Source of the DNA: Fibrobacter succinogenes
GTDB lineage: Bacteria > Fibrobacterota > Fibrobacteria > Fibrobacterales > Fibrobacteraceae
Assembly (NCBI GenBank): GCA_902762795.1
Contig: CACWPM010000001.1
Coordinates: 62,001 to 126,000 of the forward strand
Length of the DNA: 64,000 nucleotides
Direction of reading: 5' to 3'
Shown: in pieces, positions 1-64,000 of the stretch
Layout: each line of letters begins with the position of its first letter
Numbering within the stretch: the first letter of the stretch is position 1
Translations under genes and position numbers: made by a program
The notes under the pieces: generated by a model
What the model saw: the letters and a program-made list of their open reading frames with translations, nothing else
What the model was told of the DNA's origin: nothing
Databases searched by the model: none

Positions 1-72
1 AAGGTGAACACAAGCATGGTCCAGATTACGAACACGGTCCAGACCACCACCATGCTCATTAAGGTTTACTAG
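1..72 (+). CDS. 3' end of a gene cut by the window edge
   Basis: Frame 1 is open from the first base to TAG at 70-72 and gives 23 residues rich in Thr, Val and Asn, ending in LIKVY. A strong terminator follows 38 bases later on the same strand, which supports a real gene end. The short beta-type ending would suit a secreted or autotransported protein tail, but 23 residues are too few to name a family. Confidence 0.5.
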   Translation, partial: KVNTSMVQITNTVQTTTMLIKVY

Positions 73-110
73 CGACAATAAATTTGATTTTCATGATTCC
101 TTGAATAACA

Positions 111-146
111 AGCCTCCGGTTTTTGACCGGAGGCTTTCTGTTTTTT
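111..146 (+). terminator. Rho-independent terminator
   Basis: A perfect 10-bp stem (AGCCTCCGGT, 111-120, with ACCGGAGGCT, 126-135) closes a 5-base loop and is followed by TTCTGTTTTTT. It ends the gene that enters from the left edge. Confidence 0.9.
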
Positions 147-170
147 AAACAAACTACATTCATCTATTAT

Positions 171-199
171 GTCATTCCCGCCACTGAGCGGGAATCCCC
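171..199. repeat. GTCATTCCCGC-type palindromic element
   Basis: The arms ATTCCCGC (174-181) and GCGGGAAT (188-195) form an 8-bp hairpin inside a GTCATTCCCGCC...GCGGGAATCCCC element. From memory, near-identical elements are scattered through many bacterial genomes. It lies just past the stop codon of the small minus-strand gene at 203-418 and may protect or end that transcript. Confidence 0.7.
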
Positions 200-202
200 C
201 TT

Positions 203-418
203 TCAACCATCCATATTTTCCCACATATTTTCATCGCGGTTTGCTTCTAGGTGCTGCTCGGCTGTTTCTGCAATTTTTTCGTTGTGCCCGCGCAATGCTG
301 CAAACGGGCTGAAGATTTTCGCCCGGTTCGCAATGGACATCCGCGGATGCTTCATCAAGAAGTTCCAATCATCCTGCGGGTACGGCAAGTCAATTATGTC
401 TTTGTAGTTATCGAGCAT
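203..418 (-). CDS. Small partner protein of UmuC-like polymerases (YolD-associated type)
   Basis: This 71-residue protein starts with a DIIDLP segment followed by HPRMSIANRAKIFSPFAAL and a charged helix. That closely matches, from memory, the start of small proteins encoded beside UmuC/UvrX-type polymerases in Firmicutes, usually annotated as YolD-like (DIIHLP...HPRMS...RAAQFAPFAAL). The longer Firmicutes versions carry a second half that is missing here. It lies downstream of the Y-family polymerase on the same strand, 190 bases away, with a heptamer array just before its start codon. The pairing suggests a role with the polymerase, but the molecular function is unknown. Confidence 0.7.
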   Translation of the reverse strand: MLDNYKDIIDLPYPQDDWNFLMKHPRMSIANRAKIFSPFAALRGHNEKIAETAEQHLEANRDENMWENMDG

Positions 419-425
419 AATGCAG

Positions 426-453
426 TGGTTAGTGGTTAGTAGACAGTGGTTAG
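426..453. repeat. Heptamer tandem array A
   Basis: Four 7-base units in phase: TGGTTAG, TGGTTAG, TAGACAG, TGGTTAG. It sits 7 bases from the start codon of the small gene at 203-418 and within the gap that follows the polymerase gene. Confidence 0.85.
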
Positions 454-560
454 GATTGCAGCTATGAGCACGCGGCTTCGCCGCTTTGGGGTATGGGCCC
501 GGAGCTTACGCTCCTCTGAGGATTACTAAGTAAAACGTTTAATTTTTTCAATTGCATTCC

Positions 561-602
561 CCCATACCTCACCACCTCAAAGCGACCCATGGGAGCGAGC
601 CC
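561..602. repeat. Dispersed palindromic unit (CAAAGCGACC...GCGAGCCC family), copy 1
   Basis: The segment holds CCCATACCTCAC, then CTCAAAGCGACCCATGGG, then AGCGAGCCC. The same blocks recur near 29961-30014 (reverse orientation, diverged) and 60795-60832. Each time the unit lies past the 3' end of a minus-strand gene and before a heptamer array. The rest of the gap (455-560) holds the small GC palindrome GCGGCTTCGCCGC and no gene. Confidence 0.65.
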
Positions 603-608
603 ACAGCC

Positions 609-2009
609 CTACGCCTTGTGTCCTCCGATTTGTTCGTTGCGTTCACGCGTAGTAGCGCCCTCCTGCATGTCCATGCCCTTGAAAATAGCGTTCTTGCCAA
701 AGCGCTTCTTGATGGCAATTTGCGCCTGCATCATTTTCTTTTCGCGTTCCATTTTTTTCACGTCCGTAAAGAGATCGTAGCTTTCATGCGATGCTTCCAA
801 AACATTATTTGCAGTGAGATTCAGCCGTTTTACCGTAAGCGACGGATTCATGATGCGGTCCGCCAATTTCATCACCGCTTCGGCAATCGTCGTTGCAGAC
901 GATGTGTAATTTAATAGCGGAGCGGTCCCATGCGCAGGTTTCGGAATTATACGCCCATAACCATCGATAACGGTTTCACCGTGATAAATTCCTTTATCTA
1001 CATTTTCACGATCGTAACCCACATGGAGCGTGAGCCCATTTGTGACAAGACCTTTTTCCACAAGATCAAGCGCAAGCGTTTCCACCATCTCGCGGATGAC
1101 AATTTTCGCCTTCTCGCAATCGTACGCACAACTTAGGACCTGCCCGCCGCCAATACTATGCATTTTCGGTTTATACCGTTTGATTTCGGCTATGCCGCAC
1201 GGTTCATAGCCCCACGCATGGTCAATCAGGATTTCCGCATTCACGCCGAACATTTTATACAGAGCATCAGGATTCCTGACGCCTACACGCGCAAGATCAC
1301 CCATCGTGAAAATTCCACGACCATTATTCAAGTAACAATGCTCAAGGCGCTCCGCAAGCCCGCGCCCCAACTGCCAAAAGCTCGTGATAGGTCTGTGACC
1401 CCAAAGTTCCTTGCGGTATGTCATCTCGTCGAGCTCAGCAATGCGCACGCCATCCGCATCCGCGGCGACATGTTTCGCCATCACATCCATCGCAATTTTG
1501 CAAAGGTAAAGGTTCGTCCCGATGCCTGCCGTCGCCGTAATGCCCGTCGTTTCAAACACATCGCGAATCATGTCTTTTGCAAGTTCCCTTGCCGTTTTCT
1601 TGTACAGCGAAAGGTAATGCGTCAAGTCGATAAAGCATTCATCGATAGAATAAACGTGAATATCTTCTTCACTTACATATTTTAGATAAACTTCGTAAAT
1701 GCGGGTCGAATATTCCACATACTTCGCCATCTGCGGCGGAGCCACAATGTACTGGATTTCCTTGCCGGTCTGGCGTTTAACTTCACGCACTTTCTGGATA
1801 ACTTCGAACAAGCGCGCACGCCCAGGAATTCCATACGCCTTTAAGCTCGGCGTCACCGCGAGGCATATCGTCTTCTCCGTGCGGCTCGCATCCGCCACCA
1901 CCAGATTCGTTGTCAGCGGATCAAGTCCACGAAGCACGCACTCCACAGACGCAAAAAACGATTTCAAGTCGATAGCAACGTAAGTACGGGTTTCGCGCGG
2001 CAATCTCAT
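609..2009 (-). CDS. Y-family translesion DNA polymerase (UmuC/UvrX-like)
   Basis: This 466-residue protein has the family's catalytic layout: the first metal-binding Asp near residue 14 in VAIDLKSFFASVE and the SIDECFID motif at residues 121-128, with the Asp-Glu pair at 123-124. Palm, fingers and little-finger regions are of normal length. The C-terminus, with KNAIFKGMDMQEGATTRERN and IGGHKA, is typical of the UvrX/YqjW branch rather than DinB. It should copy past damaged template bases with low fidelity. A small partner-type gene follows on the same strand, and a LexA-box-like site lies 23-36 bases before the start codon, so damage induction is likely. The ATG at 2009 opens straight into the conserved N-terminus. 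Confidence 0.93.
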   Translation of the reverse strand: MRLPRETRTYVAIDLKSFFASVECVLRGLDPLTTNLVVADASRTEKTICLAVTPSLKAYGIPGRARLFEVIQKVREVKRQTGKEIQYIVAPPQMAKYVEYSTRIYEVYLKYVSEEDIHVYSIDECFIDLTHYLSLYKKTARELAKDMIRDVFETTGITATAGIGTNLYLCKIAMDVMAKHVAADADGVRIAELDEMTYRKELWGHRPITSFWQLGRGLAERLEHCYLNNGRGIFTMGDLARVGVRNPDALYKMFGVNAEILIDHAWGYEPCGIAEIKRYKPKMHSIGGGQVLSCAYDCEKAKIVIREMVETLALDLVEKGLVTNGLTLHVGYDRENVDKGIYHGETVIDGYGRIIPKPAHGTAPLLNYTSSATTIAEAVMKLADRIMNPSLTVKRLNLTANNVLEASHESYDLFTDVKKMEREKKMMQAQIAIKKRFGKNAIFKGMDMQEGATTRERNEQIGGHKA

Positions 2010-2031
2010 AAAATGAAATATAGATTTTTAC

Positions 2032-2045
2032 TGCTCAAAAGTTCA
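2032..2045. promoter_or_regulatory. Candidate LexA (SOS) box
   Basis: TGCTCAAAAGTTCA matches the pattern I recall for the F. succinogenes LexA box, TGCNCN4GTGCA, with one mismatch (T for G at the third base of the right half). It lies 23 bases before the polymerase start codon, where a LexA operator would be expected. Confidence 0.5.
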
Positions 2046-2278
2046 CAAAAATTCTAGACGCACGCATTTTCCATCCATAAAACCACACTACAATCATGAG
2101 AAGGGGTTTCGCGCAACGCTATACTGTTTACAACACCGGACAACAGCTGAAACGTCACAACAGGAATATAGTCACCAATATTAATATTAGGCGGACTTAT
2201 TAGTTTGTATATAGGAAGCGGGAACGAAAAGCAAAAAGCTTCAGCGCCGCAGCCGGCATGACAACGTAAAATGTTTGA

Positions 2279-2298
2279 ATTTTCGCATTTGCGAAAAT
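2279..2298. terminator. Hairpin past the GGDEF gene
   Basis: ATTTTCGCA (2279-2287) and TGCGAAAAT (2290-2298) form a perfect inverted repeat with a two-base centre, five bases past the stop codon at 2303. On the minus strand it leads into an AT-rich stretch but no real T-run, so termination is only likely. A GTCATGCCGGC-type fragment lies beside it at 2247-2265. I see no gene in 2010-2302. Confidence 0.45.
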
Positions 2299-2302
2299 GG
2301 CA

Positions 2303-3676
2303 CTACCGATATTTCAATTCAGGATGCGCTTCATAATACACGCTTTTATCGGCATACATCCGCTCATCGGCAAGCCGCATCGCTTTACGGATATCGTTCT
2401 TGCCATAGCAAACACCTATCGAGAAACGAACTTCTTCCGTCTTTCCTGACAAGAAATGGACTTTCGCTACACGATTTTGCAGTTCATCTTCTTCGATTAC
2501 CGGAACAAGCACCATGAACTCATCGCCACCGGCGCGGTACACCTCACCATCGCGGAATACGCCTTGCAAAATAGAAGCCGCAGTGCGCAGCATTTTATCG
2601 CCCGCAGCATGGCCATGTTCATCGTTCACGCGCTTCAGGCCATTCAAATCCGCAAAAAGGACCGCCTGCGGCACCGGCTCGCCTCCATCAACGATTCGAT
2701 CAACACGATTGTTCATCTCGTTTCTATTCTTGACACAAGTCAATGTATCAATCGTGCTCATAATTTCCAGTTTATTAAAAAGCTGATAACTCGCGATTTC
2801 TGAGGCAAGGAAAAATGTCGTCACTTCAAGCGTTTCCTTTATCTTCATTACATCAGCGACATTAAAATTGAGCACCCACATATAGCCGAGCAGTTCCTTG
2901 TTATGCCGGAGCGGGAACAGCACTACGCTCTTTACACCCGCTTGGTCGAGGGTAGCGGCCCAAATTGGATTCTGTTCATGCAGTTTTTCCATATCGCGTT
3001 CGTCTTTCACGATAACGCAAGTACTGCCCGCAATCGTATCCGGCCATGTTTCCGCAATGCTATAGAAGCCATCGATATAGCGTGACATCGAGAACAAACT
3101 AGATCCTTCGCTTAGAGATTCGGCAAAATTTGTACAAGTGCGTTTTTCGTCATCGATGAGCAGAATGCAGCAATGGTCCGATCCGCAAATGTTACGAATA
3201 TCTCCGATTACATCTTGGAAAGCCTGTTTGATATCGTCAGAACCACGCAACTTGATGCAAGCCTTCAGCACATCGGAAGTGGTCTCTGCAGAGAGATCCG
3301 CCATCGCCGAAGAATCCGCCTTGGGCGTTACATCGTAACAGTAAATACAGTAGCCGATATTTTCACAGTCCGAGTCCAGCGGAAGAAGGAACATATTCAG
3401 CCAGAGATTCATTATGTAAAGGTCGACATAGGCATGGAGCGGTTTGCCATCCCGTATACAGCGATAGCAATGCTCTTCAAAATTCGTATTCTTCGGGAAG
3501 CACATTTCGTAAGGCGAATTAGGCACAAACGGATGATTTAGGGAAGCCATGTCATCGCAATGCGCCTTATTGCCCGCAACAACTCGAATATTCCCGTAAG
3601 ATCCGTCCGGAAAAAATTCGACGGAAACAATGCAAGCTTTCGCCTTATAATGCGACAGCAGATTATCAAAATCCAT
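2303..3676 (-). CDS. Diguanylate cyclase with PAS-like and GAF-like sensor regions
   Basis: The C-terminal third (about residues 305-450) is a GGDEF domain with the intact signature AGGDEF at 382-387 and the DPLTG-like start written DTLTCVKNR. It should make cyclic di-GMP in the cytoplasm. No RxxD inhibitory site is present at the usual place before GGDEF (the residues there are FRDG), so product inhibition may be absent. Residues 1-120 look like a PAS-type sensor with many cysteines (HCYRCIRDG, CENIGYCIYC), which could bind a cofactor or metal. Residues 150-295 look like a GAF domain. There are no membrane segments. It is monocistronic, with palindromic DNA on both sides. Confidence 0.9.
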   Translation of the reverse strand: MDFDNLLSHYKAKACIVSVEFFPDGSYGNIRVVAGNKAHCDDMASLNHPFVPNSPYEMCFPKNTNFEEHCYRCIRDGKPLHAYVDLYIMNLWLNMFLLPLDSDCENIGYCIYCYDVTPKADSSAMADLSAETTSDVLKACIKLRGSDDIKQAFQDVIGDIRNICGSDHCCILLIDDEKRTCTNFAESLSEGSSLFSMSRYIDGFYSIAETWPDTIAGSTCVIVKDERDMEKLHEQNPIWAATLDQAGVKSVVLFPLRHNKELLGYMWVLNFNVADVMKIKETLEVTTFFLASEIASYQLFNKLEIMSTIDTLTCVKNRNEMNNRVDRIVDGGEPVPQAVLFADLNGLKRVNDEHGHAAGDKMLRTAASILQGVFRDGEVYRAGGDEFMVLVPVIEEDELQNRVAKVHFLSGKTEEVRFSIGVCYGKNDIRKAMRLADERMYADKSVYYEAHPELKYR

Positions 3677-3694
3677 AAAAGTCCCCTACGTTGT

Positions 3695-3990
3695 GGGCTT
3701 GATATTTATAATATATACCTTTTTTGAAAATTTTTCGCTATCATTCAATGAAATAAATGCATATCAAGCCCAAAACACCCTACAACGAGGGTGTTTTGGG
3801 AATATTCTCTATGGTAATCGCCTTACCGGTCGCTGCGCTCTTCGAGCGATAGACATTACACTCGATTATGCGCTAGCCTTCGGTTTGCGCGCGACGCTCG
3901 CCTTACCACTCGCTGCGCTCTTCGAGCGCAAGACTTTGCGGCTCGGTCATGAAAACAAGCAAGCTTGTTTTCGCGACGCTCGCCTTACCA
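3695..3990. repeat. Mosaic of nested palindromes and CGCCTTACC repeats
   Basis: This gap holds no gene. GGGCTTGATAT (3695-3705) is inverted at 3761-3771. A perfect 12-bp hairpin follows (CCCAAAACACCC 3769-3780 with GGGTGTTTTGGG 3789-3800). A CGCCTTACC...CGCTGCGCTCTTCGAGCG unit occurs at 3818-3848 and again at 3898-3928, and its first part returns at 3981-3989. A 10-bp palindrome GAAAACAAGC/GCTTGTTTTC lies at 3951-3972. The third CGCCTTACC contains the stop codon of the next gene, so the repeats reach into coding sequence. Confidence 0.8.
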
Positions 3991-4785
3991 GTCTTTAGCG
4001 GGTCTTACTTGACCACGGACGGGTTTCCAGGGTTTGCGTTCGCCGTTCTGTTCGTCAAAGTCCTTGAGGAGCTGTGCCGCTTCTTCTGGACTCAACTCAC
4101 CAGGCGCAAGCGGTTGCTGTTCAGGCTCACCGCCATTACTGTCACTGGAATTTCCTTCGGACTGTTCAGGCTGTTGCGGCTGTTCGCCGGCACCGCCATT
4201 GCTATCGGAACTATCGCCACCTTGGCTACTGCTGGACTGGCCGTTCTGACCTTGATTCTGTTGATCCTGTTTTTGGTCATTCTGGGCACTAGAGGAACTC
4301 TGGTCGCCATTTTGGTTCTGGTTTTGATCTTGATTCTGCTGATCCTGATTTTGCTTATCCTGGTTCTGCTGATCTTTATTCTGGTCTTGGTTTTGCTTGT
4401 CCTGATTCTGATCCTGGTTTTGGTCCTGGTTATTCTGGTCTTGATTTTGGTCGTTCTTAGGATCGTTCTTCTTGTTCTCGTTCTTTTGCTCGTCCTTCGC
4501 TTCGTGAATGCGGTCGAGGAGCATCTGCAACTTTTGATCGTTCGGATAATACTGCAAGCCTTCGTTGCAAGTGATTTCGGCTGTCGGCAAACGGTTTTCG
4601 ATGTACTGGAAAGCGGCATCGCCATAATAGGCAGAAGCCGACTTCGGAGCTGCGAATGCTGAAATTGCACAAACCAATACAAAACCCAAAGCTACAGAGA
4701 TCCTTCGACTCCGCCTAACGGCTCCGCTCAGGATGACACAATTCTCTCGTCTTTCGTCTTTCGTCTTTCGTCTCAGCATAGCCAT
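3985..4785 (-). CDS. BatC-like exported TPR protein with Gln/Asn/Asp-rich tail
   Basis: This 266-residue protein has a signal peptide core around residues 29-45 (ISVALGFVLVCAISAFAA), one TPR-like segment (AAFQYIENRLPTAEITC...YPNDQKL), then about 100 residues made almost only of Gln, Asn, Asp, Lys and Ser, and a short C-terminal segment with ELSPEEAAQLLKDF. This order resembles BatC of the Bacteroides aerotolerance (Bat) operon. Its start codon overlaps the stop codon of the TPR gene before it (TAATG), so the two are translationally coupled. Residues 4-29 are encoded by an inserted heptamer array plus palindromic repeat (4699-4775), which makes an unusually basic n-region. No BatA, BatB or MoxR gene is in the window. 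Confidence 0.75.
   Translation of the reverse strand: MAMLRRKTKDERRENCVILSGAVRRSRRISVALGFVLVCAISAFAAPKSASAYYGDAAFQYIENRLPTAEITCNEGLQYYPNDQKLQMLLDRIHEAKDEQKNENKKNDPKNDQNQDQNNQDQNQDQNQDKQNQDQNKDQQNQDKQNQDQQNQDQNQNQNGDQSSSSAQNDQKQDQQNQGQNGQSSSSQGGDSSDSNGGAGEQPQQPEQSEGNSSDSNGGEPEQQPLAPGELSPEEAAQLLKDFDEQNGERKPWKPVRGQVRPAKDW
4699..4775. repeat. Composite element in frame inside a signal peptide
   Basis: Positions 4699-4737 are a GATCCTTCGAC...CAGGATGAC palindromic element. Positions 4748-4775 are four 7-base units: CGTCTTT three times, then CGTCTCA. Together they encode residues 4-29 of the BatC-like protein, between the start codon and the hydrophobic core of the signal peptide. A related 27-base GTCATCCTGAGC element is inside the gene at 59004-60671. 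Confidence 0.8.
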
Positions 4786-5534
4786 TAGATCACCTCCAAG
4801 TCGTTGTCGGTGTTGCTGGCGTCAATCTTCGCCTTGGGCTTGCGGCCCGCCTTGATTTCGATGACATCGTCAATGCGCTGCACGTGTCCGCTCAACTGGC
4901 CAGCGGTTTCGTCTTCGGCAATCAGGTTTTCGAGCATCGACTTCGCTTCGGCATATTTGCCGTCCTTGCAAAGCTGGAGCACGCGAGCCAGGACCTGCTT
5001 TGCCTTTTCGCTCAGCGGAGGTTGTTTCTGGTCGTTCTGATTCTGGTTCTGGTCCTTGTTTTCTTTTTGCTTGTCGAGTTCTTCCTTGAGCTTGCGCTGG
5101 ACGATTTCTATGTTCTTCTTGGCATTTTCAAAATCATTGTCGAGGTCGATTGCCTTTTTCAGATAAGCAACCGATTCACGCCAAGCGGCAATACGGGCAC
5201 TCGGTTCTTGAGCTTTTTCACCAATGCGGAAATGCGTATTCGCCAAATTGTAGGCGGCCTTCGCGGCCATATTCTTGTCGGGCATGCGCACAGCGCTTTC
5301 GAGTTCCGCTTTCGCCGCATCGTAATTCCCAAGCTTGTAATTGCAAGTCCCGATGTTGTAAAAGAGCAACGGATTTGCGGGTTCCTCTTGCCTTGCTTCC
5401 AAATACTTCATAAGCGCACCGGCATAATCGCCAGCGGCATAAAGCTTATTGCCATCGTTGATGGGTCTTGCAAAACCCAACACAGCCATAAGCATCATTA
5501 AAGAACATGTCTTATAAACAGTAGAAATTCGCAT
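4785..5534 (-). CDS. Exported TPR protein (BatC/BatE type)
   Basis: About 249 residues: a signal peptide (MRISTVYKTCSLMMLMAVLGFA), then three TPR-like repeats (NKLYAAGDYAGALMKYLEA; FYNIGTCNYKLGNYDAAKAE; AYNLANTHFRIGEKAQ), a charged Gln/Asn-rich linker, and a C-terminal helical region (SEKAKQVLARVLQL...). This fits the TPR members of the aerotolerance operon, which work in the periplasm. A GTG at 5540 is two codons upstream; I prefer the ATG. The gene is coupled to the BatC-like gene and lies 51 bases after a glycosyltransferase gene, so all may share a transcript. An exact role is not supported. Confidence 0.78.
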   Translation of the reverse strand: MRISTVYKTCSLMMLMAVLGFARPINDGNKLYAAGDYAGALMKYLEARQEEPANPLLFYNIGTCNYKLGNYDAAKAELESAVRMPDKNMAAKAAYNLANTHFRIGEKAQEPSARIAAWRESVAYLKKAIDLDNDFENAKKNIEIVQRKLKEELDKQKENKDQNQNQNDQKQPPLSEKAKQVLARVLQLCKDGKYAEAKSMLENLIAEDETAGQLSGHVQRIDDVIEIKAGRKPKAKIDASNTDNDLEVI

Positions 5535-5585
5535 ATTCACACTTCTTATTCTTTTTCGAACACCAATATATCAAATTTCAACTTC

Positions 5586-7163
5586 TCAGAGTAATTTTGC
5601 AGGGACCGCTACAATATATTTTCCAAAATTACGCACTAAAAAGCCTCGCTCTTCGAACCACGAAAGCCTAGAATCCCTGTTTTCCATCAGATAAACCGCT
5701 TGCGTATCGGCATTGCCCATATCAAACGTAAAAACATAGCGGTCAAATTCGTGCACATAAAGGAACGCACTCGGGAAATTCGTATAGCGGACCGTCGAAA
5801 GGTACGAATTCAAGTCCACCTTGCCGTAAAAAAGAACTCGCGGGTAGCTCACGCCCGGATCCACATAAATCTTTGCGCCCGTTTTCGACTGCGACTGTGC
5901 AAATTCCATGGCATCGCCAATGCCTTCGCAGAAAGGATTTGCAATTTGGTCTTTATAAACCGTAAAATATTCACGTTCAAAATTCGCAAAGCACAAGAGG
6001 TACGCCACCAGCGGAACGTAAAATAACTTCGGGTGGATACAGTCAAATGCGAGAACAATCCCTTGTGATGCCATAACGATAATCGGGATAAAAATCAAGT
6101 TCACGCGATTGACATTGACATGAATCAAAATTCCAATGGCAAAAGCGGCGAACAGCCAAACAAGCATAAAGAACGAAAGCCCGAGCTTGCGCGCTTTCAC
6201 GTCACGGACCGCCTGCCAAATGTTTTCAACGAACCCGACAAAGAAAAACGCAAGAGTCACCGGATAGAAAAGCCCGAAATTGCGGATGTAATTCCACGGG
6301 AGCCCATCGGACTGATGCTTCAAAATGTTCCAAAGGTTCATGAAATTTTCAGGGATACGTTCAAACGAAATTTCACTTTCCCTAAAATAAACAAGTTTTG
6401 GGATGCTGATAAACGGCAAGCGGATTTCATTGATGACACCCTTGTTCACGAGCATAAAAAGCATGAGCGGGAGCGCAAGTACTACAAGCACGCCAAGCGA
6501 AATCCATGTGTAACGGTTGTTATGAATAGATTTTGTCCAAAGTGCATAAAGCACGTTCAACAAGATGATGAACGGAACCGCCACCCAGATGGTCGCATAC
6601 GCATAAAGCGAGAGTCCGTAAAATACGGCGGACGCAATCAGAAACTTCGGTTTTTCAAGACCTTTCACAAAGAAGAAAAGCCCAAACAGCACAAAACCAG
6701 GCGCCAGGTTCGATTCGAGCGCCCAGCGAGAGAGCATCACATGCCACGGAGAAATCGCAAGCAAAAATGTTGCACCCAAAGCATAACGCTCATCCGAAAA
6801 TCGGCGCACCAAGAAGTAAACCGCTGCAAGCGACAAGAGCCCCACCAAAAGCATCGGCAAGCGGATTACCCAGACGTGCATCCCGAAAATCGCGACAAAC
6901 GGAATCATCAAATACGATTCGAGAGCGTTCATGCCGGAGCCCCAGGCGGTCAGATAAACCGGCAAGCGGTAACCGTAAGAATCTGCGGCATGGTGCAAAA
7001 GCGTGTAGGCGTTATAGCCCGCAAAAGCTTCGTCCTGGTTGATATCGCCCGGCACGGAGCCGAACATATAGACTCGCGCAAACGTCCCCAACAGCAAAAT
7101 CACCGCAAAGACAAATTGCGCCGCAGTTCGCGATTTCAGCCAACCAAGAACTCCACGCATCAC
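5586..7163 (-). CDS. GT39-like (GT-C) membrane glycosyltransferase
   Basis: This 525-residue protein has about ten membrane helices. The first loop carries the acidic motif DINQDEAFAGYNAYTLL, typical of PMT/ArnT-like enzymes that use polyprenyl-phosphate sugars. A later ISPWHVMLSRWALESNL segment is also typical of the family. It should transfer a sugar from a lipid-linked donor to a glycan, lipid or protein on the outer face of the inner membrane. Donor and acceptor cannot be read from sequence. Its start overlaps the end of the GT-C/NPCBM gene by four bases (ATGA), so the two are coupled. Confidence 0.85.
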   Translation of the reverse strand: MMRGVLGWLKSRTAAQFVFAVILLLGTFARVYMFGSVPGDINQDEAFAGYNAYTLLHHAADSYGYRLPVYLTAWGSGMNALESYLMIPFVAIFGMHVWVIRLPMLLVGLLSLAAVYFLVRRFSDERYALGATFLLAISPWHVMLSRWALESNLAPGFVLFGLFFFVKGLEKPKFLIASAVFYGLSLYAYATIWVAVPFIILLNVLYALWTKSIHNNRYTWISLGVLVVLALPLMLFMLVNKGVINEIRLPFISIPKLVYFRESEISFERIPENFMNLWNILKHQSDGLPWNYIRNFGLFYPVTLAFFFVGFVENIWQAVRDVKARKLGLSFFMLVWLFAAFAIGILIHVNVNRVNLIFIPIIVMASQGIVLAFDCIHPKLFYVPLVAYLLCFANFEREYFTVYKDQIANPFCEGIGDAMEFAQSQSKTGAKIYVDPGVSYPRVLFYGKVDLNSYLSTVRYTNFPSAFLYVHEFDRYVFTFDMGNADTQAVYLMENRDSRLSWFEERGFLVRNFGKYIVAVPAKLL

Positions 7164-8893
7164 TTCCTCTTTGTCACGATGATGTTCAGCCAGTCCGCAT
7201 GGTCATACGCATTATCGCCATCGGCATCGGCCTTGAGGATAATAGTTCTCTTGCCACCGATATAGACTTTGCCCGCTTGCGGCTTTCTATTACCGAACAC
7301 AACGTCACCTTTCCAGAGAGTTTCTTCGGGCGTAGCCACAATAAAGCGCACGGAGCCACCGCCACCCGCTTCATCGTCAATGCCCACGACAAATTCGAGC
7401 GTGTCAGCATCTTCAGGCATCTTGAAATAAATTTCGGAATTGGCGTGTGTACCAATGCCATTTTTATATTGTTGTCCCCTAATGGTAAGGGTAGCTCCAT
7501 CGACAGCGCGCCCTATTCGCGGGTTTCCATACTGTTGTGTGTAATGGTCGATTGGCAAATCCGTAAGGAAGAACTGATTGGAACCGAGTTCCACATTCAC
7601 GGGCATGAGTCCGACAATTTCGGAAATAAGCATCGGGAAAAGGAACAGCAGAAGAACCACGTACGGCGTAAAACGCGGGAACGGGATTCGGCTCAATTTT
7701 TCAACCAATGCCGGGAACGCCCGCGGTGCAAAATTGTTCACAATGCCAGCCACAAAAATAAGCAAAGCGAGTCCCGAAACAGGAACCCACAAGTCGGACC
7801 CCTTGAATCCATTCACCATCGAGATGTTCATGGCACAAATCGCAGTCACTAGAAGCGACCAGAGCCAAGCCTTCCTCGTTTCAAGAACCATCCACACACA
7901 GGCAAACGGAACGGCGTAAATCAAGTAGCGTTCGTGCATGCCCGGCAACACAAGGAAGAATGCAAAAGCTTCCCAAGTGGCAAGTTCAAACGTACGGCGG
8001 AGCGTCTTCGCAAAAAGAGCGCACTTTAAAATGTATGCGGAGACTATCACAAACAAGACTTTTCCAAGCCATGACGGAGAAAGCAAGAACCCTATACCGT
8101 CCGGCGAAAGCCCGAAAAGCGGATTCACATCGCGACTCGTATTGCCGACAAAGAACATCCAGATATTCGCCGCATTGTAAGTCGAAAACGGATACTGTTC
8201 CGTTGTGTTGAGGTAAGCATGCGTGAGGAGTCCCGAGAGGTTTCCCGCCACAAAGAACGGCAAGAACACGAGCGCAACCGCGACCACCATGAGCGGGAGC
8301 CCGCGCCAAGACTGTTTATATCGACGTAGGAAAATTCCCCCGAAAACAGGCAAAAGCAAAATCATCTGGAACTTTGCAAGTAGCGCAAGCGCAAAGAACA
8401 TCGAAGCGTACTTGAAAAGCCCGCGGAAGTTGATGCAGTAAAGGGCGGCAATGCCAAAAATGCAGGGGAACAAATCGACTTGTCCCCAAATCGGGCCATC
8501 GAGCAAAAGCGCCGGGTTCAAGGCGACAAAAGCAAGAGCCAAATGCGCTGAAACTTTCGGCAATTTAAAGCGAGCCACAAGACGGCTTGCCAAATCGACA
8601 AGCGCGACATGACCAAAGTAAACAGGCCACAAACAGAAGAACTTGAGAAGCGTCCCCTTTTCTATCGGGATGTTCGCCAGGTTATGGACTTGAGCTACAA
8701 CCCACAGCCAGAACACATAAAGTGGAGGATAGTTGCCGTTAAAGCGCTCTAAGCCATTGTTCGACAGTTGTTTGACCCAGTCAGCCCAATAATTCTGGTC
8801 GCCACCGAAAGCGGCCGCATTCGTGCAGAACAAGTTTGCAAGCAGGCAGATGATGCCCCAAATCAAGAAATACTGAATAGACTTATTTTTCAC
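7160..8893 (-). CDS. GT-C membrane glycosyltransferase fused to an NPCBM domain
   Basis: This 577-residue protein starts with about ten membrane helices and GT-C features: GGDQNYWADW in the first loop, NYPPLYVFWL, and LLDGPIWGQVDLFP. From about residue 430 it carries an NPCBM-type jelly-roll domain: FFLTDLP, KNGIGTHANSEIYF, FVVGIDDEAGGGGSVRF and HADWLNIIV. That fold usually binds galactose-type glycans and sits on secreted glycosidases, so its place on a membrane glycosyltransferase is notable. The domain may hold the growing glycan at the outer face. The gene overlaps its neighbours on both sides (11 and 4 bases). Confidence 0.87.
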   Translation of the reverse strand: MKNKSIQYFLIWGIICLLANLFCTNAAAFGGDQNYWADWVKQLSNNGLERFNGNYPPLYVFWLWVVAQVHNLANIPIEKGTLLKFFCLWPVYFGHVALVDLASRLVARFKLPKVSAHLALAFVALNPALLLDGPIWGQVDLFPCIFGIAALYCINFRGLFKYASMFFALALLAKFQMILLLPVFGGIFLRRYKQSWRGLPLMVVAVALVFLPFFVAGNLSGLLTHAYLNTTEQYPFSTYNAANIWMFFVGNTSRDVNPLFGLSPDGIGFLLSPSWLGKVLFVIVSAYILKCALFAKTLRRTFELATWEAFAFFLVLPGMHERYLIYAVPFACVWMVLETRKAWLWSLLVTAICAMNISMVNGFKGSDLWVPVSGLALLIFVAGIVNNFAPRAFPALVEKLSRIPFPRFTPYVVLLLFLFPMLISEIVGLMPVNVELGSNQFFLTDLPIDHYTQQYGNPRIGRAVDGATLTIRGQQYKNGIGTHANSEIYFKMPEDADTLEFVVGIDDEAGGGGSVRFIVATPEETLWKGDVVFGNRKPQAGKVYIGGKRTIILKADADGDNAYDHADWLNIIVTKRK

Positions 8894-10046
8894 CAGAAGC
8901 TCCAGAACGTTTAAAAGTGATTTTCACGGCGCTCGCCTTTCGATAAACAAAACCAGCGCCCTTCCAGAAATAATCCAACAGAACCGATGCGACATACGTC
9001 ATCAGGATAAGAACCAAAAGCGAAGGAACCGCATATCTGGGGTACGCAACAATCATCGCCGGAACGCCAAAATAATAGCAGAAGAACGGATGAATAAGCC
9101 ACATCGACGTGCTCTGCCGTCCAAGATACCAAATTCCCTTTTTCAAGACTTTTATACGGTTCAGCAAGTCCATGCTTGCAACTGTCAGGACTGGAATAAA
9201 GAATATGTCAAAGACATCGCCAATTTCGTTTTGACGCAGGTACACGACAATGCACCACGCCATAATATCGGCAAGCGGATTCAATAGCCCATGAAGCTTT
9301 GCGGAATCATTCAAGCGGTCAAGAAGTCCATTACGGGCAACGACAGCCCCCATCCAGAAGCACGCGGCATACGGCGCGATTTGGCAGAAGAACCTAAGAT
9401 ACATGTGATTGTTTCCGAGAACGCCAAGTTCCTTTACTGTTTTAAGGCCAGGGAAAATATGCGCAAACAGAAGAGACACTATGATGACAATGAAAATATT
9501 CATTCTCGCCGAGCCCCTATCGATAACGGCCCTTACAAACGGGAAGGTGACCAACGCAAACGCATAACTTATCAGGAACCACCATTCCCTGTTGTACGTC
9601 GAAGTAAACCCGAGAAAGTTCGAAACAAGTTCCTTAAAAACAAGTTTTTCAAAACGTGTATAAATAAAGGGATCCGCACAATACGGGAATTGCGATGAAA
9701 AGAAAAGAAAACCTATCGGGATAAAAACAAGGAAGACCTTCCAATAGGCAAAATAAAGTTTTTTGAGGCGCCCTATGATATCATAAGGTTTCCCATAGCT
9801 ACTCTTGTAAACGCCATACCCGCCAAAGAAGAAAAACATCGGTACGCATATTTTGCCAAAAATTCCCAAGTAAACAGTCAATTGCATATTGAACAGAGTA
9901 AATAGACCTATAACTCCACCACCGGGAATTCGAGTCGGGAAAAACCAAAGGTGATGCATGAGCATGCAGATGATTGCGATGCCCTTCATAATCTTGGTAT
10001 CGTCTGGAGTCAAAAAATTATCTATTGCGTTCGAACCTTTTTGCAT
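8883..10046 (-). CDS. Acyltransferase 3 family membrane protein
   Basis: This 387-residue protein has about ten membrane helices. Near the start KIMKGIAIICMLMHHLWF holds the conserved His of the family. VPMFFFFGGYGVYKS, WWFLISYAF and an SMWLIHPFFCYYF segment near the end also fit. Such proteins O-acylate sugars of surface glycans, or acylate peptides and lipids. It begins a minus-strand run with the two GT-C genes, which suggests decoration of the same glycan. The gap to the divergent acyltransferase gene (10047-10163) should hold both promoters. Confidence 0.88.
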   Translation of the reverse strand: MQKGSNAIDNFLTPDDTKIMKGIAIICMLMHHLWFFPTRIPGGGVIGLFTLFNMQLTVYLGIFGKICVPMFFFFGGYGVYKSSYGKPYDIIGRLKKLYFAYWKVFLVFIPIGFLFFSSQFPYCADPFIYTRFEKLVFKELVSNFLGFTSTYNREWWFLISYAFALVTFPFVRAVIDRGSARMNIFIVIIVSLLFAHIFPGLKTVKELGVLGNNHMYLRFFCQIAPYAACFWMGAVVARNGLLDRLNDSAKLHGLLNPLADIMAWCIVVYLRQNEIGDVFDIFFIPVLTVASMDLLNRIKVLKKGIWYLGRQSTSMWLIHPFFCYYFGVPAMIVAYPRYAVPSLLVLILMTYVASVLLDYFWKGAGFVYRKASAVKITFKRSGASGEK

Positions 10047-10163
10047 ATTACGTCTTTTAGTGAAATGGTTTGAAAATTATAGAAATCTTTTGCGGTCTTG
10101 CCATTTTACATTGTTCCTATTTTTTAAATTTCACGCACAAAAACAAAAAGGAGACGGAGTCAC

Positions 10164-11294
10164 ATGCCCGATGCAAAGAGCATATCAACGAAAAACCATT
10201 CCATCGAACTCGTGAGGATTATCGCTTGCCTATTGGTAATCATGGCTCATAGCCAAATCGGCATTGTTGAAAACAACGCCATTGTCAGTGGAAGGCTTGC
10301 CTTATCGACATCTATCGCGGACGACGTTCCGCTGTTTTTGCTGGTGACAGGATTCTTTTTCTTTGGACGTATCAAGTCCGACACAGACATCATCACGACA
10401 TTTCCCTACAAGGCAAAATCGTTCCTTTCCCGTGTTTACATTCCGACGATTGTCTACATTCTAATTAGCATACTTTACCGATACTTCACGGCTTCGACAC
10501 CACTTGCATCCATTGGGGATGCAGACTGGAATTATCTGGGACGTTTCATTTTCAGGCTCGCTCCGGGGGATCATCTATGGTACATTTGTACATACATGTC
10601 ATTCATTTTCTTTTTCCCGATGCTTGCTTTTGTCTGCCAGGACGAACCGGGAAAGAACAAATTAAGAAGGATACTTTTAGGTATAGCCATCGGAGGAGCC
10701 GTGATTGGCGATGTCCAATATTTCTTCAAGATGACCATGATCGACATTGACAAATTTCTTTGGGGATACTGCACTATCTTTTTAATTATCGGATACGAGC
10801 TTTCGCTATTCGTTCGAAATTTTGACGGCAAGCAAAAGAAGCTTTTTGTGGCGGGTTCCGTCCTGTACTTAATCGGCTTTTTCATAAAGTTCGGGTTGCA
10901 AAATTACATGTTCACTGAATATGGATACGTAAACAACCGTTTCCGCTGGCTCCAATGCTCGCCATGCTTTGTAACGGCAACAGGGCTATTCATCACTGTA
11001 TATGCGCTTGGGACATGGATCAAGCAAAAAAGCATTCCGTCGCGTATCATCAACTTTGTCGGTTCGTGCACGTTTGCAATCTACCTTTTCCACATGTTGG
11101 TTGTCTCGGAAACGGGAAAATGGCGAGGAACCCTTCTGGAACATTTAGAAGGCGCAAGGACTTTCTTTGACGCCTTCGCTTATTACGTTTCCTACTCCCT
11201 TGCTGTTTTCAGCATCACGTTAGTGATTTCAATCGTATTTAAATACGTTGTCGAAATTCCGGTGGGAAAGATCTTTAGCAGAAAAGCGCCTTGA
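10164..11294 (+). CDS. Acyltransferase 3 family membrane protein (divergent partner)
   Basis: This 376-residue protein has about ten membrane helices and the family layout: an SIELVRIIACLLVIMAHSQ segment with the conserved His, VPLFLLVTGFFFF, and CTFAIYLFHMLVV near the C-terminus. A strong ribosome site, AAAGGAG, lies 10 bases before the ATG. It is transcribed away from the other acyltransferase gene from a shared 117-base gap. Its last 20 bases overlap the 3' end of the aminopeptidase gene on the opposite strand. Substrate unknown. Confidence 0.88.
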   Translation: MPDAKSISTKNHSIELVRIIACLLVIMAHSQIGIVENNAIVSGRLALSTSIADDVPLFLLVTGFFFFGRIKSDTDIITTFPYKAKSFLSRVYIPTIVYILISILYRYFTASTPLASIGDADWNYLGRFIFRLAPGDHLWYICTYMSFIFFFPMLAFVCQDEPGKNKLRRILLGIAIGGAVIGDVQYFFKMTMIDIDKFLWGYCTIFLIIGYELSLFVRNFDGKQKKLFVAGSVLYLIGFFIKFGLQNYMFTEYGYVNNRFRWLQCSPCFVTATGLFITVYALGTWIKQKSIPSRIINFVGSCTFAIYLFHMLVVSETGKWRGTLLEHLEGARTFFDAFAYYVSYSLAVFSITLVISIVFKYVVEIPVGKIFSRKAP

Positions 11295-12612
11295 CAAGTT
11301 TAATCATATCTTCATGGTCGCTTGCAGCCATCATCTCACGGATGCTGTGCATACTGAGCATGGGCTCGCCAATATCGACCGTCGGGATTCCGAGATTTGC
11401 TGAAACCGTCGGGCCAACCGTACTGCCACACGGCATGTCGTTCCGCGTAATGAATACTTGAAGCGGGATACCCGCCTTTTCGCAAAGCAGACGAAGCCTC
11501 GCAGAGCTCATGAGATCGCTTGCATAACGTTTTTGAGAGTTTGTCTTGAGTACAATGCCCTTGCCCAACAGCGGCGCATGATTCGGTTCGTGCTTTTCCG
11601 TGTGGTTCGGATGTTCGGCATGGGCCATGTCGATGGACAAAGCAATGCTTGACGAGAGACGAGAGGCGAGAGAGATTGCTTCGGCGTTGCCTCGCAATGA
11701 CGTAGGAGCCGAGTGCAGCAAACAATCCTGCTTGTTCATTGCCGGGGCGAACCCGTCATACGCCATGCGCAATGACGCACTCGCTTCATCCAGCACGCTC
11801 TGCAAGAAGTTGCCGACGGCTCCTTCGCGAGTTGTGGAACCGACTTCTTCGTTATTGAAGAAGCATGCGACATTAAAATCGTTATCGGAAGCATCCGTCG
11901 ACGCAATCGCTTCGGCAATCGCATGGCAGCCGCTCAAGTTGTCAAGCCTTCCCGAATAGATCCAATCATCGTTAAAACCGCCTCGATTGGCTGGCTGAGC
12001 ATCAAAGAGTTGCACATCAAAATCCACAAGACGTGCGCCTGCCGGAAGTTCCTTTTCAAGCGCCGTCACAAACAAATTTTTCCCATTTTCCGAAGCCCCA
12101 CACCACAAAGCATTGAAATCTATTTGCGGATTCAACTTGAGTCCATCTTGATTCACGCCCCGGTTCAAATGAACCGCCAATTGCGGAAACCTGAAAAATT
12201 TTTTTCCCCGGATTAACTTTGTCTTAAGCGTCATCGACTTGTCCGCAGTATCCACGTACGCAAGCATTCCCGCATAGCCGAGATCGCGGTCAAGCCAGCT
12301 CGTAAAAAGCGGCGAACCGTAAACCTCCGTATGAAGCGTACATACACCTGCACGGGTCTCGTCCGGATTCGGGGAAATCTTGAGTGTCGGAAAATCCGTA
12401 TGCGCAAGCGCAATCCGGAACTTCGAAGCGTCGCTCCACTTTTTCGGCGTACGGAAAGCAATCAAGGACGCCCCGCGAACCACAAAATAGGCTTTGCAAG
12501 GTTCCAGATTTCCATCAAATTCCGCAAAAGAATTTGCCCTAAAGTGTGATTTAAGACAATCTACCGTGTGATACGGCGTTACGGCTGTATTCAAAAAATC
12601 AAAAAAATCCAT
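11275..12612 (-). CDS. M18-family (aspartyl) aminopeptidase with an in-frame repeat insertion
   Basis: This 445-residue protein has the M18 metal ligands: HTD at 71-73, GRLDNLSG around 221-228, NNEEVGS with the Glu pair at 255-256, and DMAHAEHPN at 328-336. It should remove acidic N-terminal residues from peptides in the cytoplasm with two metal ions. Residues about 301-322 (SAPTSLRGNAEAIS and LASRLSS) are encoded by a palindromic element plus heptad repeats and lie just before DMAHA, where family members usually have a short loop. GAGGAA precedes the ATG. Its 3' end overlaps the convergent acyltransferase gene. Confidence 0.9.
   Translation of the reverse strand: MDFFDFLNTAVTPYHTVDCLKSHFRANSFAEFDGNLEPCKAYFVVRGASLIAFRTPKKWSDASKFRIALAHTDFPTLKISPNPDETRAGVCTLHTEVYGSPLFTSWLDRDLGYAGMLAYVDTADKSMTLKTKLIRGKKFFRFPQLAVHLNRGVNQDGLKLNPQIDFNALWCGASENGKNLFVTALEKELPAGARLVDFDVQLFDAQPANRGGFNDDWIYSGRLDNLSGCHAIAEAIASTDASDNDFNVACFFNNEEVGSTTREGAVGNFLQSVLDEASASLRMAYDGFAPAMNKQDCLLHSAPTSLRGNAEAISLASRLSSSIALSIDMAHAEHPNHTEKHEPNHAPLLGKGIVLKTNSQKRYASDLMSSARLRLLCEKAGIPLQVFITRNDMPCGSTVGPTVSANLGIPTVDIGEPMLSMHSIREMMAASDHEDMIKLVKALFC
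11651..11702. repeat. Composite element in frame inside the aminopeptidase gene
   Basis: Three 7-base units (GACGAGA, GACGAGA, GGCGAGA, 11651-11671) abut AGATTGCTTCGGC...CTCGCAATGACG (11673-11702), a GTCATTGCGAG-type palindrome. Both are translated in frame. The order, heptads beside palindrome, is the same as at 4699-4775. Confidence 0.8.
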
Positions 12613-12678
12613 ATTTCCTCAAAAAATTTCAATAAATTTCGATTCGACAATATAATCTATTTATATTTCACGGAAGCA

Positions 12679-13671
12679 ATGGCATTTCAAAAGATAAAAC
12701 AGATTAACTGGATGGAAATGTCCGGCCTCTTGGTCGGCGTCGTGAGCACTGTTGCCGTCATGATTTTTTCACTGGTGTTCTACCATTACCTTTTTGACAC
12801 CGGTGTCATCAAAGTCAAGGAATACAAGCTTTACAGCACCTTCGAAAAGGCGCTCGGCCTTAGGCCTGGAACGCGTGTGCAGATAAGCGGCGTCGATGTC
12901 GGGCAAATTACGAACATGAACATCAATCCAAACGGATTTGGCGTGGTCATGGAATTTTCCATCCGCCAGGAATTTCAACCTTTGATAACCGACAGTTCTA
13001 GCGTTTTTGCGATCCGTGACCAGAACTTAATCTCGGCACGAGTCATCAACATCGATATCAAGAAAGGTAAAGGCCGTATTTTGCAAGATGGGGATTACCT
13101 CCCGGCAGGCAAGGCGCAAGATATCGAAACCGTTTTGGAAACTACGAATGAACTTTTGGCCCGCGTAAACAGGCTAATCGATGCCGCAAACACGCTCGTC
13201 GACATGGCTCTAGACACTGGAACGACCATGGGCGCCATGTTCGGTTCCCGAGCACTCTACGACAACCTAAACCGTCAGTTGTACCGCCTCGACGAAATCA
13301 CCTACCTCGGCAAGAACGTCCTGAAAAAGACTTCTTTCTTGCTTGACACGATGAAGACGGATATCCCGAGACTTGTCGGACGCGCCAATGAAGTCACAAA
13401 TAATGTAGGCGACTTGCTCGAAGACTTCAGGCCGCTGCCGGGCCAAGTGACTTCGCTCCTCAATTCCATGGATTCTACGGTCGGCCGCGTAGACAACCTT
13501 GTCTCTGATTTCGGCACTGTCACAACGGGCCTTCAAGACTTTATGAACACAACGGAAAACACGTTGCAGAGTGCAGACGACTTAATGAACGGCATGTCCA
13601 AGATGTGGCTCCTGAAAGGAAATGTTCCCACGCACGATTCCGTGCCCTTTGTCGTGGAGACCCTATGGTAA
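12679..13671 (+). CDS. MlaD-like MCE-domain protein
   Basis: The 330-residue protein starts at MAFQKIKQ, preceded by GGAAG; an upstream in-frame start would add an unlikely basic extension. A single membrane helix (about residues 15-35, LLVGVVSTVAVMIFSLVFYHY) precedes one MCE domain with YKLYSTFEKALGLRPGTRVQISGVDVG and QNLISARVINID. A long helical tail follows. MCE proteins form hexameric rings that carry lipids between the inner and outer membrane with an ABC transporter. No MlaE- or MlaF-like gene is in the window, so the transporter must be elsewhere. The next gene overlaps by seven bases. Confidence 0.9.
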   Translation: MAFQKIKQINWMEMSGLLVGVVSTVAVMIFSLVFYHYLFDTGVIKVKEYKLYSTFEKALGLRPGTRVQISGVDVGQITNMNINPNGFGVVMEFSIRQEFQPLITDSSSVFAIRDQNLISARVINIDIKKGKGRILQDGDYLPAGKAQDIETVLETTNELLARVNRLIDAANTLVDMALDTGTTMGAMFGSRALYDNLNRQLYRLDEITYLGKNVLKKTSFLLDTMKTDIPRLVGRANEVTNNVGDLLEDFRPLPGQVTSLLNSMDSTVGRVDNLVSDFGTVTTGLQDFMNTTENTLQSADDLMNGMSKMWLLKGNVPTHDSVPFVVETLW

Positions 13672-14441
13672 CGAAGGCGTTGAAAATAGCCCTTTATGTA
13701 GCGCTTAGCGGAACAGTAGCTTTCGCCTCGGAATCCGGGAAGCTTGCCGCACGCGCACAGAAATCCATCAAGGCAGGGAATTTCGCCAAGGGCTATTCGC
13801 AACTCGAGCGCGCTCTTATTGCAAGCCGCAAAGAAGCGGACAGACGTTCTGAAGGCCGCATTATGATCGCCATGGGTCAAGTCCGCACGATGAGCCTAGA
13901 CTACAGCATGGCCGACTCGCTCCTGAATTATGTCCAGAACGAAGGCATGGACCGCTCGACAAGAATAATGCTCGTCAAGGCGAAAATGGCTTTGAAAAAT
14001 GCAACCGAAAAATACTCGGACGCCATATCGCTTTGCGAAAACGTCAAGGAAGACGACCTTGACGGAATAGAAGACAACCTGCAAGGGACATTCTATTCAG
14101 AATGCGCTATCGCTTACGCAGGCGCCCACAACGACGAGAAAGCCAAACAGGCGCTGAAGATGGTCGGCAAGCGCACCGACGACGATACGGGAATTTACTA
14201 CTGGACGGACGCACGCTTAGCAGACCTGCAAAAGTCCGGCGATGCCGACGCTATTTACCGCAAGGCGGAAACCGAATCCGTCAAGTCAAATACACCCTAC
14301 ACAACGGCAAACATTCTCTACCACCGCGGGAAGTTCCTGGAAAAGTCCAACCCGTCCGAAGCACGCAAGGTGCTTGACCGTTGCAAAACCGCATTCGAGC
14401 TCATGGGACTGCCAAAGAACGCAGAAAGATGCGAGCGTTAG
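13665..14441 (+). CDS. Exported helical-repeat protein coupled to the MCE gene
   Basis: About 258 residues with a signal peptide (MVTKALKIALYVALSGTVAFA) and a series of TPR-like helical pairs (KSIKAGNFAKGYSQLERAL; EARKVLDRCKTAFELMG). The ATG at 13665 lies inside the end of the MCE gene, so the two are translationally coupled. The protein is probably periplasmic and could help lipid transport, but that is inference from position. Its TAG stop codon runs directly into heptamer array B. Confidence 0.75.
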   Translation: MVTKALKIALYVALSGTVAFASESGKLAARAQKSIKAGNFAKGYSQLERALIASRKEADRRSEGRIMIAMGQVRTMSLDYSMADSLLNYVQNEGMDRSTRIMLVKAKMALKNATEKYSDAISLCENVKEDDLDGIEDNLQGTFYSECAIAYAGAHNDEKAKQALKMVGKRTDDDTGIYYWTDARLADLQKSGDADAIYRKAETESVKSNTPYTTANILYHRGKFLEKSNPSEARKVLDRCKTAFELMGLPKNAERCER

Positions 14442-14475
14442 TTATTAGTCACTAGTTATTAGTTAATAGTTACTA
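14441..14475. repeat. Heptamer tandem array B
   Basis: Five 7-base units in phase: GTTATTA, GTCACTA, GTTATTA, GTTAATA, GTTACTA. The first base is the last base of the stop codon of the preceding gene. A GTCAT-type fragment with GCGATGCCGGGCATTCC follows at 14499-14530. Confidence 0.88.
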
Positions 14476-14578
14476 GAGTATTGCTATTAAAAAAATTGCG
14501 ATGCCGGGCATTCCGGCCACCATGTCGGAATCGGCATTTTATTCGCTGACATCCATTTTTCTTTTGTAAGAAAGAAAT

Positions 14579-14597
14579 ATGTAGAAAGTTTCTACAT
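14579..14597. promoter_or_regulatory. Perfect 9-bp inverted repeat before an accessory gene
   Basis: ATGTAGAAA and TTTCTACAT flank a single central G, about 50 bases before the ATG at 14649 and in an AT-rich promoter-like stretch. Size and place fit an operator for a dimeric repressor. It could also be a simple hairpin. Confidence 0.45.
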
Positions 14598-14648
14598 AAA
14601 CTCTATATTTAGAGAAATTAATTTTGCAATTTCTTATTGGACTTACGA

Positions 14649-15752
14649 ATGTCAAAACACAAAAATCATAAAAAAAGCAAACAACCTAAGCCAACTAAAG
14701 TAGAACCAATTAAACAAAATACAACTGAATCAAAAGAAAATGAACAAATAAAAAAGGAAACCGTTGAATCAAAAGCAACAGATACAAAAGTTGCCCCTCA
14801 TTCAACAGACACTCAAGATGAAAACGACAAATCGTCAATCAAATTATCAACAATCATTTACATTACAATAGCCATTTTTTTTATAGCAATAGGGATTATA
14901 TTAAAAATACATACAAACGAGTACAATTTAACTAATCACACTACTGAAAAAATCGTTGGTCACTCCATAGAAACACAAAATTTTTACACCATAGATCCAA
15001 CAAATAACATTATGGTGATATTGTCTGAATCATCATTCACCTTCGGTATAACTTTTTTCATCACCATTTTTTTTGTTTCTTCTTTTGAGAAAAGAGAAAA
15101 AGTCGCATTTAAAGAAGAAATAAAAGCAATTCAAACAAAAACAGCACAAAACGCATTTCTGTCATTATTTAAAACACTAATCGATCCATCCTATTTAAGT
15201 GTAATAGAGAATGATATAATTAGGTGTCCATTAATACGTAGCAACGCACGATGGCAATATAAAATCACCTTCGATACAGCCACAAAGAACTTTACTCTAA
15301 ATAGAACAATAACATACTCATTAAAAAATGTCACAACCGAGATACACAACGAATCATTTTCCATCAAATGTTTGGAAAACGATTATATGTCTTTAAAAGT
15401 ACTCCAAAAGAAAATTCGAAGAAACAGTTCAGACTACTCTGATCATAACTCCGATGACATTGAAATCAAAGCAAACGAAACATTGGACGTGTTATTATGT
15501 TTCGAACAAACATTTAAAACACCCGATTTTTTATACGAAACACATTTTACCCGTTTCCCTTTAATAAACCTAGAGTTAGACGTCACGCTCCCATCAAATT
15601 GTAATTTCAATTTATCAGCTGCAACTCTAGAGCATGATTGCATAAAAATAGCAGAAGATCATTATTTATATAAATTCAAAAGCGCTATATTAAAAGGACA
15701 AGGAATCGAATTTTCTTGCGAAAGAAAAAAAGAATCTAGCACTTCTACATAA
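14649..15752 (+). CDS. AT-rich accessory membrane protein
   Basis: I do not recognise a family. The 367-residue protein starts with about 60 very Lys/Gln/Thr-rich residues, then has two membrane helices (IIYITIAIFFIAIGIIL and FTFGITFFITIFFVSSF) around a roughly 50-residue outside loop. A cytoplasmic domain of about 220 residues with beta-strand character follows (WQYKITFDTATKNFTL; FPLINLELDVTLPSN). Base composition is far richer in A and T than the housekeeping genes nearby, which suggests recent acquisition. The ATG at 14649 is preferred over a TTG at 14637. It stands alone between array B and a convergent lipoprotein gene. Confidence 0.65.
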   Translation: MSKHKNHKKSKQPKPTKVEPIKQNTTESKENEQIKKETVESKATDTKVAPHSTDTQDENDKSSIKLSTIIYITIAIFFIAIGIILKIHTNEYNLTNHTTEKIVGHSIETQNFYTIDPTNNIMVILSESSFTFGITFFITIFFVSSFEKREKVAFKEEIKAIQTKTAQNAFLSLFKTLIDPSYLSVIENDIIRCPLIRSNARWQYKITFDTATKNFTLNRTITYSLKNVTTEIHNESFSIKCLENDYMSLKVLQKKIRRNSSDYSDHNSDDIEIKANETLDVLLCFEQTFKTPDFLYETHFTRFPLINLELDVTLPSNCNFNLSAATLEHDCIKIAEDHYLYKFKSAILKGQGIEFSCERKKESSTST

Positions 15753-15891
15753 CATTTTTTACATATACAGAAACATCTTTCTTGATTGCATTGTGAAAAA
15801 CACAAAAGCAAAGGGATTTCTGCAGAAGAGATATTAAACACACACAACTATATATTTTTTATCGAACACAAACAAATCTGCATTCATTCTT

Positions 15892-16341
15892 TTAGAATTT
15901 ATAAACCCTAAAAGTTTCCCTTGGAGATACATTTTTCTCTTGAGATTTAAAATCGTAATAAAAAGCAGTCCCATTAGATTTAAGAACAATAGCATATTCA
16001 CCTAAATTGAACCAGCTCCATCGTAAATCCAATCCATCTCGCATTACAATAGCGAGTTCCCCCTGAGCTCCCCCCTCATACAACACAAATCCAACATTAG
16101 GATTGTCCTTAAAATAACCCACTTGAAACCGAACTTTTGTATTTTCACGGCCATATTTATCAAGCGCAAACCATCGTTCAACACCACCAAAATCAGCTTC
16201 AGAATACAATTTACCACTTAATTTCAAAACGCGATTTCGTGGAGCATCCTCAATATAATTTTTTCCAGATGTCAACGCACATGACACCATAAAAATCAAT
16301 ACAACAGGAACAATAGAAAACAGAAAAAATTTCCTAAACAT
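15892..16341 (-). CDS. Small lipoprotein
   Basis: This 149-residue protein has a lipoprotein signal peptide (LFSIVPVVLIFMVSCA, Cys around residue 21) and a beta-rich mature part (VRFQVGYFKDNPNVGFVLYEG; YAIVLKSNGTAFYYDF). No family recognised. It is AT-rich like the convergent gene at 14649-15752. It has its own promoter at 16368-16397. The gap 15753-15891 between the two convergent genes holds no clear terminator. Confidence 0.75.
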   Translation of the reverse strand: MFRKFFLFSIVPVVLIFMVSCALTSGKNYIEDAPRNRVLKLSGKLYSEADFGGVERWFALDKYGRENTKVRFQVGYFKDNPNVGFVLYEGGAQGELAIVMRDGLDLRWSWFNLGEYAIVLKSNGTAFYYDFKSQEKNVSPRETFRVYKF

Positions 16342-16367
16342 TGATTCACGTTCTCCGCACAGACTTT

Positions 16368-16397
16368 ATTATATAAAGTAATTTAATTATTTTTCAA
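16368..16397 (-). promoter_or_regulatory. Sigma-70-type promoter for the small lipoprotein
   Basis: On the minus strand TTGAAA (16397-16392) and a perfect TATAAT (16373-16368) are 18 bases apart, about 27 bases before the ATG at 16341. It overlaps the 3' end of the gene at 16383-17237. Confidence 0.65.
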
Positions 16398-17237
16398 AGA
16401 ATCAGCAACTGCAGTTGAATCCGCATTCGTCGCAGCAGTTGTATCAGCCTTGGACTCTTCAACCGGTTCCTCAACTTTTTTCATGGCAAGAAGCTGTTTG
16501 TAAACGACAACAGGCGGGATTTTTCCATCGACCATGTTATCGACAAGGGCTTTGACTTTCTGATAGTTTTCATCTTTATTGGGATCGGCTATCAAGTTCT
16601 TGTAACCAAGAAGCCTAAGAATTTTCGTATAGAAACTTGCGCGGAACTTTTTGAATCGCGGTTGGAACACATCGTTCAGAACGGTTTCAAGAGCCGTTTC
16701 GACCTGCATAGAATCGAGTTCAAAACTGCGGTAAATCGTGCGGATATGATCAGGAATCGTCGTATCCGGGCTATCGAAATACTTACGCATCACATTTGCA
16801 GCTTCGGTTTTGTTGGGGTATGGCCCTCGACCAACTCGCAACGCATAATAAAGGGCAAGTCGCCAATTTTCAGGATAAACGCGAGTCGCCCGGCGCAATA
16901 CTGAAAAATCAGAAGTGTCGGGAGCGTCAATCGGAGTGACACCACCGACAAAATAATACGGAGTGTAGAAAAGCGAATCCAAGCTCGTCGCAAGTTCTGC
17001 GACATGGCCAAGATAAGCATATTCCCTGCCGGTGAGGTAGCTTTCGCCGAGTTCGGTAAGGCCCTTGATCCAGAAGAGCCCCGCTACCGAGGCGTCATGC
17101 CCTGCAGCCACATAGCGAACAGACGAAGCCTTCGGCAAGAAGGACTCGTCAAAGTTCGTGCCAGGAAGCGGCTTTGCGTAATGGAACGCAAGCGCGATCA
17201 CAGCAACGGCAATTATTAAAGCAGCAAGGAAACGCAT
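16383..17237 (-). CDS. Membrane-anchored helical-repeat protein
   Basis: This 284-residue protein has one N-terminal membrane helix or uncleaved signal (FLAALIIAVAVIALAFHYA), then helical TPR-like sequence with YVAAGHDASVAGLFWIKGLTELGESY and RATRVYPENWRLALYYALRVG, and an acidic, Thr/Ala/Ser-rich C-terminal tail. I do not recognise a family; similar architectures occur as hypothetical TPR proteins in this group. It follows pyrF on the same strand, separated by heptamer array C. Confidence 0.7.
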   Translation of the reverse strand: MRFLAALIIAVAVIALAFHYAKPLPGTNFDESFLPKASSVRYVAAGHDASVAGLFWIKGLTELGESYLTGREYAYLGHVAELATSLDSLFYTPYYFVGGVTPIDAPDTSDFSVLRRATRVYPENWRLALYYALRVGRGPYPNKTEAANVMRKYFDSPDTTIPDHIRTIYRSFELDSMQVETALETVLNDVFQPRFKKFRASFYTKILRLLGYKNLIADPNKDENYQKVKALVDNMVDGKIPPVVVYKQLLAMKKVEEPVEESKADTTAATNADSTAVADSLKNN

Positions 17238-17242
17238 TGTTA

Positions 17243-17319
17243 GTTGGCAGTTGGCAGAACTTAGAACTTAGAAAACTAAGTTCTAAGAGCGAAGCGAGCT
17301 AAGTTCTAAGTTCTAAATT
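17243..17319. repeat. Heptamer tandem array C with inverted halves
   Basis: Eleven 7-base steps in phase, beginning GTTGGCA, GTTGGCA, GAACTTA, GAACTTA and ending CTAAGTT, CTAAGTT, CTAAATT. The GAACTTA units of the left half are the reverse complement of the right half, so 57-71 and 99-113 (of the 17200s and 17300s) could pair as a roughly 15-bp stem. The stop codon of pyrF (TAG, 17313-17315) lies inside the array. Confidence 0.85.
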
Positions 17320-18185
17320 AAACAAGCCTCCGCGAGCTTTTCGAGTGCATCGACGCAGTCGTTCGCGTAGTTCGCCGGCGTATCGTTACGCTGCCAGGCA
17401 AAGTTCAAGCCACTGCTCGAATTGAGCACGTGGAACTTGCGCTTGCCGCCACCGTTTTGGATAGCCTTAAGAACAGTCTTGGCATCGCCGCCCTGACCGC
17501 CCGGCACGCCCGGAATGGACACGCCCGGAATGAGGAACGGGATTTCGTACTTTTTCTCTTGGGCCAAGTAACGCGTGATGTTCTCGAGTTCGCCCGGATT
17601 GGTCGCACCGACAACAGCACCGACGTAGCCCTTGCCTGCGTCCCATTCCACAATCTTGTCTGCAACGGAATAGAAGGCCTGGGCTGCATCGCGGATTTGC
17701 AAATCCTGGAAGTCGTGAGCGCCCTTGTTGCTCGTGCGGAGGAGCACGTAGGCGCCGTTCTCGCTATTTTCGCGAATGAACGGGCCGACGGAATCAGTTC
17801 CCATCCACGGAGAGACGGTCACGGCGTCAGCACGGTAAACATCGTAAGCGGCATTTGCATAAGCGGCACTGGACTTGCCAATGTCACCGCGCTTTGCATC
17901 CAAGATAACCGGGATGCCTGCGCTTCTGTAATCGGCAATGAGCTGCTGCAACACAAGCATCGACTGCACGCTCACGCATTCGTAATAAGCGCTGTTCGGC
18001 TTCACGACGGCGGGCTGCACATTACGCTTGAGGCAGCATTCCAAAATGTCGGAATAGAAGCGCTTGATGCGGTCTTCGGGAGTGCCTTCGAGCGGGATGA
18101 GCTTGAGCACAGGGTCCATGCCCATGCAGACCGGGTTGCCGCACTTTGCAATACGCTGTTCAAGGCGATCGTAAAAGCACGTCAT
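17313..18185 (-). CDS. pyrF: Orotidine 5'-phosphate decarboxylase, type 2
   Basis: This 290-residue protein has the catalytic DAKRGDIGKS motif (Asp-Lys-x-x-Asp) and the longer type-2 form, including VCMGMDP near the start and GYVGAVVGATNPGE. It makes UMP in the last step of de novo pyrimidine synthesis. The start overlaps the stop of the RNA methyltransferase gene (TAATG), so it is the last gene of the ispA-dxs-methyltransferase-pyrF run. Its stop codon sits in array C. Confidence 0.95.
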   Translation of the reverse strand: MTCFYDRLEQRIAKCGNPVCMGMDPVLKLIPLEGTPEDRIKRFYSDILECCLKRNVQPAVVKPNSAYYECVSVQSMLVLQQLIADYRSAGIPVILDAKRGDIGKSSAAYANAAYDVYRADAVTVSPWMGTDSVGPFIRENSENGAYVLLRTSNKGAHDFQDLQIRDAAQAFYSVADKIVEWDAGKGYVGAVVGATNPGELENITRYLAQEKKYEIPFLIPGVSIPGVPGGQGGDAKTVLKAIQNGGGKRKFHVLNSSSGLNFAWQRNDTPANYANDCVDALEKLAEACLI

Positions 18186-19423
18186 TACTTCAATTCCTCC
18201 TGAATCTGGGCGGCTTCGTAAGAGAGAATGCCATGTGCGACAGCCACGTTCAGAGATTCAAGTTCACTGCTCATCGGGATCTTCACCGTTTCGTCGGCGA
18301 GTTCGATGAAGTACGGGTTCGTGCCGGCACCTTCGTTACCCACGAGGAACGCCATCTTGCGGAGCTTGTGGCTCGGAATCTGGCGGAGGGACTGCTTGGC
18401 ATGCAAATCCGTTGCGATGATGGTGTAACCCTTGCTACGAAGGAAATTAATTTGGTCTACAAGGTCCACGTCGAATTCAAACGGAACGCGGAGGAACGTG
18501 CCCGAGGAACCGCGCACAACCTTCGGGTTGAACGGGCTCACGGTACCACGACCGAGAATCATGCCCGAAGAATTGAAACCGAGGCTCGTGCGGAAGAGCG
18601 TGCCGAGGTTACCCGGATCCTGCACGGCATCCACAAGCGTAAGCACGCTGCGGCTTGTTTCATAAACAGGCTTCTTGCTTGCGATATTGCAGTAAGCGAT
18701 AATGCCCTGCGTCGTCATCGTCGAAGAGAGACGCTTCATCTGTTCTTCGTTGAGAGTATGGAGTGTAATTTCGGCTTCGTTAATAGCTTCGATGAGTTCT
18801 TCGTTTTCGAAACCTTCGACAACGTAAACAGAAATCACGAGTTCGCGGTGGTGCTTCACGAGTTCTTCGACAACGTGCACACCTTCACCGAGGAACTTGC
18901 CTTCGCGTTCGCGACCCTTTTCGGTCGTGCAGGCGATGAGGCGCTTGAACCAAGGCGGTGTAGAGCCTGCATCTTCAACGGCTTCAATCTGGGCGGCGCG
19001 TGCTTCGAGTGCGGCTTCGTCCAAGTTCTCATCAACGGCTTCCTTCTGTTCCGGGCGCTGGCGGTAGACCGGGGCGTTCATGGCACCGCGCGGTCCGCGG
19101 TTAAACGGCTTGTCGCCAAAGCGGCGCGGGCGGCGGTCACGGTCAAAGCGGCCACCACCACGGCGTTCTTCACGGTTGAACGGGCGGTCCTCGCGATTGT
19201 CGTCGCGGTCGAAACGGCGTTCACCACGGTCAAAGCGGCGTTCGCCTCGGTCGCGGTCAAAACGACGGTCGCCACGATCCCCTCGGAACGAAGGCTTGTC
19301 GCCAAAGGAACCGCGTTCATCGTCGTTACGGCGAGGGCGGCGTTCAGGAGCTTCGCTGACTCCAAATTTACGGTCAAGCGTCATTCTTACAGTACGCTTC
19401 GGTTTGTTTTCTTCTTCACTCAT
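18185..19423 (-). CDS. SpoU/TrmH-type RNA 2'-O-methyltransferase with Arg/Asp-rich N-terminus
   Basis: The C-terminal part (about residues 150-412) is a SPOUT methyltransferase with an SpoU substrate-binding domain: motif 1 in VQDPGNLGTLFRTS, motif 2 in FLVGNEGAGTNP and motif 3 in ELESLNVAVAHGILSYE. It should 2'-O-methylate a rRNA or tRNA nucleotide using SAM. The first 120 residues are unusual: a disordered run of RFDRDRGE-like repeats rich in Arg, Asp, Gly and Phe, resembling RGG-type RNA-binding tails. The target RNA cannot be named. Coupled by overlaps to dxs (ATGA) and pyrF (TAATG). Confidence 0.9.
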   Translation of the reverse strand: MSEEENKPKRTVRMTLDRKFGVSEAPERRPRRNDDERGSFGDKPSFRGDRGDRRFDRDRGERRFDRGERRFDRDDNREDRPFNREERRGGGRFDRDRRPRRFGDKPFNRGPRGAMNAPVYRQRPEQKEAVDENLDEAALEARAAQIEAVEDAGSTPPWFKRLIACTTEKGREREGKFLGEGVHVVEELVKHHRELVISVYVVEGFENEELIEAINEAEITLHTLNEEQMKRLSSTMTTQGIIAYCNIASKKPVYETSRSVLTLVDAVQDPGNLGTLFRTSLGFNSSGMILGRGTVSPFNPKVVRGSSGTFLRVPFEFDVDLVDQINFLRSKGYTIIATDLHAKQSLRQIPSHKLRKMAFLVGNEGAGTNPYFIELADETVKIPMSSELESLNVAVAHGILSYEAAQIQEELK

Positions 19424-21288
19424 AGTTTTTCCATCAACTGTTTGGCGACGGATTCCCCGTCAATTTCTAAGATCTTGTAGAGAGCCTTGATTTCTCCCTG
19501 TTCAACAAACCTGTCCGGAAGACCAAACCGGTACAGCTTCTTGTCCGTATAGCCAAGATCGGACAAGAGCTCCGCAATTGCAGAACCATAGCCACCTACC
19601 CGAGTGTTGTCTTCGAGCGTCACAATAACATTGTGTTTTTCAAACAACTGTCGGTAGCATTCCTGGTCGAGCGGCTTTATAAAACGGGCATCCACGAGCG
19701 TCGGGTTGTATCCGTTTTCACGAAGCACGGAGGCTGTTTTCTTGAGTTCATTTGTCATGAAACCGGCCCCCAGGAGGAGTATGCCGGAGCCCATCTCAAG
19801 AATCTTGGGGCTTTTATAGTCGAACGGTTCATCCGAGGAGACAAGTTCTGCAGCAAGAGCAGTGCCTCTCGGGTAGCGGATCGCCACGACACCTTCCATA
19901 TCGATCGCGGCAGTCAACATGTCGCGCAGTTCATTTTCGTTGGAAGGAGCCATAATGGTCATTCCGGGAACCGTACGCAAGAACGACAAGTCAAAGGCGC
20001 CATGATGCGTCGGACCGTCAGCACCGACAAGGCCGGCACGGTCGAGCACAAGCACCACATGCAAGTTCTGGAGAGCAATGTCGTGAATAATCTGGTCGTA
20101 AGCGCGCTGCATGAACGACGAATAAATCGCGACCACAGGCACAACGCCCTCGCAAGCCATACCCGCCGCAAACGTGACCGCATGTTCTTCGGCAATGCCC
20201 ACGTCAATCACGCGTTCCGGAAGTTCCTTCATCACGATATCCATGCCGCAGCCCGTAGGCATTGCAGCCGTGATTCCCATGATTCTCTTGTCCTTTTTCG
20301 CAAGATCCAGAAGCGTATTGCCGAACACGCTCGTGAGAGACGGATTCGGATTTCCCGGAGCAAGCGGGAGTCCGCTTTCAGGGTCGAACGCACTGCAACC
20401 GTGATACTTTGTCGGATTCTTTTCGGCAGCATCAAAACCGCGGCCCTTTTCTGTCAGCACGTGAACAAGGCACGGCCCCTGCTGCTGCTTGACGCGTTCA
20501 AGAATCATCACAAGTTCATCGATATCGTGACCGTTGATCGGGCCGAAATAGCGAATACCCAAGTCTTCAAAGAAACGCCCCGGCTTCACGGCATTCTTCG
20601 CCGCATTCTCGACCTGCAAAAAAAGATCACGGAAACGAGATCCAAGCACACCCGGAAGGCGCGTCATCACGCGGTCCAAGTCCGAACGCATTTTGTTATA
20701 AACCGGATCCGAAATCACGCGGTTCAAATACTTGCTGAAGCCACCGATGTTAGGAGCGATACTCATCTTGTTATCGTTCAAGATGATGGTCATGTTCTGC
20801 TTGGAGGCGCCAACGTTATTGATAGCCTCGTAAGCCATACCGCCCGTCATGGAGCCATCTCCAATAACAGCAACTACATTATTGCTGCGATTGAAATGAT
20901 CGCGAGCGACGGCAAAGCCCAGCGCCGCAGAAATCGACGTCGTGGCATGCCCCGCCCCGAAACAGTCATAGACACTTTCGTTCCTCTTCAGGAAGCCGGA
21001 AATTCCGCCCTGTTGGCGCAAAGTATCAAATCGGTCATAGCGACCGGTCAATAACTTGTGCACATACGCCTGGTGCCCCACATCCCACACGATCTTGTCG
21101 TCCGGAGCGTTGAACACGTAGTGAAGCGCAAGAGTAAGTTCCACAACGCCAAGGCTCGACGCCAGGTGACCGCCATGCTTGGCCACCTGCCCAATAATGG
21201 TCTCGCGAATCTGCGAAGCCAAATGGTAAAGCTCCTCCACGGAGCAGTGCTTCAAGTCCTGAGGCGACTTTACGTCTTTCAATTCCAT
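19420..21288 (-). CDS. dxs: 1-deoxy-D-xylulose-5-phosphate synthase
   Basis: This 622-residue enzyme condenses pyruvate and glyceraldehyde 3-phosphate to open the MEP isoprenoid pathway. Seen are the catalytic His in KHGGHLASSLGVVEL, the thiamine-diphosphate motif GDGSMTGGMAYEAIN, the pyrimidine-domain DRAGLVGADGPTHHG and IRYPRG. The start is set at MELKDVKS because it overlaps the ispA stop (TAATG). An upstream in-frame ATG would add 19 residues from inside ispA. Next to ispA, it links precursor supply and prenyl chain building. Confidence 0.96.
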   Translation of the reverse strand: MELKDVKSPQDLKHCSVEELYHLASQIRETIIGQVAKHGGHLASSLGVVELTLALHYVFNAPDDKIVWDVGHQAYVHKLLTGRYDRFDTLRQQGGISGFLKRNESVYDCFGAGHATTSISAALGFAVARDHFNRSNNVVAVIGDGSMTGGMAYEAINNVGASKQNMTIILNDNKMSIAPNIGGFSKYLNRVISDPVYNKMRSDLDRVMTRLPGVLGSRFRDLFLQVENAAKNAVKPGRFFEDLGIRYFGPINGHDIDELVMILERVKQQQGPCLVHVLTEKGRGFDAAEKNPTKYHGCSAFDPESGLPLAPGNPNPSLTSVFGNTLLDLAKKDKRIMGITAAMPTGCGMDIVMKELPERVIDVGIAEEHAVTFAAGMACEGVVPVVAIYSSFMQRAYDQIIHDIALQNLHVVLVLDRAGLVGADGPTHHGAFDLSFLRTVPGMTIMAPSNENELRDMLTAAIDMEGVVAIRYPRGTALAAELVSSDEPFDYKSPKILEMGSGILLLGAGFMTNELKKTASVLRENGYNPTLVDARFIKPLDQECYRQLFEKHNVIVTLEDNTRVGGYGSAIAELLSDLGYTDKKLYRFGLPDRFVEQGEIKALYKILEIDGESVAKQLMEKL

Positions 21289-22175
21289 TATTTCACTCGG
21301 GTGATGATGTATGCGGCAATGGAACGGAGGATGGAGGTATCGCACTTGAGGCCGTCCAAGGCCTTGATGGATTCCTCGTAAAGTTCCCTAGCGCGTTCCC
21401 TGGACTTTTCAAGTCCAACAATAGACGGGTAAGTAGCCTTACCCTTTTCGACGTCAGACCCGGCATCCTTGCCAAGTTCCTCGGTCGTAGAGACAATGTC
21501 CAAAATGTCATCCACAATTTGGAAGGCAAGTCCGATGGAGCGGCCATAGTTGCGGATGATTTCCATATCCTTTTCGCTTGCGTCTGCAAGCATCGCACCG
21601 ACCAAAAGCGATGCTTCGATGAGAGCTGCGGTCTTGTGGTAGTGAATGTAATCGACAATTTCCAGATCGACAGTCTTGCCTTCGCATTCGATGTCAGTCA
21701 TCTCGCCACCGATCATGCCATACGTGCCGAGCAAATGGGCGAGAAGCTCAATCGCCTTCGCATTGCCGGTCTTGCCCATCATCTCGAAAGCGTGGATGCA
21801 GAGCGCATCGCCCGCCATCACGGCAGTCGCTTCGCCAAACTTCTTGTGACTCGTGAGCTTGCCACGGCGGTAATCATCGTTATCGACGCACGGGAGGTCA
21901 TCGTGGATAAGGCTGAACGTATGGAGCATTTCGAGAGCGCTCGTCGCAAGCCAGATCTTGTCTCCCTTGCCGCCAAACATGTCGAACGTGGCCTTCGCAA
22001 GGCCGGGACGCAAGCGCTTGCCGCCTGCGAACATGGAATAACGCATAGCCTCGTGCAAACGGCACGGACGGTCCTTTACTGGGGGAAGATGTTCATCAAA
22101 CTTCGCCTCGGCATCTTTTGCGATGCGGGCGAGATATTCCTGAGCAATTTTTGCTTCTGATTCAATAGACTGCAT
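21288..22175 (-). CDS. ispA: Polyprenyl (farnesyl/geranylgeranyl) diphosphate synthase
   Basis: This 295-residue trans-prenyltransferase has GGKRLRP, the first Asp-rich motif in LIHDDLPCVDNDD, and the second, FQIVDDILD. It adds isopentenyl diphosphate units to make C15 or C20 diphosphates. Chain length cannot be fixed from sequence; the two residues between the Asp pairs of the first motif fit the bacterial FPP type. A GTG at 22181 is an alternative start. First gene of the run ispA-dxs-methyltransferase-pyrF, with TAATG coupling to dxs. Confidence 0.92.
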   Translation of the reverse strand: MQSIESEAKIAQEYLARIAKDAEAKFDEHLPPVKDRPCRLHEAMRYSMFAGGKRLRPGLAKATFDMFGGKGDKIWLATSALEMLHTFSLIHDDLPCVDNDDYRRGKLTSHKKFGEATAVMAGDALCIHAFEMMGKTGNAKAIELLAHLLGTYGMIGGEMTDIECEGKTVDLEIVDYIHYHKTAALIEASLLVGAMLADASEKDMEIIRNYGRSIGLAFQIVDDILDIVSTTEELGKDAGSDVEKGKATYPSIVGLEKSRERARELYEESIKALDGLKCDTSILRSIAAYIITRVK

Positions 22176-22338
22176 ATACACAAAGATACTTAATTCAGAC
22201 CTGTCTTAAAAGGGTTTTACTACCAAAACTAGAGTTTTATTATGCCGGTCTACAAGCAGCCCGTCGCGGCACTCACTTTTTAAGGTTCTTGTCGACACTT
22301 TTTTCTCTAAATAACGCCCCTGAGCATCACAAAAAACA

Positions 22339-22362
22339 AACCCGCTTATTACCGAGCGGGTT
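22339..22362 (-). terminator. Terminator of the duplicated-domain lipoprotein gene
   Basis: AACCCGCT (22339-22346) and AGCGGGTT (22355-22362) form an 8-bp stem with an 8-base loop. On the minus strand it is followed by TGTTTTTTG. It lies 65 bases past the stop codon of the lipoprotein gene. The gap 22182-22426 otherwise shows only a possible decayed protein tail. Confidence 0.8.
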
Positions 22363-22426
22363 ATTGATTTTAGTTTGTTCACAAAAAAAACGTTTTTCTT
22401 TTCTATTAGTATCGAATACTTAAATC

Positions 22427-24022
22427 TTAGAAAAGTGCGCCATAGAGCACTATATCGTCCAGATAGAACTCCGTCCCGTTCTGAACGAAGAAATGCATCT
22501 GCCGGACATCGTCCTTCAACGAATTCCATGTGAAATAGCAGTTGCTCACATCCTGGGAATTATAGCACAGGTCTTCGGCCTTTACGACATAGCGCGTCCA
22601 TTTCGGTCCAAGGCTCTTCCATTCCGACGAAGCCTTCAAAGATTGCCCCGCCACCTCGGATTGACGATCCCAGTTTTCAAGCGACAAACGGATCTGTCCC
22701 GACCCCTTTGCATAGAACGAGATGGAATCGAGAGAAGAAAGGTTCCAGCCTTGAACGCAGAGCAACGTTCCCGTGACTACCCAGCCATAATAGCTATTTG
22801 TTCCTACCAGGCTATACTTGCCATGGAACACCTTCGACTTACGCTCCTTATCCGCTTCAAACGCCTTGTATAAAATCTTCGAGCCAATGGAATCGACGCT
22901 AAAGTACCAATTTGCGGTATCCTTTTCAAAATCCTGCCAAACGACCGACGGGGTATCGAAATGAGCGGAACCCTTGGAAGGTGCGATGTGCTTTGTTACA
23001 TATAAATTTTTATTTTTATCCACAACATAAAATTCAAGTGTATCGTTCGACGGAAGCATCGGAAGCGAGAACACACCTTCTTCATTCGTCTTCGTCATCA
23101 CATCCAAGCCATAGACTCCCACCCACGCAAACTTGTCTCCAGCGTGGAGCGTCACACGGCTCATGTAATTCGATGTTTCCTGGAGTTCAACTGTATCGAG
23201 AGCGGCGATCTGTTTTGCCGTAAGTTCCTTGGAATAAGCGAGCCCAGACTGGGTAACGGTCAAGCGATAGTTGCCGGATTTCAGAGAATCAATGGCAAAA
23301 GCTCCAAACTTGTCCGCATAAGCATCCACCTCGACAACAACGTTGTTCACACGCAAAGAATCGACACGGGCATCCGATTTACGAATCGCAAGCGATGCAA
23401 ACGGGACGGTCTTGCCCCCGGCAACAGCGACAAACTTGATCTTGCCTTTCGACGGCAAATCCACCACTTCGGATTCGTTCGGTTTGAGTTTTACAGACAA
23501 ATTGTCATAAACGGAATTGTCATCTCCACGCAGGAAGTAGACCTGCAACGAATCGTTCGACGGCAGCTGCGAAAGCTGGAAACGGCCCGTAGAATCAGAA
23601 CGCACAAGTTCGTCCATGCCACGCACACCGACCCAGACAAACTCACAACTGTCCGGTATTTCAGCATAACCGCCAAGAGAAGCCGTAGGTTCAAGGTTAA
23701 TGGAACCAAGATCGGTATCGCGGCTTGCGGAGAACAGACCGGTGTAAGCGGAACCGCCATGCACAATCGTCAAGCGGTACTCTCCATCCGGCGCCTCAAA
23801 CGAGAAATACCCGTTAGCATCCGCATAGAAATCAGCTTCGACAAGCGCATTTGTCGCTTCGTAAACAGAAGTCGTATAATCAACACTTCGAATGGCGACA
23901 CTCGCATACGACGCCGCCTCGCCGTTGCCCACATAGGCAAAACCGTTCGTCGTCTCGCTGCCGGGCCCGCCCGAGCAGTTCCATAGCATCAGAGCAGAAA
24001 ATATGCAGGCTAGCCGTTTCAT
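22427..24022 (-). CDS. Lipoprotein with duplicated beta domains and a carbohydrate-binding-like C-terminus
   Basis: This 531-residue protein has a lipoprotein signal (IFSALMLWNCSGG, Cys near 15). Two copies of a roughly 135-residue unit follow (about 40-180 and 205-345). Shared landmarks are ASVAIR/ASLAIR, VEADFYAD/VEVDAYAD, EYRLTI/NYRLTV, FVWVGVRGMD/FAWVGVYGLD and LPSNDSLQ/LPSNDTLE. They resemble carboxypeptidase-regulatory-like folds. The last 170 residues (WQDFEKDTANWYFSVDS; SLDSISFYAKGSGQIRLSLE; FYLDDIVLYG) resemble the CBM11/CIA30 galactose-binding fold. Likely a surface lipoprotein that binds a polysaccharide. Its ATG overlaps the TIGR02147 gene (ATGA). Confidence 0.82.
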   Translation of the reverse strand: MKRLACIFSALMLWNCSGGPGSETTNGFAYVGNGEAASYASVAIRSVDYTTSVYEATNALVEADFYADANGYFSFEAPDGEYRLTIVHGGSAYTGLFSASRDTDLGSINLEPTASLGGYAEIPDSCEFVWVGVRGMDELVRSDSTGRFQLSQLPSNDSLQVYFLRGDDNSVYDNLSVKLKPNESEVVDLPSKGKIKFVAVAGGKTVPFASLAIRKSDARVDSLRVNNVVVEVDAYADKFGAFAIDSLKSGNYRLTVTQSGLAYSKELTAKQIAALDTVELQETSNYMSRVTLHAGDKFAWVGVYGLDVMTKTNEEGVFSLPMLPSNDTLEFYVVDKNKNLYVTKHIAPSKGSAHFDTPSVVWQDFEKDTANWYFSVDSIGSKILYKAFEADKERKSKVFHGKYSLVGTNSYYGWVVTGTLLCVQGWNLSSLDSISFYAKGSGQIRLSLENWDRQSEVAGQSLKASSEWKSLGPKWTRYVVKAEDLCYNSQDVSNCYFTWNSLKDDVRQMHFFVQNGTEFYLDDIVLYGALF

Positions 24023-24855
24023 TTTGACTTCTCCTGCAATTTTTTAGTGAACGCGAGCGGGAACAACTGAATGTTCAACTGGAACACCGTATCGTCCCCC
24101 GTCCCGTCCTGCGACATGCGAAGCAAGTCCGAGCGGAACTCCTTTATTTTTTCGCGTATAAGCTGGATTTCATTCATGCTGAACGTCATTGTCACGGTGC
24201 TGACATCGCGCAAAGGGGGCGCATGCCGTTCAAGCGATTCCCCCGCTAGGCGAATCGTCTCTTTCTGGAACGTCCGAACAGCCTCGGACCTCCAGTTACC
24301 GCCTGTACTCACAAACGTATCATTCACTTTCCAGTATCCGTCCTTTCCCTCAGAGATCATGTTCAGGTCGTGCAGGAGCTTGATAGCATCCTTGGCCTGT
24401 TCCACCGTGATAGCCGGCGTGCAGCATTCGGCAAGACCTTCATAATCATCTTTAAAATTACAAATACCAATTACGGAACGGATTGCGTTATAGTACCAAT
24501 GGCGGTAAAATTCAAGTTCTTTTTTGGCAAGTCGCTTTAACGGGATGCCCTTTAACGCTTGCATCTTCTCATAGTGGTTCAGCGCTTCCTGGTCACTCTT
24601 GGAACGCCCGAAATAAACGAGCTCCGACCAGTAGGCGGCTTCCTTTTCATCAAGCTCGAAAAATTCGGCCATCGGCTTGATAAAGTTTACGGCGAGGTGG
24701 ATTTTGCCCTGCGAAATGCGAAGGAGATTTCCCGGATCCGCTCCGAGTTTCATCGCCATGTATCGCCAGGATATAACGGTCTTGCGCTTTTTGAAGTCTT
24801 CAAAAGCATCTCTAATCCATTCGCGATAATCGGTGTATTCAAAAATCGGCTTCAC
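24019..24855 (-). CDS. TIGR02147 family protein (F. succinogenes paralogous family)
   Basis: This 278-residue protein opens with the family's typical PIFEYTDYREWIRDAFEDFKK, a helix-turn-helix-like segment (MAMKLGADPGNLLRISQGK) and LNHYEKM. A winged-helix-like middle (EQAKDAIKLLHDLNMISE) precedes TFQKETIRLAGESLE and SMNEIQLIREKIKEFRSDL. No enzyme motif is visible. Many paralogues occur in F. succinogenes and, as I recall, they often adjoin lipoprotein genes. Here the gene is coupled by a four-base overlap to such a lipoprotein. A DNA-binding regulator of its partner is the simplest guess but is unproven. Confidence 0.9.
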   Translation of the reverse strand: MKPIFEYTDYREWIRDAFEDFKKRKTVISWRYMAMKLGADPGNLLRISQGKIHLAVNFIKPMAEFFELDEKEAAYWSELVYFGRSKSDQEALNHYEKMQALKGIPLKRLAKKELEFYRHWYYNAIRSVIGICNFKDDYEGLAECCTPAITVEQAKDAIKLLHDLNMISEGKDGYWKVNDTFVSTGGNWRSEAVRTFQKETIRLAGESLERHAPPLRDVSTVTMTFSMNEIQLIREKIKEFRSDLLRMSQDGTGDDTVFQLNIQLFPLAFTKKLQEKSK

Positions 24856-24991
24856 AGAAAATCCTTACGTCAGACGGCGCCCCGCATTATCCACACTACA
24901 ACTTCCCTTTCTCATCCAACACGAGACAATACGGGCGGTCTGAACCAATACAAAGATATCTTTATAGGGTTCAACAAGTTAGGGTTTACAG

Positions 24992-25360
24992 CTATCGTTC
25001 GTTGTGGAATTTTACAACGGAAGTCGAACCGACACCGCAAGTCGACAACCAGGAGCACTCCTCCAGATCGGCAAAACGGGTATCGCTACAGCGAGCTTCG
25101 AACACAAGGGTTCCGCGTTCATCAAGGCGGTAAGTTACTTCGTAAGAGATTTCAACTAGTTTGGACGAAAGCACAACCGGATGCCGCATCACCTTCGACG
25201 TGATGCCGATCACACATCCGTCCTTCAGTTCCGATGCCTCGGACGCTTCGTCCGCAGCATTCCAATGAAGCTGAATTTGCTTGAAATCTTCCACTTCCGG
25301 GCGCCCCGCGCAAGATACGAGGAACGTTGTCAGAACAACAAGGAGAAGCAAGCCCCGCAT
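24992..25360 (-). CDS. Small lipoprotein
   Basis: This 122-residue protein has a clear lipobox (LTTFLVSCAG, Cys at 17). The mature part holds paired cysteines (KDGCVIG; ARCSD; EECSWLSTCG) that could form disulfides in the periplasm or outside. No family recognised. It lies 12 bases after the diguanylate cyclase gene and is probably cotranscribed with it. The 136-base gap to the TIGR02147 gene contains no other gene. Confidence 0.75.
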   Translation of the reverse strand: MRGLLLLVVLTTFLVSCAGRPEVEDFKQIQLHWNAADEASEASELKDGCVIGITSKVMRHPVVLSSKLVEISYEVTYRLDERGTLVFEARCSDTRFADLEECSWLSTCGVGSTSVVKFHNER

Positions 25361-25372
25361 ACGCCAAGCCCC

Positions 25373-26704
25373 TTAATGACTGCGTCTGAATGTCGCAACG
25401 GTAACGCGGTTGCGACCGCCTTCCTTCGATGTATACAAAGCCTTGTCCGCACGTGCTATGAAGGACTTCGGGTCTTCGCCCGGAACCATTTCGGTCACAC
25501 CGAAGGAGCAGGTCACCTGTTGTTGCGTAATAAGCGTCGTCGTTTCGATAGCCTTGCGCAATTTCTCGGCAAGGAATGCCGCATTTTGGATACTCGTATC
25601 GTCACTCAGGATCACGAATTCCTCGCCACCCCAACGTACAAGGGAATCCGTATTGCGGATCATGCTCTGAACAAGCTTCGCAAGGTTCACGAGGACCTCG
25701 TCGCCGACAAGATGCCCGTATGTATCGTTCACATCCTTGAAGTGGTCGATGTCAAAAATCATGAACGACACAGGACCGCCCGTCCTGTTGAGCTTTTCCT
25801 GTTCGCGGAGGAGAACGCCGCTAAAGCCGGCACGGTTGAGGCAACCAGTGAGCGGGTCTTCCTTGCTGGAGCGTTCATACTCGCTCTTTTCGATTTCAAG
25901 GGCGCGAAGGTTCTTCTTGAGCTCTTCCTGCTTCTTCTTGTTGATGGCCCGTTCGCGGCTGTAGTCAAAGAACCTGATGATGAGAATGATAAGGAACGTG
26001 ACAAACCAAAGAGCGACAAGCGCAGACACGAGGTCCACCTGCGAAATCTTCTTTCCCTTGAAACGCAATCCCTTAATTTCCATGCCGCCATAACCGAGCG
26101 GAGCATTCGTTCCCGTTTGGATCTCAATCAGCGGAATGTTCGAAAGGTCGACACGCGCCTTGTGCACGTTAATCTCGTTTTGGGAAACCCACCAGCCAGC
26201 CACGCGAAATTCCTGCGGAACAAATACAGCCGGGTACGGTTCCTTGGTCGGTGTAAATTCAATTTCGTTGAACTTGAGGGACGTTTCGTCGTTCTTGCGG
26301 TAAAGCGCTTTGTCGTAACCGCGCATGTACAGGCGAACAGAACCTTCATTACGAGGCTTTAGCCATACGAAAACGCTGTCATAGTTTGAAAGGTCGAGCC
26401 CCTTGGACTTGCCGTCGCCAAGATAAATCTTGATTCCCACATACGGGTAGGCATAGCCCTCGCGAAGTTCATACTCGATCATGACCGAGCTATCCGAACG
26501 CATCATCGTGATTGCCGAAGTTCCTCCATCCACGGAGTCCGCACTAGCAACCACATAAGGATATTCGCCAAGATTAATGTCCAGAATCTCGTCCAAGAAA
26601 TGCCGATACGCAAACATGGCTACGGCAGTAACCACCAATAGCACAACAATCAGGAAATTCATCCTGAAAAGCGCATACACTTTTCTCATAACCTTCGAAG
26701 ACAT
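25373..26704 (-). CDS. Membrane diguanylate cyclase with a carbohydrate-binding-like periplasmic domain
   Basis: This 443-residue protein has a membrane helix at 14-33, a periplasmic domain (about 40-220), a second helix (224-246), a coiled coil (250-280) and a GGDEF domain (281-440). The active site is GGEEF at 359-363, and the inhibitory site RNTD at 350-353 is intact, so c-di-GMP should be made and feedback-controlled. The periplasmic part (DLSNYDSVFVWLKPRNEG; VRLYMRGYDK; LIEIQTGTNAPLGYGGMEI) resembles the CBM11/CIA30 fold seen in the lipoprotein at 22427-24022. It could sense a soluble sugar. A GTG at 26710 is an alternative start. Confidence 0.9.
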   Translation of the reverse strand: MSSKVMRKVYALFRMNFLIVVLLVVTAVAMFAYRHFLDEILDINLGEYPYVVASADSVDGGTSAITMMRSDSSVMIEYELREGYAYPYVGIKIYLGDGKSKGLDLSNYDSVFVWLKPRNEGSVRLYMRGYDKALYRKNDETSLKFNEIEFTPTKEPYPAVFVPQEFRVAGWWVSQNEINVHKARVDLSNIPLIEIQTGTNAPLGYGGMEIKGLRFKGKKISQVDLVSALVALWFVTFLIILIIRFFDYSRERAINKKKQEELKKNLRALEIEKSEYERSSKEDPLTGCLNRAGFSGVLLREQEKLNRTGGPVSFMIFDIDHFKDVNDTYGHLVGDEVLVNLAKLVQSMIRNTDSLVRWGGEEFVILSDDTSIQNAAFLAEKLRKAIETTTLITQQQVTCSFGVTEMVPGEDPKSFIARADKALYTSKEGGRNRVTVATFRRSH

Positions 26705-26769
26705 AATCACATATCCAAATTAGAACATGACAATCTAAATATACAAAAAAGGATGTGATTTACGCGAAA

Positions 26770-27819
26770 TTATCTCGAAAGCCACCGTCCAAGACGGGCT
26801 ATTATGGGTCTCAATGTGCGGGCGAGTTCCTCCTGGGAGTGCGTATCGGGATGGCCATGCAATCCGACATTCGAGGTAAGCACGTGTTTATACTCCAGAT
26901 CTTTATACCCGGCAGCAACTTGATCATCATAAATCGACTTTATCGTTGGAGCAAGATCATCATTAGGCCAAACTTTAGTCGAAACAAGCAAGAATTTTAC
27001 ACCTGGATGCACCTTTCGGAGCTTGTTAATCAGATTGACATACGATTTTTTAAAATTTCCTTTATCTGCATACGGAGGATTTCCCTGAAAATCGTTAATT
27101 CCTTCGAAAATCACAATAACATGCGGATGAAATTTTTCAAAATCCCAACGTTCAGGGCTCGGATACGACGTTACGGAACCCATCACCGTGTAATCGTAGA
27201 GCCTTTCGTACGTCCATTCGGGTATCATGTTGTCGTAGTTGCGCACAAGACCACGACCGCTGTAGGCATTCACCTGGTAGTCGGCATTGAAACCGCTCGC
27301 AAGGAGGTAGGCATAGCTCTTGGAGGCATTTGTCTTGTCGAACTCGGGAGCGTCCTCTGCAGAGGAACCTTCGCAACCGTAACCTGCGGTAAAGGAATCG
27401 CCGATGAACTCGATGCGGCGGGAGGACGGCTTGGGGGCTTCGCCAAATTCTCCATCGACAGAGATGCCGTAGAACTTGATCTCGGGAACGCCGCTTTCGC
27501 TAATCTTGATGAAGCGGTACTTGTGGAAAGCGCCATCGTCCTGAACCTTGACCGCATGAGCTTCCTTGGAATCGACTTCGAACTGTTCAATCTGCTTGCC
27601 GTCGCGGTCGAGACGCCAGCGGGAAAGGCCTTCGACCGTGAACATAATCTTTGAAGCCTTGGCATTAAATGTGATGGATGCGGCAGGCGCACTGGCACGG
27701 CTCACGCCGTTATCATGGGCCCAGCGGCCGTTGAACAACAGATTTTCCATAGAAGAGGATGCTCCGAACGAGAACGCGGCAAGCGCACTCAGCAAAAGGA
27801 ATATGCGGACTAGATTCAT
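26770..27819 (-). CDS. CE2-type SGNH acetyl esterase
   Basis: This 349-residue exported protein has a signal peptide (IFLLLSALAAFSFGA), an N-terminal jelly-roll region (about 25-130) and an SGNH hydrolase domain: GDSFTAGYG with the nucleophile Ser142, EGINDF with the Gly240/Asn242 oxyanion residues, and a catalytic His in the HGHPDTH segment near 321-327. The order beta-domain then SGNH fits carbohydrate esterase family 2, which removes acetyl groups from plant polysaccharides such as xylan and mannan. It suits a fibre-degrading life style. It adjoins the diguanylate cyclase gene with a 59-base gap. Confidence 0.85.
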   Translation of the reverse strand: MNLVRIFLLLSALAAFSFGASSSMENLLFNGRWAHDNGVSRASAPAASITFNAKASKIMFTVEGLSRWRLDRDGKQIEQFEVDSKEAHAVKVQDDGAFHKYRFIKISESGVPEIKFYGISVDGEFGEAPKPSSRRIEFIGDSFTAGYGCEGSSAEDAPEFDKTNASKSYAYLLASGFNADYQVNAYSGRGLVRNYDNMIPEWTYERLYDYTVMGSVTSYPSPERWDFEKFHPHVIVIFEGINDFQGNPPYADKGNFKKSYVNLINKLRKVHPGVKFLLVSTKVWPNDDLAPTIKSIYDDQVAAGYKDLEYKHVLTSNVGLHGHPDTHSQEELARTLRPIIARLGRWLSR

Positions 27820-27840
27820 TGAGAGAATGATAGAAAAAGA

Positions 27841-27875
27841 GAACTTAGTTGGCAGAACTTAGAACTTAGTAAGAT
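27841..27875. repeat. Heptamer tandem array D
   Basis: Units in phase: GAACTTA, GTTGGCA, GAACTTA, GAACTTA, GTAAGAT. The same two units, GTTGGCA and GAACTTA, build the left half of array C more than 10 kb away. Confidence 0.85.
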
Positions 27876-27890
27876 GAAATAAAGCGAAGA

Positions 27891-27914
27891 AGCCCTCACA
27901 GAAGCGAGGGGCTT
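27891..27914 (-). terminator. Probable terminator of the XPB-like gene
   Basis: AGCC-CTC (27891-27897) and GAGGGGCT (27905-27912) form a stem with one bulged base. On the minus strand the hairpin is followed by TCTTCGCTTTATTT. It lies 24 bases past the stop codon at 27938. Confidence 0.5.
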
Positions 27915-27937
27915 TGTTCACATTCTTTGTAAATTAC

Positions 27938-29833
27938 TTACCCTTGCGGGGCGGCGGCTTTCTTGCTCAAGACCTTGATTTCTTGAATAAACGAAAGGTC
28001 GAGCGAGAATTTTTCTTCCTTGCCGCTTTCCTGGATTTCGACCATCGACGGGGACTTCGCCAAATGGAGCGCATGCACGTAGAACATCTTTTCTTCGAGC
28101 TTTGCGTTCCGCTTGGACTTGTCCATGATTTTCGCGGCGAGCGGGGTTCCCACGGTCTTTGCGTAACGGAGGACTTTCACGAGGTCGAACGTGCTCAGTT
28201 TCTGGTAAACGCTACCGTACTTGGTAGAATCCATCGTCGCCTGGGCAGAAGCTTCGTCAGCCTCGTCTCTCAAATCGTAGTCGACTTTCTTGGATTCCGG
28301 CCATGCAATCGAGAATTCGGCGCGCCATTCTTCTTGTGAGGCGGGCGTGCGGTTTTCGGTCGATTCGCCTGCATACGGGAAGAAGCCGTAATTCTCGAGG
28401 ATTTCGAAGGCACGGGATTCCAGTTCGGGTTTCAAAATGAAGCCGTAACCCGGGATATATTCTTCGGTGCACTCCATGAACTGCGGGAAGCGAGAAAGTT
28501 CGCTAAGCACGTCGGCGCTTTCGACCTTGAGGAGTCGGGCCGTGCGCACCTTCGCGCCGTAGAACGAGGCGTTCCATTCGGCAAGTGTCGAAGAGACGTT
28601 CTCAGGCGGCTTGAGCCAGTTGCGGAGATTTTCGACCTCGGATTCGGGGAAGCCACTCTTGAGGCCCGCAACGTACGTTTCTTTTTCGAGCGTGAAGCAG
28701 AGGAACGTTTCGTCGTTCTTGACTTTCGCAAGGCATGCGAGGGAGTAGAGCACACGCGGGGCCATGCCGGTCGAGACGACCAGATCGAAGTTCGGGAGAG
28801 CGGTGAGGTTCGCCTCGGGGATAGACGCGATAGAAGTTTCGAGCCAATCCTTGCCGGACTTGCTGAGGACTACAGATGTCACCTTCCCCTGCGCCATGCG
28901 GAAATCGACAAGGCCCAAAATCCAGAGTTCGCAAAGTGGACGCGGCATGAATTCCCAAGGCAAAACCTTGTTCTTTTCCTGGATGCGGTAAGACGGATCC
29001 ATCACCCAGAAGAGGAGGGCCGCATCGGCTGCGGAGAGGCCTTCGCCCAAGCCGTTCAGCAAGCGAGCACAAAGATTACGGTCGCCATGGAAGCGTTCCT
29101 TGATCCACCAAGAAATAACGTCCTGATGCAAACGGAAACCGTTCTTGTGAATAAAGTCAATTGCGGCCACGGACGGAAGCAAAAACGTATTTTCACGTTC
29201 GAGCCAGCCGTTCTGCACGAGGAAACTAAAGATAAGCGAAATTTCTTGTTCGCAAGCCTTTTCGGAAACATGGCGGGACGAAGTAAACGCTTCGGCGCAA
29301 ATCTGGCGGCCACGGCGATGGAGCGTCCCGTTCGCGTTGATGCGGAGCTGTTTTTTCTTGGCGTTCGCAAGCACGATGCAAATATGCCAATCCAAAAGAT
29401 TCTGGAAAGAAATCAACGGAGAAACCGTATCTATTTCGCCTTCCGGCTTGATGTCAAAGCAACCGACAAAATCAGAAAAACCGGCGTAGATGGGGGTCCC
29501 GCCAACGAAAGAGCGGCAAAGGACGTATTCACGGCACATCGTAAGGAGGAACGTCTGGAGTTCGCGATTTTTACTTACAGGGACCGTGAGACGAAGTTCG
29601 TTAAACGCAAGTCCCCTGGACCCGCTATTGTAAATCAAGTTCAGGCAGCGGCGCTGCCACATTTCCATCTTGGAAAACAGTCCCGCCACACGTTCCTTGT
29701 CGGAATAAAAAGACAGTGTTTCGGACTGGATGAGAGCGTTGTTTAAAAGTCCCTTTTTGCCGAACGCCTTAGCATGGGCGTTGCGAAGCAAGGGCTTGGA
29801 CATACCATCAAAAAAAGCGTTTAAATCAAACAT
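27938..29833 (-). CDS. XPB/Ssl2 N-terminal-like protein without a helicase motor
   Basis: This 631-residue protein is mainly helical. From about residue 340 it shows a Helicase_C_3/XPB-N-terminal-like pattern: LTALPNFDLVVSTGMAP, TLEKETYVAGLKSGFPESEVENLRNWL and VSSTLAEWNASFYG. No Walker A or DEAH motif is present, so this is not a helicase. A winged-helix-like stretch near the start (MWQRRCLNLIYNSG; FNELRLTV) suggests nucleic-acid binding. In other bacteria such proteins lie beside XPB-type helicases; none is near. Function unknown. Flanked by heptamer arrays D and E. Confidence 0.72.
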   Translation of the reverse strand: MFDLNAFFDGMSKPLLRNAHAKAFGKKGLLNNALIQSETLSFYSDKERVAGLFSKMEMWQRRCLNLIYNSGSRGLAFNELRLTVPVSKNRELQTFLLTMCREYVLCRSFVGGTPIYAGFSDFVGCFDIKPEGEIDTVSPLISFQNLLDWHICIVLANAKKKQLRINANGTLHRRGRQICAEAFTSSRHVSEKACEQEISLIFSFLVQNGWLERENTFLLPSVAAIDFIHKNGFRLHQDVISWWIKERFHGDRNLCARLLNGLGEGLSAADAALLFWVMDPSYRIQEKNKVLPWEFMPRPLCELWILGLVDFRMAQGKVTSVVLSKSGKDWLETSIASIPEANLTALPNFDLVVSTGMAPRVLYSLACLAKVKNDETFLCFTLEKETYVAGLKSGFPESEVENLRNWLKPPENVSSTLAEWNASFYGAKVRTARLLKVESADVLSELSRFPQFMECTEEYIPGYGFILKPELESRAFEILENYGFFPYAGESTENRTPASQEEWRAEFSIAWPESKKVDYDLRDEADEASAQATMDSTKYGSVYQKLSTFDLVKVLRYAKTVGTPLAAKIMDKSKRNAKLEEKMFYVHALHLAKSPSMVEIQESGKEEKFSLDLSFIQEIKVLSKKAAAPQG

Positions 29834-29909
29834 TATGCACCTTAAAACAGGATGCCAAATATAATAAAAAATAGGCCGTTAGTTAAGGGGCTACACACGT
29901 GAACAGGTG

Positions 29910-29951
29910 TTGGTTAGTAGACAGTAGGAAGTAGGCGGTAGGAAGTAGGAA
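29910..29951. repeat. Heptamer tandem array E
   Basis: Six 7-base units in phase: TTGGTTA, GTAGACA, GTAGGAA, GTAGGCG, GTAGGAA, GTAGGAA. Same unit family as arrays F, G, H and I. Confidence 0.9.
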
Positions 29952-29960
29952 GGGAATACT

Positions 29961-30014
29961 AGGTATGAGGTCGGGCTCCGCCCTTAGGGGTCGCTACGCT
30001 TTGAGTGTATGGGG
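29961..30014. repeat. Dispersed palindromic unit, copy 2, with a second hairpin
   Basis: Read on the minus strand this is CCCATACACTCAAAGCG, then TAGCGACCCCTAAGGGCGGAGCCC, matching copies at 561-602 and 60795-60832. A second element of the GTCATCC type follows: ATCCTCCGTTAGGAGGAT (30086-30103, 7-bp stem, GTTA loop). GGGGCTAGCCCC at 30154-30165 is another small palindrome. No gene is visible in 29834-30179. Confidence 0.6.
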
Positions 30015-30179
30015 AAAAAGCCATTCTTGAGGGAGCGTCGCGATCGATAGACAACCTCAAATGGCGAGCGTTGCAGCCACGGTCATCCTCCGTTAGGAGG
30101 ATCCATACCGTTCTGATTACTCTTGTATATTCTTTGAACCGAGCCAAAAAGGTTGGGGCTAGCCCCATCCAGTGAAGGT

Positions 30180-30692
30180 TTACTGGTTAGCGGCTGGTAT
30201 TTTAGCTAGGGAATCCAGAAGGCACTTTTTGCTCTCTAAACCTATTTCATTATAAAAACTGTCCATATCCTTAAAAAGATGTTTACAGTCCGGATCCATT
30301 TGGCATGTGTAAATTTCAAGAATCACATCCATGTTATCATCCCAGTGACACCCTGTCTCTGAATCTACGCTTGCAACTGTAGTAGTTTCGTCATTTCCAT
30401 GACTAATAGGGACATAAAGCCACATAAAAACACAGTAGATAAAAACATCTAACCAGATAAGAACGATCCATATGCCCTTAGGGAAAAAGCGACTTTTAAA
30501 ATCCAGCAATTCAAAAAACAGAGCAATCGCGGCAAACAGGAGTATCGGTCCAGAAATACAAAGAATCACCCAATCCGCTTTAAAATACCCTAAGGATATT
30601 CCCCATATAATTCCATAAAATTTTACGAACACACCAAAACAGAGTGCCAAAATACAGATGGAAGACAATATTCTTGAAATCATCTTAATCAT
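30180..30692 (-). CDS. Membrane protein of unknown family
   Basis: About 170 residues with three membrane helices (ILALCFGVFVKFYGIIWGI; WVILCISGPILLFAAIALFF; GIWIVLIWLDVFIYCVFMWL) and a C-terminal outside domain with two or more cysteines (TGCHWDDNMD; YTCQMDPDCKHLF). No family recognised. The start at 30692 overlaps the upstream gene by eight bases; ATG 30683 is an alternative. AT-rich like its partner, so this pair looks acquired. Confidence 0.65.
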   Translation of the reverse strand: MIKMISRILSSICILALCFGVFVKFYGIIWGISLGYFKADWVILCISGPILLFAAIALFFELLDFKSRFFPKGIWIVLIWLDVFIYCVFMWLYVPISHGNDETTTVASVDSETGCHWDDNMDVILEIYTCQMDPDCKHLFKDMDSFYNEIGLESKKCLLDSLAKIPAANQ

Positions 30693-31281
30693 GCCACCCT
30701 TTGCAAAGAGCATCTTTCAAATACAAGTAGTTTATATGAGAATGATCTAATTCTTTAACAACGAGTTTTTTAGAAAAAGGATTGTTCTCTACGACAAAAT
30801 CTTGGGCTTTAATAGTAGGGGAACCACCATAATAATAAACAACATATTCATTTTTCTTTTCGTATATAAAAAAATAGAGAGAACCGTCATCGTCCAAATA
30901 CATCCAACCAGGATAGGGTTTGTAATAAGATATCAAAGGAAGTTGAACAGACGAATTAAGGTCTTCATACAGAAAGACACCCTTGTCCTTGGGTCCCTTA
31001 AAATCATGATAAAATTCTAAAGTTCCAAAACCTTCTTCTTGTACATAATGGTAAATTTTCTTGTCTTCAATAACGCAAGGCGGATAGTCACCTTTATCCT
31101 TCAAGGATATCAGAGGATTGCGAGATGTCGTTATTGAACGTCTTGGCGAATAACATGTTGCCAAAAGCCAGCATTGGAATAAAGCAAATAGAATTACGCC
31201 AATTCTTGTAATATCCTTCACAAGCGAATATCCAAATGAATCCGCTTTTGCATCAGTGCTTTTTTCTTCTTGATTTGACAA
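30685..31281 (-). CDS. Single-pass membrane protein of unknown family
   Basis: This 198-residue protein has a charged N-terminus, one membrane helix (IGVILFALFQCWLLATCY) and a beta-rich outside domain with many Tyr (KKIYHYVQEEGFG; GSLYFFIYEKKNEYVVYYYGG), perhaps a small beta-propeller fragment. No family recognised. It overlaps the next gene and forms a two-gene AT-rich unit with it. Confidence 0.65.
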   Translation of the reverse strand: MSNQEEKSTDAKADSFGYSLVKDITRIGVILFALFQCWLLATCYSPRRSITTSRNPLISLKDKGDYPPCVIEDKKIYHYVQEEGFGTLEFYHDFKGPKDKGVFLYEDLNSSVQLPLISYYKPYPGWMYLDDDGSLYFFIYEKKNEYVVYYYGGSPTIKAQDFVVENNPFSKKLVVKELDHSHINYLYLKDALCKGWHD

Positions 31282-31357
31282 CGGGGAAATTCTCTAACTT
31301 TATAAACCGCTATTACGGAATATACAAAAAAATCGTTTGTTCCGATATAAAAAGGAG

Positions 31358-31526
31358 ATGCCGCAATGGTTCGGCAGGCTCACCAACCTTAATGCGGCAT
31401 GACAAAGCAACAGGAACATGTATGACAAAGCCCGCGCGGTGGCGGGCATGACAATGCTCTGGATCCCCTCCCTGACGGTCGAGAATGACGTTGCCCCCGA
31501 AACAAAAGGCCGGGATGACAATGCCG
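31358..31526. repeat. Run of GTCAT-type palindromic elements
   Basis: Five copies of an ATGAC(A/G) core (at 31399, 31422, 31448, 31485 and 31515) follow one another, several preceded by GCGGC, GGCGGGC or CCGGG blocks. On the minus strand they read TGTCATCCCGG, CGTCATTCTCGACC, TGTCATGCCCGCC and so on. ATGCCGCA (31358-31365) and TGCGGCAT (31393-31400) are an 8-bp inverted pair. The run ends at the 3' end of the DinG gene. No gene is seen in 31282-31530. Confidence 0.65.
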
Positions 31527-31530
31527 CGGG

Positions 31531-34254
31531 TTACTTCACGAAGCGTTCGATGTCGGCGATGGAGCCTGCGATGCGGTGCTTGAAATTCCAGATACGGGCA
31601 AAAGTCTTGCCGTAGCGTTCGAGAACGACTCGGTTGTCCAAGATAAGGACCTTCCCAGAATCGGAATCAGAACGCAAGAGGCGCCCCATGCCCTGACGGA
31701 GTTCGATGTACGCTTCCGGTACAAAGTAATCCTTGAAGAAATTCTTGTTCGCCGCCTTCATCTCGTTCGTGATGCCTGCAACGAGCGGATCTGTCGGGTT
31801 CGGGAACGGAAGTTTCGTGATGACGAGCAGCTTGAGCGCGTCTCCCGGGAAATCCACGCCTTCCCAGAGGCTTTGGCAACCCAAGAGACAGGCACCGCGT
31901 TCCTTGCGGAACATCGCCACGAGACCGTCAAGCGAGCCATCGACATGCTGGCAAAGCAAAAGCTTGTTGCGTTCGGCAAAAGCCGGAGCAAGTGCAGCCT
32001 GCGCCTTCATCATCGTCGCGACACTCGTGAAGAGTACCATTGTATTTTCTTCGATAGACGGCAGTACCTTCAAAAGCGTATCGTTCAAGGCATCGCCAAA
32101 TTCCGGAGCCGAAGGCTTCGGGAGGAATTTCGCGACCATCACGGAACGGCGTTCGTTCACGTCAGACTGTTCCGTATAAACGCGCACGAACGGTTGCTTG
32201 CTCGGTCTGAGTCCGTCCATGCCCATTTTATGCAGGAAATAAGCGAGGTCGGCCTGCACCGAAAGCGTTGCCGACGTAAACGTCGCAGACTTGATCCACG
32301 GATAGAATTTTTCTCTCCAGACGTTACCGGAATGAAGCGGGAGCGCATGTAACTTGATAGTGTGAGGATTGAAAGGTTCTTCCATGTAGAACACCCAATC
32401 GGCGCGCCCAGCCTTCGTCACAAATTCGAAATCCGTGACAAAGTGATTGACTTCGGACATACGGCTATCAAGATCGCTTACAATGCCTTTAAGCGGTTCC
32501 ATTGCCGATGTTGCTGCAACAAGTTTATCTGCAATACAGCGTGCATTGCCATACTGTTCAAGGAACGTCGATGGATCGGCTTCGAACTCAGCAAGGATGC
32601 TGTTCACATACGTAAAACCGTTGCGTCCATTTTTCTGCTTGGCAAGCTTCTTGCCAATTTTCATAAAGAAGCGGTGCAAGGCTTTTTCAGCTTCGGTCAG
32701 CGCTTCGGAAAGTTTATCACAAAGTTCGTGGAGCTCAGGTTGTTCTGCCGGAATACGGCTTGCAATTTCGGCAATGAGTCCATCGCCTCCCGCCTTGGAC
32801 GGTTCGAGCGTTTTCGCGATATTTCTAAAACCAAAGAAAGAGATGGAGCGTCCAAACACCTGGTTGCTGATTTCGGGCAGGCGGTGCGCTTCGTCAAAGA
32901 CGATGTGTTCGTAAGACGGGAGCAAAGCGAAATCGAGCTGCAAGTCGGCCAAGAAAAGCGAATGATTCACAAGGACCATGTTCGCATTCATCGCCTTACG
33001 CTTCGCGATGAGCGCCGGGCAGTTTTCGTGACACGAGTGATTTTCGCCGTTGCAACAAGCGGCACTGCACGAAAGCTTGGACCAAAGCACACGATTGCGG
33101 CTCTGGCTAAAAGAATTGCATTCGTTGATATCGCCCGTTTCTGTGGTCAGAACCCACGGAATAAGTGCCATGAAGGAATCGCGTTCTTCGGCGGAAAGGA
33201 GCGTTTGCGGGTGCATCAGCAGTTCTTCGAACTTGCGGAGACAAATGTAATTGTCGCGACCCTTCAAAATAGCCGGGCGGAGTTCACCATTGTAAATCTT
33301 TGCAATCTGCGGGATCGCTTCCGTCCAGAGCTGTTCCTGCAAGGTGCGCGTCGCCGTACTGATAAGCACGCGTTCACCCGTGATAGCCTTGTTTGCGGCA
33401 GTAATCAGGTATGACAAAGTCTTTCCGGAACCGGTCGGAGCTTCGAGCACACAGAGGCCACCCTTGTACATGTTACGTTCCATGACAGAGGCAAAATCCT
33501 GCTGGTTATGGCGCGGCTTGTAGTTTTCCACAACAAATGAAATAAACCCGCCTTCCTTAAAGAACTCGCTCACACGCGGAGCCTTGGATTTAGGCAAGGC
33601 TTCCACAGCAGGGGCGGACGGCAACTTGTACTTCGGAGCGGCAAGCGTATCGGACTTCGAATCAAAAAGCGTTTCGTAACCGGAACCATTGGCAACCCTG
33701 GAAAGCGCTTCAAAAAGCCAAGGATCCATCGAAGAAATTTTCTCAAGCGCTTTTACAAACAAGCGCCCACAAGCATCGGCGTCCGGCAAAGCACGGTGAG
33801 CACGGCTGCGTTCAATTTCAAGTTCCTGAACCAGCGTATCAAGGCGATGGTTCGGAACATCCTGGAACGCAATACGAGAAAGCGTAAGCGAATCCCAGAA
33901 CACGTGGGAGTCGTAAGAAATTCCCACCTTGGCAAAAGTCTGCTTCAAAAACTTGGAATCAAAAAGCGCATTATGGGCCACTACCGGGAGTTCACCGATA
34001 AACGAGCTAATCTGGGCAGCAATCGTTGCAAAATCGGGAGCATTTTCCAGATCGGACTTGTTAATCCCAGTCAGCGTTTCAATAAAGGGTCGAAGTTCCG
34101 CAGAGAAGGGCTTCACCAAGAAATCGAGAGTTTCATTCGGTTCGCCATTTTCAAAGCGAACAAGAGCCACCTCGATGATTTCATCCTTTTCGAAATCGAG
34201 TCCAGTCGTTTCCAAGTCAAGCGCCACAAATGCAGGAATTTTATCCATTTTCAT
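31531..34254 (-). CDS. DinG-type helicase with N-terminal DEDDh exonuclease
   Basis: This 907-residue protein joins two enzymes. Residues 8-170 are a DnaQ-like 3'-5' exonuclease with ALDLETTG (Asp13, Glu15), AHNALFDSKF and the HxAxxD end in HRALPDAD. Residues 250-907 are an XPD/DinG superfamily 2 helicase with Walker A EAPTGSGKT (271-279), DEAHRLPE and QGMGRLLRS. Cysteines in CSAACC, SCHENCP could bind a 4Fe-4S cluster. This fused form is common in Firmicutes DinG. It should unwind damaged or R-loop DNA and trim 3' ends. An alternative start is Met3. Confidence 0.93.
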   Translation of the reverse strand: MKMDKIPAFVALDLETTGLDFEKDEIIEVALVRFENGEPNETLDFLVKPFSAELRPFIETLTGINKSDLENAPDFATIAAQISSFIGELPVVAHNALFDSKFLKQTFAKVGISYDSHVFWDSLTLSRIAFQDVPNHRLDTLVQELEIERSRAHRALPDADACGRLFVKALEKISSMDPWLFEALSRVANGSGYETLFDSKSDTLAAPKYKLPSAPAVEALPKSKAPRVSEFFKEGGFISFVVENYKPRHNQQDFASVMERNMYKGGLCVLEAPTGSGKTLSYLITAANKAITGERVLISTATRTLQEQLWTEAIPQIAKIYNGELRPAILKGRDNYICLRKFEELLMHPQTLLSAEERDSFMALIPWVLTTETGDINECNSFSQSRNRVLWSKLSCSAACCNGENHSCHENCPALIAKRKAMNANMVLVNHSLFLADLQLDFALLPSYEHIVFDEAHRLPEISNQVFGRSISFFGFRNIAKTLEPSKAGGDGLIAEIASRIPAEQPELHELCDKLSEALTEAEKALHRFFMKIGKKLAKQKNGRNGFTYVNSILAEFEADPSTFLEQYGNARCIADKLVAATSAMEPLKGIVSDLDSRMSEVNHFVTDFEFVTKAGRADWVFYMEEPFNPHTIKLHALPLHSGNVWREKFYPWIKSATFTSATLSVQADLAYFLHKMGMDGLRPSKQPFVRVYTEQSDVNERRSVMVAKFLPKPSAPEFGDALNDTLLKVLPSIEENTMVLFTSVATMMKAQAALAPAFAERNKLLLCQHVDGSLDGLVAMFRKERGACLLGCQSLWEGVDFPGDALKLLVITKLPFPNPTDPLVAGITNEMKAANKNFFKDYFVPEAYIELRQGMGRLLRSDSDSGKVLILDNRVVLERYGKTFARIWNFKHRIAGSIADIERFVK

Positions 34255-34261
34255 CCATCCT

Positions 34262-36031
34262 TTAAGGCAATGCCGGCAAGTTCGGCATCAGTTGTTCTAA
34301 ATCGTTTGCACCACTCTTGAGTTTCAAGGTATCAAGCGGAGCTCTCCAAGCAGAACCAAATCTGAAGGGATTCAAAGATCCGCCATTGGGCAAATCCCTC
34401 CCTTTGTCTGCATAATAATAGTCAATAATGTAACCACCCTCAACAAGATTTTCAAAAGAAAACACTCCATGAAGGGAACATTTCGCAAATTCGAACTTGC
34501 CAGTTTCCACAGACTTGATACGAACAAGAGCTCCTTCCTGTGCACTGGGAATTTTGCCCACAAGCGATGCCAATTTCAACTTGGAAATCGTCTCGAATGT
34601 AAGTTTATTTTCGTACTTTGTCTCAACCACCGTATCGCGAACGCCATTGCTATCGGCCTTGGCCAAAGTCGTATCACGGAAGCCCCGCAGCAAACTAAAC
34701 TTGGAATCCGTTGGCCACGGTTCTCCACGCAACACCACAAAGCGAATAGGATCCTGCTGTTTGACAGGAACTTGGACAGTATCCTTCCCTTCGACGATAA
34801 AGAACATGTCCTTCAAGGAATCGATTACGGGCTTGTTGTAGATGACAATCAAGGAATCTTCCGGGAACGCATTTTTTGCCTTGCCCTTAATCTGCACCGT
34901 CTGGATTTTGGGAGGTAGCGTATCGGCTTCCATTTCCTTCCATTCGATCTCAGCATAGTTTCTAGCCGTATCCAAAGCGCGAGACAGGGAATCCTTGCCG
35001 TCAGAACAAGTAAATTTGTATACAATTTCGTCTTTCGGCTTAGGATCAAAGTAAAAACGCGGAGCGCCTGACGTGCCAAGATAAACAAGTTTCGGATAAA
35101 GCGTATCAGCATCCGGCGAAGTCATAAAGCAATTGGACGTATCCGCAAAAAGCGAATCAAAAAACACATGGCGCGTAAAATTCGCTTCCAGAATATTTGC
35201 AAAAGGCTGCGTTACGTTATCCATTTCCAGAAGCGAAGTATCTTGGTCGGCAAGCGCAATCCAAAGCGTATCCTCGGTCGTTTCGCTCAGTTGCAGGTCC
35301 GAAATCCAGACACCCGCAAGTTCCGAAGAAGGCTCTATCTTATGGTTGCCATTTCCATCAACAAAGGCGACAACGCGGTAACGCCCGGCCTTAAGGCCCG
35401 TAAAATTGAAGTTTCCTATGCTATCCGCGGCCGTAAGGTAAAGCGGTTCTTCCTTCGAAAGCATCGGAAGCGAATCCAATACCTTTGTAACCGTATCGCG
35501 ATATTTTTCAAGATAGCGTTTAGATTCTCGTTCAGGCCCCATCAAATAAAGGCCAACGCTCGGGTAAGATTTCTTGCGGACAAGAGAATCAGGAACCATA
35601 ACGCGCCCCGAGAGAGAGAGAGAATCAATTGTCGCCCCTGTCGAGAAAACCACCTGGAACGGTTTTGCAAGCGCATTCCCACGCAAGTCCTTGATGCCGC
35701 CCGCAAAAGTGACCGTATAAGTCGTCCCCGTATCCAGTTCTGCGCGCGAGTAGACCTCTAGCGTCTTGCCGTGGACCTCGTACCGCAATTTTTTTTCAAT
35801 CGGAGGCGAAATGGATATGGCGCCACGCGGAATCGAAGCGTTAATCCACTCGTCAAATTCGAGTTTCACATAAAGTTCGTTCGGATGGTTTGCGGATTTT
35901 GGCGCAGGGGACACTGCCGCGACACGTGGCGGGAGCTTGTCCTCGGGGCCGCCAGACGGAGCCACTTGCGTTGCGCAAGCGGTCATCATCAGGCATGACG
36001 CCAAGAAGTATGCAACCTTCGAGAACTTCAT
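34262..36031 (-). CDS. Ig-like (Big_5) lipoprotein
   Basis: This 589-residue protein has a lipobox (LASCLMMTACAT, Cys near 19), then the APSGGPEDKLPPRV start typical of a Bacteroidetes/Fibrobacter lipoprotein family. A bacterial Ig-like domain follows (LYVKLEFDEWIN; KTLEVYSRAELDTGTTYTV; LRGNALAKPFQVVFSTG). A carboxypeptidase-regulatory-like segment (NFTGLKAGRYRVVAFVDGNG) and more beta domains follow. Probably an outer-membrane lipoprotein of unknown role. It abuts lepB and precedes dinG with a seven-base gap, so it is cotranscribed with both. Confidence 0.83.
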   Translation of the reverse strand: MKFSKVAYFLASCLMMTACATQVAPSGGPEDKLPPRVAAVSPAPKSANHPNELYVKLEFDEWINASIPRGAISISPPIEKKLRYEVHGKTLEVYSRAELDTGTTYTVTFAGGIKDLRGNALAKPFQVVFSTGATIDSLSLSGRVMVPDSLVRKKSYPSVGLYLMGPERESKRYLEKYRDTVTKVLDSLPMLSKEEPLYLTAADSIGNFNFTGLKAGRYRVVAFVDGNGNHKIEPSSELAGVWISDLQLSETTEDTLWIALADQDTSLLEMDNVTQPFANILEANFTRHVFFDSLFADTSNCFMTSPDADTLYPKLVYLGTSGAPRFYFDPKPKDEIVYKFTCSDGKDSLSRALDTARNYAEIEWKEMEADTLPPKIQTVQIKGKAKNAFPEDSLIVIYNKPVIDSLKDMFFIVEGKDTVQVPVKQQDPIRFVVLRGEPWPTDSKFSLLRGFRDTTLAKADSNGVRDTVVETKYENKLTFETISKLKLASLVGKIPSAQEGALVRIKSVETGKFEFAKCSLHGVFSFENLVEGGYIIDYYYADKGRDLPNGGSLNPFRFGSAWRAPLDTLKLKSGANDLEQLMPNLPALP

Positions 36032-37384
36032 TTATTTAATCAAGTCAATAATCTTGCCAATGCGGGTATAACGAATACGGAACGGAATGCGCCACCAAGT
36101 AAGCGGTTTTCCAAAAGAAAATTTTTGGTCGTCATTTTCAAAGGAAAAGTAAATGACGAAAGCCTTTGCGCGAATGTTGCGCAGAGAAACTAGCCCCCAA
36201 TAGCGGCTATCGGCTGAATTGTCACGATTGTCGCCCATCATGAAAAACTGCGGATACTTCACGACATAACGGTCAATCTTTTCGGAACCCAGGTAAAGGT
36301 TCCTCTGGATTTCAAAATGATTCTTTTCGGGAACTTCGGCAGCGTCCATTGAATCGACCGCAACGACAGGAGCCACGTTCAATCGCTTCACGTTGCCTTC
36401 AAGGTCCTGGAGGATGGAACCTTCAAACGACATGTAACTCACAGGGCGCGTAAAGCCGCTATTCAGCTGCGGATCGTGCGGGTCAAGCATCGGCAAGAAA
36501 CCGATTTTTGCAAGTTCCCTGAAATAGCTGAACGGAATTGCGCCGGACAACGTATCGCCAAGCGTAAGGCGCTGCTGGATTACCGTCTGGTTTCTCGAAA
36601 GCATCGCGTTCAGCAAAAGGCCACGATCGTTCTCGACCGGGAATTTAAAGTCATTGAACATGTAATTGTTGTTCTCTCGACCGTCGCGCAGAAGAGAAAG
36701 TTCCAAATACACAGAAGAGTCCGGATTTTCCTGAGCCACGAGCGAACGCAGCCACCAGAGCTTGATCATCGGCAGGGAATCGATGTACAGCGTATCGCCA
36801 ACGGAGGGCACGACAAATTCTTCGACCTCGTCACGCGGCGAAAGCGTGCGAACACTTGCCGTCCACTTTCCGAATGCCGGAAGAGAATCCTGACGTTTGC
36901 CGTTCAAGTAAAGCTTGCCACCGTGAACTGCAACGGTATCGCCACTCACGGCTACACAACGCTTGATGTAGTCCTTCGGACCATCGGCATAATGAACAAT
37001 ATGCGGTTGCCCATTTTCGGGAGCATGATCCCAATAGTAATTTCCCAACATGAGAGCGTTGAACAAGTGCGTATAGCGCTTGGGATTGTTATCGGGATAT
37101 TCCGGCTCGCCCGGATAGCGGAAAATGACAACATCGCCATGTTTCGGTTCAGCGTACCCCGGGAAATTCTGGTTCGAGAACGGAATCGGGGAACCGTAAG
37201 TAAACTTGAGGCCCAGCAAAAAATCCCCCGTCTTGAGGGAATCTTCCATGGAACCGCTCGGAATCTGGAACGCCTGGATAACGTACTGGATAACGATTAG
37301 CGCAAGGATGACCGGTACAACAACTTCACGTGTAAATGATTTGAAAAAACTCTTTATTGATTTTTTCGGAGATGTCTGTTCCAT
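36032..37384 (-). CDS. lepB: Signal peptidase I
   Basis: This 450-residue protein has one N-terminal membrane helix (VVVPVILALIVIQYVIQAF), the catalytic Ser45 in IPSGSMEDSL, the general-base Lys141 in YIKRCVAVSGD and the box E GDNRDNSADSRYWG. It cuts signal peptides of exported proteins on the outer face of the inner membrane. It is longer than usual (about 320 in E. coli), with an insertion of roughly 150 residues between boxes D and E, as in Bacteroidetes-type enzymes. GGGAG precedes the ATG at 37384, so I prefer it to the TTG at 37396. Confidence 0.94.
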   Translation of the reverse strand: MEQTSPKKSIKSFFKSFTREVVVPVILALIVIQYVIQAFQIPSGSMEDSLKTGDFLLGLKFTYGSPIPFSNQNFPGYAEPKHGDVVIFRYPGEPEYPDNNPKRYTHLFNALMLGNYYWDHAPENGQPHIVHYADGPKDYIKRCVAVSGDTVAVHGGKLYLNGKRQDSLPAFGKWTASVRTLSPRDEVEEFVVPSVGDTLYIDSLPMIKLWWLRSLVAQENPDSSVYLELSLLRDGRENNNYMFNDFKFPVENDRGLLLNAMLSRNQTVIQQRLTLGDTLSGAIPFSYFRELAKIGFLPMLDPHDPQLNSGFTRPVSYMSFEGSILQDLEGNVKRLNVAPVVAVDSMDAAEVPEKNHFEIQRNLYLGSEKIDRYVVKYPQFFMMGDNRDNSADSRYWGLVSLRNIRAKAFVIYFSFENDDQKFSFGKPLTWWRIPFRIRYTRIGKIIDLIK

Positions 37385-37396
37385 CAATACTCCCAA

Positions 37397-38161
37397 TTAC
37401 AAACTCTTAACTGTTTTTACAAAATTGCGGCTCACGGTAATCTGCGTCTTGTTCTTGTCACGAAGCACAACGGAAAGGCGGCCGCTGTCCGTTTTCCGGA
37501 TTTCCGAGATATAATCGATTGCGACCAAATGCGCACGGTGAACGCGGACGAACTGGCGCGGGTCCAGGCGCCTTTCCAGTTCCACAAGCGTAAGGTCAAT
37601 CACATACTGCGACGTGGTCGTGTATGCGGTCGTGTACTTTTCCTCGCTCTGGAACCGGATGACCTCATCCATGTTCACAAGCAAAATGCGGTCGGGCTGC
37701 TTCACCTGCAATCTCTGCATGTAGAGTCCGCTCACGCTCATCATTTCCTTGAACTTTTCCCACGAAAAATCGTCTGGGACACCCTGACCGCCTTCGTTCG
37801 GCATCCGCTTGCGAAGCTTCGCCATGGTCGACTGCAAACGTTCGGGGTCAATCGGTTTCAAAAGGTAATCGACAACGTTTTCTTCGTAAGCGCGGAGGGC
37901 AAAGTTGTCGTAGGCCGTCGTAAAGACAATCAGCGGAATATCGTCTTCGTTGAGCGTTTTCAGGACTTCGAACGCATCCATGTCCGGCATCTGGATATCC
38001 AGGAAAACGACATCCGGATCGAGTTCGTGGATTTTCTCGATCGTCTGCGTGCCAGAAGACGCTTCACCTAGAATTTCAATTTCACCCAAATACGCTTCGA
38101 GCAAGGAACGCATACGCACGCGTGCTAGCGGTTCGTCATCGGCAATTAGGGCAGTAAACAT
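37397..38161 (-). CDS. LytTR-family response regulator
   Basis: This 254-residue protein has a receiver domain (1-120) with the acidic pair in IADDE, the phospho-acceptor Asp in VVFLDIQMPDMD, FTTAY and the Lys in YLLKPID. A LytTR DNA-binding domain follows (RILLVNMDEVIRFQSEEKYT; FVRVHRAHLVAIDYI). It should switch target genes after phosphorylation. No sensor kinase is next to it, so its partner is elsewhere. It abuts lepB. Confidence 0.93.
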   Translation of the reverse strand: MFTALIADDEPLARVRMRSLLEAYLGEIEILGEASSGTQTIEKIHELDPDVVFLDIQMPDMDAFEVLKTLNEDDIPLIVFTTAYDNFALRAYEENVVDYLLKPIDPERLQSTMAKLRKRMPNEGGQGVPDDFSWEKFKEMMSVSGLYMQRLQVKQPDRILLVNMDEVIRFQSEEKYTTAYTTTSQYVIDLTLVELERRLDPRQFVRVHRAHLVAIDYISEIRKTDSGRLSVVLRDKNKTQITVSRNFVKTVKSL

Positions 38162-38174
38162 ATTTCTCCAGCTC

Positions 38175-38603
38175 TTACTTTTTAATTTTTTTATAAAAAC
38201 GAACCATCACAGCCTTCATGCCTTCGGCATCGCGATAAACCTCGCCCGATCTCATGAAAGCCAAATTTCCGACCTTATCGCGCTTGAACATCCAATGGAT
38301 GGAATTATCCGAAAGGCTCATTTTCACAATGCTGTCGGCATACAAAAAAGTTCCGCGAATCGTATCGATGCGCAGGGAATCCTTCAAGATCGATTCTATG
38401 ACCAAAGCGGAGCCGTCATTCCGCAAATCCATTTCCAGAACGCGCTGTTTGCAGTCATCGCACGGCAATCTTCCCGAATAATAGCCAAATACATCCGCAG
38501 GAATTTCTACAGGCGGCAAGTCAGGAAGCGGTTCCGATTTTTCCTCGGAACATCCTAAAAACAGGCCGCAAAGCATAACGGCTAGCACAAGGGCATACTT
38601 CAT
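38175..38603 (-). CDS. NlpE-like lipoprotein
   Basis: The 142-residue protein starts at MKYALVLAV; longer in-frame starts would hide the lipoprotein signal (LCGLFLGCSEE, Cys 20). The mature part opens with FGYYSGRLPCDDCKQRVLEMDL, the CxxC-bearing start of the NlpE N-terminal fold, followed by a small beta-barrel pattern. In E. coli NlpE reports envelope stress and copper or surface contact. The role here is not known. It lies 13 bases before the LytTR regulator gene and is likely in one operon with it. Confidence 0.8.
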   Translation of the reverse strand: MKYALVLAVMLCGLFLGCSEEKSEPLPDLPPVEIPADVFGYYSGRLPCDDCKQRVLEMDLRNDGSALVIESILKDSLRIDTIRGTFLYADSIVKMSLSDNSIHWMFKRDKVGNLAFMRSGEVYRDAEGMKAVMVRFYKKIKK

Positions 38604-38649
38604 GTACAATAATCTAAAAAATTTCAGATAAGACAAATGGAACGCGACT

Positions 38650-39552
38650 TTAAAAACCGGTAGAATAGACCAGTCTAAAGCCAACCGTTACCTTGGAATG
38701 AGCCGGAGCCAATTTTTCGCGTTCTTTGGGGGCAAGTTCGGTTACCTTGTCCGACCAGCCCCCTCCGCGGACAATGCGGTAAACACCCGTTTTAGGGCCT
38801 GCATAATTGTCACTGCCGTTTTTCGGATAAGCGTCATACCAGTCGTTTACCCATTCGGCAACGTTTCCTGCCATGTCGTAAAGGCCATAAGCATTAGGCA
38901 ATCTTTTCGCCACCGTATCGGGACCCGCAGTTTGTCCATAATAAGCGTATTTGCCTGCGACATCGGTATCCCAGTAATAAGTCGTATTCGTGCCACCACG
39001 GGCAGCAACCTCCCACTCATTTTCAGTCGGAAGTCGAACGGCATTCGCAGAATAATCGATGTTCAAATCCACCAAGACGGAATCGTCCACAATAGACTTG
39101 TAAACATACGCGGTATCAAGCCCGGCAACCTTCGAGAACGCATTGCAGAAAAGCACCGCACGAAACCAATTCACGTTAGAAACGGCAAGTTCATCACCCA
39201 TCTTGGACTGTTTGGGCAAATCATTCATGACAAATTCATAAACTTTTTGGGTCACTTCGGTCGTCGAGATCTTAAACGAATTTACGCCAAAAGAATTCAC
39301 ACCGCGAGTAATTGAAGCCTTGGGAATGACAGCCCATTCGAACATGCCAAAAATAGCCTTATCAACATGCAGAGAATCCTTACCCGCAGAAGAACTTGAA
39401 ACAGAGCTGGACGATTTGCCCGTCTTGACCGGAGTAACTTCTTCGCTTTCGACGGGATCGCCACCAGCCGTGCACGCCACAAGCGAAAAAAGCAGCAAAA
39501 GCGCAAACAGCGCGATAAATCTGCTTGGCAACGAGAAACTTTTTAAACGCAT
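38650..39552 (-). CDS. Lipoprotein with a SUMF1/formylglycine-type domain
   Basis: This 300-residue protein has a lipobox (LLLFSLVACTAG, Cys 27), a Ser-rich linker typical of Fibrobacter secreted proteins (SSSSVSSSS), and a sulfatase-modifying-factor domain: FKISTTEVTQKVYEFVM, RLPTENEWEVAARGG, GLYDMAGNVAEWVNDWY and RIVRGGGWSD. Most bacterial members of this size are not shown to make formylglycine; the fold is used for binding and other chemistry. A strong AAGGAGGGGG precedes the ATG. It follows the M6-like gene by 21 bases and may be cotranscribed. Confidence 0.87.
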   Translation of the reverse strand: MRLKSFSLPSRFIALFALLLLFSLVACTAGGDPVESEEVTPVKTGKSSSSVSSSSAGKDSLHVDKAIFGMFEWAVIPKASITRGVNSFGVNSFKISTTEVTQKVYEFVMNDLPKQSKMGDELAVSNVNWFRAVLFCNAFSKVAGLDTAYVYKSIVDDSVLVDLNIDYSANAVRLPTENEWEVAARGGTNTTYYWDTDVAGKYAYYGQTAGPDTVAKRLPNAYGLYDMAGNVAEWVNDWYDAYPKNGSDNYAGPKTGVYRIVRGGGWSDKVTELAPKEREKLAPAHSKVTVGFRLVYSTGF

Positions 39553-39573
39553 GACTCGCCCCCTCCTTAACGA

Positions 39574-42500
39574 CTAGCGAACGACACCTACACGATAAAG
39601 CTTCTGTTTCGTCTTGCCGCTTTCGAACTTGACCTTCAAGCGGGCCGTATAAACATCCGAGCCCAGATTGTGCAAGTCGAGGTTAGCCTGGTTCACGCCG
39701 GCAACGCCATCCGGAATATCCGTCTTGAAAACGCAAAGTCCCGTGATATCGTAAAGTTCAAGCTTCACGGACTGCGGCTTTGCACCCAGTTCCAAGCGCA
39801 CCTTGGCATCGCCACCGCGTACCGGGTTCGGATAGATAAAGAAGTCCTTTATTTCGTCCTTTGCCTTCACTGCATCGACTTCACCGAGCTTGGAGGCATC
39901 AAAAAATCCCGTACGTTCATTGCCCGCCGCCGGGAGCGTCCATGCGGAAGCCGCCTTGTCGGCACCGTCCGCCGCCTTGTCCAGACGGAACGCAGTCACG
40001 CTATTTCTATGGAACGCATAAAGTTCCGGCCCCTTGGAATCCTTGACCGCATCCGTCACAAAAATGCTCATCGGGACAACCTGCGACAAGGAATCAATCA
40101 TTTCGTAACTTCCCGCAGCGATCGGGAAGCGCTCTGACACACGCTTGCCTGCGCCAGTGTACGCATAAACTAATCCATTGTTCGACGGCACGAGAATTTC
40201 AGGAAGCTTATCGCCGGTCACATCGACAATCAGCGGGTCGCTATGGAAGGCGACAATAGGCGAACCGCGATTAATCGTCACCGGAAAACCGTCTACCGGC
40301 ATGCCAAAACGGTCAAGCGCATAGACCAAGTTATCGCCCAGGAACACGATTTCCGGATAAGCATCGCCGTTGATATCGCCAAGCGCAATACCGGACAATT
40401 CGTCCTTGAGGCCGCTCGATCCAGCGGAACCGCGCTTATAGACGCGCACCCATTGCGCCGACTGTTTGCCACCTTCGGCAAGTTTGAAACTTGCAACCGT
40501 ACCACGCGAGCCAAGCACAATCGCTTCAACCGTTCCGTCGCGATCCAAGTCCGTACAGGCGACATGGAACTTTTCATCTTCCAATGCAGCCACTTGCGCA
40601 AAGCCAGCCTTCTGCTTGGTAAAGCCGGGCTTAGCGTCCGCCTTGTTTTCAAGCGAGAACTTGCGCATAAATACTTTGCCCTCTTCGCCGACAATGACGC
40701 CAAAGTAATCCGTACCGCCCACCTTGCATAGAGCCATGTCCTGCGGGTGCACTAGATTTTCAGTCGAAGTAAACGAGCGCGTCATTTCAGCGGTCAAGTT
40801 AACCGTCCAAAAACCGGAATCCGACGCAAAGAACAAATGTGAACTTGCGACAACCGGTCCCACTAAAGTCCCGTCAATTTTCGGGGCGCCCGGCTGTGCT
40901 TTCTGCAAGTCCATGACATCCGGTGTGAGCGTATTCAAAGATGACCGCACGAGATATTTCTTGTGCAACGAGTAAACGCGGTCACCATCGCCAGCAATTC
41001 CTACAAGCGGCCCGAAACTCGGACCCAAGCGGTACAGCGGGATTTCGCGTTTTGTTTCTTTGCGAGTAAGCGACTTCTGCGCTATCACCGTATCCGCCGC
41101 AAACAGCGTATCGCCAAGCACGTTCATCGCCTGGAGCGTCCCGTCTTCGGTAGCAAACACAATCGCCTTGCCCGTCTTGTCATCTTCGTAATTGACGAAC
41201 ACTGCACCGCGTACAGCATTCGCAAGTCCAGTGTTCTTCGGGAACTTCGAATTGTCGATGCTTCCGTCGTCAACGCTGACCGTCACACGGATAACAGGAG
41301 CCGCAAAATTCTCGACGCTATCGCCCATAAACGCATTCAGCGTTTTTTCGACACGCTTGTCTTTCGGGACATCGACCGTAATCTTTATCCCCGTGAACCC
41401 GCCTTGCGTCGTCGCCGTATTGGCATAGCCCGACGGGAGAATCGACTTTACCGTATCGAACGTCTTGTTCTCTGCATAACGCAAGTGCGGTAGCAAATCC
41501 GTACCGCTACCGAAATCGTAAGTATCCTCGCCAATAGCGTTCTTGAACGTCTTGCCGATGCTGAGGACTCCATCGGATTCCACAAGCGAGAGCCCAAACA
41601 AGTGGTCGCGCAGTTCATTGCCGAGCCAAAGGTTCGCCGCCCCTTGCTGCAAGGATTCGCGCAAGAACCAATCGTTCACTTTCCACACCGCAATACCGCT
41701 CGCCGGAAGGCCCGCATCAAAGCTACTCGTAGCAAGAATCAACCCCTTTGCCTTCTTTGTATTGCGCACGCATTTGCCATCTGTACAAATACTATCCAGG
41801 AAAACATAGCTCAGGCTATCGACAGAAACATTTATCGAATCGATCTTGTCCCCCTGAACATCCCCACGATACACCTTCACCGAACCGTCCTTATTCCAAG
41901 AACGCTGGCGATTTTCGATCAACAAATATTCACTCGCACTCAGAGGCACCTTAACGATTTCAGTGCCGAGACCGCTACCCGCAGCAGCAATATCGACCGA
42001 CACCGGATGCCCGGCCGTAGGCCGCACCTCCTTCACCTTGGACCAGCCCATGTAAGCGCGTTCCCAGGCAGCAGGCAACGACGGGAAGAACCCGTTGCCC
42101 GCATTGTAGCCCGCAAAATCCATCATGTCGAAATAGCCCAGGCGGGAAATTCCCTTCACACCATCGTACGTATTGGGCAATCCAAGCTCGCGACCGATCT
42201 GGTTCACCACGATACCGTTGATACCCCAGTTGAGCCCGTCCTGCGACGCCGTCTCACTCACCACCATGATCGATCGAAGCGTATCGATGGTCGCATCCTT
42301 CAGCACAAGACCGTTATTCACGGAATCGTCTGCAATCACGACCCCCGGAAGCGACTTGGGCAAATATACCCAGAAATCCCTCGAAATATAAGCGTCAAAA
42401 AAATCGCCCGGGGTATCCGCCCCCTTTGTGCCCATGCTACCGCCATCGGTCAAGCTGCTCGCACCGGCATGAGCAATCATGAACACACGCCTGGTATTCG

Positions 42501-42987
42501 AATTCTTCGGGAGGGGTTCCTTGAAAGGAGAATCCGAGGAATTGTGAGCCGCCATCACGGCATCATAGACAAAGCGCAAGTAATCGCAGCTACGAGCAGA
42601 ATCGTACTCGGCGGCTTTTTCGCCCTCCATCCTCTGGGTACGATTGTAGTCTATCATCGGCTTGTTGATCGTATACGCAGTTCCGTTCCCCGGCTTCGGG
42701 AAAACAGTCGATCTCACGACAAGTTCACCACCGCTTGCAGCCCTGTAATAAGCGTCCGCAAAACTCAGGTGTTTTTCCCAATAACCGATGCTTCCGCGAT
42801 TCCCCGACGGATCCAAGTTAAACGTTGACGTATCGGAATCGAATTGCCCCGTCCCTGTCGTGAGCGAATTATCCGGAGACTCTTTTTGGAACTGCACACG
42901 CAGAACAAACACATCGAGCGTATCTACGGCATGAGCCAAGGAAAATACGCCTAAAAACAATGCAAGGACAGTAGCGTTCAACTTCAT
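39574..42987 (-). CDS. M6 protease-like secreted protein with a degenerate active site, FG-GAP repeats and a type IX-like tail
   Basis: This 1137-residue protein has a signal peptide (ATVLALFLGVFSLAHA) and an M6/immune-inhibitor-A-like domain (about 20-420; YWEKHLSFADAYYRAASGGEL; LGYFDMMDFAGYN). The zinc motif HExxH that should precede LGLPNTYDG reads NQIGR (residues 262-266), so metal binding and catalysis are almost surely lost. The second half has FG-GAP-like calcium repeats (DLDRDGTVEAIVL; DINGDAYPEIVFL; VTGDKLPEILVP) and ends in a sorting-type tail (FFIYPNPVRGGDAKVRLEL; DITGLCVF). Probably a secreted binding protein derived from a protease. Confidence 0.85.
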   Translation of the reverse strand: MKLNATVLALFLGVFSLAHAVDTLDVFVLRVQFQKESPDNSLTTGTGQFDSDTSTFNLDPSGNRGSIGYWEKHLSFADAYYRAASGGELVVRSTVFPKPGNGTAYTINKPMIDYNRTQRMEGEKAAEYDSARSCDYLRFVYDAVMAAHNSSDSPFKEPLPKNSNTRRVFMIAHAGASSLTDGGSMGTKGADTPGDFFDAYISRDFWVYLPKSLPGVVIADDSVNNGLVLKDATIDTLRSIMVVSETASQDGLNWGINGIVVNQIGRELGLPNTYDGVKGISRLGYFDMMDFAGYNAGNGFFPSLPAAWERAYMGWSKVKEVRPTAGHPVSVDIAAAGSGLGTEIVKVPLSASEYLLIENRQRSWNKDGSVKVYRGDVQGDKIDSINVSVDSLSYVFLDSICTDGKCVRNTKKAKGLILATSSFDAGLPASGIAVWKVNDWFLRESLQQGAANLWLGNELRDHLFGLSLVESDGVLSIGKTFKNAIGEDTYDFGSGTDLLPHLRYAENKTFDTVKSILPSGYANTATTQGGFTGIKITVDVPKDKRVEKTLNAFMGDSVENFAAPVIRVTVSVDDGSIDNSKFPKNTGLANAVRGAVFVNYEDDKTGKAIVFATEDGTLQAMNVLGDTLFAADTVIAQKSLTRKETKREIPLYRLGPSFGPLVGIAGDGDRVYSLHKKYLVRSSLNTLTPDVMDLQKAQPGAPKIDGTLVGPVVASSHLFFASDSGFWTVNLTAEMTRSFTSTENLVHPQDMALCKVGGTDYFGVIVGEEGKVFMRKFSLENKADAKPGFTKQKAGFAQVAALEDEKFHVACTDLDRDGTVEAIVLGSRGTVASFKLAEGGKQSAQWVRVYKRGSAGSSGLKDELSGIALGDINGDAYPEIVFLGDNLVYALDRFGMPVDGFPVTINRGSPIVAFHSDPLIVDVTGDKLPEILVPSNNGLVYAYTGAGKRVSERFPIAAGSYEMIDSLSQVVPMSIFVTDAVKDSKGPELYAFHRNSVTAFRLDKAADGADKAASAWTLPAAGNERTGFFDASKLGEVDAVKAKDEIKDFFIYPNPVRGGDAKVRLELGAKPQSVKLELYDITGLCVFKTDIPDGVAGVNQANLDLHNLGSDVYTARLKVKFESGKTKQKLYRVGVVR

Positions 42988-43004
42988 GGTTATAATTTAT
43001 AAAA

Positions 43005-43080
43005 GTAGACCGTAGGAAGTAGGAAGTAGAAAGAAAAAATTACTAGTTATTAGTTACTGGTCAATAGTAGCTAGTTACTA
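43005..43080. repeat. Heptamer tandem array F (longest)
   Basis: Two runs of different units. The left run is GTAGACC, GTAGGAA, GTAGGAA, GTAGAAA, GAAAAAA. After a six-base step the right run is GTTATTA, GTTACTG, GTCAATA, GTAGCTA, GTTACTA. The left run matches arrays E and H, the right run matches array B. It fills the gap between the M6-like and LolB-like genes. Confidence 0.9.
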
Positions 43081-43133
43081 GAAAATGAGTATTTGGACGG
43101 AAAACGCACGGGAGACGCGCCAATGCCGAAAAT

Positions 43134-43910
43134 TTATTCGCCAATGCGTTGGTAACTTCTCGGAATATTCAGGCGCCAGGTGCCCGAGCCAAAAGGCTTC
43201 CCGTGAGAGACCCTTTTCACACGAAGTTCAAGAAAAACAGTGCCGTCCCGTACAAAAGAAATCCTAGACGGAGTTTTCACCCCCTTGAACTCCTTGTATT
43301 CCTCGATGACAAGTTTTTCGTCTTTTCCATCACGGCCAAGCGTTTCAAGCCACAGCACTTCGCCATTCTTTTCGGCATAGATGTAACGCCGAGTCAAGGC
43401 ATCGCGGGCTTCGTGAATTTTTACGACAGAGGAATCCGTGTCGATGGAATCGCGCAACGAAATTTGTTCAAGATTTTCAGGCACAACACGACCTTCAAAG
43501 AGTCCCGCGACTTGATGGATGTGCACGAGCGGAAGCGAAGGATCGTTCAAAAGCCCGACCATGTAGCCGGCACCTTTCATATACATTTTCTCGGTCGGGA
43601 ACACCATCTGCCAGCTTTCGGGAAGCCAGAGCAGCGAAGCAACACCAATGCCAAGCGTTCCCGTGAGTTCCATACGGTAGCGTTTGTTCGGAACAGAAAA
43701 CAGCACGGCGTCAAAATCCTGAGACTTTCCGTCTAGGGAATTAACAGTCAGCGAAAAAATGGCTTTCAGGCTGTCGGACGGAGCCTCGGTTGCATCCGCA
43801 AGCGATACAGCAGCTTTCCGCCCGCCTGTACAACCTGTCAAAACAAACGACAGCAACAGGAGTAGTAAAAAAAATCCCCGCCCAAAAGCGCCGGTTTTCG
43901 CCAAGGCCAT
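43134..43910 (-). CDS. LolB-like outer-membrane lipoprotein
   Basis: About 258 residues with a lipobox (LLLSFVLTGCTGG) and a half-barrel pattern: FDAVLFSVPNKRYRMELTGTLGIGVASLLWLP, EMVFPTEKMYMKG-like strands (seen as WQMVFPTEKMYMKGAG) and LVIEEYKEFKGVKTPSRISF. This fits the LolB/DUF4292 fold that holds lipid-modified proteins or lipids at the outer membrane. Whether it acts as LolB is inference. The ATG at 43910 has AGGTG at the right distance; a GTG at 43916 is the alternative. It follows the TPR lipoprotein gene directly. Confidence 0.8.
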   Translation of the reverse strand: MALAKTGAFGRGFFLLLLLLSFVLTGCTGGRKAAVSLADATEAPSDSLKAIFSLTVNSLDGKSQDFDAVLFSVPNKRYRMELTGTLGIGVASLLWLPESWQMVFPTEKMYMKGAGYMVGLLNDPSLPLVHIHQVAGLFEGRVVPENLEQISLRDSIDTDSSVVKIHEARDALTRRYIYAEKNGEVLWLETLGRDGKDEKLVIEEYKEFKGVKTPSRISFVRDGTVFLELRVKRVSHGKPFGSGTWRLNIPRSYQRIGE

Positions 43911-43916
43911 AAGCAC

Positions 43917-45833
43917 CTACTTCTTTTTGCCGAAGAACTTCAGTGCCGCCGGGTGCTTGGGATTCAGCTTGAGCAACTTCCTATACGAACTGCGGGCTTC
44001 CTTTTTCAATCCAAGTGCATCTTGGATGGCAGCCATGTGTTCCCAAAACACGTCATCGCGGCTCATCTTTTTGTTGTCGATCAGTTGCATCACCTGGTAC
44101 GCTTCATCAAAGCGTCCCAACCGGTACAAGCCCCAAGCCTTGGAATCCAAATACGCGTCCTTGCCTTCGCCGTCTTTTTCCAGGACAAGCGCATCGAGGA
44201 CAAGTTTATAGCCTTTCTCAACTTCGGCAACCGAGCGGTTCAATTCAATAAGCGAATAACCGTAATAATTCAATGCCGAAGCCATCTCGTGTGGCGAGAA
44301 ATCGTGCTGATTCAACAAGATTTCAAAATGGCGGAACGATTCGTCATAACGCTTTAGACGTTCCAAATTCATCGCCATCGAAAGACGCACGCGGCTATAC
44401 GAGGAATCCTTCGCAAAGAACGTTTCCAGCATTGCCTCCGCCCTTTCGCGGTTATCAATGGCACGGGCCTTCTTCGACGAATCCGCACGCACGTCCTTTT
44501 CGAGATCAAGCGCTTCGCCAATAAGCGCTCTCGAATAAATGTCCAAAATCTGCAAGTACTTGACTTGCGCTTCATTTTTCATCAACACGAGGTTTGCGGA
44601 ATCCACGACGCCAGGAAGCGGTTGCCATGTTCCCCAAAACTTCATGAGCGAATCGAGCAAAGGGAACGCCTTGTCGAATTTGTCCGCAAGCGCATAAACA
44701 GAAGCAAGCAGCATTCGCGTATCGCCGTTCGATACGGAATCGGACTTTTCGGCATACTTAATGGCCTCGGTAAAATTCTGTTCGCTCGCAAAGATGTTCA
44801 CGAGTCCGAGATACGCACGGTTAGCATACTTCGGCTGTCCCTGCAACTTACCGACAGAAGCAAGCAAATGCACTTTCGCACTGTCGCGCATGTCGATATC
44901 GTATTCGTACTGGCCGATAAAGCAGAGTACTGCAGGCGTTTTTACACCATCTTCAAAATACTTCTTTCGTGCAAATGCATAGGCACTATCTCCCGGCATC
45001 GAAGAAAGCACCATAATCGTCATTTCTTCGTCCTCGGGTTTTGCACTCGTAAGCGTATCGGCAATGGCGAAAGCTTCCTTGAAGCGTTTCATGGCCATAA
45101 GCCCGCGCACCTTCTGCAAAAGCATCTGCTTATCGCCCGTTGCCTCGTGAGCCTTCCCGAATAAATCAACAACTGCAGAATCACGCCCCATGTCCAACAA
45201 GAGCGAAAGCTGGCGTTGGAACAAAGTAGAAATATAATTGACCTTGGGCAAAAGCAAATCGTAAATGCGGACAAGTTCTTTCTCATCGCGGACCATTTCC
45301 AAGAACAGGCTATAATCATAAAGCAAAGCCATATCCTGGTAACGGGACGAATCAAGCCCCAGCACAAAATACTTGCGGCAAGAATCCACTTCATTTGTCT
45401 TCACGTAAAGCCTAGCAAGCAGGGCATACTGCGACGCTGTACGCTTTCCCTTGAGCAGAGACGCTTTTTTCGCTTCGACAAGCGCAAGCGAATCTTCACC
45501 AGCGGCAACCAAGCGTTCGGCAACGCCGAAACCTAGATAACGGCTCGTCGGATCAGCTTTGTACGCCTGTCTCCAGAAGAAATCGGCCTGTCGCAGGTCG
45601 CCACGCATTTCCATGCTCTTCGCAAGGAAAAAAAATTCATGGGCGGCTTCGAGATCAACCTCGACCTTGGACGGTTTTGCAGCGACATCCTGAACCACCT
45701 TTTTCACCAAGGCGGTGTCAGCGGCAGTCAACGTGGGCGCGGGAACATCATTCTTTTTCGCAGGAGCAGAACCACAGGCGCACAACGCGGCCATTCCCAA
45801 AAAAAGTACCCACGAAAAAAAAGCTCGACGCAT
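43917..45833 (-). CDS. Large TPR lipoprotein
   Basis: The 638-residue protein starts at MRRAFFSW with GGGAG before it. A lipobox (LGMAALCACGS, Cys near 20) is followed by many TPR-like helix pairs (KSMEMRGDLRQADFFWRQAYKADP; ALNYYGYSLIELNRSVAEVEKGYKLVLDAL; EARSSYRKLLKLNPKHPAALKFFG). Such proteins are scaffolds at the outer membrane. With the adjacent LolB-like gene this recalls the TPR/LolB-like pairs of outer-membrane biogenesis loci, but the partner is not known. Confidence 0.83.
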   Translation of the reverse strand: MRRAFFSWVLFLGMAALCACGSAPAKKNDVPAPTLTAADTALVKKVVQDVAAKPSKVEVDLEAAHEFFFLAKSMEMRGDLRQADFFWRQAYKADPTSRYLGFGVAERLVAAGEDSLALVEAKKASLLKGKRTASQYALLARLYVKTNEVDSCRKYFVLGLDSSRYQDMALLYDYSLFLEMVRDEKELVRIYDLLLPKVNYISTLFQRQLSLLLDMGRDSAVVDLFGKAHEATGDKQMLLQKVRGLMAMKRFKEAFAIADTLTSAKPEDEEMTIMVLSSMPGDSAYAFARKKYFEDGVKTPAVLCFIGQYEYDIDMRDSAKVHLLASVGKLQGQPKYANRAYLGLVNIFASEQNFTEAIKYAEKSDSVSNGDTRMLLASVYALADKFDKAFPLLDSLMKFWGTWQPLPGVVDSANLVLMKNEAQVKYLQILDIYSRALIGEALDLEKDVRADSSKKARAIDNRERAEAMLETFFAKDSSYSRVRLSMAMNLERLKRYDESFRHFEILLNQHDFSPHEMASALNYYGYSLIELNRSVAEVEKGYKLVLDALVLEKDGEGKDAYLDSKAWGLYRLGRFDEAYQVMQLIDNKKMSRDDVFWEHMAAIQDALGLKKEARSSYRKLLKLNPKHPAALKFFGKKK

Positions 45834-45853
45834 TAAAATCTCCCTAAACAACT

Positions 45854-46615
45854 CTAGTCCGCAATAATAAAGTTCACTCTCGTGCCAGGCTTCAGATAGT
45901 CACCGTATTTCGGAGACGTCTCAATGACAGATCCAGGACGAGCGCCATCTTCACTTTTCTTGCGCTTGATGGAACCCACCTTGAAGCCGAGCCGATCCAT
46001 TTGCGGATAAACTTCATCCATGAGGATTCCTTCAAAATTGGGAAGCAAAATCCTACCTGTCGTAACACCAGCAGAAATGACGACCTTCACCGTGTCGCCA
46101 ACGCGAACCGTATCGCCCGCAATCGGGATTGTGCGAATAACGACTCCGCGCGGAATGCTCTGGTGGGCACCCTTGACAATTTCACCTTGGACAAGACCTG
46201 CACGGGCAAGCGAAATATCCGCCTGTTTCTGGCTTTTGCCACGCAAATCCGGAATCACGACCTTGCGAAGCCCAAGACTCTTCGTAAGCTTCACCGTACG
46301 ACCGATTTTCGCCGTGCGGCCAGCTTTCGGCATCTGCACAAGGACCATGCCCGCCGGCACCTGGGAACTGTAACGGCCTTCATCGACCCATTCGTACTTG
46401 AAACCGGCCTTGGTCAAAGCAGCTTCGGCAGCCTCTTCCGAGAGCCCTTCGAGGTTCGGCACCTGGCCGGTACTAGCGAAAGCCCCGGCAAATGCGGGCA
46501 TCAAAAGCTTGTCGACCATAAAGACAAGTGCGATTACAACAATGATCCAAATGACAAGGGCTTTGAAAAAAGCGGTATGCCTTACCTTATTCCAAAGCGT
46601 TTTTATTTTATTCAT
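45854..46615 (-). CDS. PASTA-domain membrane protein
   Basis: The 253-residue protein starts at MNKIKTLW and has one membrane helix (ALVIWIIVVIALVFMVDKLL) and three PASTA repeats outside (VPNLEGLSEEAAEAALTKAG; IPDLRGKSQKQADISLARAG; LPNFEGILMDEVYPQMDRLG). There is no kinase or penicillin-binding domain, so this is a stand-alone PASTA protein as found in Bacteroidetes and relatives. PASTA repeats bind peptidoglycan fragments. It follows the Crp/Fnr gene by 16 bases and precedes the TPR lipoprotein gene by 20, so they share a transcript. Confidence 0.88.
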   Translation of the reverse strand: MNKIKTLWNKVRHTAFFKALVIWIIVVIALVFMVDKLLMPAFAGAFASTGQVPNLEGLSEEAAEAALTKAGFKYEWVDEGRYSSQVPAGMVLVQMPKAGRTAKIGRTVKLTKSLGLRKVVIPDLRGKSQKQADISLARAGLVQGEIVKGAHQSIPRGVVIRTIPIAGDTVRVGDTVKVVISAGVTTGRILLPNFEGILMDEVYPQMDRLGFKVGSIKRKKSEDGARPGSVIETSPKYGDYLKPGTRVNFIIAD

Positions 46616-46631
46616 AACTATTCTGTTGGGC

Positions 46632-47342
46632 TTAGCCCTTAGTTGCTTTTTCTTGAAGCACGTCCTCATCAAAGATGACAATATCCTTGCCGGTCATCGC
46701 AATGGCGTTTGCCCTAACCAACAAAGAACAAATGCGGCTCACCGTTTCACGAGTCGTTCCCGACATGTCGGCAAGCTGCTGCTGCGTCGGACGATTGTGG
46801 ATAACAGTGACCATGTTTCCGTTGTCCGTATGGATACGGATACCGCGTTCCTGCATCAAGTTGAGAAGCGTCCCCGCCACACGGCCCGATACAGACATGG
46901 TCGAAAGCGAACCGATTTGCTTGTTAGCCTTGCGGAGCCTCTTGCAAAGTTCGCTCATGAGCGCCATTGCAATTTCGGGAGTCTTGCGGATCAAGCTGAG
47001 GAAAGACTCGCGGTGAATAACAAGCAAAGTAGCATCGGTCACCGTACGGACGGAGGCAGACCGGGGTTCGCCGTCAATGAGCGACATTTCCCCGAAAAAG
47101 TCCCCGCGTTCAAGGAAAGATAAAATGGTTTCGCGTCCATCGATGCCCGTCATGTAGACTTGCACGGACCCGGTGGCGATTAAATACAGAGCTTGTACAG
47201 AATCGTCACCCTCTAAGACCACAGTCTCATCGCGATTATAGTTTTTGACAATTACCAAATTGGCAATCATCCCTAACTGTTCTTCATTGAGCTCCGAGAA
47301 GAGTTCAACGCCCTTCAACAAATCAACTGCAGATGTATCCAT
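46632..47342 (-). CDS. Crp/Fnr-family transcription regulator
   Basis: This 236-residue protein has a cyclic-nucleotide-binding beta-roll (about 15-130) with ALYLIATGSVQVYMTG, GDFFGEMSLIDGEPRSASVRT, and a C-terminal winged helix with the recognition helix in TQQQLADMSGTTRETVSRI. The FGEMS...RSASV pocket resembles Crp-type cAMP pockets (FGELxL...RxAxV), so a nucleotide ligand is plausible. There is no N-terminal cysteine set for an Fe-S cluster, which argues against Fnr function. Targets unknown. It lies 24 bases after purA. Confidence 0.92.
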   Translation of the reverse strand: MDTSAVDLLKGVELFSELNEEQLGMIANLVIVKNYNRDETVVLEGDDSVQALYLIATGSVQVYMTGIDGRETILSFLERGDFFGEMSLIDGEPRSASVRTVTDATLLVIHRESFLSLIRKTPEIAMALMSELCKRLRKANKQIGSLSTMSVSGRVAGTLLNLMQERGIRIHTDNGNMVTVIHNRPTQQQLADMSGTTRETVSRICSLLVRANAIAMTGKDIVIFDEDVLQEKATKG

Positions 47343-47366
47343 TTTATTTTCCCCTTTTTATTTGTT

Positions 47367-48650
47367 TTAGTCGAGATCGACGACGATACTCTGGTCGCGC
47401 TTGGCACCGATAGAAACCATGCCAATCTTCACGCCCACGAGTTCGGCCATGCGATACAAGTACTTCTTTGCATTTTCCGGAAGTTCATCGAACTTGCGGC
47501 ACTTGCTCGTGTCCGTCTTCCATCCCGGCATTTCTTCGTAGACCGGCGTGCAACGGCCAACCTTGGACAGCTGGTTCGGAATAAGATCGAGCTTTTCGCC
47601 ATCGCACATGTAGTGCGTGCAAATCTTGATGGTGTCGAACGTATCGAGCACATCGAGCTTGGTGATAGCGAGATGCGTAAGGCCATTGACGACAGTCGCC
47701 TTGCGGACAACCGGAGCATCGAACCAACCGCAGCGGCGGTTGCGGCCTGTCGTTGCACCGAATTCGTTACCGATGTTACGAAGCTTGTCGCCCGTTTCGT
47801 CCAAAAGTTCCGTCGGGAACGGACCGTTGCCCACGCGAGTGGTATAAGCCTTGACGACACCGACAACCTGATCCAAAACCGTAGGACCAATGCCGGCACC
47901 GCAACTTGCATAACCGGCAACCGTGTTGCTAGAAGTCACGAACGGGTAAGTTCCCTGGTCCACATCAAGAATTGTGCCCTGAGCGCCTTCGAACACGAGA
48001 CGCTTGCCTTCCTTAACGGCCTTGTAGAGCATTTCGCTCACGTCGGCAACGAACGGCTTGATCTTCTGGCCAAGTTCGAGATAGTCCTTGATGACCACTT
48101 CCGGATCGATTTCCGGGACATCGTACATCACCTTGAATTCTTCGTTATGGACCTTCGCCATGGCTTCGACACGCGGACGGAGTTCGCGTTCATCCATGAG
48201 GTCGCCCACGCGGACACCAATGCGGTTCACCTTGTCGCTGTAGCACGGACCGATACCGCGCCCCGTAGTACCGATAGCGGCTTTGCCAGCCTTCTTTTCC
48301 TTGGCCTTGTCGAGCGTAGAATGGTACGGGAGCACAACGTGTGCATTGTTGGCAATGAACAGACGGCCTTCCGGGTTGATACCCTTCGTGTGGAGGTCCG
48401 CAATTTCGTTGAGAGTCTGGATCGGGTCGAGTACGACGCCGTTACCGATGACGCAAATCTTGTCCGGGTGCATGATGCCCGAGGGAATCAAGTGGAAGAC
48501 GAACTTTTTGTCGCCAACTTCCACAGTATGGCCGGCATTGGCGCCGCCCTGAAAACGCACGATAATATCAGCATCGAGCGTTAAGAAATCTACAACCTTG
48601 GCTTTTCCTTCGTCGCCCCACTGGGAGCCGATTACAACACGATTTGCCAT
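47367..48650 (-). CDS. purA: Adenylosuccinate synthetase
   Basis: This 427-residue enzyme joins IMP and aspartate with GTP, the first step from IMP to AMP. Seen are SQWGDEGKAKVVDFL (the loop is GDEGKAK where most enzymes have GDEGKGK), GGANAGHTV, TGRGIGPCYSDK, EGAQGTILDVDQG and TTGRNRRCGWFD. All catalytic residues, including the Asp and His of the loop and GHT, are present. It leads a run with the Crp/Fnr and PASTA genes. The promoter should lie in 48651-48859, shared with the divergent gene. Confidence 0.97.
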   Translation of the reverse strand: MANRVVIGSQWGDEGKAKVVDFLTLDADIIVRFQGGANAGHTVEVGDKKFVFHLIPSGIMHPDKICVIGNGVVLDPIQTLNEIADLHTKGINPEGRLFIANNAHVVLPYHSTLDKAKEKKAGKAAIGTTGRGIGPCYSDKVNRIGVRVGDLMDERELRPRVEAMAKVHNEEFKVMYDVPEIDPEVVIKDYLELGQKIKPFVADVSEMLYKAVKEGKRLVFEGAQGTILDVDQGTYPFVTSSNTVAGYASCGAGIGPTVLDQVVGVVKAYTTRVGNGPFPTELLDETGDKLRNIGNEFGATTGRNRRCGWFDAPVVRKATVVNGLTHLAITKLDVLDTFDTIKICTHYMCDGEKLDLIPNQLSKVGRCTPVYEEMPGWKTDTSKCRKFDELPENAKKYLYRMAELVGVKIGMVSIGAKRDQSIVVDLD

Positions 48651-48859
48651 ATATCCTTCGTTTTATTCTTTAACAATCGAAACGGTTGCCCCAAGGCACT
48701 TCCCTGGAGCCCTTTTTCGCCATAAAGATAGTAAGAGCCACCGCAAAAAGCGAACTTTACGCTAAAATTAGCCCTAAAAACACCCCTAAAATTGAAGTCC
48801 TTTCAAGGCAATCCGCTTTTAGCAACGTCCATAAAATACATTTTTCTTATCTTTGGAGT

Positions 48860-49327
48860 ATGCCCGAAAAAATAAAATCGCTCATCAAGAAACTATCTCC
48901 GCTTTTGGAAGAAGATTCGGAAGTCTTTCGCGAACTAGAAACGTTTTTCAGTGCCGATGCAAAAATCAACATGCACCATGGCGACCTGTCCAAATTTCTT
49001 AAAGACAACAGAACATACCAGGTCGTCCGCGTAAGCGGCAACAGCTACAAGGACTGCGTTTACTCCCTCGTCGACAATTACCCAGAAATGATGGACGCCA
49101 TCGGAATGCTGCGTTATTACAAGGCACCCGCCGGGAACATCAAATGGCAAGATGTCGAAGCCGCAGAAATCGCTATGGGTAACGAACTCACCATGAACGC
49201 CTACGGCTGGGATCCCGACGCTTGGACTATTTTCGAAAACAACGCCTTCGATGAAACCTCCGTGCCAGAAGACAAAAAAGGCGACTACAGCCTTGTGGCA
49301 ATCGTCGCTTTGGATTCGTTGCTGTAG
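48860..49327 (+). CDS. Small cytoplasmic protein of unknown family
   Basis: The start is the ATG at 48860 with GGAG five bases before it; upstream in-frame starts have no such site. The 155-residue protein is acidic and lacks signal or membrane segments (MPEKIKSLIKKLSPLLEED; GDLSKFLKDNRTYQVVRV; WDPDAWTIFENNAFDE). I do not recognise a family. It is transcribed away from purA. Its TAG stop is the start of heptamer array G. Confidence 0.75.
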   Translation: MPEKIKSLIKKLSPLLEEDSEVFRELETFFSADAKINMHHGDLSKFLKDNRTYQVVRVSGNSYKDCVYSLVDNYPEMMDAIGMLRYYKAPAGNIKWQDVEAAEIAMGNELTMNAYGWDPDAWTIFENNAFDETSVPEDKKGDYSLVAIVALDSLL

Positions 49328-49386
49328 GAAGTGGTTAGTAAACAGTGATTAGTGGTTAGGAATATGTAGGCGGTGGGAAATAGACA
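49324..49386. repeat. Heptamer tandem array G
   Basis: Nine 7-base steps in phase: GTAGGAA, GTGGTTA, GTAAACA, GTGATTA, GTGGTTA, GGAATAT, GTAGGCG, GTGGGAA, ATAGACA. Less regular heptads seem to go on to the stop codon of the convergent gene at 49413. The stop TAG of the preceding gene (49325-49327) is part of the first unit. Confidence 0.85.
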
Positions 49387-49412
49387 ATAAACTATCGACC
49401 AACAACCATTCG

Positions 49413-50234
49413 CTAACGACTATTGAGCAATTTTGTTCCGAAGCCTTGAATTTTGATGACAACAGGATAAGCAGGAACTTGCATGTTGTTCACCAGCTTG
49501 CCACGGCGGATTTCATGACCGTTGACATCGAAAAGGGCATACTCGCGATTTTCTAATTTCGCGGGAACCATTAATCGATGATTTTGAACACGGATTGTTT
49601 CAAGAAGGTATCTGGCTGGAGCTATGCTCGAAATGGCGGAGTTACGCGCTTTGAGAGTATCGTCAATAAAACCGCCAAATTCAAAATTCGGACCGGGGGC
49701 TATAACACCTCGTATTTTTTCCCATGTATAATCAAAAATAATAGGCTTATAGACGCAATTTTTATTTACCAAACATTCGTCAACAACAGGAATTAGTAGA
49801 GAGTCAATTTTTGCAAGCATTGAATCAAAGATAGAGTCATTTTCTGTAAATAAATAACATTTTCTATAGTGAACAAATTCCTCTTTAATAATTTCTCTCA
49901 CAGTATGGACCGATTCCGTCAAGACATAAAACTCAATAGCACCATAAACGCTACCACCAAAGAAGCCCTTATAACCGCCCGTCCAACCTAATAAGACATT
50001 GGAGTCCAACATCGATCTGCATAAACCAGCATACCCACAGCCTATGCCACCATATTCACTACGTACTTTATTTTGATAAAAATTAGAACAAATTTCATCA
50101 AGGTTCGCGTCTATATCACGATCATCAATAAAAAGATTTTCTGGAAAATTTTCTATACGAACTGCTATTTCCAAGTCAATTTTTGCATATAAAAGTGAGG
50201 TCAACGCAAGCAACAAAATAAGCATTTTTTTCAT
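49413..50234 (-). CDS. Secreted protein with a type IX-like tail
   Basis: The 273-residue protein starts at MKKMLILLLALTSLLYA, a signal peptide. The mature part has cysteine pairs (EICSNF; GIGCGYAGLCRSM; DECLVNKNCVYK). It ends with YALFDVNGHEIRRGKLVN and VPAYPVVIKIQGFG, like the C-terminal sorting tails of Fibrobacter secreted proteins. No enzyme motif recognised. Start and upstream stop overlap (ATGA), so it is coupled to the broken C39-like gene before it. AT-rich compared with housekeeping genes. Confidence 0.7.
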   Translation of the reverse strand: MKKMLILLLALTSLLYAKIDLEIAVRIENFPENLFIDDRDIDANLDEICSNFYQNKVRSEYGGIGCGYAGLCRSMLDSNVLLGWTGGYKGFFGGSVYGAIEFYVLTESVHTVREIIKEEFVHYRKCYLFTENDSIFDSMLAKIDSLLIPVVDECLVNKNCVYKPIIFDYTWEKIRGVIAPGPNFEFGGFIDDTLKARNSAISSIAPARYLLETIRVQNHRLMVPAKLENREYALFDVNGHEIRRGKLVNNMQVPAYPVVIKIQGFGTKLLNSR

Positions 50235-52713
50235 TTTCGCCCTCCTATCCAAGCCACGTTAAATGGCGTATTGGACTCAGTTGATTTTTTTGGATTAAAT
50301 TCAACCCTAAATATTTTTGAATATTGATGAACTGTAACCCCGTTCCCTAAAAATTGACCGTAAATTTTCTTGTTCTGCGTCTGCCCCAATACCAGTTTAG
50401 CATTAGGTGCTATAAGCGTCCCCGCCCATACACCATGAACAAAAAACTTTTCCTCGCCATAATAATATAATTTAAAACCCGATGCAACGATTCCAAAATT
50501 ATGATTTTCAATAATAGTATTCCATTGGATTTTCTCGTTGACATGCAAAATGGTCGAAAATCCAGGTTTTACAAAAGATATGCTAGAACCCGCATCCAGC
50601 TGTAGCTTGTTCACTGTTATTTCACCCTCGCCAAAATATAGCCTCCCACCAGCTTCCACTTTGATAGTCTTGAATGCGTCGCCATTCCTCAATGTGTCAC
50701 ATTCACTTGATTTCACAATTTTTTCAGCATTCGATTTTACCCTCCTAGCCTTAAATTCGGGAATGCGATACGGCCAAAGACGTTCATCTAGATTTATATC
50801 AACAAACCCTTTATAAAAGTCTCTATCAGATGTCAAAGTGACATCCTGCAAGATAGTCGTATATTCCTGAGGCAATCCGTAATAACGGACAGTACCAACA
50901 ATCCCTCGGTTTCGAACCCATACTTGTCCTTTGGAATAGATGTCCCCAATAGCAGCACCAGCACCTACAATGACAGATACACCCTCTTTTGCATCCGCAA
51001 CAACATTGCAATCGGTTTTACATTGAGAATTCTCCGAACTTCCTGGATAAAGCACAATTCCATCATTAATCCTTATATAATCCAATGAATAAATAACGAC
51101 ATTATCCGGTATTTCATTTTCAGCCCTTTTCCCATCACCATCAATATCGGCATACATTTCCTTCTCGAGCCCACGCCCAGTAATGCGAGTCGTAGTTCCT
51201 GGCAGAATCATGCTTCTCATACCATTTAAAGCCGCAATTTTTTCCCTCATGACATAAGAATATATTTCCGTCTTGTCATCTATACCATCTCCATCCGTAT
51301 CCCTTAATCTATAATCCGAGTCAAACCTGTACATTTCATCGAAATCCATGACGCCATCCGAATTTGTATCAACATGTACTTCTGGTAGCGTAGACCTGAC
51401 GGAATCGACATTGCCGATTACATAAAAGGAATAAATAAACAGCCAGTTTTCTCCGAAAAGAACTCTCCATTCGTTTGTTCCATAATTGTCCGTATTTATA
51501 AAATGGAATTCGACAGAATCTGGAGTTCTATATCGGAATCCATCAACAAGCAAAACATGAAAAGATGCGTACTGGGTCGGATCGCATTCTTCACGTTTAA
51601 AATTACACTGACTCACATAAATAGGTTTGTCTTTCAAAAGGCTATCAATCCACATGCATCCTTCCTATCGCAACAATTTCATCCAATGTTACATTTCCCT
51701 TCTCTCCATTCGCCATTCTATAATGATGGTTTAAATTATATACCCCGATAGCCCAACAACGCGAACCTTCATCCTCGTCATAAAGCCTCGCCACCGGATC
51801 AAGAGGTTCATGAATCGTATCCCATTTTCTATAATCCGCCATGTCGCCCCAAGAAATATTCAACAGTCTCGAGTCCTTTCTTCCGTCGGTGGATACGATT
51901 GTATCCATTCCGCCAACACGGTAGCCCACAGCATTATCGTGGTAATCCAGAATATTTAACTGGTTATATTTTTTTATTGCAGCCTGAGGCCTCGCCTTTT
52001 GCTTATACCTTATCGCCGTAGCGACCTACAGGCAACTTGACATCTGCAACATTCGTTGTGTATTCCTTGCTGTGCACCAGAGTCGAATCTTCACGCAATA
52101 CGGTCAACTGGTATTTTTCGGCATCATCCACATGATTCCAGACAAAGCGATACGGTTCGTTCGGTCCAAGAACGACCGAAATTCCATCAAACGCAGAAAG
52201 CGGGACAGCATCCGGCAAATATTCTCCATCTGTTTTTTACGACAGGATGTCCGCCCCATATAAAATGGCATCATCGATGTACAAGGCTACGTTATCGGCC
52301 TTGGAAAATGCTGACGATTTCGGATTGCTGAAGTCAAGGGATTTGTTTCGTGGTTTCCAATCGCTATAATGAACGCCAACACTAAAGCCATCTCGATTCG
52401 GAAAGATGCCATGAGGAATCATCCCCATTTTGATATTGAGGCATGCGTTCGTGGAATCGATATTTTCAACCGAGATCCGCGAATCTTCGATATAGTATTT
52501 TTCTACTTCAATAACTTTATCAGGACTCTTCGACAGACAATATTTTAACGTGGCATCATGAATGACTACCGACGTATTGTTGATTATCCTAAAACGTAAC
52601 ACAAGCAAATTATTCGAAGACTTTTGCTCGTCCAAAGTTTCAACATAAAAGTCTTGAGCAAAGAGAAGTGTCGCAAAAAATAACGCTAGTACAATTACTT
52701 TAGTCAACTTCAT
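50231..52713 (-). pseudogene. Decayed C39-like peptidase with calcium-binding and beta-solenoid regions
   Basis: Four open pieces read as one protein of about 820 residues. A signal peptide (VIVLALFFATLLFA) and beta domain end at TAA 52237-52239; the same frame goes on as KTDGEYLPDAVPLSAFDGIS with a fibronectin-like domain (PYRFVWNHVDDAEKYQL). A frameshift near 52003-52010 leads to ARLYDEDEGSRCWAIGVYNLN, with the candidate catalytic Cys at 51756-51758. A second shift near 51650-51656 leads to YASFHVLLVDGFRY, with the candidate His at 51557-51559. DTDGDGIDD-type calcium repeats and a beta-rich end follow. One nonsense and two frameshift changes suggest decay; sequencing error is possible. Confidence 0.72.
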
Positions 52714-52942
52714 GCAACATAACATATATAACACATAACATAAAATTTACAGTTCTTTACACGAAAGATACATATCCACTTTCATCGTTATATTCCAAGC
52801 TCTAAATTTTATAGCAATTTGTAACTTAAAACTTCCGCAAAGCGTCAATACAGCAAGGCTACATGCATACCAATAGCAGTGCCCAGTATTCGGTACTTGT
52901 ACAGTTTCTGCTTCCTAATACCTAAAACTTTTAACCGACTGT

Positions 52943-55093
52943 CTAATGCTGTATAAACTTAAACAAAGTAATTCCAGGAATCTTGCGGGTTTCGAGATAT
53001 TCTGCGAGCGGTACTTCCACGACTTGTTTTTTTTGCGATGAGGCATGGCGGAAAACGGGTCTTTGCCCCGGCATGTAAATGACAAATCCCGTGTGCGTCA
53101 AGTCTATTTTATCAGAAGTCCCGACGATACCCAGGCCCAGGACCTTCATTGAACCTTTGTACGTTCTCTTCGCCATTTCAATAGCCTTGTCCAAAGGCAT
53201 GTAGCGAACCTTGAGCGGAGTTTCCTTGCCCGTATATCTCAAGTTATGGTTCGCAAAGAATTCCTTCTTGGGCATCGTGCGCATGACGGACACTTCGCCT
53301 TCCATCGGGACGACCTTGGCATATTTGCCCTCGCCCACCCAATCATCGAGCAGGTAATGCTTACGCGTGAGAAAACTGATCTTGCTCCCTTTATAGCGGA
53401 GCCGTTGGAGCTGCTTGTACAGCGATTTCTCGCTTTTCGCCATCGCAAGGGCCACGACATGTTCCAGGTAAGTCACGCAATCAACGGAGTCTAGATAAAC
53501 TAGCGGTTTATCGTCAATGGAATCCAAGTGTCCCTCGCCCATCGGGCCAAGTTTGTACGGAGTCCCAATCAATCTTTTCGAAAAATAATCCAGGCGTTTG
53601 TTGAGTCCAGAAATATTTTGAGCATCAAGCCAAAGCGACTTCATTTTCAAAAGCGACTTGTAATTGTTGTTCGTATAGTCGATAAGCCTTAACCAAATCG
53701 TATCGAGAACATCCTTGCTCTTGAAATCTGGATTTGTATTCGTTCCGTTCAAGTACATGGCCACCGTAAGCGTATCTTCATCAATCGTGTAGATGTACCC
53801 CACCAACGCGTGGACATCTGCAATGTAGCCGGTTTTGAATCGCGTGAGCCACGGAGCATCAAGATTCATCATGCGCTTTGCTCCCGACCCCACGCCAGGG
53901 CTAGCAAGACTATTGATAAAGTACTCTCCCTTAACATGGCGAGCCATTTTTGCAAGCATTTCCGCAACAGCAGAAGGCTGCACCTTATTTTCGGGCGAAA
54001 GGCCGCTTCCGTCCCAGACATCGAACTTCGTCGGGTTAAGGCCTATTTCCAAAAGGAACTTGCGCTCGGCCTTGCGGCCTCCTTCGACACTTCCTTCGCC
54101 CGCAATTTGAGCACCGAGATTTCGCAACAGCGTCTCTGCATGGAAATTCTGGCTACGCTGATTGATTTCATCGAGAATGCTGAGGAATGGCGCCGCCGAA
54201 AACGAGAATTTTTTCAATTCCACGCTCGAACCAACCATCTTGTTTTCCAAGAAAACAATACCACGGTTCTTGAGCGCGTACATGAATGCCGCCCTGAAAT
54301 ACCCGATTGGGTTTCGTATAGGGAGCACAAGACTTGCAGAATCGATATCTTCCCCAATCGTTCCGCCTAGCGTAATGACGGACTTATCGGGATCAATCCC
54401 GTAAACCCATTTTTTCTTCCGGCCTTTGACGGTTTTTAAGTTATTCACAACACGGACATACCCCACATCCGGTTGGATCGAAACAACGGCCGTATCGCCG
54501 CGGAAGTATCCCGGCCAAAAACGGATGGTCACGCAATTGTCGTTAAATCCAAGGGGCCCTATTTCTGCACCATACCAAGAATCATAAAAGTTTCGGCGCC
54601 AGTTTTCGGCCTTCCACGGTCCCGTGTAATAGCTTGTATCCAAATCAATATGTCCAACGATTGTATCGATATTCATCGCACGGATAGAATCCGCCATCAC
54701 GTTCAACATGTAAAAAGGATCGTCGTAATACCTTGCCGATATGTTCGGATCGCCTTCACCACGAATTGTGAGCGAACCTGTCAGCGTGCGCTTTTTTACG
54801 TTAACGTCTCCAAATACCGTAATTTCCGTTTTCGGTTCGTAATCCAGTGGCAAAAAATGAAGCGCAGCAGACGTAGTCAAAGTCTTGAGCGTACTTGCCG
54901 GAGTAAACATTTCATCACCGTTCACATTTCCGATTTCGCGACCCATTTTTACAGAACGGATAGACATTCCAAAATGAGTCCCCGGAAGAAGCGAATCCAC
55001 ATAGTCCTTGAACGTGGCGACATCGACATGAGCAAAAAGCGGTGCCACAAGAAATGGCAACAACCGAGAAGTAATTTTAAACAACTTATTCAT
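52943..55093 (-). CDS. PBP4-like D-Ala-D-Ala carboxypeptidase/endopeptidase fused to a DUF1460 amidase-like domain
   Basis: This 716-residue protein has a signal peptide and an S13 penicillin-binding domain (about 25-475) with SxxK at 67-70 (PASTLKTL), SxN at 314-316 (RSQNFH) and KTG at 420-422 (FKTGY). The end (about 500-716) is a DUF1460/NlpC-P60-like amidase: YFSKRLIGTPYKLGPMGEG, DSVDCVTYLEHVVALA with Cys539 and THTGFVIY with His667. The two domains should cut peptide cross-links or terminal D-Ala, and the bond between muramic acid and L-Ala. The start overlaps the solute-binding protein stop (TAATG). Confidence 0.9.
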   Translation of the reverse strand: MNKLFKITSRLLPFLVAPLFAHVDVATFKDYVDSLLPGTHFGMSIRSVKMGREIGNVNGDEMFTPASTLKTLTTSAALHFLPLDYEPKTEITVFGDVNVKKRTLTGSLTIRGEGDPNISARYYDDPFYMLNVMADSIRAMNIDTIVGHIDLDTSYYTGPWKAENWRRNFYDSWYGAEIGPLGFNDNCVTIRFWPGYFRGDTAVVSIQPDVGYVRVVNNLKTVKGRKKKWVYGIDPDKSVITLGGTIGEDIDSASLVLPIRNPIGYFRAAFMYALKNRGIVFLENKMVGSSVELKKFSFSAAPFLSILDEINQRSQNFHAETLLRNLGAQIAGEGSVEGGRKAERKFLLEIGLNPTKFDVWDGSGLSPENKVQPSAVAEMLAKMARHVKGEYFINSLASPGVGSGAKRMMNLDAPWLTRFKTGYIADVHALVGYIYTIDEDTLTVAMYLNGTNTNPDFKSKDVLDTIWLRLIDYTNNNYKSLLKMKSLWLDAQNISGLNKRLDYFSKRLIGTPYKLGPMGEGHLDSIDDKPLVYLDSVDCVTYLEHVVALAMAKSEKSLYKQLQRLRYKGSKISFLTRKHYLLDDWVGEGKYAKVVPMEGEVSVMRTMPKKEFFANHNLRYTGKETPLKVRYMPLDKAIEMAKRTYKGSMKVLGLGIVGTSDKIDLTHTGFVIYMPGQRPVFRHASSQKKQVVEVPLAEYLETRKIPGITLFKFIQH

Positions 55094-56706
55094 TAGCGGG
55101 ATCTACTTTTTCTTCTTTTCACAACGCAAACAATAATCACACAGAGCACCAAAAATCCCGCACCAAAAGAAACCAATAAAAATTTAGATGATACTATTTT
55201 GTACTTAAATTCATCAACGGTAGGCAACTCGTACCGTCCAATAAAATTCGTTGAATTTTTCGGATAAGTTTCCCTGTAATCGGACAAGAAAATCTGTTGT
55301 ATCCAACGGAGCTTATCCGCGTAATTCACAGTATCGTCATAATTCAACACGGCATTAATTTTAACATTAGCGTCATAGACCATTTTCGCAAGGGCTGCAC
55401 TATTTTTTTTCTTATTTTTCTTTTTCGAAAATAAAAGCCCCATGTTGTTCGAAAGTTCAAGCAAGATAGTTTCAACATCGCCCCATTCCGGAATATTCGG
55501 GAAGCTACGGCTGTTTTCAAGCCCGGCGACAAGCTTGGAATAACGCGAATCGCGATTCCATATGTGGAGAATACTTCTGTCCGCAGGCAAGAACCCGACC
55601 TGACGCGAAAAAGCATCGATGTTATCCGCACGGAGCATATAAACTAATAATTTTTCTGCAAGCGCGTATTTCGACGAATCCTGTTTTCTGCATAACGCCA
55701 GATGGCTCCCGCCCATGAACGAGAATTTTCCAAACGGGCCGGAAGGCAAGTCCATGACCTTGATACCGTCTTTTGCAACCGCCGTATTTGCAAGGCCTCC
55801 GGCTTCACCCGGATAATCCAGTTGCTTAATGAGTTCCGAAGTTCCATAATGGATTACTCGTTCCGAACGCACAAAACCGGTCGCGTTATCCGCAGAGTTT
55901 TCAAGCAAGCTATGAGGCGCCATTTGTGCATCGCCCATAATCTTTGCATAAAGAGCAAGACCGACAAGCGTATTAGAATCAAGTAGCGCACTGCGATAAC
56001 CCTTTCCGGACGGCACAATAAAATCCCCGCCATGGCTCCAGATAAAAGGCGCCATGCAATGGTGCGCTGCCCAGTCATCCTTTCCCGGAAGCGAAAAAGG
56101 AGTCACCTTGACGCCATCTTCTGTCAACAAGTCCGAATTTGCAATCGTCTTCATGACGCCAAGAAATTGCGAATATGAATCAAGATCCGAATCGTCAAAT
56201 CCCAGAGCCAGCCAAATGCGCTCGTTCACAAAAAATCCGCGAACATCAATGAACCACGGAACCGCATACGTCTCGGGACGACCCGAAATATGCGCACTGC
56301 GGAGCCCTTCACCCAAAAAGCGGGCAGAATCGATTTGCGGCATCAAATAATCGATCGCACGGATATGCCCAGCCGCAGCAAAATGCGGAATCCACGTGGA
56401 ACCAAGCTGTATCACATCAGGAGCGGCAGCGTTCGAATCCGCAAACGTTTGCGCAATTCTGTTAAAAGCCTCTCCCCAACTTAACGATGTTATCTTTACA
56501 GAAATTCCCGTTTCACGATAGAATTTTTTCACAAGCCGATGCATGGCATTTTTCGATCCGAGACCATTGTCCATAACCCAGATCGAAAGCGTATCCGCAG
56601 CCCCCCCCGGAACAGCGAAGGCAGGTTCGAACGCGCACAGCATCAAGCCCACAAGCGCGAGTCGAGCAAAATTTGTGAAAACTATCTTTTTGACAAGGCT
56701 TATCAT
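55093..56706 (-). CDS. Membrane-anchored solute-binding protein (family 1)
   Basis: This 537-residue protein has a signal peptide (ALVGLMLCAFEPAFA), then the fold of sugar-type ABC solute-binding proteins: TLSIWVMDNGL, MHRLVKKFYRETGISVKITSLSWGE, APDVIQLGSTWIPHFAAAGHI and FSFMGGSHLALC. The last 30 residues are a membrane helix (FLLVSFGAGFLVLCVIIVCVV) with a basic end, so it is tethered by its C-terminus. No permease or ATPase genes adjoin it. It lies between aroA (ATGA overlap) and the PBP4 fusion gene. It may serve as a receptor rather than a transporter part. Confidence 0.85.
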   Translation of the reverse strand: MISLVKKIVFTNFARLALVGLMLCAFEPAFAVPGGAADTLSIWVMDNGLGSKNAMHRLVKKFYRETGISVKITSLSWGEAFNRIAQTFADSNAAAPDVIQLGSTWIPHFAAAGHIRAIDYLMPQIDSARFLGEGLRSAHISGRPETYAVPWFIDVRGFFVNERIWLALGFDDSDLDSYSQFLGVMKTIANSDLLTEDGVKVTPFSLPGKDDWAAHHCMAPFIWSHGGDFIVPSGKGYRSALLDSNTLVGLALYAKIMGDAQMAPHSLLENSADNATGFVRSERVIHYGTSELIKQLDYPGEAGGLANTAVAKDGIKVMDLPSGPFGKFSFMGGSHLALCRKQDSSKYALAEKLLVYMLRADNIDAFSRQVGFLPADRSILHIWNRDSRYSKLVAGLENSRSFPNIPEWGDVETILLELSNNMGLLFSKKKNKKKNSAALAKMVYDANVKINAVLNYDDTVNYADKLRWIQQIFLSDYRETYPKNSTNFIGRYELPTVDEFKYKIVSSKFLLVSFGAGFLVLCVIIVCVVKRRKSRSR

Positions 56707-58010
56707 TGAGCAAGTCTTTTAAAATCTTCAAAAAAGTGAGGATATGTCTTGTTCACGCACGCAGGATCGAGAATTTTCATGGGCACACCACCGAGCGAGA
56801 CTAGGCTAAAGCACATCGCCATGCGGTGGTCGTTGTAAGTTTCAATCGTCGCCGAACGCAGTTGCTCCGGAGGTTCAATCGCGATCGTATCCATGTCTGC
56901 CACCACGCGGGCGCCCACCTTCTGCAATTCCGCAGAAATCGCCGCAATGCGGTCAGTCTCTTTAACGCGCCAACTGCCGATGCCGCGAATAGTAGTCCGA
57001 CCCTTCGCAAAAAGAGCAAGCACGGAAACAGTCATCGCCGCATCCGGAATGTCGTTCAAGTTCATGTCGAGGCCCTTGAGTTCGCAATCGCGACCGTCGC
57101 ATTCAATCCAGTCCGGGCCAACCGTCACCTTCGCGCCCATTTCCTCGAGGACCTTCGCAAAGCCGACATCGCCCTGACGGCTCTGGCTCCCGACACCGAG
57201 CACACGCACCTTGCCCTTTGCAATTGCGGCTGCGGCAAGCGGGTAGCTAGCGGAACTGGCATCACCTTCGACAAAGAATTCACCGGGGGACTTGTAACAG
57301 CCCTGCGGCACATAGAAATCCTTGAGACCGTCGTGACGCACTTCTACGCCAAAGCGCTTCATCACATCCATCGTCAGTTCGATATACGGAGCCGAAATAA
57401 GTTCACCATCCACATGGATGTGGAGCGGACTCTTGCAGTACGGGGCACAAATCAGAAGCGCCGTGAGGTACTGGCTCGAAATGTTTCCGCGAACACTCAC
57501 ATCGCCGCCCTTGAGACCATCGGCCTTGATTCGCACCGGCGGGTAGCCATCGGATTCCAAGTACTTGATGTCGGCATCCAGCGAGCGGAGCGCATCGACA
57601 AGGTCCCGAATCGGGCGTTCGCTCATGCGTTCTTCGCCACGCAAAATGAACTTGCCCCAACCAAGCGAAAGCGCGGCCGTCAAGGAACGCATGGCCGTGC
57701 CGGCATTCCCGAGGAAAAGCTCAATCGAGGGGCTCGGGCCATCAATCGGTCCGCCATGCCCTACGACAACGGCATCCGTGTAGTCGTCCTTAAAATCGAT
57801 TTTCACGCCCAGGCGTTGCAAGGCTTCCCCCATATACCGCGTATCATCGCTCTTGAGCAAATTTTTAAGATGTGTCGTACCTTCAGCAAGCGCCGAAATC
57901 AAAAAAACACGATTCGTGATGCTCTTGGACCCTGGCAGGCAAAGAGACCCCTCAAAAGCATGGTATGCAGGAAGCTGAATAAAACTAGGGCGAAATTGAA
58001 ACTCGTTCAT
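56703..58010 (-). CDS. aroA: 5-enolpyruvylshikimate-3-phosphate synthase
   Basis: This 435-residue enzyme transfers the enolpyruvyl group to shikimate 3-phosphate in aromatic amino acid synthesis. Seen are LPGSKSITNRVFLISALAEG, the PEP-binding LFLGNAGTAMRSLTAALSL, RPIRDLVDALRSL, and the C-terminal YNDHRMAMCFSL. The class appears to be the usual glyphosate-sensitive type I by LGNAGTAMR. Start at 58010; the ATGA overlap couples it to the solute-binding protein gene. Confidence 0.96.
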   Translation of the reverse strand: MNEFQFRPSFIQLPAYHAFEGSLCLPGSKSITNRVFLISALAEGTTHLKNLLKSDDTRYMGEALQRLGVKIDFKDDYTDAVVVGHGGPIDGPSPSIELFLGNAGTAMRSLTAALSLGWGKFILRGEERMSERPIRDLVDALRSLDADIKYLESDGYPPVRIKADGLKGGDVSVRGNISSQYLTALLICAPYCKSPLHIHVDGELISAPYIELTMDVMKRFGVEVRHDGLKDFYVPQGCYKSPGEFFVEGDASSASYPLAAAAIAKGKVRVLGVGSQSRQGDVGFAKVLEEMGAKVTVGPDWIECDGRDCELKGLDMNLNDIPDAAMTVSVLALFAKGRTTIRGIGSWRVKETDRIAAISAELQKVGARVVADMDTIAIEPPEQLRSATIETYNDHRMAMCFSLVSLGGVPMKILDPACVNKTYPHFFEDFKRLAQ

Positions 58011-58099
58011 ACAAGAAAATTATACATTTTTATCACATACAATTTTTCCAGGCGCAACGAAAGCGACTCGAAAATCATACAAACCACGTGAGGAACAAC

Positions 58100-58846
58100 A
58101 TGGAACCGGAAGTCACTACCAAAAATTTTGAAGTGCGATTCTCGGATTGCGACCACCACAGCCGACTCAAGCTTTCAAACCTCTTCTTGTTCATGGAAGA
58201 AACGGCCATCGCCGATGCCGAGCAGAACGGCTTTGGCATCTGGAAAATGATGAAAGCCGGCTACACCACGGTCATCACGCGCATGAAAATCCGAATGTTG
58301 CACCACCCGGTCTGGGGAGAAAGGCTTTCAATCTCCACGTGGGCAAAAGACATCATCAAGGACAAAGTTTGCCTCAAGGACTATTCCATCCTCGATGCAC
58401 AGGGGCACTCCATCGCGCAAGCAACATCTTCTTGGCTGCTCGTGAACATGAAGACCGGCAAGGCAGAAAACCCGGCGAATTCACCGTACCCCATACCGCT
58501 CATCCCGGGCAAAAACGCTCTCCCTGAAATGATGGACATTCTGGATCCGCAAATAGACCCCCAAATCGTGGGGACGGAAACCGCAAAGTACAGCGACCTC
58601 GACATGAACAGGCACGTGAACCACTGCCGCTATGTGGACTGGGTGACAAACTCACTTGACCCGCAAGAGATCAAGAGCCGCAGAATCCGTTCAGTACAGA
58701 TAAACTATATTTCACAAATTCCTCTCGGCGGCAAAGTGAACATCGTACGATTCAAGAACACGAACCACCACGCCTACATTTTCGGAATGAACGCCGATGA
58801 CGTGACACAGTGTCACTTCCAGGCGAGAATAGGGTTTGCGGACTAA
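58100..58846 (+). CDS. Acyl-ACP thioesterase (double hotdog)
   Basis: The ATG at 58100 has GAGGA ten bases before it. The 248-residue protein has two hotdog domains: EVRFSDCDHHSRLKLSNLFLFMEE and YTTVITRMKIRML in the first, and AKYSDLDMNRHVNHCRYVDWV in the second. The second motif is the signature of FatA/FatB-like thioesterases, with the catalytic Asn and His in NRHVNHCRY. It frees fatty acids from acyl carrier protein in the cytoplasm. It is divergent from aroA. Confidence 0.93.
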   Translation: MEPEVTTKNFEVRFSDCDHHSRLKLSNLFLFMEETAIADAEQNGFGIWKMMKAGYTTVITRMKIRMLHHPVWGERLSISTWAKDIIKDKVCLKDYSILDAQGHSIAQATSSWLLVNMKTGKAENPANSPYPIPLIPGKNALPEMMDILDPQIDPQIVGTETAKYSDLDMNRHVNHCRYVDWVTNSLDPQEIKSRRIRSVQINYISQIPLGGKVNIVRFKNTNHHAYIFGMNADDVTQCHFQARIGFAD

Positions 58847-58850
58847 CTTA

Positions 58851-58885
58851 ATCGGAAGTAGACGGTAGGCAGTAGGAAGGAAACG
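58851..58885. repeat. Heptamer tandem array H
   Basis: Units in phase: ATCGGAA, GTAGACG, GTAGGCA, GTAGGAA, GGAAACG. It starts five bases after the thioesterase stop codon. A GTCATCCTCGACCCTGG-type element follows, and CTTGGAGCCGTC (58909-58920) is inverted at 58987-58999, so 58909-58999 may fold as one large hairpin. No gene is visible in 58847-59003. Confidence 0.85.
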
Positions 58886-59003
58886 TCATAGGAAATGCAC
58901 CGAGTCATCTTGGAGCCGTCATCCTCGACCCTGGAGTGCGTAGCACGATAGGGGAGGGAAACCATAATTTTTCGTTTTGCAATTGCGACGGGCTCCAAGG
59001 CAT

Positions 59004-60671
59004 TTACAATAGCGCGTTTTTGAGCATGCGTTCTTCGACTTCGAAGGCGCTTGGCTTGTCATTAGGCGTCAAACGCGGGCCGGTGCCGTAGAGGTGGCGC
59101 ATCATCTCGAACAACGTGTATTCGCGGTCAAAATAGCCGATGTCCGGATTAGGGCAAATCGTGACCGGATCGCCGGTTCGTGCAGGCCGAGAACCGCGTG
59201 CTACCGCAACGCATTCCGGCTGGTAATGAATCGAGGGGCTCTTTTCGCGGATTTCTTCACGGCCTGCGTTTCCAAGAAAACGGCAGATGCACTCTCGCTC
59301 TAAAGTTTCACGGCGAAGCATGTCATACTTCGCACGGATTTCGTCCACTGTCATCCTGAGCGAAGTCGAAGGATCTAGTGCGGCATGCGACTCCATTTCT
59401 TCCTTTTCCAATTCGTCGATTTCCGCCAATCGGTGCATCACGTATTCGCGGGAAGCCATGCACACCGGATGATCAAAGCCGGGTATCGGTCGGCAAAGGT
59501 AATGCTGACGGCACGGAAAACCCGGTTTCAATTCAGGATTGCCAGACTTTTCACTTTGCGGTCTAAAATACTCTTGAACTTTTTTACGACAAAGTTCTGC
59601 CGCTGTGGATATCCGCAAGTTTATAAACGGAAATCCTAGCGGTGACGCATGGCTTATATAAACATCATCCGGAGTCGCCGAGATGAGCAATCGCCGCGTT
59701 TCCTTATCGACGCTTGTCGCCTGCGGCACAAGCAAAAAAGGAGTCCCGACCCCAACGCCGTCAATCCCAAGCGACATGATTTTTTCGATATCTTCGGGAG
59801 AACAAAGCCCACCCTGTGCAGTTATCCGCGCAGGAGAAGAAGGCGGAACACATCCTGCTTTTGCAATCATCGCGCGCGTAGTTTCGAACAACTCTTCGCG
59901 TCTTTCGATAAATTCACGAACAACATCGAGTAATAATTTCTTGGTTTCAAAAAACGCATGACCGCCGCAGTTCACGCCAGACTCAATGCGATATTCATAG
60001 ACTTCCAACCCCTTCTTTGCCAAATAGCGTCCCTGAATAAGCGCGGAACGATAATCCGAAACTTTCAAGATAATCTTCTTTTTCGGGGAACATGCGCTCG
60101 TCCTATAGAAGTCCTTACATTTTGCGATTTCTTCAAACACAGACAAGTTCACACCAGCGCTTAACACAAGCGCACCCGATACTTTGGATGCTGCAAAGCC
60201 TCGAACGGCGTCAAACGCAGCCTCCTCATGATTCAAGCCAACCATGATGTTCGCCTGAATTCCGCCCGGTTCCATTTTTCCGGTAAGCGAAGCCTCGGCC
60301 GCAATCCGCGCAATCCCTGTCTTCGACATTACACGATCGTATTCCACACGGAGACAAGAATCCTGCGGAAGCATCAAAAAATAAAGGTCCTTGTCACTAC
60401 CGCCATCAAAACGTTCCGCACAAAGTCTCGTAAACTTACGTTCTACTTCATCTGCAACAAAGTCAAGATACGAACGAATGCGACCAATGCGGGTTGTCTG
60501 CGGAGAGCCCAAATCAAGACCCAATCGTTCCGCATAAGCTAGGCGGTATTCTTCGAGGAGGCCATCGTCCACAAGCGAAATCACGGACGTAATCCCCAGA
60601 TGCGCTACACGAATCGGCGTATCCGCCGTATAGCAAATGCCCATCACCGGGATGTGTATTTTATGAACCAT
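59004..60671 (-). CDS. Nitronate monooxygenase-like FMN protein
   Basis: The start is set at MVHKIHIPVMG, with GAGGG just before it. The 555-residue protein has a TIM-barrel of the NMO/2-nitropropane dioxygenase type: IPVMGICYTADTPIRVAHLG, YEYRIESGVNCGGHAF, ARITAQGGLCSPEDIEKIM and GIDGVGVGTPFLLV. Cysteines after the barrel (FPCRQHYLCRP; HPVCMAS; ERECICRF) could bind a metal or cluster. The substrate is unknown; this long form is not the classical nitronate enzyme. Residues encoded by 59350-59376 (LDPSTSLRMT) come from an inserted GTCATCCTGAGC element. Confidence 0.8.
   Translation of the reverse strand: MVHKIHIPVMGICYTADTPIRVAHLGITSVISLVDDGLLEEYRLAYAERLGLDLGSPQTTRIGRIRSYLDFVADEVERKFTRLCAERFDGGSDKDLYFLMLPQDSCLRVEYDRVMSKTGIARIAAEASLTGKMEPGGIQANIMVGLNHEEAAFDAVRGFAASKVSGALVLSAGVNLSVFEEIAKCKDFYRTSACSPKKKIILKVSDYRSALIQGRYLAKKGLEVYEYRIESGVNCGGHAFFETKKLLLDVVREFIERREELFETTRAMIAKAGCVPPSSPARITAQGGLCSPEDIEKIMSLGIDGVGVGTPFLLVPQATSVDKETRRLLISATPDDVYISHASPLGFPFINLRISTAAELCRKKVQEYFRPQSEKSGNPELKPGFPCRQHYLCRPIPGFDHPVCMASREYVMHRLAEIDELEKEEMESHAALDPSTSLRMTVDEIRAKYDMLRRETLERECICRFLGNAGREEIREKSPSIHYQPECVAVARGSRPARTGDPVTICPNPDIGYFDREYTLFEMMRHLYGTGPRLTPNDKPSAFEVEERMLKNALL
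59350..59376. repeat. GTCATCCTGAGC palindromic element in frame inside a gene
   Basis: The 27-base GTCATCCTGAGCGAAG...GAAGGATCT segment is translated as nine codons (DPSTSLRMT region) between two charged helices of the NMO-like protein. Its ends ATCCT and AGGAT are inverted. From memory, the same peptide shows up in many unrelated hypothetical proteins. Confidence 0.8.
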
Positions 60672-60737
60672 AACCCTCGAAATCCTCAATAACGCCCAAA
60701 GCGCAAGTCGAAGTGCAATATATAAAATTAGCCGGAA

Positions 60738-60832
60738 GTAGACTGTAGGAACAAAGTTTGACAAGATGGCGGATCAAGTCCGCCACGTCGTAGTCGCCCA
60801 AAGCGACCGAAGGAAGCGAGCCCATACCTCAC
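60738..60832. repeat. Heptamer array I and palindromic unit copy 3
   Basis: GTAGACT and GTAGGAA (60738-60751), preceded by GCCGGAA, form a short heptad array. The stem GGCGGA...TCCGCC lies at 60770-60784. The unit CAAAGCGACCGAAGGAAG, CGAGCCCATACCTCAC (60795-60832) matches copies at 561-602 and 29961-30014. The order from the 3' end of the minus-strand gene is unit, then heptads, as at the other two sites. Confidence 0.7.
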
Positions 60833-60844
60833 AACCATATTTCC

Positions 60845-61735
60845 CTACGGCACGACAACGCCCATGCTCGGGAAGATTTCAAAGCGGAGCGAACCTTGCA
60901 AATCGGTGCGGAACAGTTTCGTAGAATCGCCAAGCACTAAGTTCAGTTTACGAACAACAGATGATGCAGGATGTCCATAGCGGTTTCCTGCACCGGCACT
61001 TACAAAAGCATACTTCGGCGACACCTGCGACAAGAACTTGAGCGTATTGCTTCCAGCCGATCCGTGGTGCGCCACCTGCAAAAGTTCCGCCGAAAGAGTC
61101 GGGTTCATTTCGAGCAGCTGACGCTCGCCCACCGAATCCAGGTCGCCCGTCAAAAGCGTCTTGCTCGTTCCGAATCGCCCGAGCAGCACCACACTCGCCC
61201 GATTCTCGCCAACGCGCATGTAACGAGCCGGCCATAGAACGTCAAAGCGCGGGCATTCCACCCCGGCAACACATCCCGAACCAGCAGCAAAGCCATTAGC
61301 CCCACCCCCAAACCTAACGCTCTCGCCCCGCAAAAGCGTGTCCACCGGGATTTTCAAGCGACTTGCCACATGCAAAACGCTATCGCAAAAAAATCCGCCT
61401 GCCGTATCTGGCCCAAGGTAAAGCCGCCGCACAACAACACCCCGTCCCTCAAGTTCCAGAAACCCGCCAACATGGTCCCGATGGTTATGGCTCAGCACCA
61501 CCCAGTCTAGTGTATCGACGCCACGCGCCACAAGCGAATCCACCACCCCGACCGAATCCGGACCGAAATCGTACATCGCATAGCGCCCGCCCCATTCCAA
61601 AAGCACAGCAAGCCCCTGCCCCACGTCAATCGCCATGAACCGCAGCGGCGTTTCGTCCTCCGAAGACTCGCCCACGTACATGCAACCGACGAAAATCGCC
61701 ATAATAGCCATAATCAAAGTCCCCAAAAATTTCAT
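60845..61735 (-). CDS. Metallo-beta-lactamase-fold lipoprotein (ComEC C-terminal type)
   Basis: The ATG at 61735 has a strong AAAGGAG. The 296-residue protein has a lipobox (IMAIFVGCMYVG, Cys near 18) and an MBL domain like the C-terminal domain of ComEC: FMAIDVGQGLAVLLEWGG, the metal motif SHNHRDHVGG, LLTGDLDSVGE and VAHHGSAGSN. It is likely a zinc hydrolase on the outer surface or in the periplasm; the substrate may be nucleic acid, phosphodiester or other. No ComEC membrane domain is attached. Confidence 0.87.
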   Translation of the reverse strand: MKFLGTLIMAIMAIFVGCMYVGESSEDETPLRFMAIDVGQGLAVLLEWGGRYAMYDFGPDSVGVVDSLVARGVDTLDWVVLSHNHRDHVGGFLELEGRGVVVRRLYLGPDTAGGFFCDSVLHVASRLKIPVDTLLRGESVRFGGGANGFAAGSGCVAGVECPRFDVLWPARYMRVGENRASVVLLGRFGTSKTLLTGDLDSVGERQLLEMNPTLSAELLQVAHHGSAGSNTLKFLSQVSPKYAFVSAGAGNRYGHPASSVVRKLNLVLGDSTKLFRTDLQGSLRFEIFPSMGVVVP

Positions 61736-61869
61736 AACAGCTCCTTTTGTATGCATCTATTTATATAACACGCTTTTTTCACGAATTTGGACAGAAATAC
61801 GCCTCCCCAAATTGAAGTTTTTTACAAAAAGACCGATTTTTATTATCTTTACCAGTAATTGAGGTCTCT

Positions 61870-62226
61870 ATGCAATTACCTAAGTACAAAAAGAAAAAAC
61901 GCATCAAGCTCAAAGTCTGCCAGGAACCTGGTTGCGGCCGTGAATTCTGGGGTCACCCAATTGCCAAGTACTGCGAACTGCACCGCGACATCAAACAGCG
62001 TCAAAAGCAAAAGAAGGATATCGAAAACATCGAATCCAAGAACATTATTTTCCGGCACAACTACACGGAAGCCATGGACCTGGAATTCAAGTGTTGCCTG
62101 GAAGGCTGCAACAACACCTTCACTATCCGCGTGTTCCCGAAACAGTATGTTTACCCGCGCTTTTGCATGGAACATAGGAACGACTTCAAGCGTGCCAATT
62201 TCCTCCGAATCATGCAGAAAAAGTAA
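61870..62226 (+). CDS. Small basic zinc-ribbon-like protein
   Basis: This 118-residue protein has two cysteine clusters: CQEPGCGREFWGHPIAKYCELHR and CCLEGCNNTFTIRV with a later FCMEHR. Each resembles a small CxxxxC...CxxH zinc finger. The N-terminus is very basic (LPKYKKKKRIKLK). GAGGT precedes the ATG. It looks like a nucleic-acid-binding protein, possibly ribosome- or transcription-linked; no named family recognised. A terminator follows 44 bases later. Confidence 0.75.
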   Translation: MQLPKYKKKKRIKLKVCQEPGCGREFWGHPIAKYCELHRDIKQRQKQKKDIENIESKNIIFRHNYTEAMDLEFKCCLEGCNNTFTIRVFPKQYVYPRFCMEHRNDFKRANFLRIMQKK

Positions 62227-62269
62227 TCTAAGCACTCTAAAAACAAAATTTTTAGAAAAAAGTGACTGT

Positions 62270-62298
62270 CATCCCTTGAAATTTGGGATGGCTTTTTT
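62270..62298 (+). terminator. Rho-independent terminator
   Basis: CATCCC (62270-62275) and GGGATG (62285-62290) form a 6-bp stem, followed by GCTTTTTT. It ends the zinc-ribbon gene. It is itself written in the GTCATCCC motif of the palindromic elements. Confidence 0.8.
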
Positions 62299-62317
62299 AT
62301 ATTTGGTCTCGCTACAT

Positions 62318-62395
62318 GGTGGATGTAGCTCAATTGGTTAGAGTCCCAGATTGTGATTCTGGATGTTGTTGCCGGTTCGAGTCCGGTCATCCACC
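62318..62395 (+). tRNA. tRNA-His (GTG)
   Basis: The cloverleaf is complete: acceptor arm GGTGGATG with CATCCACC, including the extra G(-1) paired to the discriminator C that marks tRNA-His, D arm GCTC...GAGT, anticodon arm CCAGATTGTGATTCTGG with anticodon GTG at 62353-62355, and T arm GCCGGTTCGAGTCCGGT. CCA is not encoded (CTT follows), so it must be added. Confidence 0.95.
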
Positions 62396-62400
62396 CTTAA

Positions 62401-62432
62401 AAATCCCGCAAGCAATTGCGGGATTTTTAATT
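62401..62432. terminator. Bidirectional terminator
   Basis: AAATCCCGCAA (62401-62411) and TTGCGGGATTT (62416-62426) form an 11-bp stem with a GCAA tetraloop, followed by TTAATTTG on the plus strand and TTTTTAAG on the minus strand. It can end both the tRNA transcript and the convergent FISUMP gene. Confidence 0.85.
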
Positions 62433-62454
62433 TGTTTTATAAATCCAGAACGTC

Positions 62455-64000
62455 CTAATCCTTGACGCAACGGACTGAAAAGCCATTATCCTTGAAAGAG
62501 CTGCCAAAGGACGTCTCTTCCGAAGAGAACGACATAAAATAAGAAACACGCCCATTTTCCTCTGAATCTTCCGTAACCGTCAGAAAAGACGCATAGCGAC
62601 CGTCAAACGTGAAAATACCGCTACGATATCTATCTCCAGAAGCGATTGCCGAAAAGCCGTAATCATCCGTGCCGTTATAGTTCCCGTCAATATCATTATA
62701 CCACCCCGTCTGCGATTTAAGCAAGGATCCCGCATTCTCGTGACCCCCCACAAATTCGATCAAGGTATGCCATTCCGTTGTATCCGGCAAATGCCAGCCG
62801 TCCGGGCAAATTCCCTGCACCTTGTCCGAGAACGTACAAGCTTTGCCATAGCCGCAAACCATTGGATTATTCGCGTCCAACGCAAGCTTTACGGAATCTA
62901 TCGCCGCAGACATTGTATACAAACGTCCAAGAACAGGACAGTATTCTTTCTTATCGTCCATGCACCAGCTATTATTCAAAAGACTTGGAGTCGTCGTGCT
63001 ATCGGCATAATTCAGATTCTGCGCCATCCAAGTCTGGGTACCGATTTTCACAGACATGTAAACTTGTCCATCGCGATTATCAACAATGGTATCGTAATAA
63101 ACATCCGGGTTCAAGAAAGATTCACGAGAAGGCAATACAAACGACCCCGTGTCCGAAGCGACATTTTCAACAAACCCATCGACAAACTTTTCAAACGCGG
63201 GAATTTCTTCTGCATAATTCAAGCGCTCGAGATTTTTGCGAACGGCATCCATTTGGCCACTTGCTTTTGCAGCGGCAGCCCAGTCCGCAATATCCGATTT
63301 TACGCTATCACTCCACGAACCGTCTTCTGCAATCGAGTTGCTTAATTTATCCATACGTTCATCAAGACCGGAATACCTGTTCGAATCATTCGAGGCTTGC
63401 ATCAGCACACTCACCGCAAGGAGCGCCGCATTCCCGTCACCCGGTTCAAAGATGTTCATGTCTTCAGGCTTTGCAAAATTTCCTTCTACGCCGAAAGCAG
63501 CAAGGACTTCCTTTTCGGCCTGGTTTTTCGCATCCGCAAAGGACTTATTCTTTTCCGTCACAAGCTTCACCACGCGTTCGAATTCCAATCGCGTAAGCAA
63601 GTTGATGTTCACATTATTTCGATTGTTCAAATCCGTAAGCGCACGGAGCGTGACCTTTTCGGCCGTCTTTTCCCCTGTAATTTCATTGAGATAATGTCCC
63701 GTCACTTCGAATACCGCACATGACGAAGTGAGGGAGATTCCTTCGACATCAAAATCGCCCTTGTCACTCTTGACCACGCCCTCGAAACGTTCATCGGTAA
63801 GCCCCATCGTCCGGCAGTCCACACCCTGCACCGTCACGACAGAACCTTTGACAAACGGGCCCTTCTGCGACACACCAGCTACATTCAAGTTTTGGACCGC
63901 AAGTCCCGCGTCTTCCGTGGTACCGCCCGCAAACTTGTCGTCCGAACATGCCGCCAAAAGCACAATCGACACAAGCGCAATAAAAACCGCAAAACATTTC
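62455..64000 (-). CDS. FISUMP-domain lipoprotein, 5' end outside the window
   Basis: The open frame runs past the right edge, giving a partial protein of at least 514 residues. The visible start is a lipoprotein signal (KCFAVFIALVSIVLLAACSDD). The middle is a mostly helical lipoprotein region (NVNINLLTRLEFERVVKLV; FGVEGNFAKPEDMNIFEPGD). The last 190 residues are the Fibrobacter succinogenes major paralogous (FISUMP) domain: VKIGTQTWMAQNLNYA, GRLYTMSAAI, GICPDGWHLPDTTEW and GFSVRCVKD. FISUMP domains sit on many surface lipoproteins of the genus; ligand unknown. The GTG at 63972 is inside the signal peptide and is not the start. Confidence 0.9.
   Translation of the reverse strand, partial: KCFAVFIALVSIVLLAACSDDKFAGGTTEDAGLAVQNLNVAGVSQKGPFVKGSVVTVQGVDCRTMGLTDERFEGVVKSDKGDFDVEGISLTSSCAVFEVTGHYLNEITGEKTAEKVTLRALTDLNNRNNVNINLLTRLEFERVVKLVTEKNKSFADAKNQAEKEVLAAFGVEGNFAKPEDMNIFEPGDGNAALLAVSVLMQASNDSNRYSGLDERMDKLSNSIAEDGSWSDSVKSDIADWAAAAKASGQMDAVRKNLERLNYAEEIPAFEKFVDGFVENVASDTGSFVLPSRESFLNPDVYYDTIVDNRDGQVYMSVKIGTQTWMAQNLNYADSTTTPSLLNNSWCMDDKKEYCPVLGRLYTMSAAIDSVKLALDANNPMVCGYGKACTFSDKVQGICPDGWHLPDTTEWHTLIEFVGGHENAGSLLKSQTGWYNDIDGNYNGTDDYGFSAIASGDRYRSGIFTFDGRYASFLTVTEDSEENGRVSYFMSFSSEETSFGSSFKDNGFSVRCVKD

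Follow-up and report, generated by a model that had tools for sequence, protein, structure and literature searches.

The window analysed here, a 64,000-nucleotide stretch of Fibrobacter succinogenes DNA, carries on its minus strand, at 11275-12612, an intact open frame of 445 amino acids that encodes an aminopeptidase of the M18 family. The product scored over the cut-off of the NCBIfam profile NF002759 (E 5.6e-132), matched the Pfam M18 profile along the full length of the frame (E 4.5e-104) and gave an AlphaFold model resembling solved M18 structures (Z about 34), so that it belongs to this family by curated score, by conserved motifs and by fold. Three heptads and an adjoining palindrome at 11651-11702 are read in frame as residues ~304-321 (SLRGNAEAISLASRLSSS), directly ahead of the DMAHAEHPN motif; the earlier note had described this arrangement, and its positions, the frame and the intact M18 gene were confirmed.

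The palindrome, GATTGCTTCGGCGTTGCCTCGCAATGACG at 11674-11702, reads on the minus strand as CGTC plus ATTGCGAG..GAAGCAATC, that is, CGTC ATTGC GAG GCAACGCC GAA GCAAT C, with a folding energy of -4.5 kcal/mol (z -1.25). Its motif, GTCATTGCGAG, occurs in 46 copies in the 3.9-Mb genome, compared with 2 for the reversed motif. All 30 copies tested carried a CGTC/TGTC tag (the preceding base was C in 25 and T in 5), and the first base of the tail was C in the 21 copies scored, with CCA in 5 and CTA in 7. The copies measure mostly 21-36 nt, some 55-56 nt, and their stem is AT-first but interrupted, the norm for CGTC-tagged REPs being 20-40 bp with a stem of 8-9 bp, a loop of 4-5 nt, a CGTC, TGTC or CCTC tag left unpaired at one end and a short, mostly CCA tail; an inner-stem test on hairpin A gave mixed results. 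By its tag and AT-first stem the element can be grouped, on sequence grounds, with the CGTC-tagged REPs, which its tail and stem length fit in part. The hairpin noted previously is real; it corresponds, however, to the last ~28 bases of a longer repeat, a 104-bp unit (11674-11777, minus strand) that consists of a second hairpin, CGTCATTGCGCATGGCGTATGACG, about 50 bp and then the REP hairpin. Relatives of this unit with 71-82 % identity were found at C12:96282 and C4:94067 and, as partial matches, at C17:24918, C24:25039 and C32:12843. Within the phylum the hairpin motif has a patchy distribution, such as mobile DNA would be expected to show; eight genomes from a single genus had 84, 0, 0, 0, 1, 19, 91 and 61 copies. 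Elsewhere in the window, a further copy of the GTCATCCTGAGC hairpin lies at 59349-59378 (plus strand), in frame within a minus-strand ORF of 589 aa that had no Pfam match, and a TGGTTCGGCAGGCTCACCAACC-type repeat, whose family is also present in the M18 loops of L007 and L093, lies at 31367-31394, outside ORFs of at least 100 aa. At three loci on contig C19 of the same genome (L051, L052 and L053), CGTCATTGCGAG hairpins have been taken into poly-serine stretches of long open frames.

The hypervariable loop of the M18 enzyme (residues 276-315; 11668-11787, minus strand) was delimited by the variation of the segment between REGA and HPN, by a structural gap and by low pLDDT values. Aligned with solved M18 enzymes, the sequence loses its match after residue 275 and regains it at 316, a stretch for which the Pseudomonas enzyme has 9 residues. 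The heptads, GACGAGA-GACGAGA-GGCGAGA at 11651-11671 (plus strand), code for residues ~314-321, which align without gaps to native sequence of distant relatives, e.g. SLAALARSHLVSADMAHA in other class members, and coincide with the native LxxLxxS positions of M18. The heptads thus rewrite native positions, and it is the hairpin unit that adds length: only about 30 residues upstream of the heptad-coded part (residues ~276-310) are extra with respect to other M18 proteins. Hence, the earlier view of a strain-specific insertion where M18 enzymes have a short loop, to be checked by alignment and abandoned if the segment were conserved in distant phyla, applies to one part of the segment only. The loop in which the insert sits is indeed short in solved enzymes, and residues ~276-310 are species-specific and extra, whereas the heptad-coded residues fill columns that distant enzymes also have. 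In the AlphaFold model a helix spans residues 268-285, pLDDT falls below 50 at 291-310, and a short helix follows at 315-320; the extra residues are accordingly modelled as disordered, and from this disorder the loop would be expected at the protein surface.

The heptads are a family separate from the hairpin. Four arrays occur in the window as opposed to none in 20 first-order Markov simulations of it, and a heptad 19-mer, with one mismatch allowed, gave 127 overlapping matches in the genome vs 0 for the control. An inverted TYTCGTC partner was found within 200 bp of GACGARA arrays on the 3' side in 17 of 47 cases and on the 5' side in 1 (p 1.4e-4), and the copies with both ends (about 70-180 bp) finish in TCGTCTGTAG-hairpin-CGTTCTYTCGTCT. 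The intergenic heptads are the inward-pointing ends of an element of ~70-180 bp built around a GTAG-tagged hairpin, whose right end, TCGTCTGTAG-hairpin-CGTTCTYTCGTC, has 38 genome copies vs 0 for the reversed control. Stems of at least 4 bp were present in 70 % of 63 inserts, compared with 6 % after shuffling; the stem is kept while its sequence varies. Among the 167 phylum genomes searched, the right end was detected in most Fibrobacter genomes and in a second genus belonging to the same family, and was absent elsewhere. The full intergenic right end of the F. succinogenes genome is matched by the M18 loops of L142, L021 and L101 over 45-46 nt at 91-93 %, and the plain heptads of the F. succinogenes gene are probably a collapsed end of the same element. 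Arrays with other units (CTAAGTT, AGTAGGA, GTAGGAA and TAGTTAC), which share the unit length of 7, lie at 17299-17319, 29916-29952, 43012-43081 and 14439-14476. In addition, at L047, L050 and L076 of this genome, hairpins or heptads are located at or just 5' of the start codons of apparent secreted-protein or lipoprotein genes.

The M18 gene was present in 80/80 genomes of the genus, and we read 81 M18 genes, 76 from the genus (about 75 Fibrobacter species) and 5 from other genera. The segment from REGA to HPN ranged from 37 to 75 aa, and across these species the loop DNA contains at least seven repeat types: CGTCATTGCGAG hairpins (the F. succinogenes gene and L093); CTTCGAC..GCTCAGGATGAC hairpins (L004, L006, L092, L101); GTCATCCTGGAGGGGC..GATAGGATCC (L002, L003, L091, L092, L096); GGTTGGTGAGCCTGTCGAACC (L007, L093); AGCGAGCTTGCGAGCG (L005, L098, L102, L103, L105); TCTCGTC heptads with or without the GTAG hairpin (L021, L130, L142 and others); and CCGAATT heptads (eight genes), a type without a match in the F. 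succinogenes genome. Between L095 and L097 the difference is exactly three heptads (21 nt). On an M18 tree from which the loop had been left out, at least 2-9 changes of state were required for each type of repeat. Dispersed repeats elsewhere in the F. succinogenes genome were matched by 27 of the 81 loops (E<0.01) vs 1 shuffled loop, in a BLAST pool enriched for repeat-bearing loci. A second loop with repeat families of the M18 loop is that of truB, where it measures 45-92 aa and is near-empty in L264; in the F. succinogenes TruB the profile match is broken in two around the insert. Hairpins were also read in frame in other long ORFs, namely topB (two loops), CobA-HemD, a U32 peptidase, a GSCFA protein, a siroheme-decarboxylase-like protein and a double ABC ATPase.

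A resident RAYT or IS200 enzyme was rejected as the mobiliser. With the RAYT profile NF047646, none of the 80 genus genomes, some of them incomplete, gave a hit over the cut-off, the only matches being IS200-like, and most genus genomes had no Y1 transposase match. An IS200-like Y1 transposase is encoded at G000:C1:614-970, on the same contig as the window. A known RNA family was likewise discarded as the identity of the repeats, as the search of the window gave only a tRNA.

The analysis establishes the identity of the repeats, their reading frame, loops that differ by species, two gene hotspots and low order in the structural model. Very probably, the M18 segment is what small non-autonomous repeats left behind when several of them inserted, one after another, into a single tolerant loop. 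The 104-bp unit ending in the CGTC-tagged REP hairpin would have come to adjoin a heptad array that is itself probably all that collapse has left of one end of a further element, a GTAG-REP bounded by heptads, with slippage between heptads as the presumed cause of the collapse. We assume insertion to be undirected, with no known target choice, and selection would retain only those inserts that preserve the frame at places where ~30 disordered residues, presumably neutral, do no harm; selection for frame and tolerance would in turn lead the same loops (M18, truB, topB and others) to gather repeats again and again. The repeats are presumably mobile and could move by means of a transposase that acts in trans, through an RNA intermediate or by recombination.

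That the heptads travel with the hairpin as a single composite mobile unit, as the earlier note had argued from the site at 4699-4775, is quite improbable. Heptad-palindrome pairings within 150 bp do exceed expectation (6 vs ~0.33 under uniform placement), and a GACGARA array lies just 5' of a hairpin in truB and at L067, L071, L081 and L276. Nevertheless, the hairpin at 4699-4738 (minus strand; TGTCATCCTGAG..GAAGGATC) belongs to a different REP-like family, with 53 genome copies vs 1 in the control and a CGTC/TGTC tag in 28/30; it lies in the ORF 3985-4785 before a signal-peptide-like stretch and adjoins TCTTTCG heptads identified by TRF at 4743-4774 (plus strand). The exact hairpin of the M18 site was within 60 bp of heptads in 1 of 41 arrays, the M18 array itself, and the 4699-4775 type was near heptads in 3; in the remaining 37, neither exact hairpin lay that close. 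A similar degree of clustering links the two hairpin families (4 vs 0.37 within 300 bp), as shared permissive sites would give, and sister M18 genes have hairpin and heptads in other combinations, some of their heptads lying beside no hairpin at all. The polarity between heptads and hairpin, 4 to 0, was not significant. Shared permissive sites account for the proximity of heptads and hairpins better than one composite unit; what holds of the mobile origin proposed earlier is that the residues derive from dispersed, presumably mobile repeats. In the minus-strand ORF 3985-4785, hairpin and heptads code for the first residues ahead of the signal-peptide-like stretch; its true start codon may be downstream, in which case both may be untranslated.

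Loops that are nearly identical occur on distant branches (types E and H; the 66-aa loop shared by L004 and L101), and loop exchange would explain this too, but it is unlikely that the diversity spread mainly by interspecies recombination of M18 from few original insertions, since nested combinations, the seven or more repeat types and the matching repeats of truB and unlinked genes would still call for many insertions. It is distinctly unlikely that the M18 and truB loops are preferred targets, with a resident heptad array attracting hairpins and a RAYT-independent process repeatedly rewriting loops of core enzymes. An adaptive loop, functionally diversified for assembly or partner binding with repeats as recruited raw material, would agree with its length in many species and its place beside the metal-binding motif; this is very unlikely, as its predicted order is low, its content is whichever repeat is common, and L132 keeps the M18 gene with a minimal loop of 37 aa. 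Finally, chance resemblance of low-complexity serine-rich codons to heptads and palindromes, which the coincidence with the LxxLxxS positions might suggest, is extremely unlikely: the similarity of the 104-bp unit to other places in the genome refutes it for the hairpin part, and M18 loops of other species match intergenic elements of the F. succinogenes genome over 45-46 nt at 91-93 %. Successive insertion into a tolerant loop is the reading we retain.

Short dispersed repeats within tandem heptamers reportedly occur in Nostoc. By description, the Fibrobacter repeats are like these (Elhai et al. 2008) in having small hairpins in or beside heptamer tandems and nested insertions, but they lie in a different phylum and at different sites. 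The superfamily of CGTC-tagged REPs includes Rickettsia RPE-4 and RPE-6 (Di Nocera et al. 2013, PMC3733652); that study, the main text of which does not name Fibrobacter, described REPs read in frame within genes of many species, truB among these genes, and CGTC-tagged REPs without a dedicated transposase. The Fibrobacter hairpins share with them the CGTC/TGTC tag, a stem opening with AT, tails mostly starting with C (CCA and CTA being frequent), high copy number, in-frame intragenic copies and, as far as the RAYT search of 80 genomes shows, the lack of a known dedicated transposase, whereas their stems are interrupted, their inner parts more variable and some copies have heptads beside them. 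Similarly to the GTAG-tagged REPs mobilised by RAYTs (REPINs; PMC3116915), the heptad element encloses GTAG and a short hairpin with many stem sequences; unlike them, it is flanked by TYTCGTC heptads and occurs in a genus of which 80 genomes gave no RAYT over the cut-off. Rickettsial palindromic elements (Ogata et al., reviewed in PMC2229807) are likewise in-frame repeats inside conserved enzymes, including truB; in Fibrobacter, by contrast, a single loop has taken up no fewer than seven unrelated repeat families across the genus. A literature search of partial coverage found no earlier report of such repeats in Fibrobacter.

In summary, intragenic REPs were already known, and what is new is that, within a single genus, many unrelated repeats have repeatedly used the same loop. 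Our work shows that intragenic REPs also occur in Fibrobacter, describes a GTAG-hairpin element that is bounded by heptads and lacks a RAYT over the cut-off, and warns that strain-specific loops of annotated enzymes can be repeat remnants. Furthermore, the M18 loop would represent a natural landing site for selfish DNA, and the natural series of about 75 versions of the enzyme, where unrelated dispersed DNA has rewritten a single loop, makes it possible to ask directly how proteins tolerate selfish repeats and whether such repeats ever become useful.

Follow-up and report, generated by a model that had tools for sequence, protein, structure and literature searches.

A gene of the TIGR02147/DUF4423 family and the lipoprotein gene behind it, which overlap by 4 nt (ATGA), make up the recurrent unit of the region described here, located within a 64,000-nucleotide stretch of Fibrobacter succinogenes DNA (the window). 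The arrangement is not due to chance, the same layout being found at 36/36 complete paralogues. From the sequence comparisons, the two genes appear to form one cassette, in which adjacency is near-obligate; taken with its candidate operators, the gene overlap and a short tag on the lipoprotein, the cassette probably consists of a local transcription factor that regulates itself and drives a single surface lipoprotein. Five genes, all on the minus strand, lie where a preliminary description of the sequence had placed them, and the lipoprotein gene overlaps the TIGR02147 gene, to which it was said there to be translationally coupled (Table 1).

Table 1. Features of the cassette and of its neighbours, in window coordinates.
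Feature	Position	Strand	Remarks
TIGR02147/DUF4423 protein	24019..24855	-	278 aa; predicted XRE-type HTH (~7-90), winged helix (~107-180), C-terminal part (181-278)
Partner lipoprotein	22427..24022	-	531 aa; two CarboxypepD_reg-like units; CBM11/CIA30-like C-terminal fold (370-531)
Post-lipobox tag together with the lipid Cys16 (codons 16-29)	23936..23977	-	CSGGPGSETTNGFA; common to partner lipoproteins
Candidate operator	24941..24973	.	18-bp palindrome (24949-24966, one mismatch) within outer arms TGAACC...GGTTCA; ~102 nt upstream of the TIGR02147 start
Small Cys lipoprotein	24992..25360	-	122 aa; without tag; neighbour kept in 14/14 relatives
Membrane diguanylate cyclase (GGDEF)	25373..26710	-	neighbour, outside the recurrent unit
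CE2-like GDSL esterase	26770..27819	-	neighbour, outside the recurrent unit

The window protein, called the regulator hereafter for the role proposed, scores 357.6 bits against TIGR02147 (cut-off 50) and 110.6 bits against DUF4423 (cut-off 30), and is thus, by curated cut-off, a member of TIGR02147 (Fsuc_second, an NCBIfam 'paralog' entry) and PF14394, as first assigned. The family is as abundant as had been stated: 41 TIGR02147 rows, 36 of them complete copies, were counted in the same genome, and matches occur in 41/41 genomes of the genus (6 to 45 per genome) and in 110 of the 120 genomes sampled from the phylum, often in multiple copies; no relatives were found in the viral contigs searched. 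A function was found neither in the literature searched nor in the family libraries used; the pairing, the tag and the operators are added by the present analysis.

At the 36 complete genes, the lipoprotein gene starts between -59 and +14 nt from the regulator stop. In a second Fibrobacter genome (G030) the pairing is found in 26/27 cases, plus one divergent pair. The excess of lipoprotein neighbours among paralogues, named beforehand as a check of the pair, is total in the first genome. Pairing was also observed at 29/29 evaluable loci of the phylum sample and at 78/85 loci of a scan of genome contigs reaching delta-proteobacterial lineages, two samples that overlap, several loci being the same genes (e.g. 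L073 and L121). Five scan loci have no downstream lipoprotein: the next gene is of another kind at L132 and L189, and none lies downstream at L133, L179 and L187+. L190 is ambiguous, and at L152 the lipoprotein starts at +217. On the opposite strand of L179 a tagged lipoprotein is present. The bodies of the 36 partners vary, and include FISUMP (8/36), CarboxypepD_reg (9/36), pectate lyase and CBM domains. As all regulators belong to a single homologous family, a single pair was probably duplicated to give the others; that the pairing reflects nothing but this shared descent of an ancestral operon, with products devoid of functional coupling, is most improbable, as partner bodies were exchanged while adjacency and tag stayed, even in other phyla, and the pair persists in the divergent rearrangement of G030.

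Most partners carry, shortly after the lipid cysteine, a tag of the form G-x(1,2)-[ST]-E-x-x-N, unlike 35 control lipoproteins; the stretch GGPGSETTNG is identical in six aligned sequences (the window and five orthologues). A gapless profile of the tag, built from 107 other partners, separated the partners of the genome from the 35 controls, some of which may be spurious ORFs, with an AUC of 0.85. While 19/36 partners score above every control, 16/36 do not exceed the second-highest one; these are mostly members of a subfamily whose tag is one residue shorter, and also include L053, where the wrong Cys was scored. A first regular expression proved too strict (15/36 partners of the genome, 18/29 of the phylum, 48/80 of the scan, 1/35 controls), and a gapped profile was dropped, pairs and controls being mixed in its lower half. 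Most likely the tag serves the sorting or assembly of the partner lipoproteins, as a signal of their own; a contact for a regulator sensing its partner before export is less likely. The Bacteroidota lipoprotein export signal (LES) is a short motif with an acidic residue right behind the lipid cysteine. The tag resembles it in length, acidic residue and position, but differs in consensus and in being tied to the partners of one regulator family.

A structural model predicts that the TIGR02147 protein combines an XRE-type HTH with a winged helix. Its HTH matches 2eby (Z 8.7, rmsd 2.6, 75 aligned) and 9chn (Z 8.9, rmsd 6.0, 84 aligned). The best E-value of the A1 profile against PDB is 0.009; Foldseek, run with the model, gave nothing under E 0.001, its matches standing at E 0.08 or worse. 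The window protein has no membrane-like stretch (maximum 19-residue hydropathy 0.59), and 34 of the 36 regulators remain below 1.6; the other two reach that value or more only in their first residues, where the ORF has probably been extended too far. The RRNPP quorum regulators (PrgX, PlcR) are linked with lipoprotein-derived peptides, and the cassette shares with them an XRE-type HTH (3u3w, PlcR: Z 6.9, rmsd 2.2, 65 aligned) and a lipoprotein gene. It differs from them in that the conserved stretch of the partners comes after, not before, the lipid cysteine; the regulator model also seems to have a winged helix rather than an evident TPR array.

The absence of a membrane segment, together with a tag that is specific to partners and present in the cytosolic pre-protein, would suit a loop in which the C-terminal part of the regulator binds the tag of the unexported lipoprotein, so that transcription would respond to how much lipoprotein there is or to whether it has been exported. 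In agreement with it, regulator residues 181-265 correlate with the tag once the other domains are removed (partial correlation 0.22, p 0.002, 36 pairs; 0.23, p 0.01 in the RELAP subset), and a lipoprotein with a matching operator and no adjoining TIGR02147 gene (L106:5317) lacks the tag. The correlation is, however, weak and in part explained by co-inheritance alone, and the HTH, too, shows a correlation with the tag in the RELAP subset (0.33). Such a loop is considered unlikely. The same low probability is given to its broader form, an envelope-linked switch by which a soluble regulator would read the tag of its unexported partner, coupling display to transcription in dozens of cassettes with private operators.

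Upstream of the TIGR02147 genes lie palindromes that are specific to each paralogue, often in two copies ~71 bp apart, the proximal copy lying immediately before the -35 of a promoter of leaderless type. The distance window and the half-site consensus were fixed only once the data had been seen, and a palindrome that lies behind an upstream gene may act as a terminator. 9/9 palindromes with their centre 90-150 nt upstream were found at 6/36 TIGR02147 genes vs 1/314 genes, palindromes 20-290 nt upstream at 9/36 vs 0.75 in shuffles (phylum: 12/106 vs 1.1), and two-copy sites at 12/36 loci vs 1/314 genes and 0.33 in shuffles. The last result is replicated in G030 (5/26 vs 0). The leaderless layout occurs at 15/36 loci vs 4/314. 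At a score of 13.0 the two-copy site was not recognised at 18/36 loci, among them the greater part of the divergent subfamily. Taken by themselves, direct repeats at 60-80 bp were rejected as a signal (13/36, vs 4.6 in shuffles and 40/314 genes). The window locus has one palindrome, in a region that separates the pair from the upstream window genes, and no clear promoter was seen there. A terminator is not a convincing reading of this palindrome: the strand folds (-12.3 kcal/mol) but no T-run follows.

These candidate operators speak for DNA binding by the TIGR02147 protein. In an uncurated set (n=18), the distances between HTHs track those between operators (partial r 0.41, p 0.003), whereas those of the rest of the regulator do not (partial r -0.06); in the strictest set (12 genes) no such correlation of the HTH is left (r 0.09, p 0.32). 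Covariation with the operators, scored segment by segment, peaks at residues 9-16, away from the recognition helix. Lambda CI binds next to the -35 of PRM, and the cassette resembles XRE/Cro-CI regulators in HTH fold, in palindromes before the regulator's own gene and in a site abutting the -35. It differs from them by a second domain of DNA-binding type, the winged helix, by a family-specific C-terminus and the coupled lipoprotein.

Two-site promoters with one site at the activator position would also fit a module of surface variation, in which positive autoregulation, with no external signal, makes cassettes bistable and changes the subset of lipoproteins displayed by each cell. Copy number in the genus (up to 45 matches per genome) and the much faster evolution of the lipoprotein are in line with it: lipoprotein identity is 74-78% vs 95-97% for the regulator at 13 orthologous loci, and 39% vs 78% in G030. 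Yet the sign of regulation is deduced from site position alone, and CBM, pectate-lyase and FISUMP bodies suggest substrate-linked roles, so that variation of this kind seems rather doubtful.

The window lipoprotein itself contains the two repeated units and the CBM11/CIA30-like end previously suggested. The former are two CarboxypepD_reg-type stretches; for the latter, in a whole-protein model that is weak (pLDDT 58), residues 370-531 match best CIA30/NDUFAF1 (7zkq: Z 11.4, rmsd 3.9, 151 aligned), tied with CBM11 (1v0a: Z 11.1, rmsd 3.7, 136 aligned). A Pfam search with the same residues gave nothing up to E 10, and membership in the CBM11 sequence family was not found. Because of this predicted fold, binding of a glycan by the lipoprotein is plausible.

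The preliminary description had gone further, and proposed that the lipoprotein binds a polysaccharide, the cyclase and the TIGR02147 protein signal contact, and the esterase deacetylates it. The cyclase and the esterase are indeed beside the pair in 14/14 relatives (the 13 orthologous loci and G030), where gene order is kept, but so are unrelated neighbours, namely GGPP synthase and, wherever the stretch reaches, DXS. Near the other TIGR02147 loci of the genome a GGDEF homologue was found at only two and the esterase at none; the two genes are excluded from the unit because they do not recur beside other pairs, and the link of c-di-GMP to the cassette is unsupported. The periplasmic domain of the cyclase, said to share the fold of the lipoprotein end, aligned with it poorly (hhalign E 0.07, probability 0.8 of 100, 33 columns) and had no match among PDB sequences. 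The esterase is above the GDSL cut-off, and below those of CE2_N (22.5 v 27.9) and AxeC2 (101 v 500). Considering also that no route is visible by which an outer-membrane lipoprotein could signal across the inner membrane to the soluble regulator, the wider pathway is very unlikely, even with the CBM11/CIA30-like fold in its favour. Regulation of Bacteroidota PULs relies on HTCS, or on sigma/anti-sigma pairs with SusCD. The cassettes are similar in their many paralogous loci and in the association of a regulator with a presumably glycan-binding surface lipoprotein, and differ in having a single soluble regulator and no membrane-spanning sensor.

The preferred reading is that of an autoregulated cassette, for which we infer the signal, the direction of regulation and the role of the tag. 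The TIGR02147 protein would bind the sites before its own gene through the XRE-type HTH. Because the proximal site directly adjoins the -35, where activators typically bind, the protein would most likely boost the leaderless transcript of its own gene when its winged-helix/C-terminal part detects a cytosolic cue. Through translational coupling the lipoprotein would then be produced as well, and be exposed on the outer membrane where, in the case of the window, its CBM11-like module may bind glycan. As the operator letters are private to each paralogue, dozens of cassettes would be insulated and switchable one by one.

The suggestion that the TIGR02147 protein and a surface-type lipoprotein form an undescribed pair is supported by the lipoprotein excess and by the candidate operators, and offers a first handle on the function of an extensive and so far unstudied protein family, probably DNA-binding, of Fibrobacter and its relatives. 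If the cassette model holds, the role of this family would be explained and its binding sites would be predictable base by base; surface-type lipoproteins of one class, FISUMP proteins with a suspected part in fibre attachment among them, would be recognisable by a short tag, and the choice of surface by rumen fibre degraders would become accessible.

The five genes of the preliminary description lie where it placed them, all on the minus strand. The TIGR02147 (DUF4423) protein is a full family member of 278 aa, and the start of the lipoprotein gene overlaps its stop by 4 nt. Of the 41 TIGR02147 rows in the source genome, 36 are complete copies that could be judged; the other 5 are fragments or truncated at contig ends. 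Directly downstream of each of the 36 lies a lipobox-bearing ORF, which starts between -59 and +14 nt from the TIGR02147 stop; the two genes overlap in 24 pairs, an upper bound because the most upstream start was taken. The preliminary description had proposed counting lipoprotein neighbours among paralogues, and the count bears out the pairing: to the 36/36 are added 26 of 27 copies in G030, a distantly related genome of the same genus, the last having a tagged lipoprotein in divergent orientation about 120 nt away. Elsewhere in the phylum, 30 loci in 13 further genomes were examined: 29 show the pairing and the other is cut 13 nt past the stop. A scan of genome contigs found 86 copies at 80 loci. 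Of the 85 copies that could be evaluated, 78 form clear pairs, 1 is ambiguous, 1 has the lipoprotein at +217 and 5 lack one. Nine scan loci carry titles outside Fibrobacterota (Desulfobacterales, Bdellovibrionales, other delta-proteobacterial bins and one "Proteobacteria"); a lipoprotein is present at all nine, directly behind TIGR02147 in eight.

One TIGR02147 group (loci L244, L179 and L187) shows divergent arrangements; in L179 the TIGR02147 gene diverges from an 802-aa secreted-type gene, with the tagged lipoprotein past it.

The partner lipoproteins are otherwise dissimilar (mean identity 10%), Cys16 being the sole residue invariant among the 36. Most carry a tag, G-x(1,2)-[ST]-E-x-x-N, behind the lipid Cys, as in AGATSETTNG, or GGTEIGNP in delta-proteobacterial bins; GGPGSETTNG is unchanged in the window lipoprotein and five orthologues (76-80% identity). 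When a gapless profile was built from 107 partners found elsewhere, including a few scan loci with the label F. succinogenes, it separated the source-genome partners from 35 control lipoproteins, taken out of 464 kb of the same genome, with an AUC of 0.85, 19/36 exceeding all controls. The bodies include FISUMP (8/36), CarboxypepD_reg (9/36) and single cases of pectate-lyase and CBM_4_9; judged by sequence, they are interchangeable. FISUMP (TIGR02145), treated as a putative cellulose-binding domain in PMC4704652, has 104 domain matches in the source genome, many in large multi-domain ORFs on contigs C13, C18 and C29. Distant partners (L077, L096, L098, L086 and others) frequently have R, N, W or Y at lipobox position -1, a possible sign that the signal peptidase II rule is looser for them.

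The window lipoprotein has two CarboxypepD_reg (transthyretin-like) stretches. Its model is poor overall (pLDDT 58) and better at about 420-530; the best structural matches of the C-terminal domain are CIA30 and CBM11, as had been proposed. The model of the window TIGR02147 protein (pLDDT 84.7) predicts an XRE-type HTH at residues 7-90, followed at about 107-180 by a winged helix (structural matches up to Z 8.9, with many rows tied); no membrane stretch was found in the protein sequence.

The order DXS, GGPP synthase, lipoprotein, TIGR02147, small lipoprotein, DGC (diguanylate cyclase), esterase is intact in G030 and in 13 close relatives, as far as their analysed stretches reach. Across the latter, identity is 95-97% for the regulator, 74-78% for the lipoprotein, 59-73% for the small lipoprotein, 92-95% for the DGC and 80-93% for the esterase. 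At the other source-genome cassettes, two loci have DGC homologues nearby and no locus has the esterase or the small lipoprotein. The last three genes, earlier suggested to act together with the pair, are thus its stable neighbours, kept in relatives yet outside the recurrent unit.

Coordinates of features within and around TIGR02147 cassettes
Feature	Position	Strand	Remark
Window palindrome	24949-24966		within TGAACC...GGTTCA arms
FISUMP domain	window 62458-63090	-	in apparent second tagged lipoprotein, next TIGR02147 cassette
Regulator of that cassette	G000:C1:127075-127878 (G000, source assembly)		just beyond window
Divergent TIGR02147 locus	L244:2807-5413		diverges from tagged lipoprotein
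Lipoprotein with two-copy operator	L106:4175-5317 (G000:C12)		no tag; no adjoining TIGR02147

An 18-bp palindrome close to TATAAAGATATCTTTATA is kept in 14 orthologous upstream regions (window and 13 relatives); it was not found elsewhere in the source genome at up to 2 mismatches. Several paralogues of RELAP, the larger subfamily, carry TAnnnnACA-N3-TGTnnnnTA upstream, centred mostly about 122-124 nt away, with arms varying by paralogue. This pattern occurs at 9 places genome-wide (5 upstream of TIGR02147 genes, 1 upstream of an unlinked lipoprotein), its reversed control at 6. In 12 of 17 regions examined, a further copy of the half-site stands some 71 bp downstream and is followed after 4-7 nt by a TTG -35 box; most of these 12 have a TA-rich -10 ending 6-8 nt ahead of the start codon. 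Scored automatically (at least 13.5), the two-copy site precedes 12/36 TIGR02147 genes versus 1/314 other genes, this 1 being the unlinked lipoprotein just mentioned; G030 replicates it (5/26 at a score of at least 14, 0 in shuffles). A -35/-10 pair positioned for a leaderless message precedes 15/36 versus 4/314, and perfect-palindrome enrichment persists without the chosen distance window, also in the phylum set. Cassette, tag and sites are facts at the sequence level.

The L106 lipoprotein has a two-copy operator (TGTTGCATA) and a -35/-10 resembling that of the C18 cassette, which makes it a candidate trans target.

HTH-domain distance tracks half-site distance in the curated set (n=19, r 0.35, p 0.001, versus 0.04 for the remaining parts), in the uncurated set (n=18, partial r 0.41, p 0.003; remaining parts -0.06) and in RELAP only (n=17, 0.33, p 0.0065); in the strictest set (n=12) it was not significant. 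The remaining parts do not follow. This is support, though not proof, that the TIGR02147 protein reads the candidate sites. We infer, with support, that it would autoregulate its cassette.

The literature searched, with subscription journals largely outside its coverage, yielded no publication on TIGR02147; for DUF4423 it yielded one, with a table row on Bd3700 of Bdellovibrio. Passages from Fibrobacter proteome and phylogenomic papers (PMC6851124, PMC4704652, PMC4619616) mention neither TIGR02147 nor the pairing. Among the genomes sampled across the phylum, TIGR02147 is missing only from the 10 of genera g15 and g18, which provide a natural contrast for the purpose of the cassettes.
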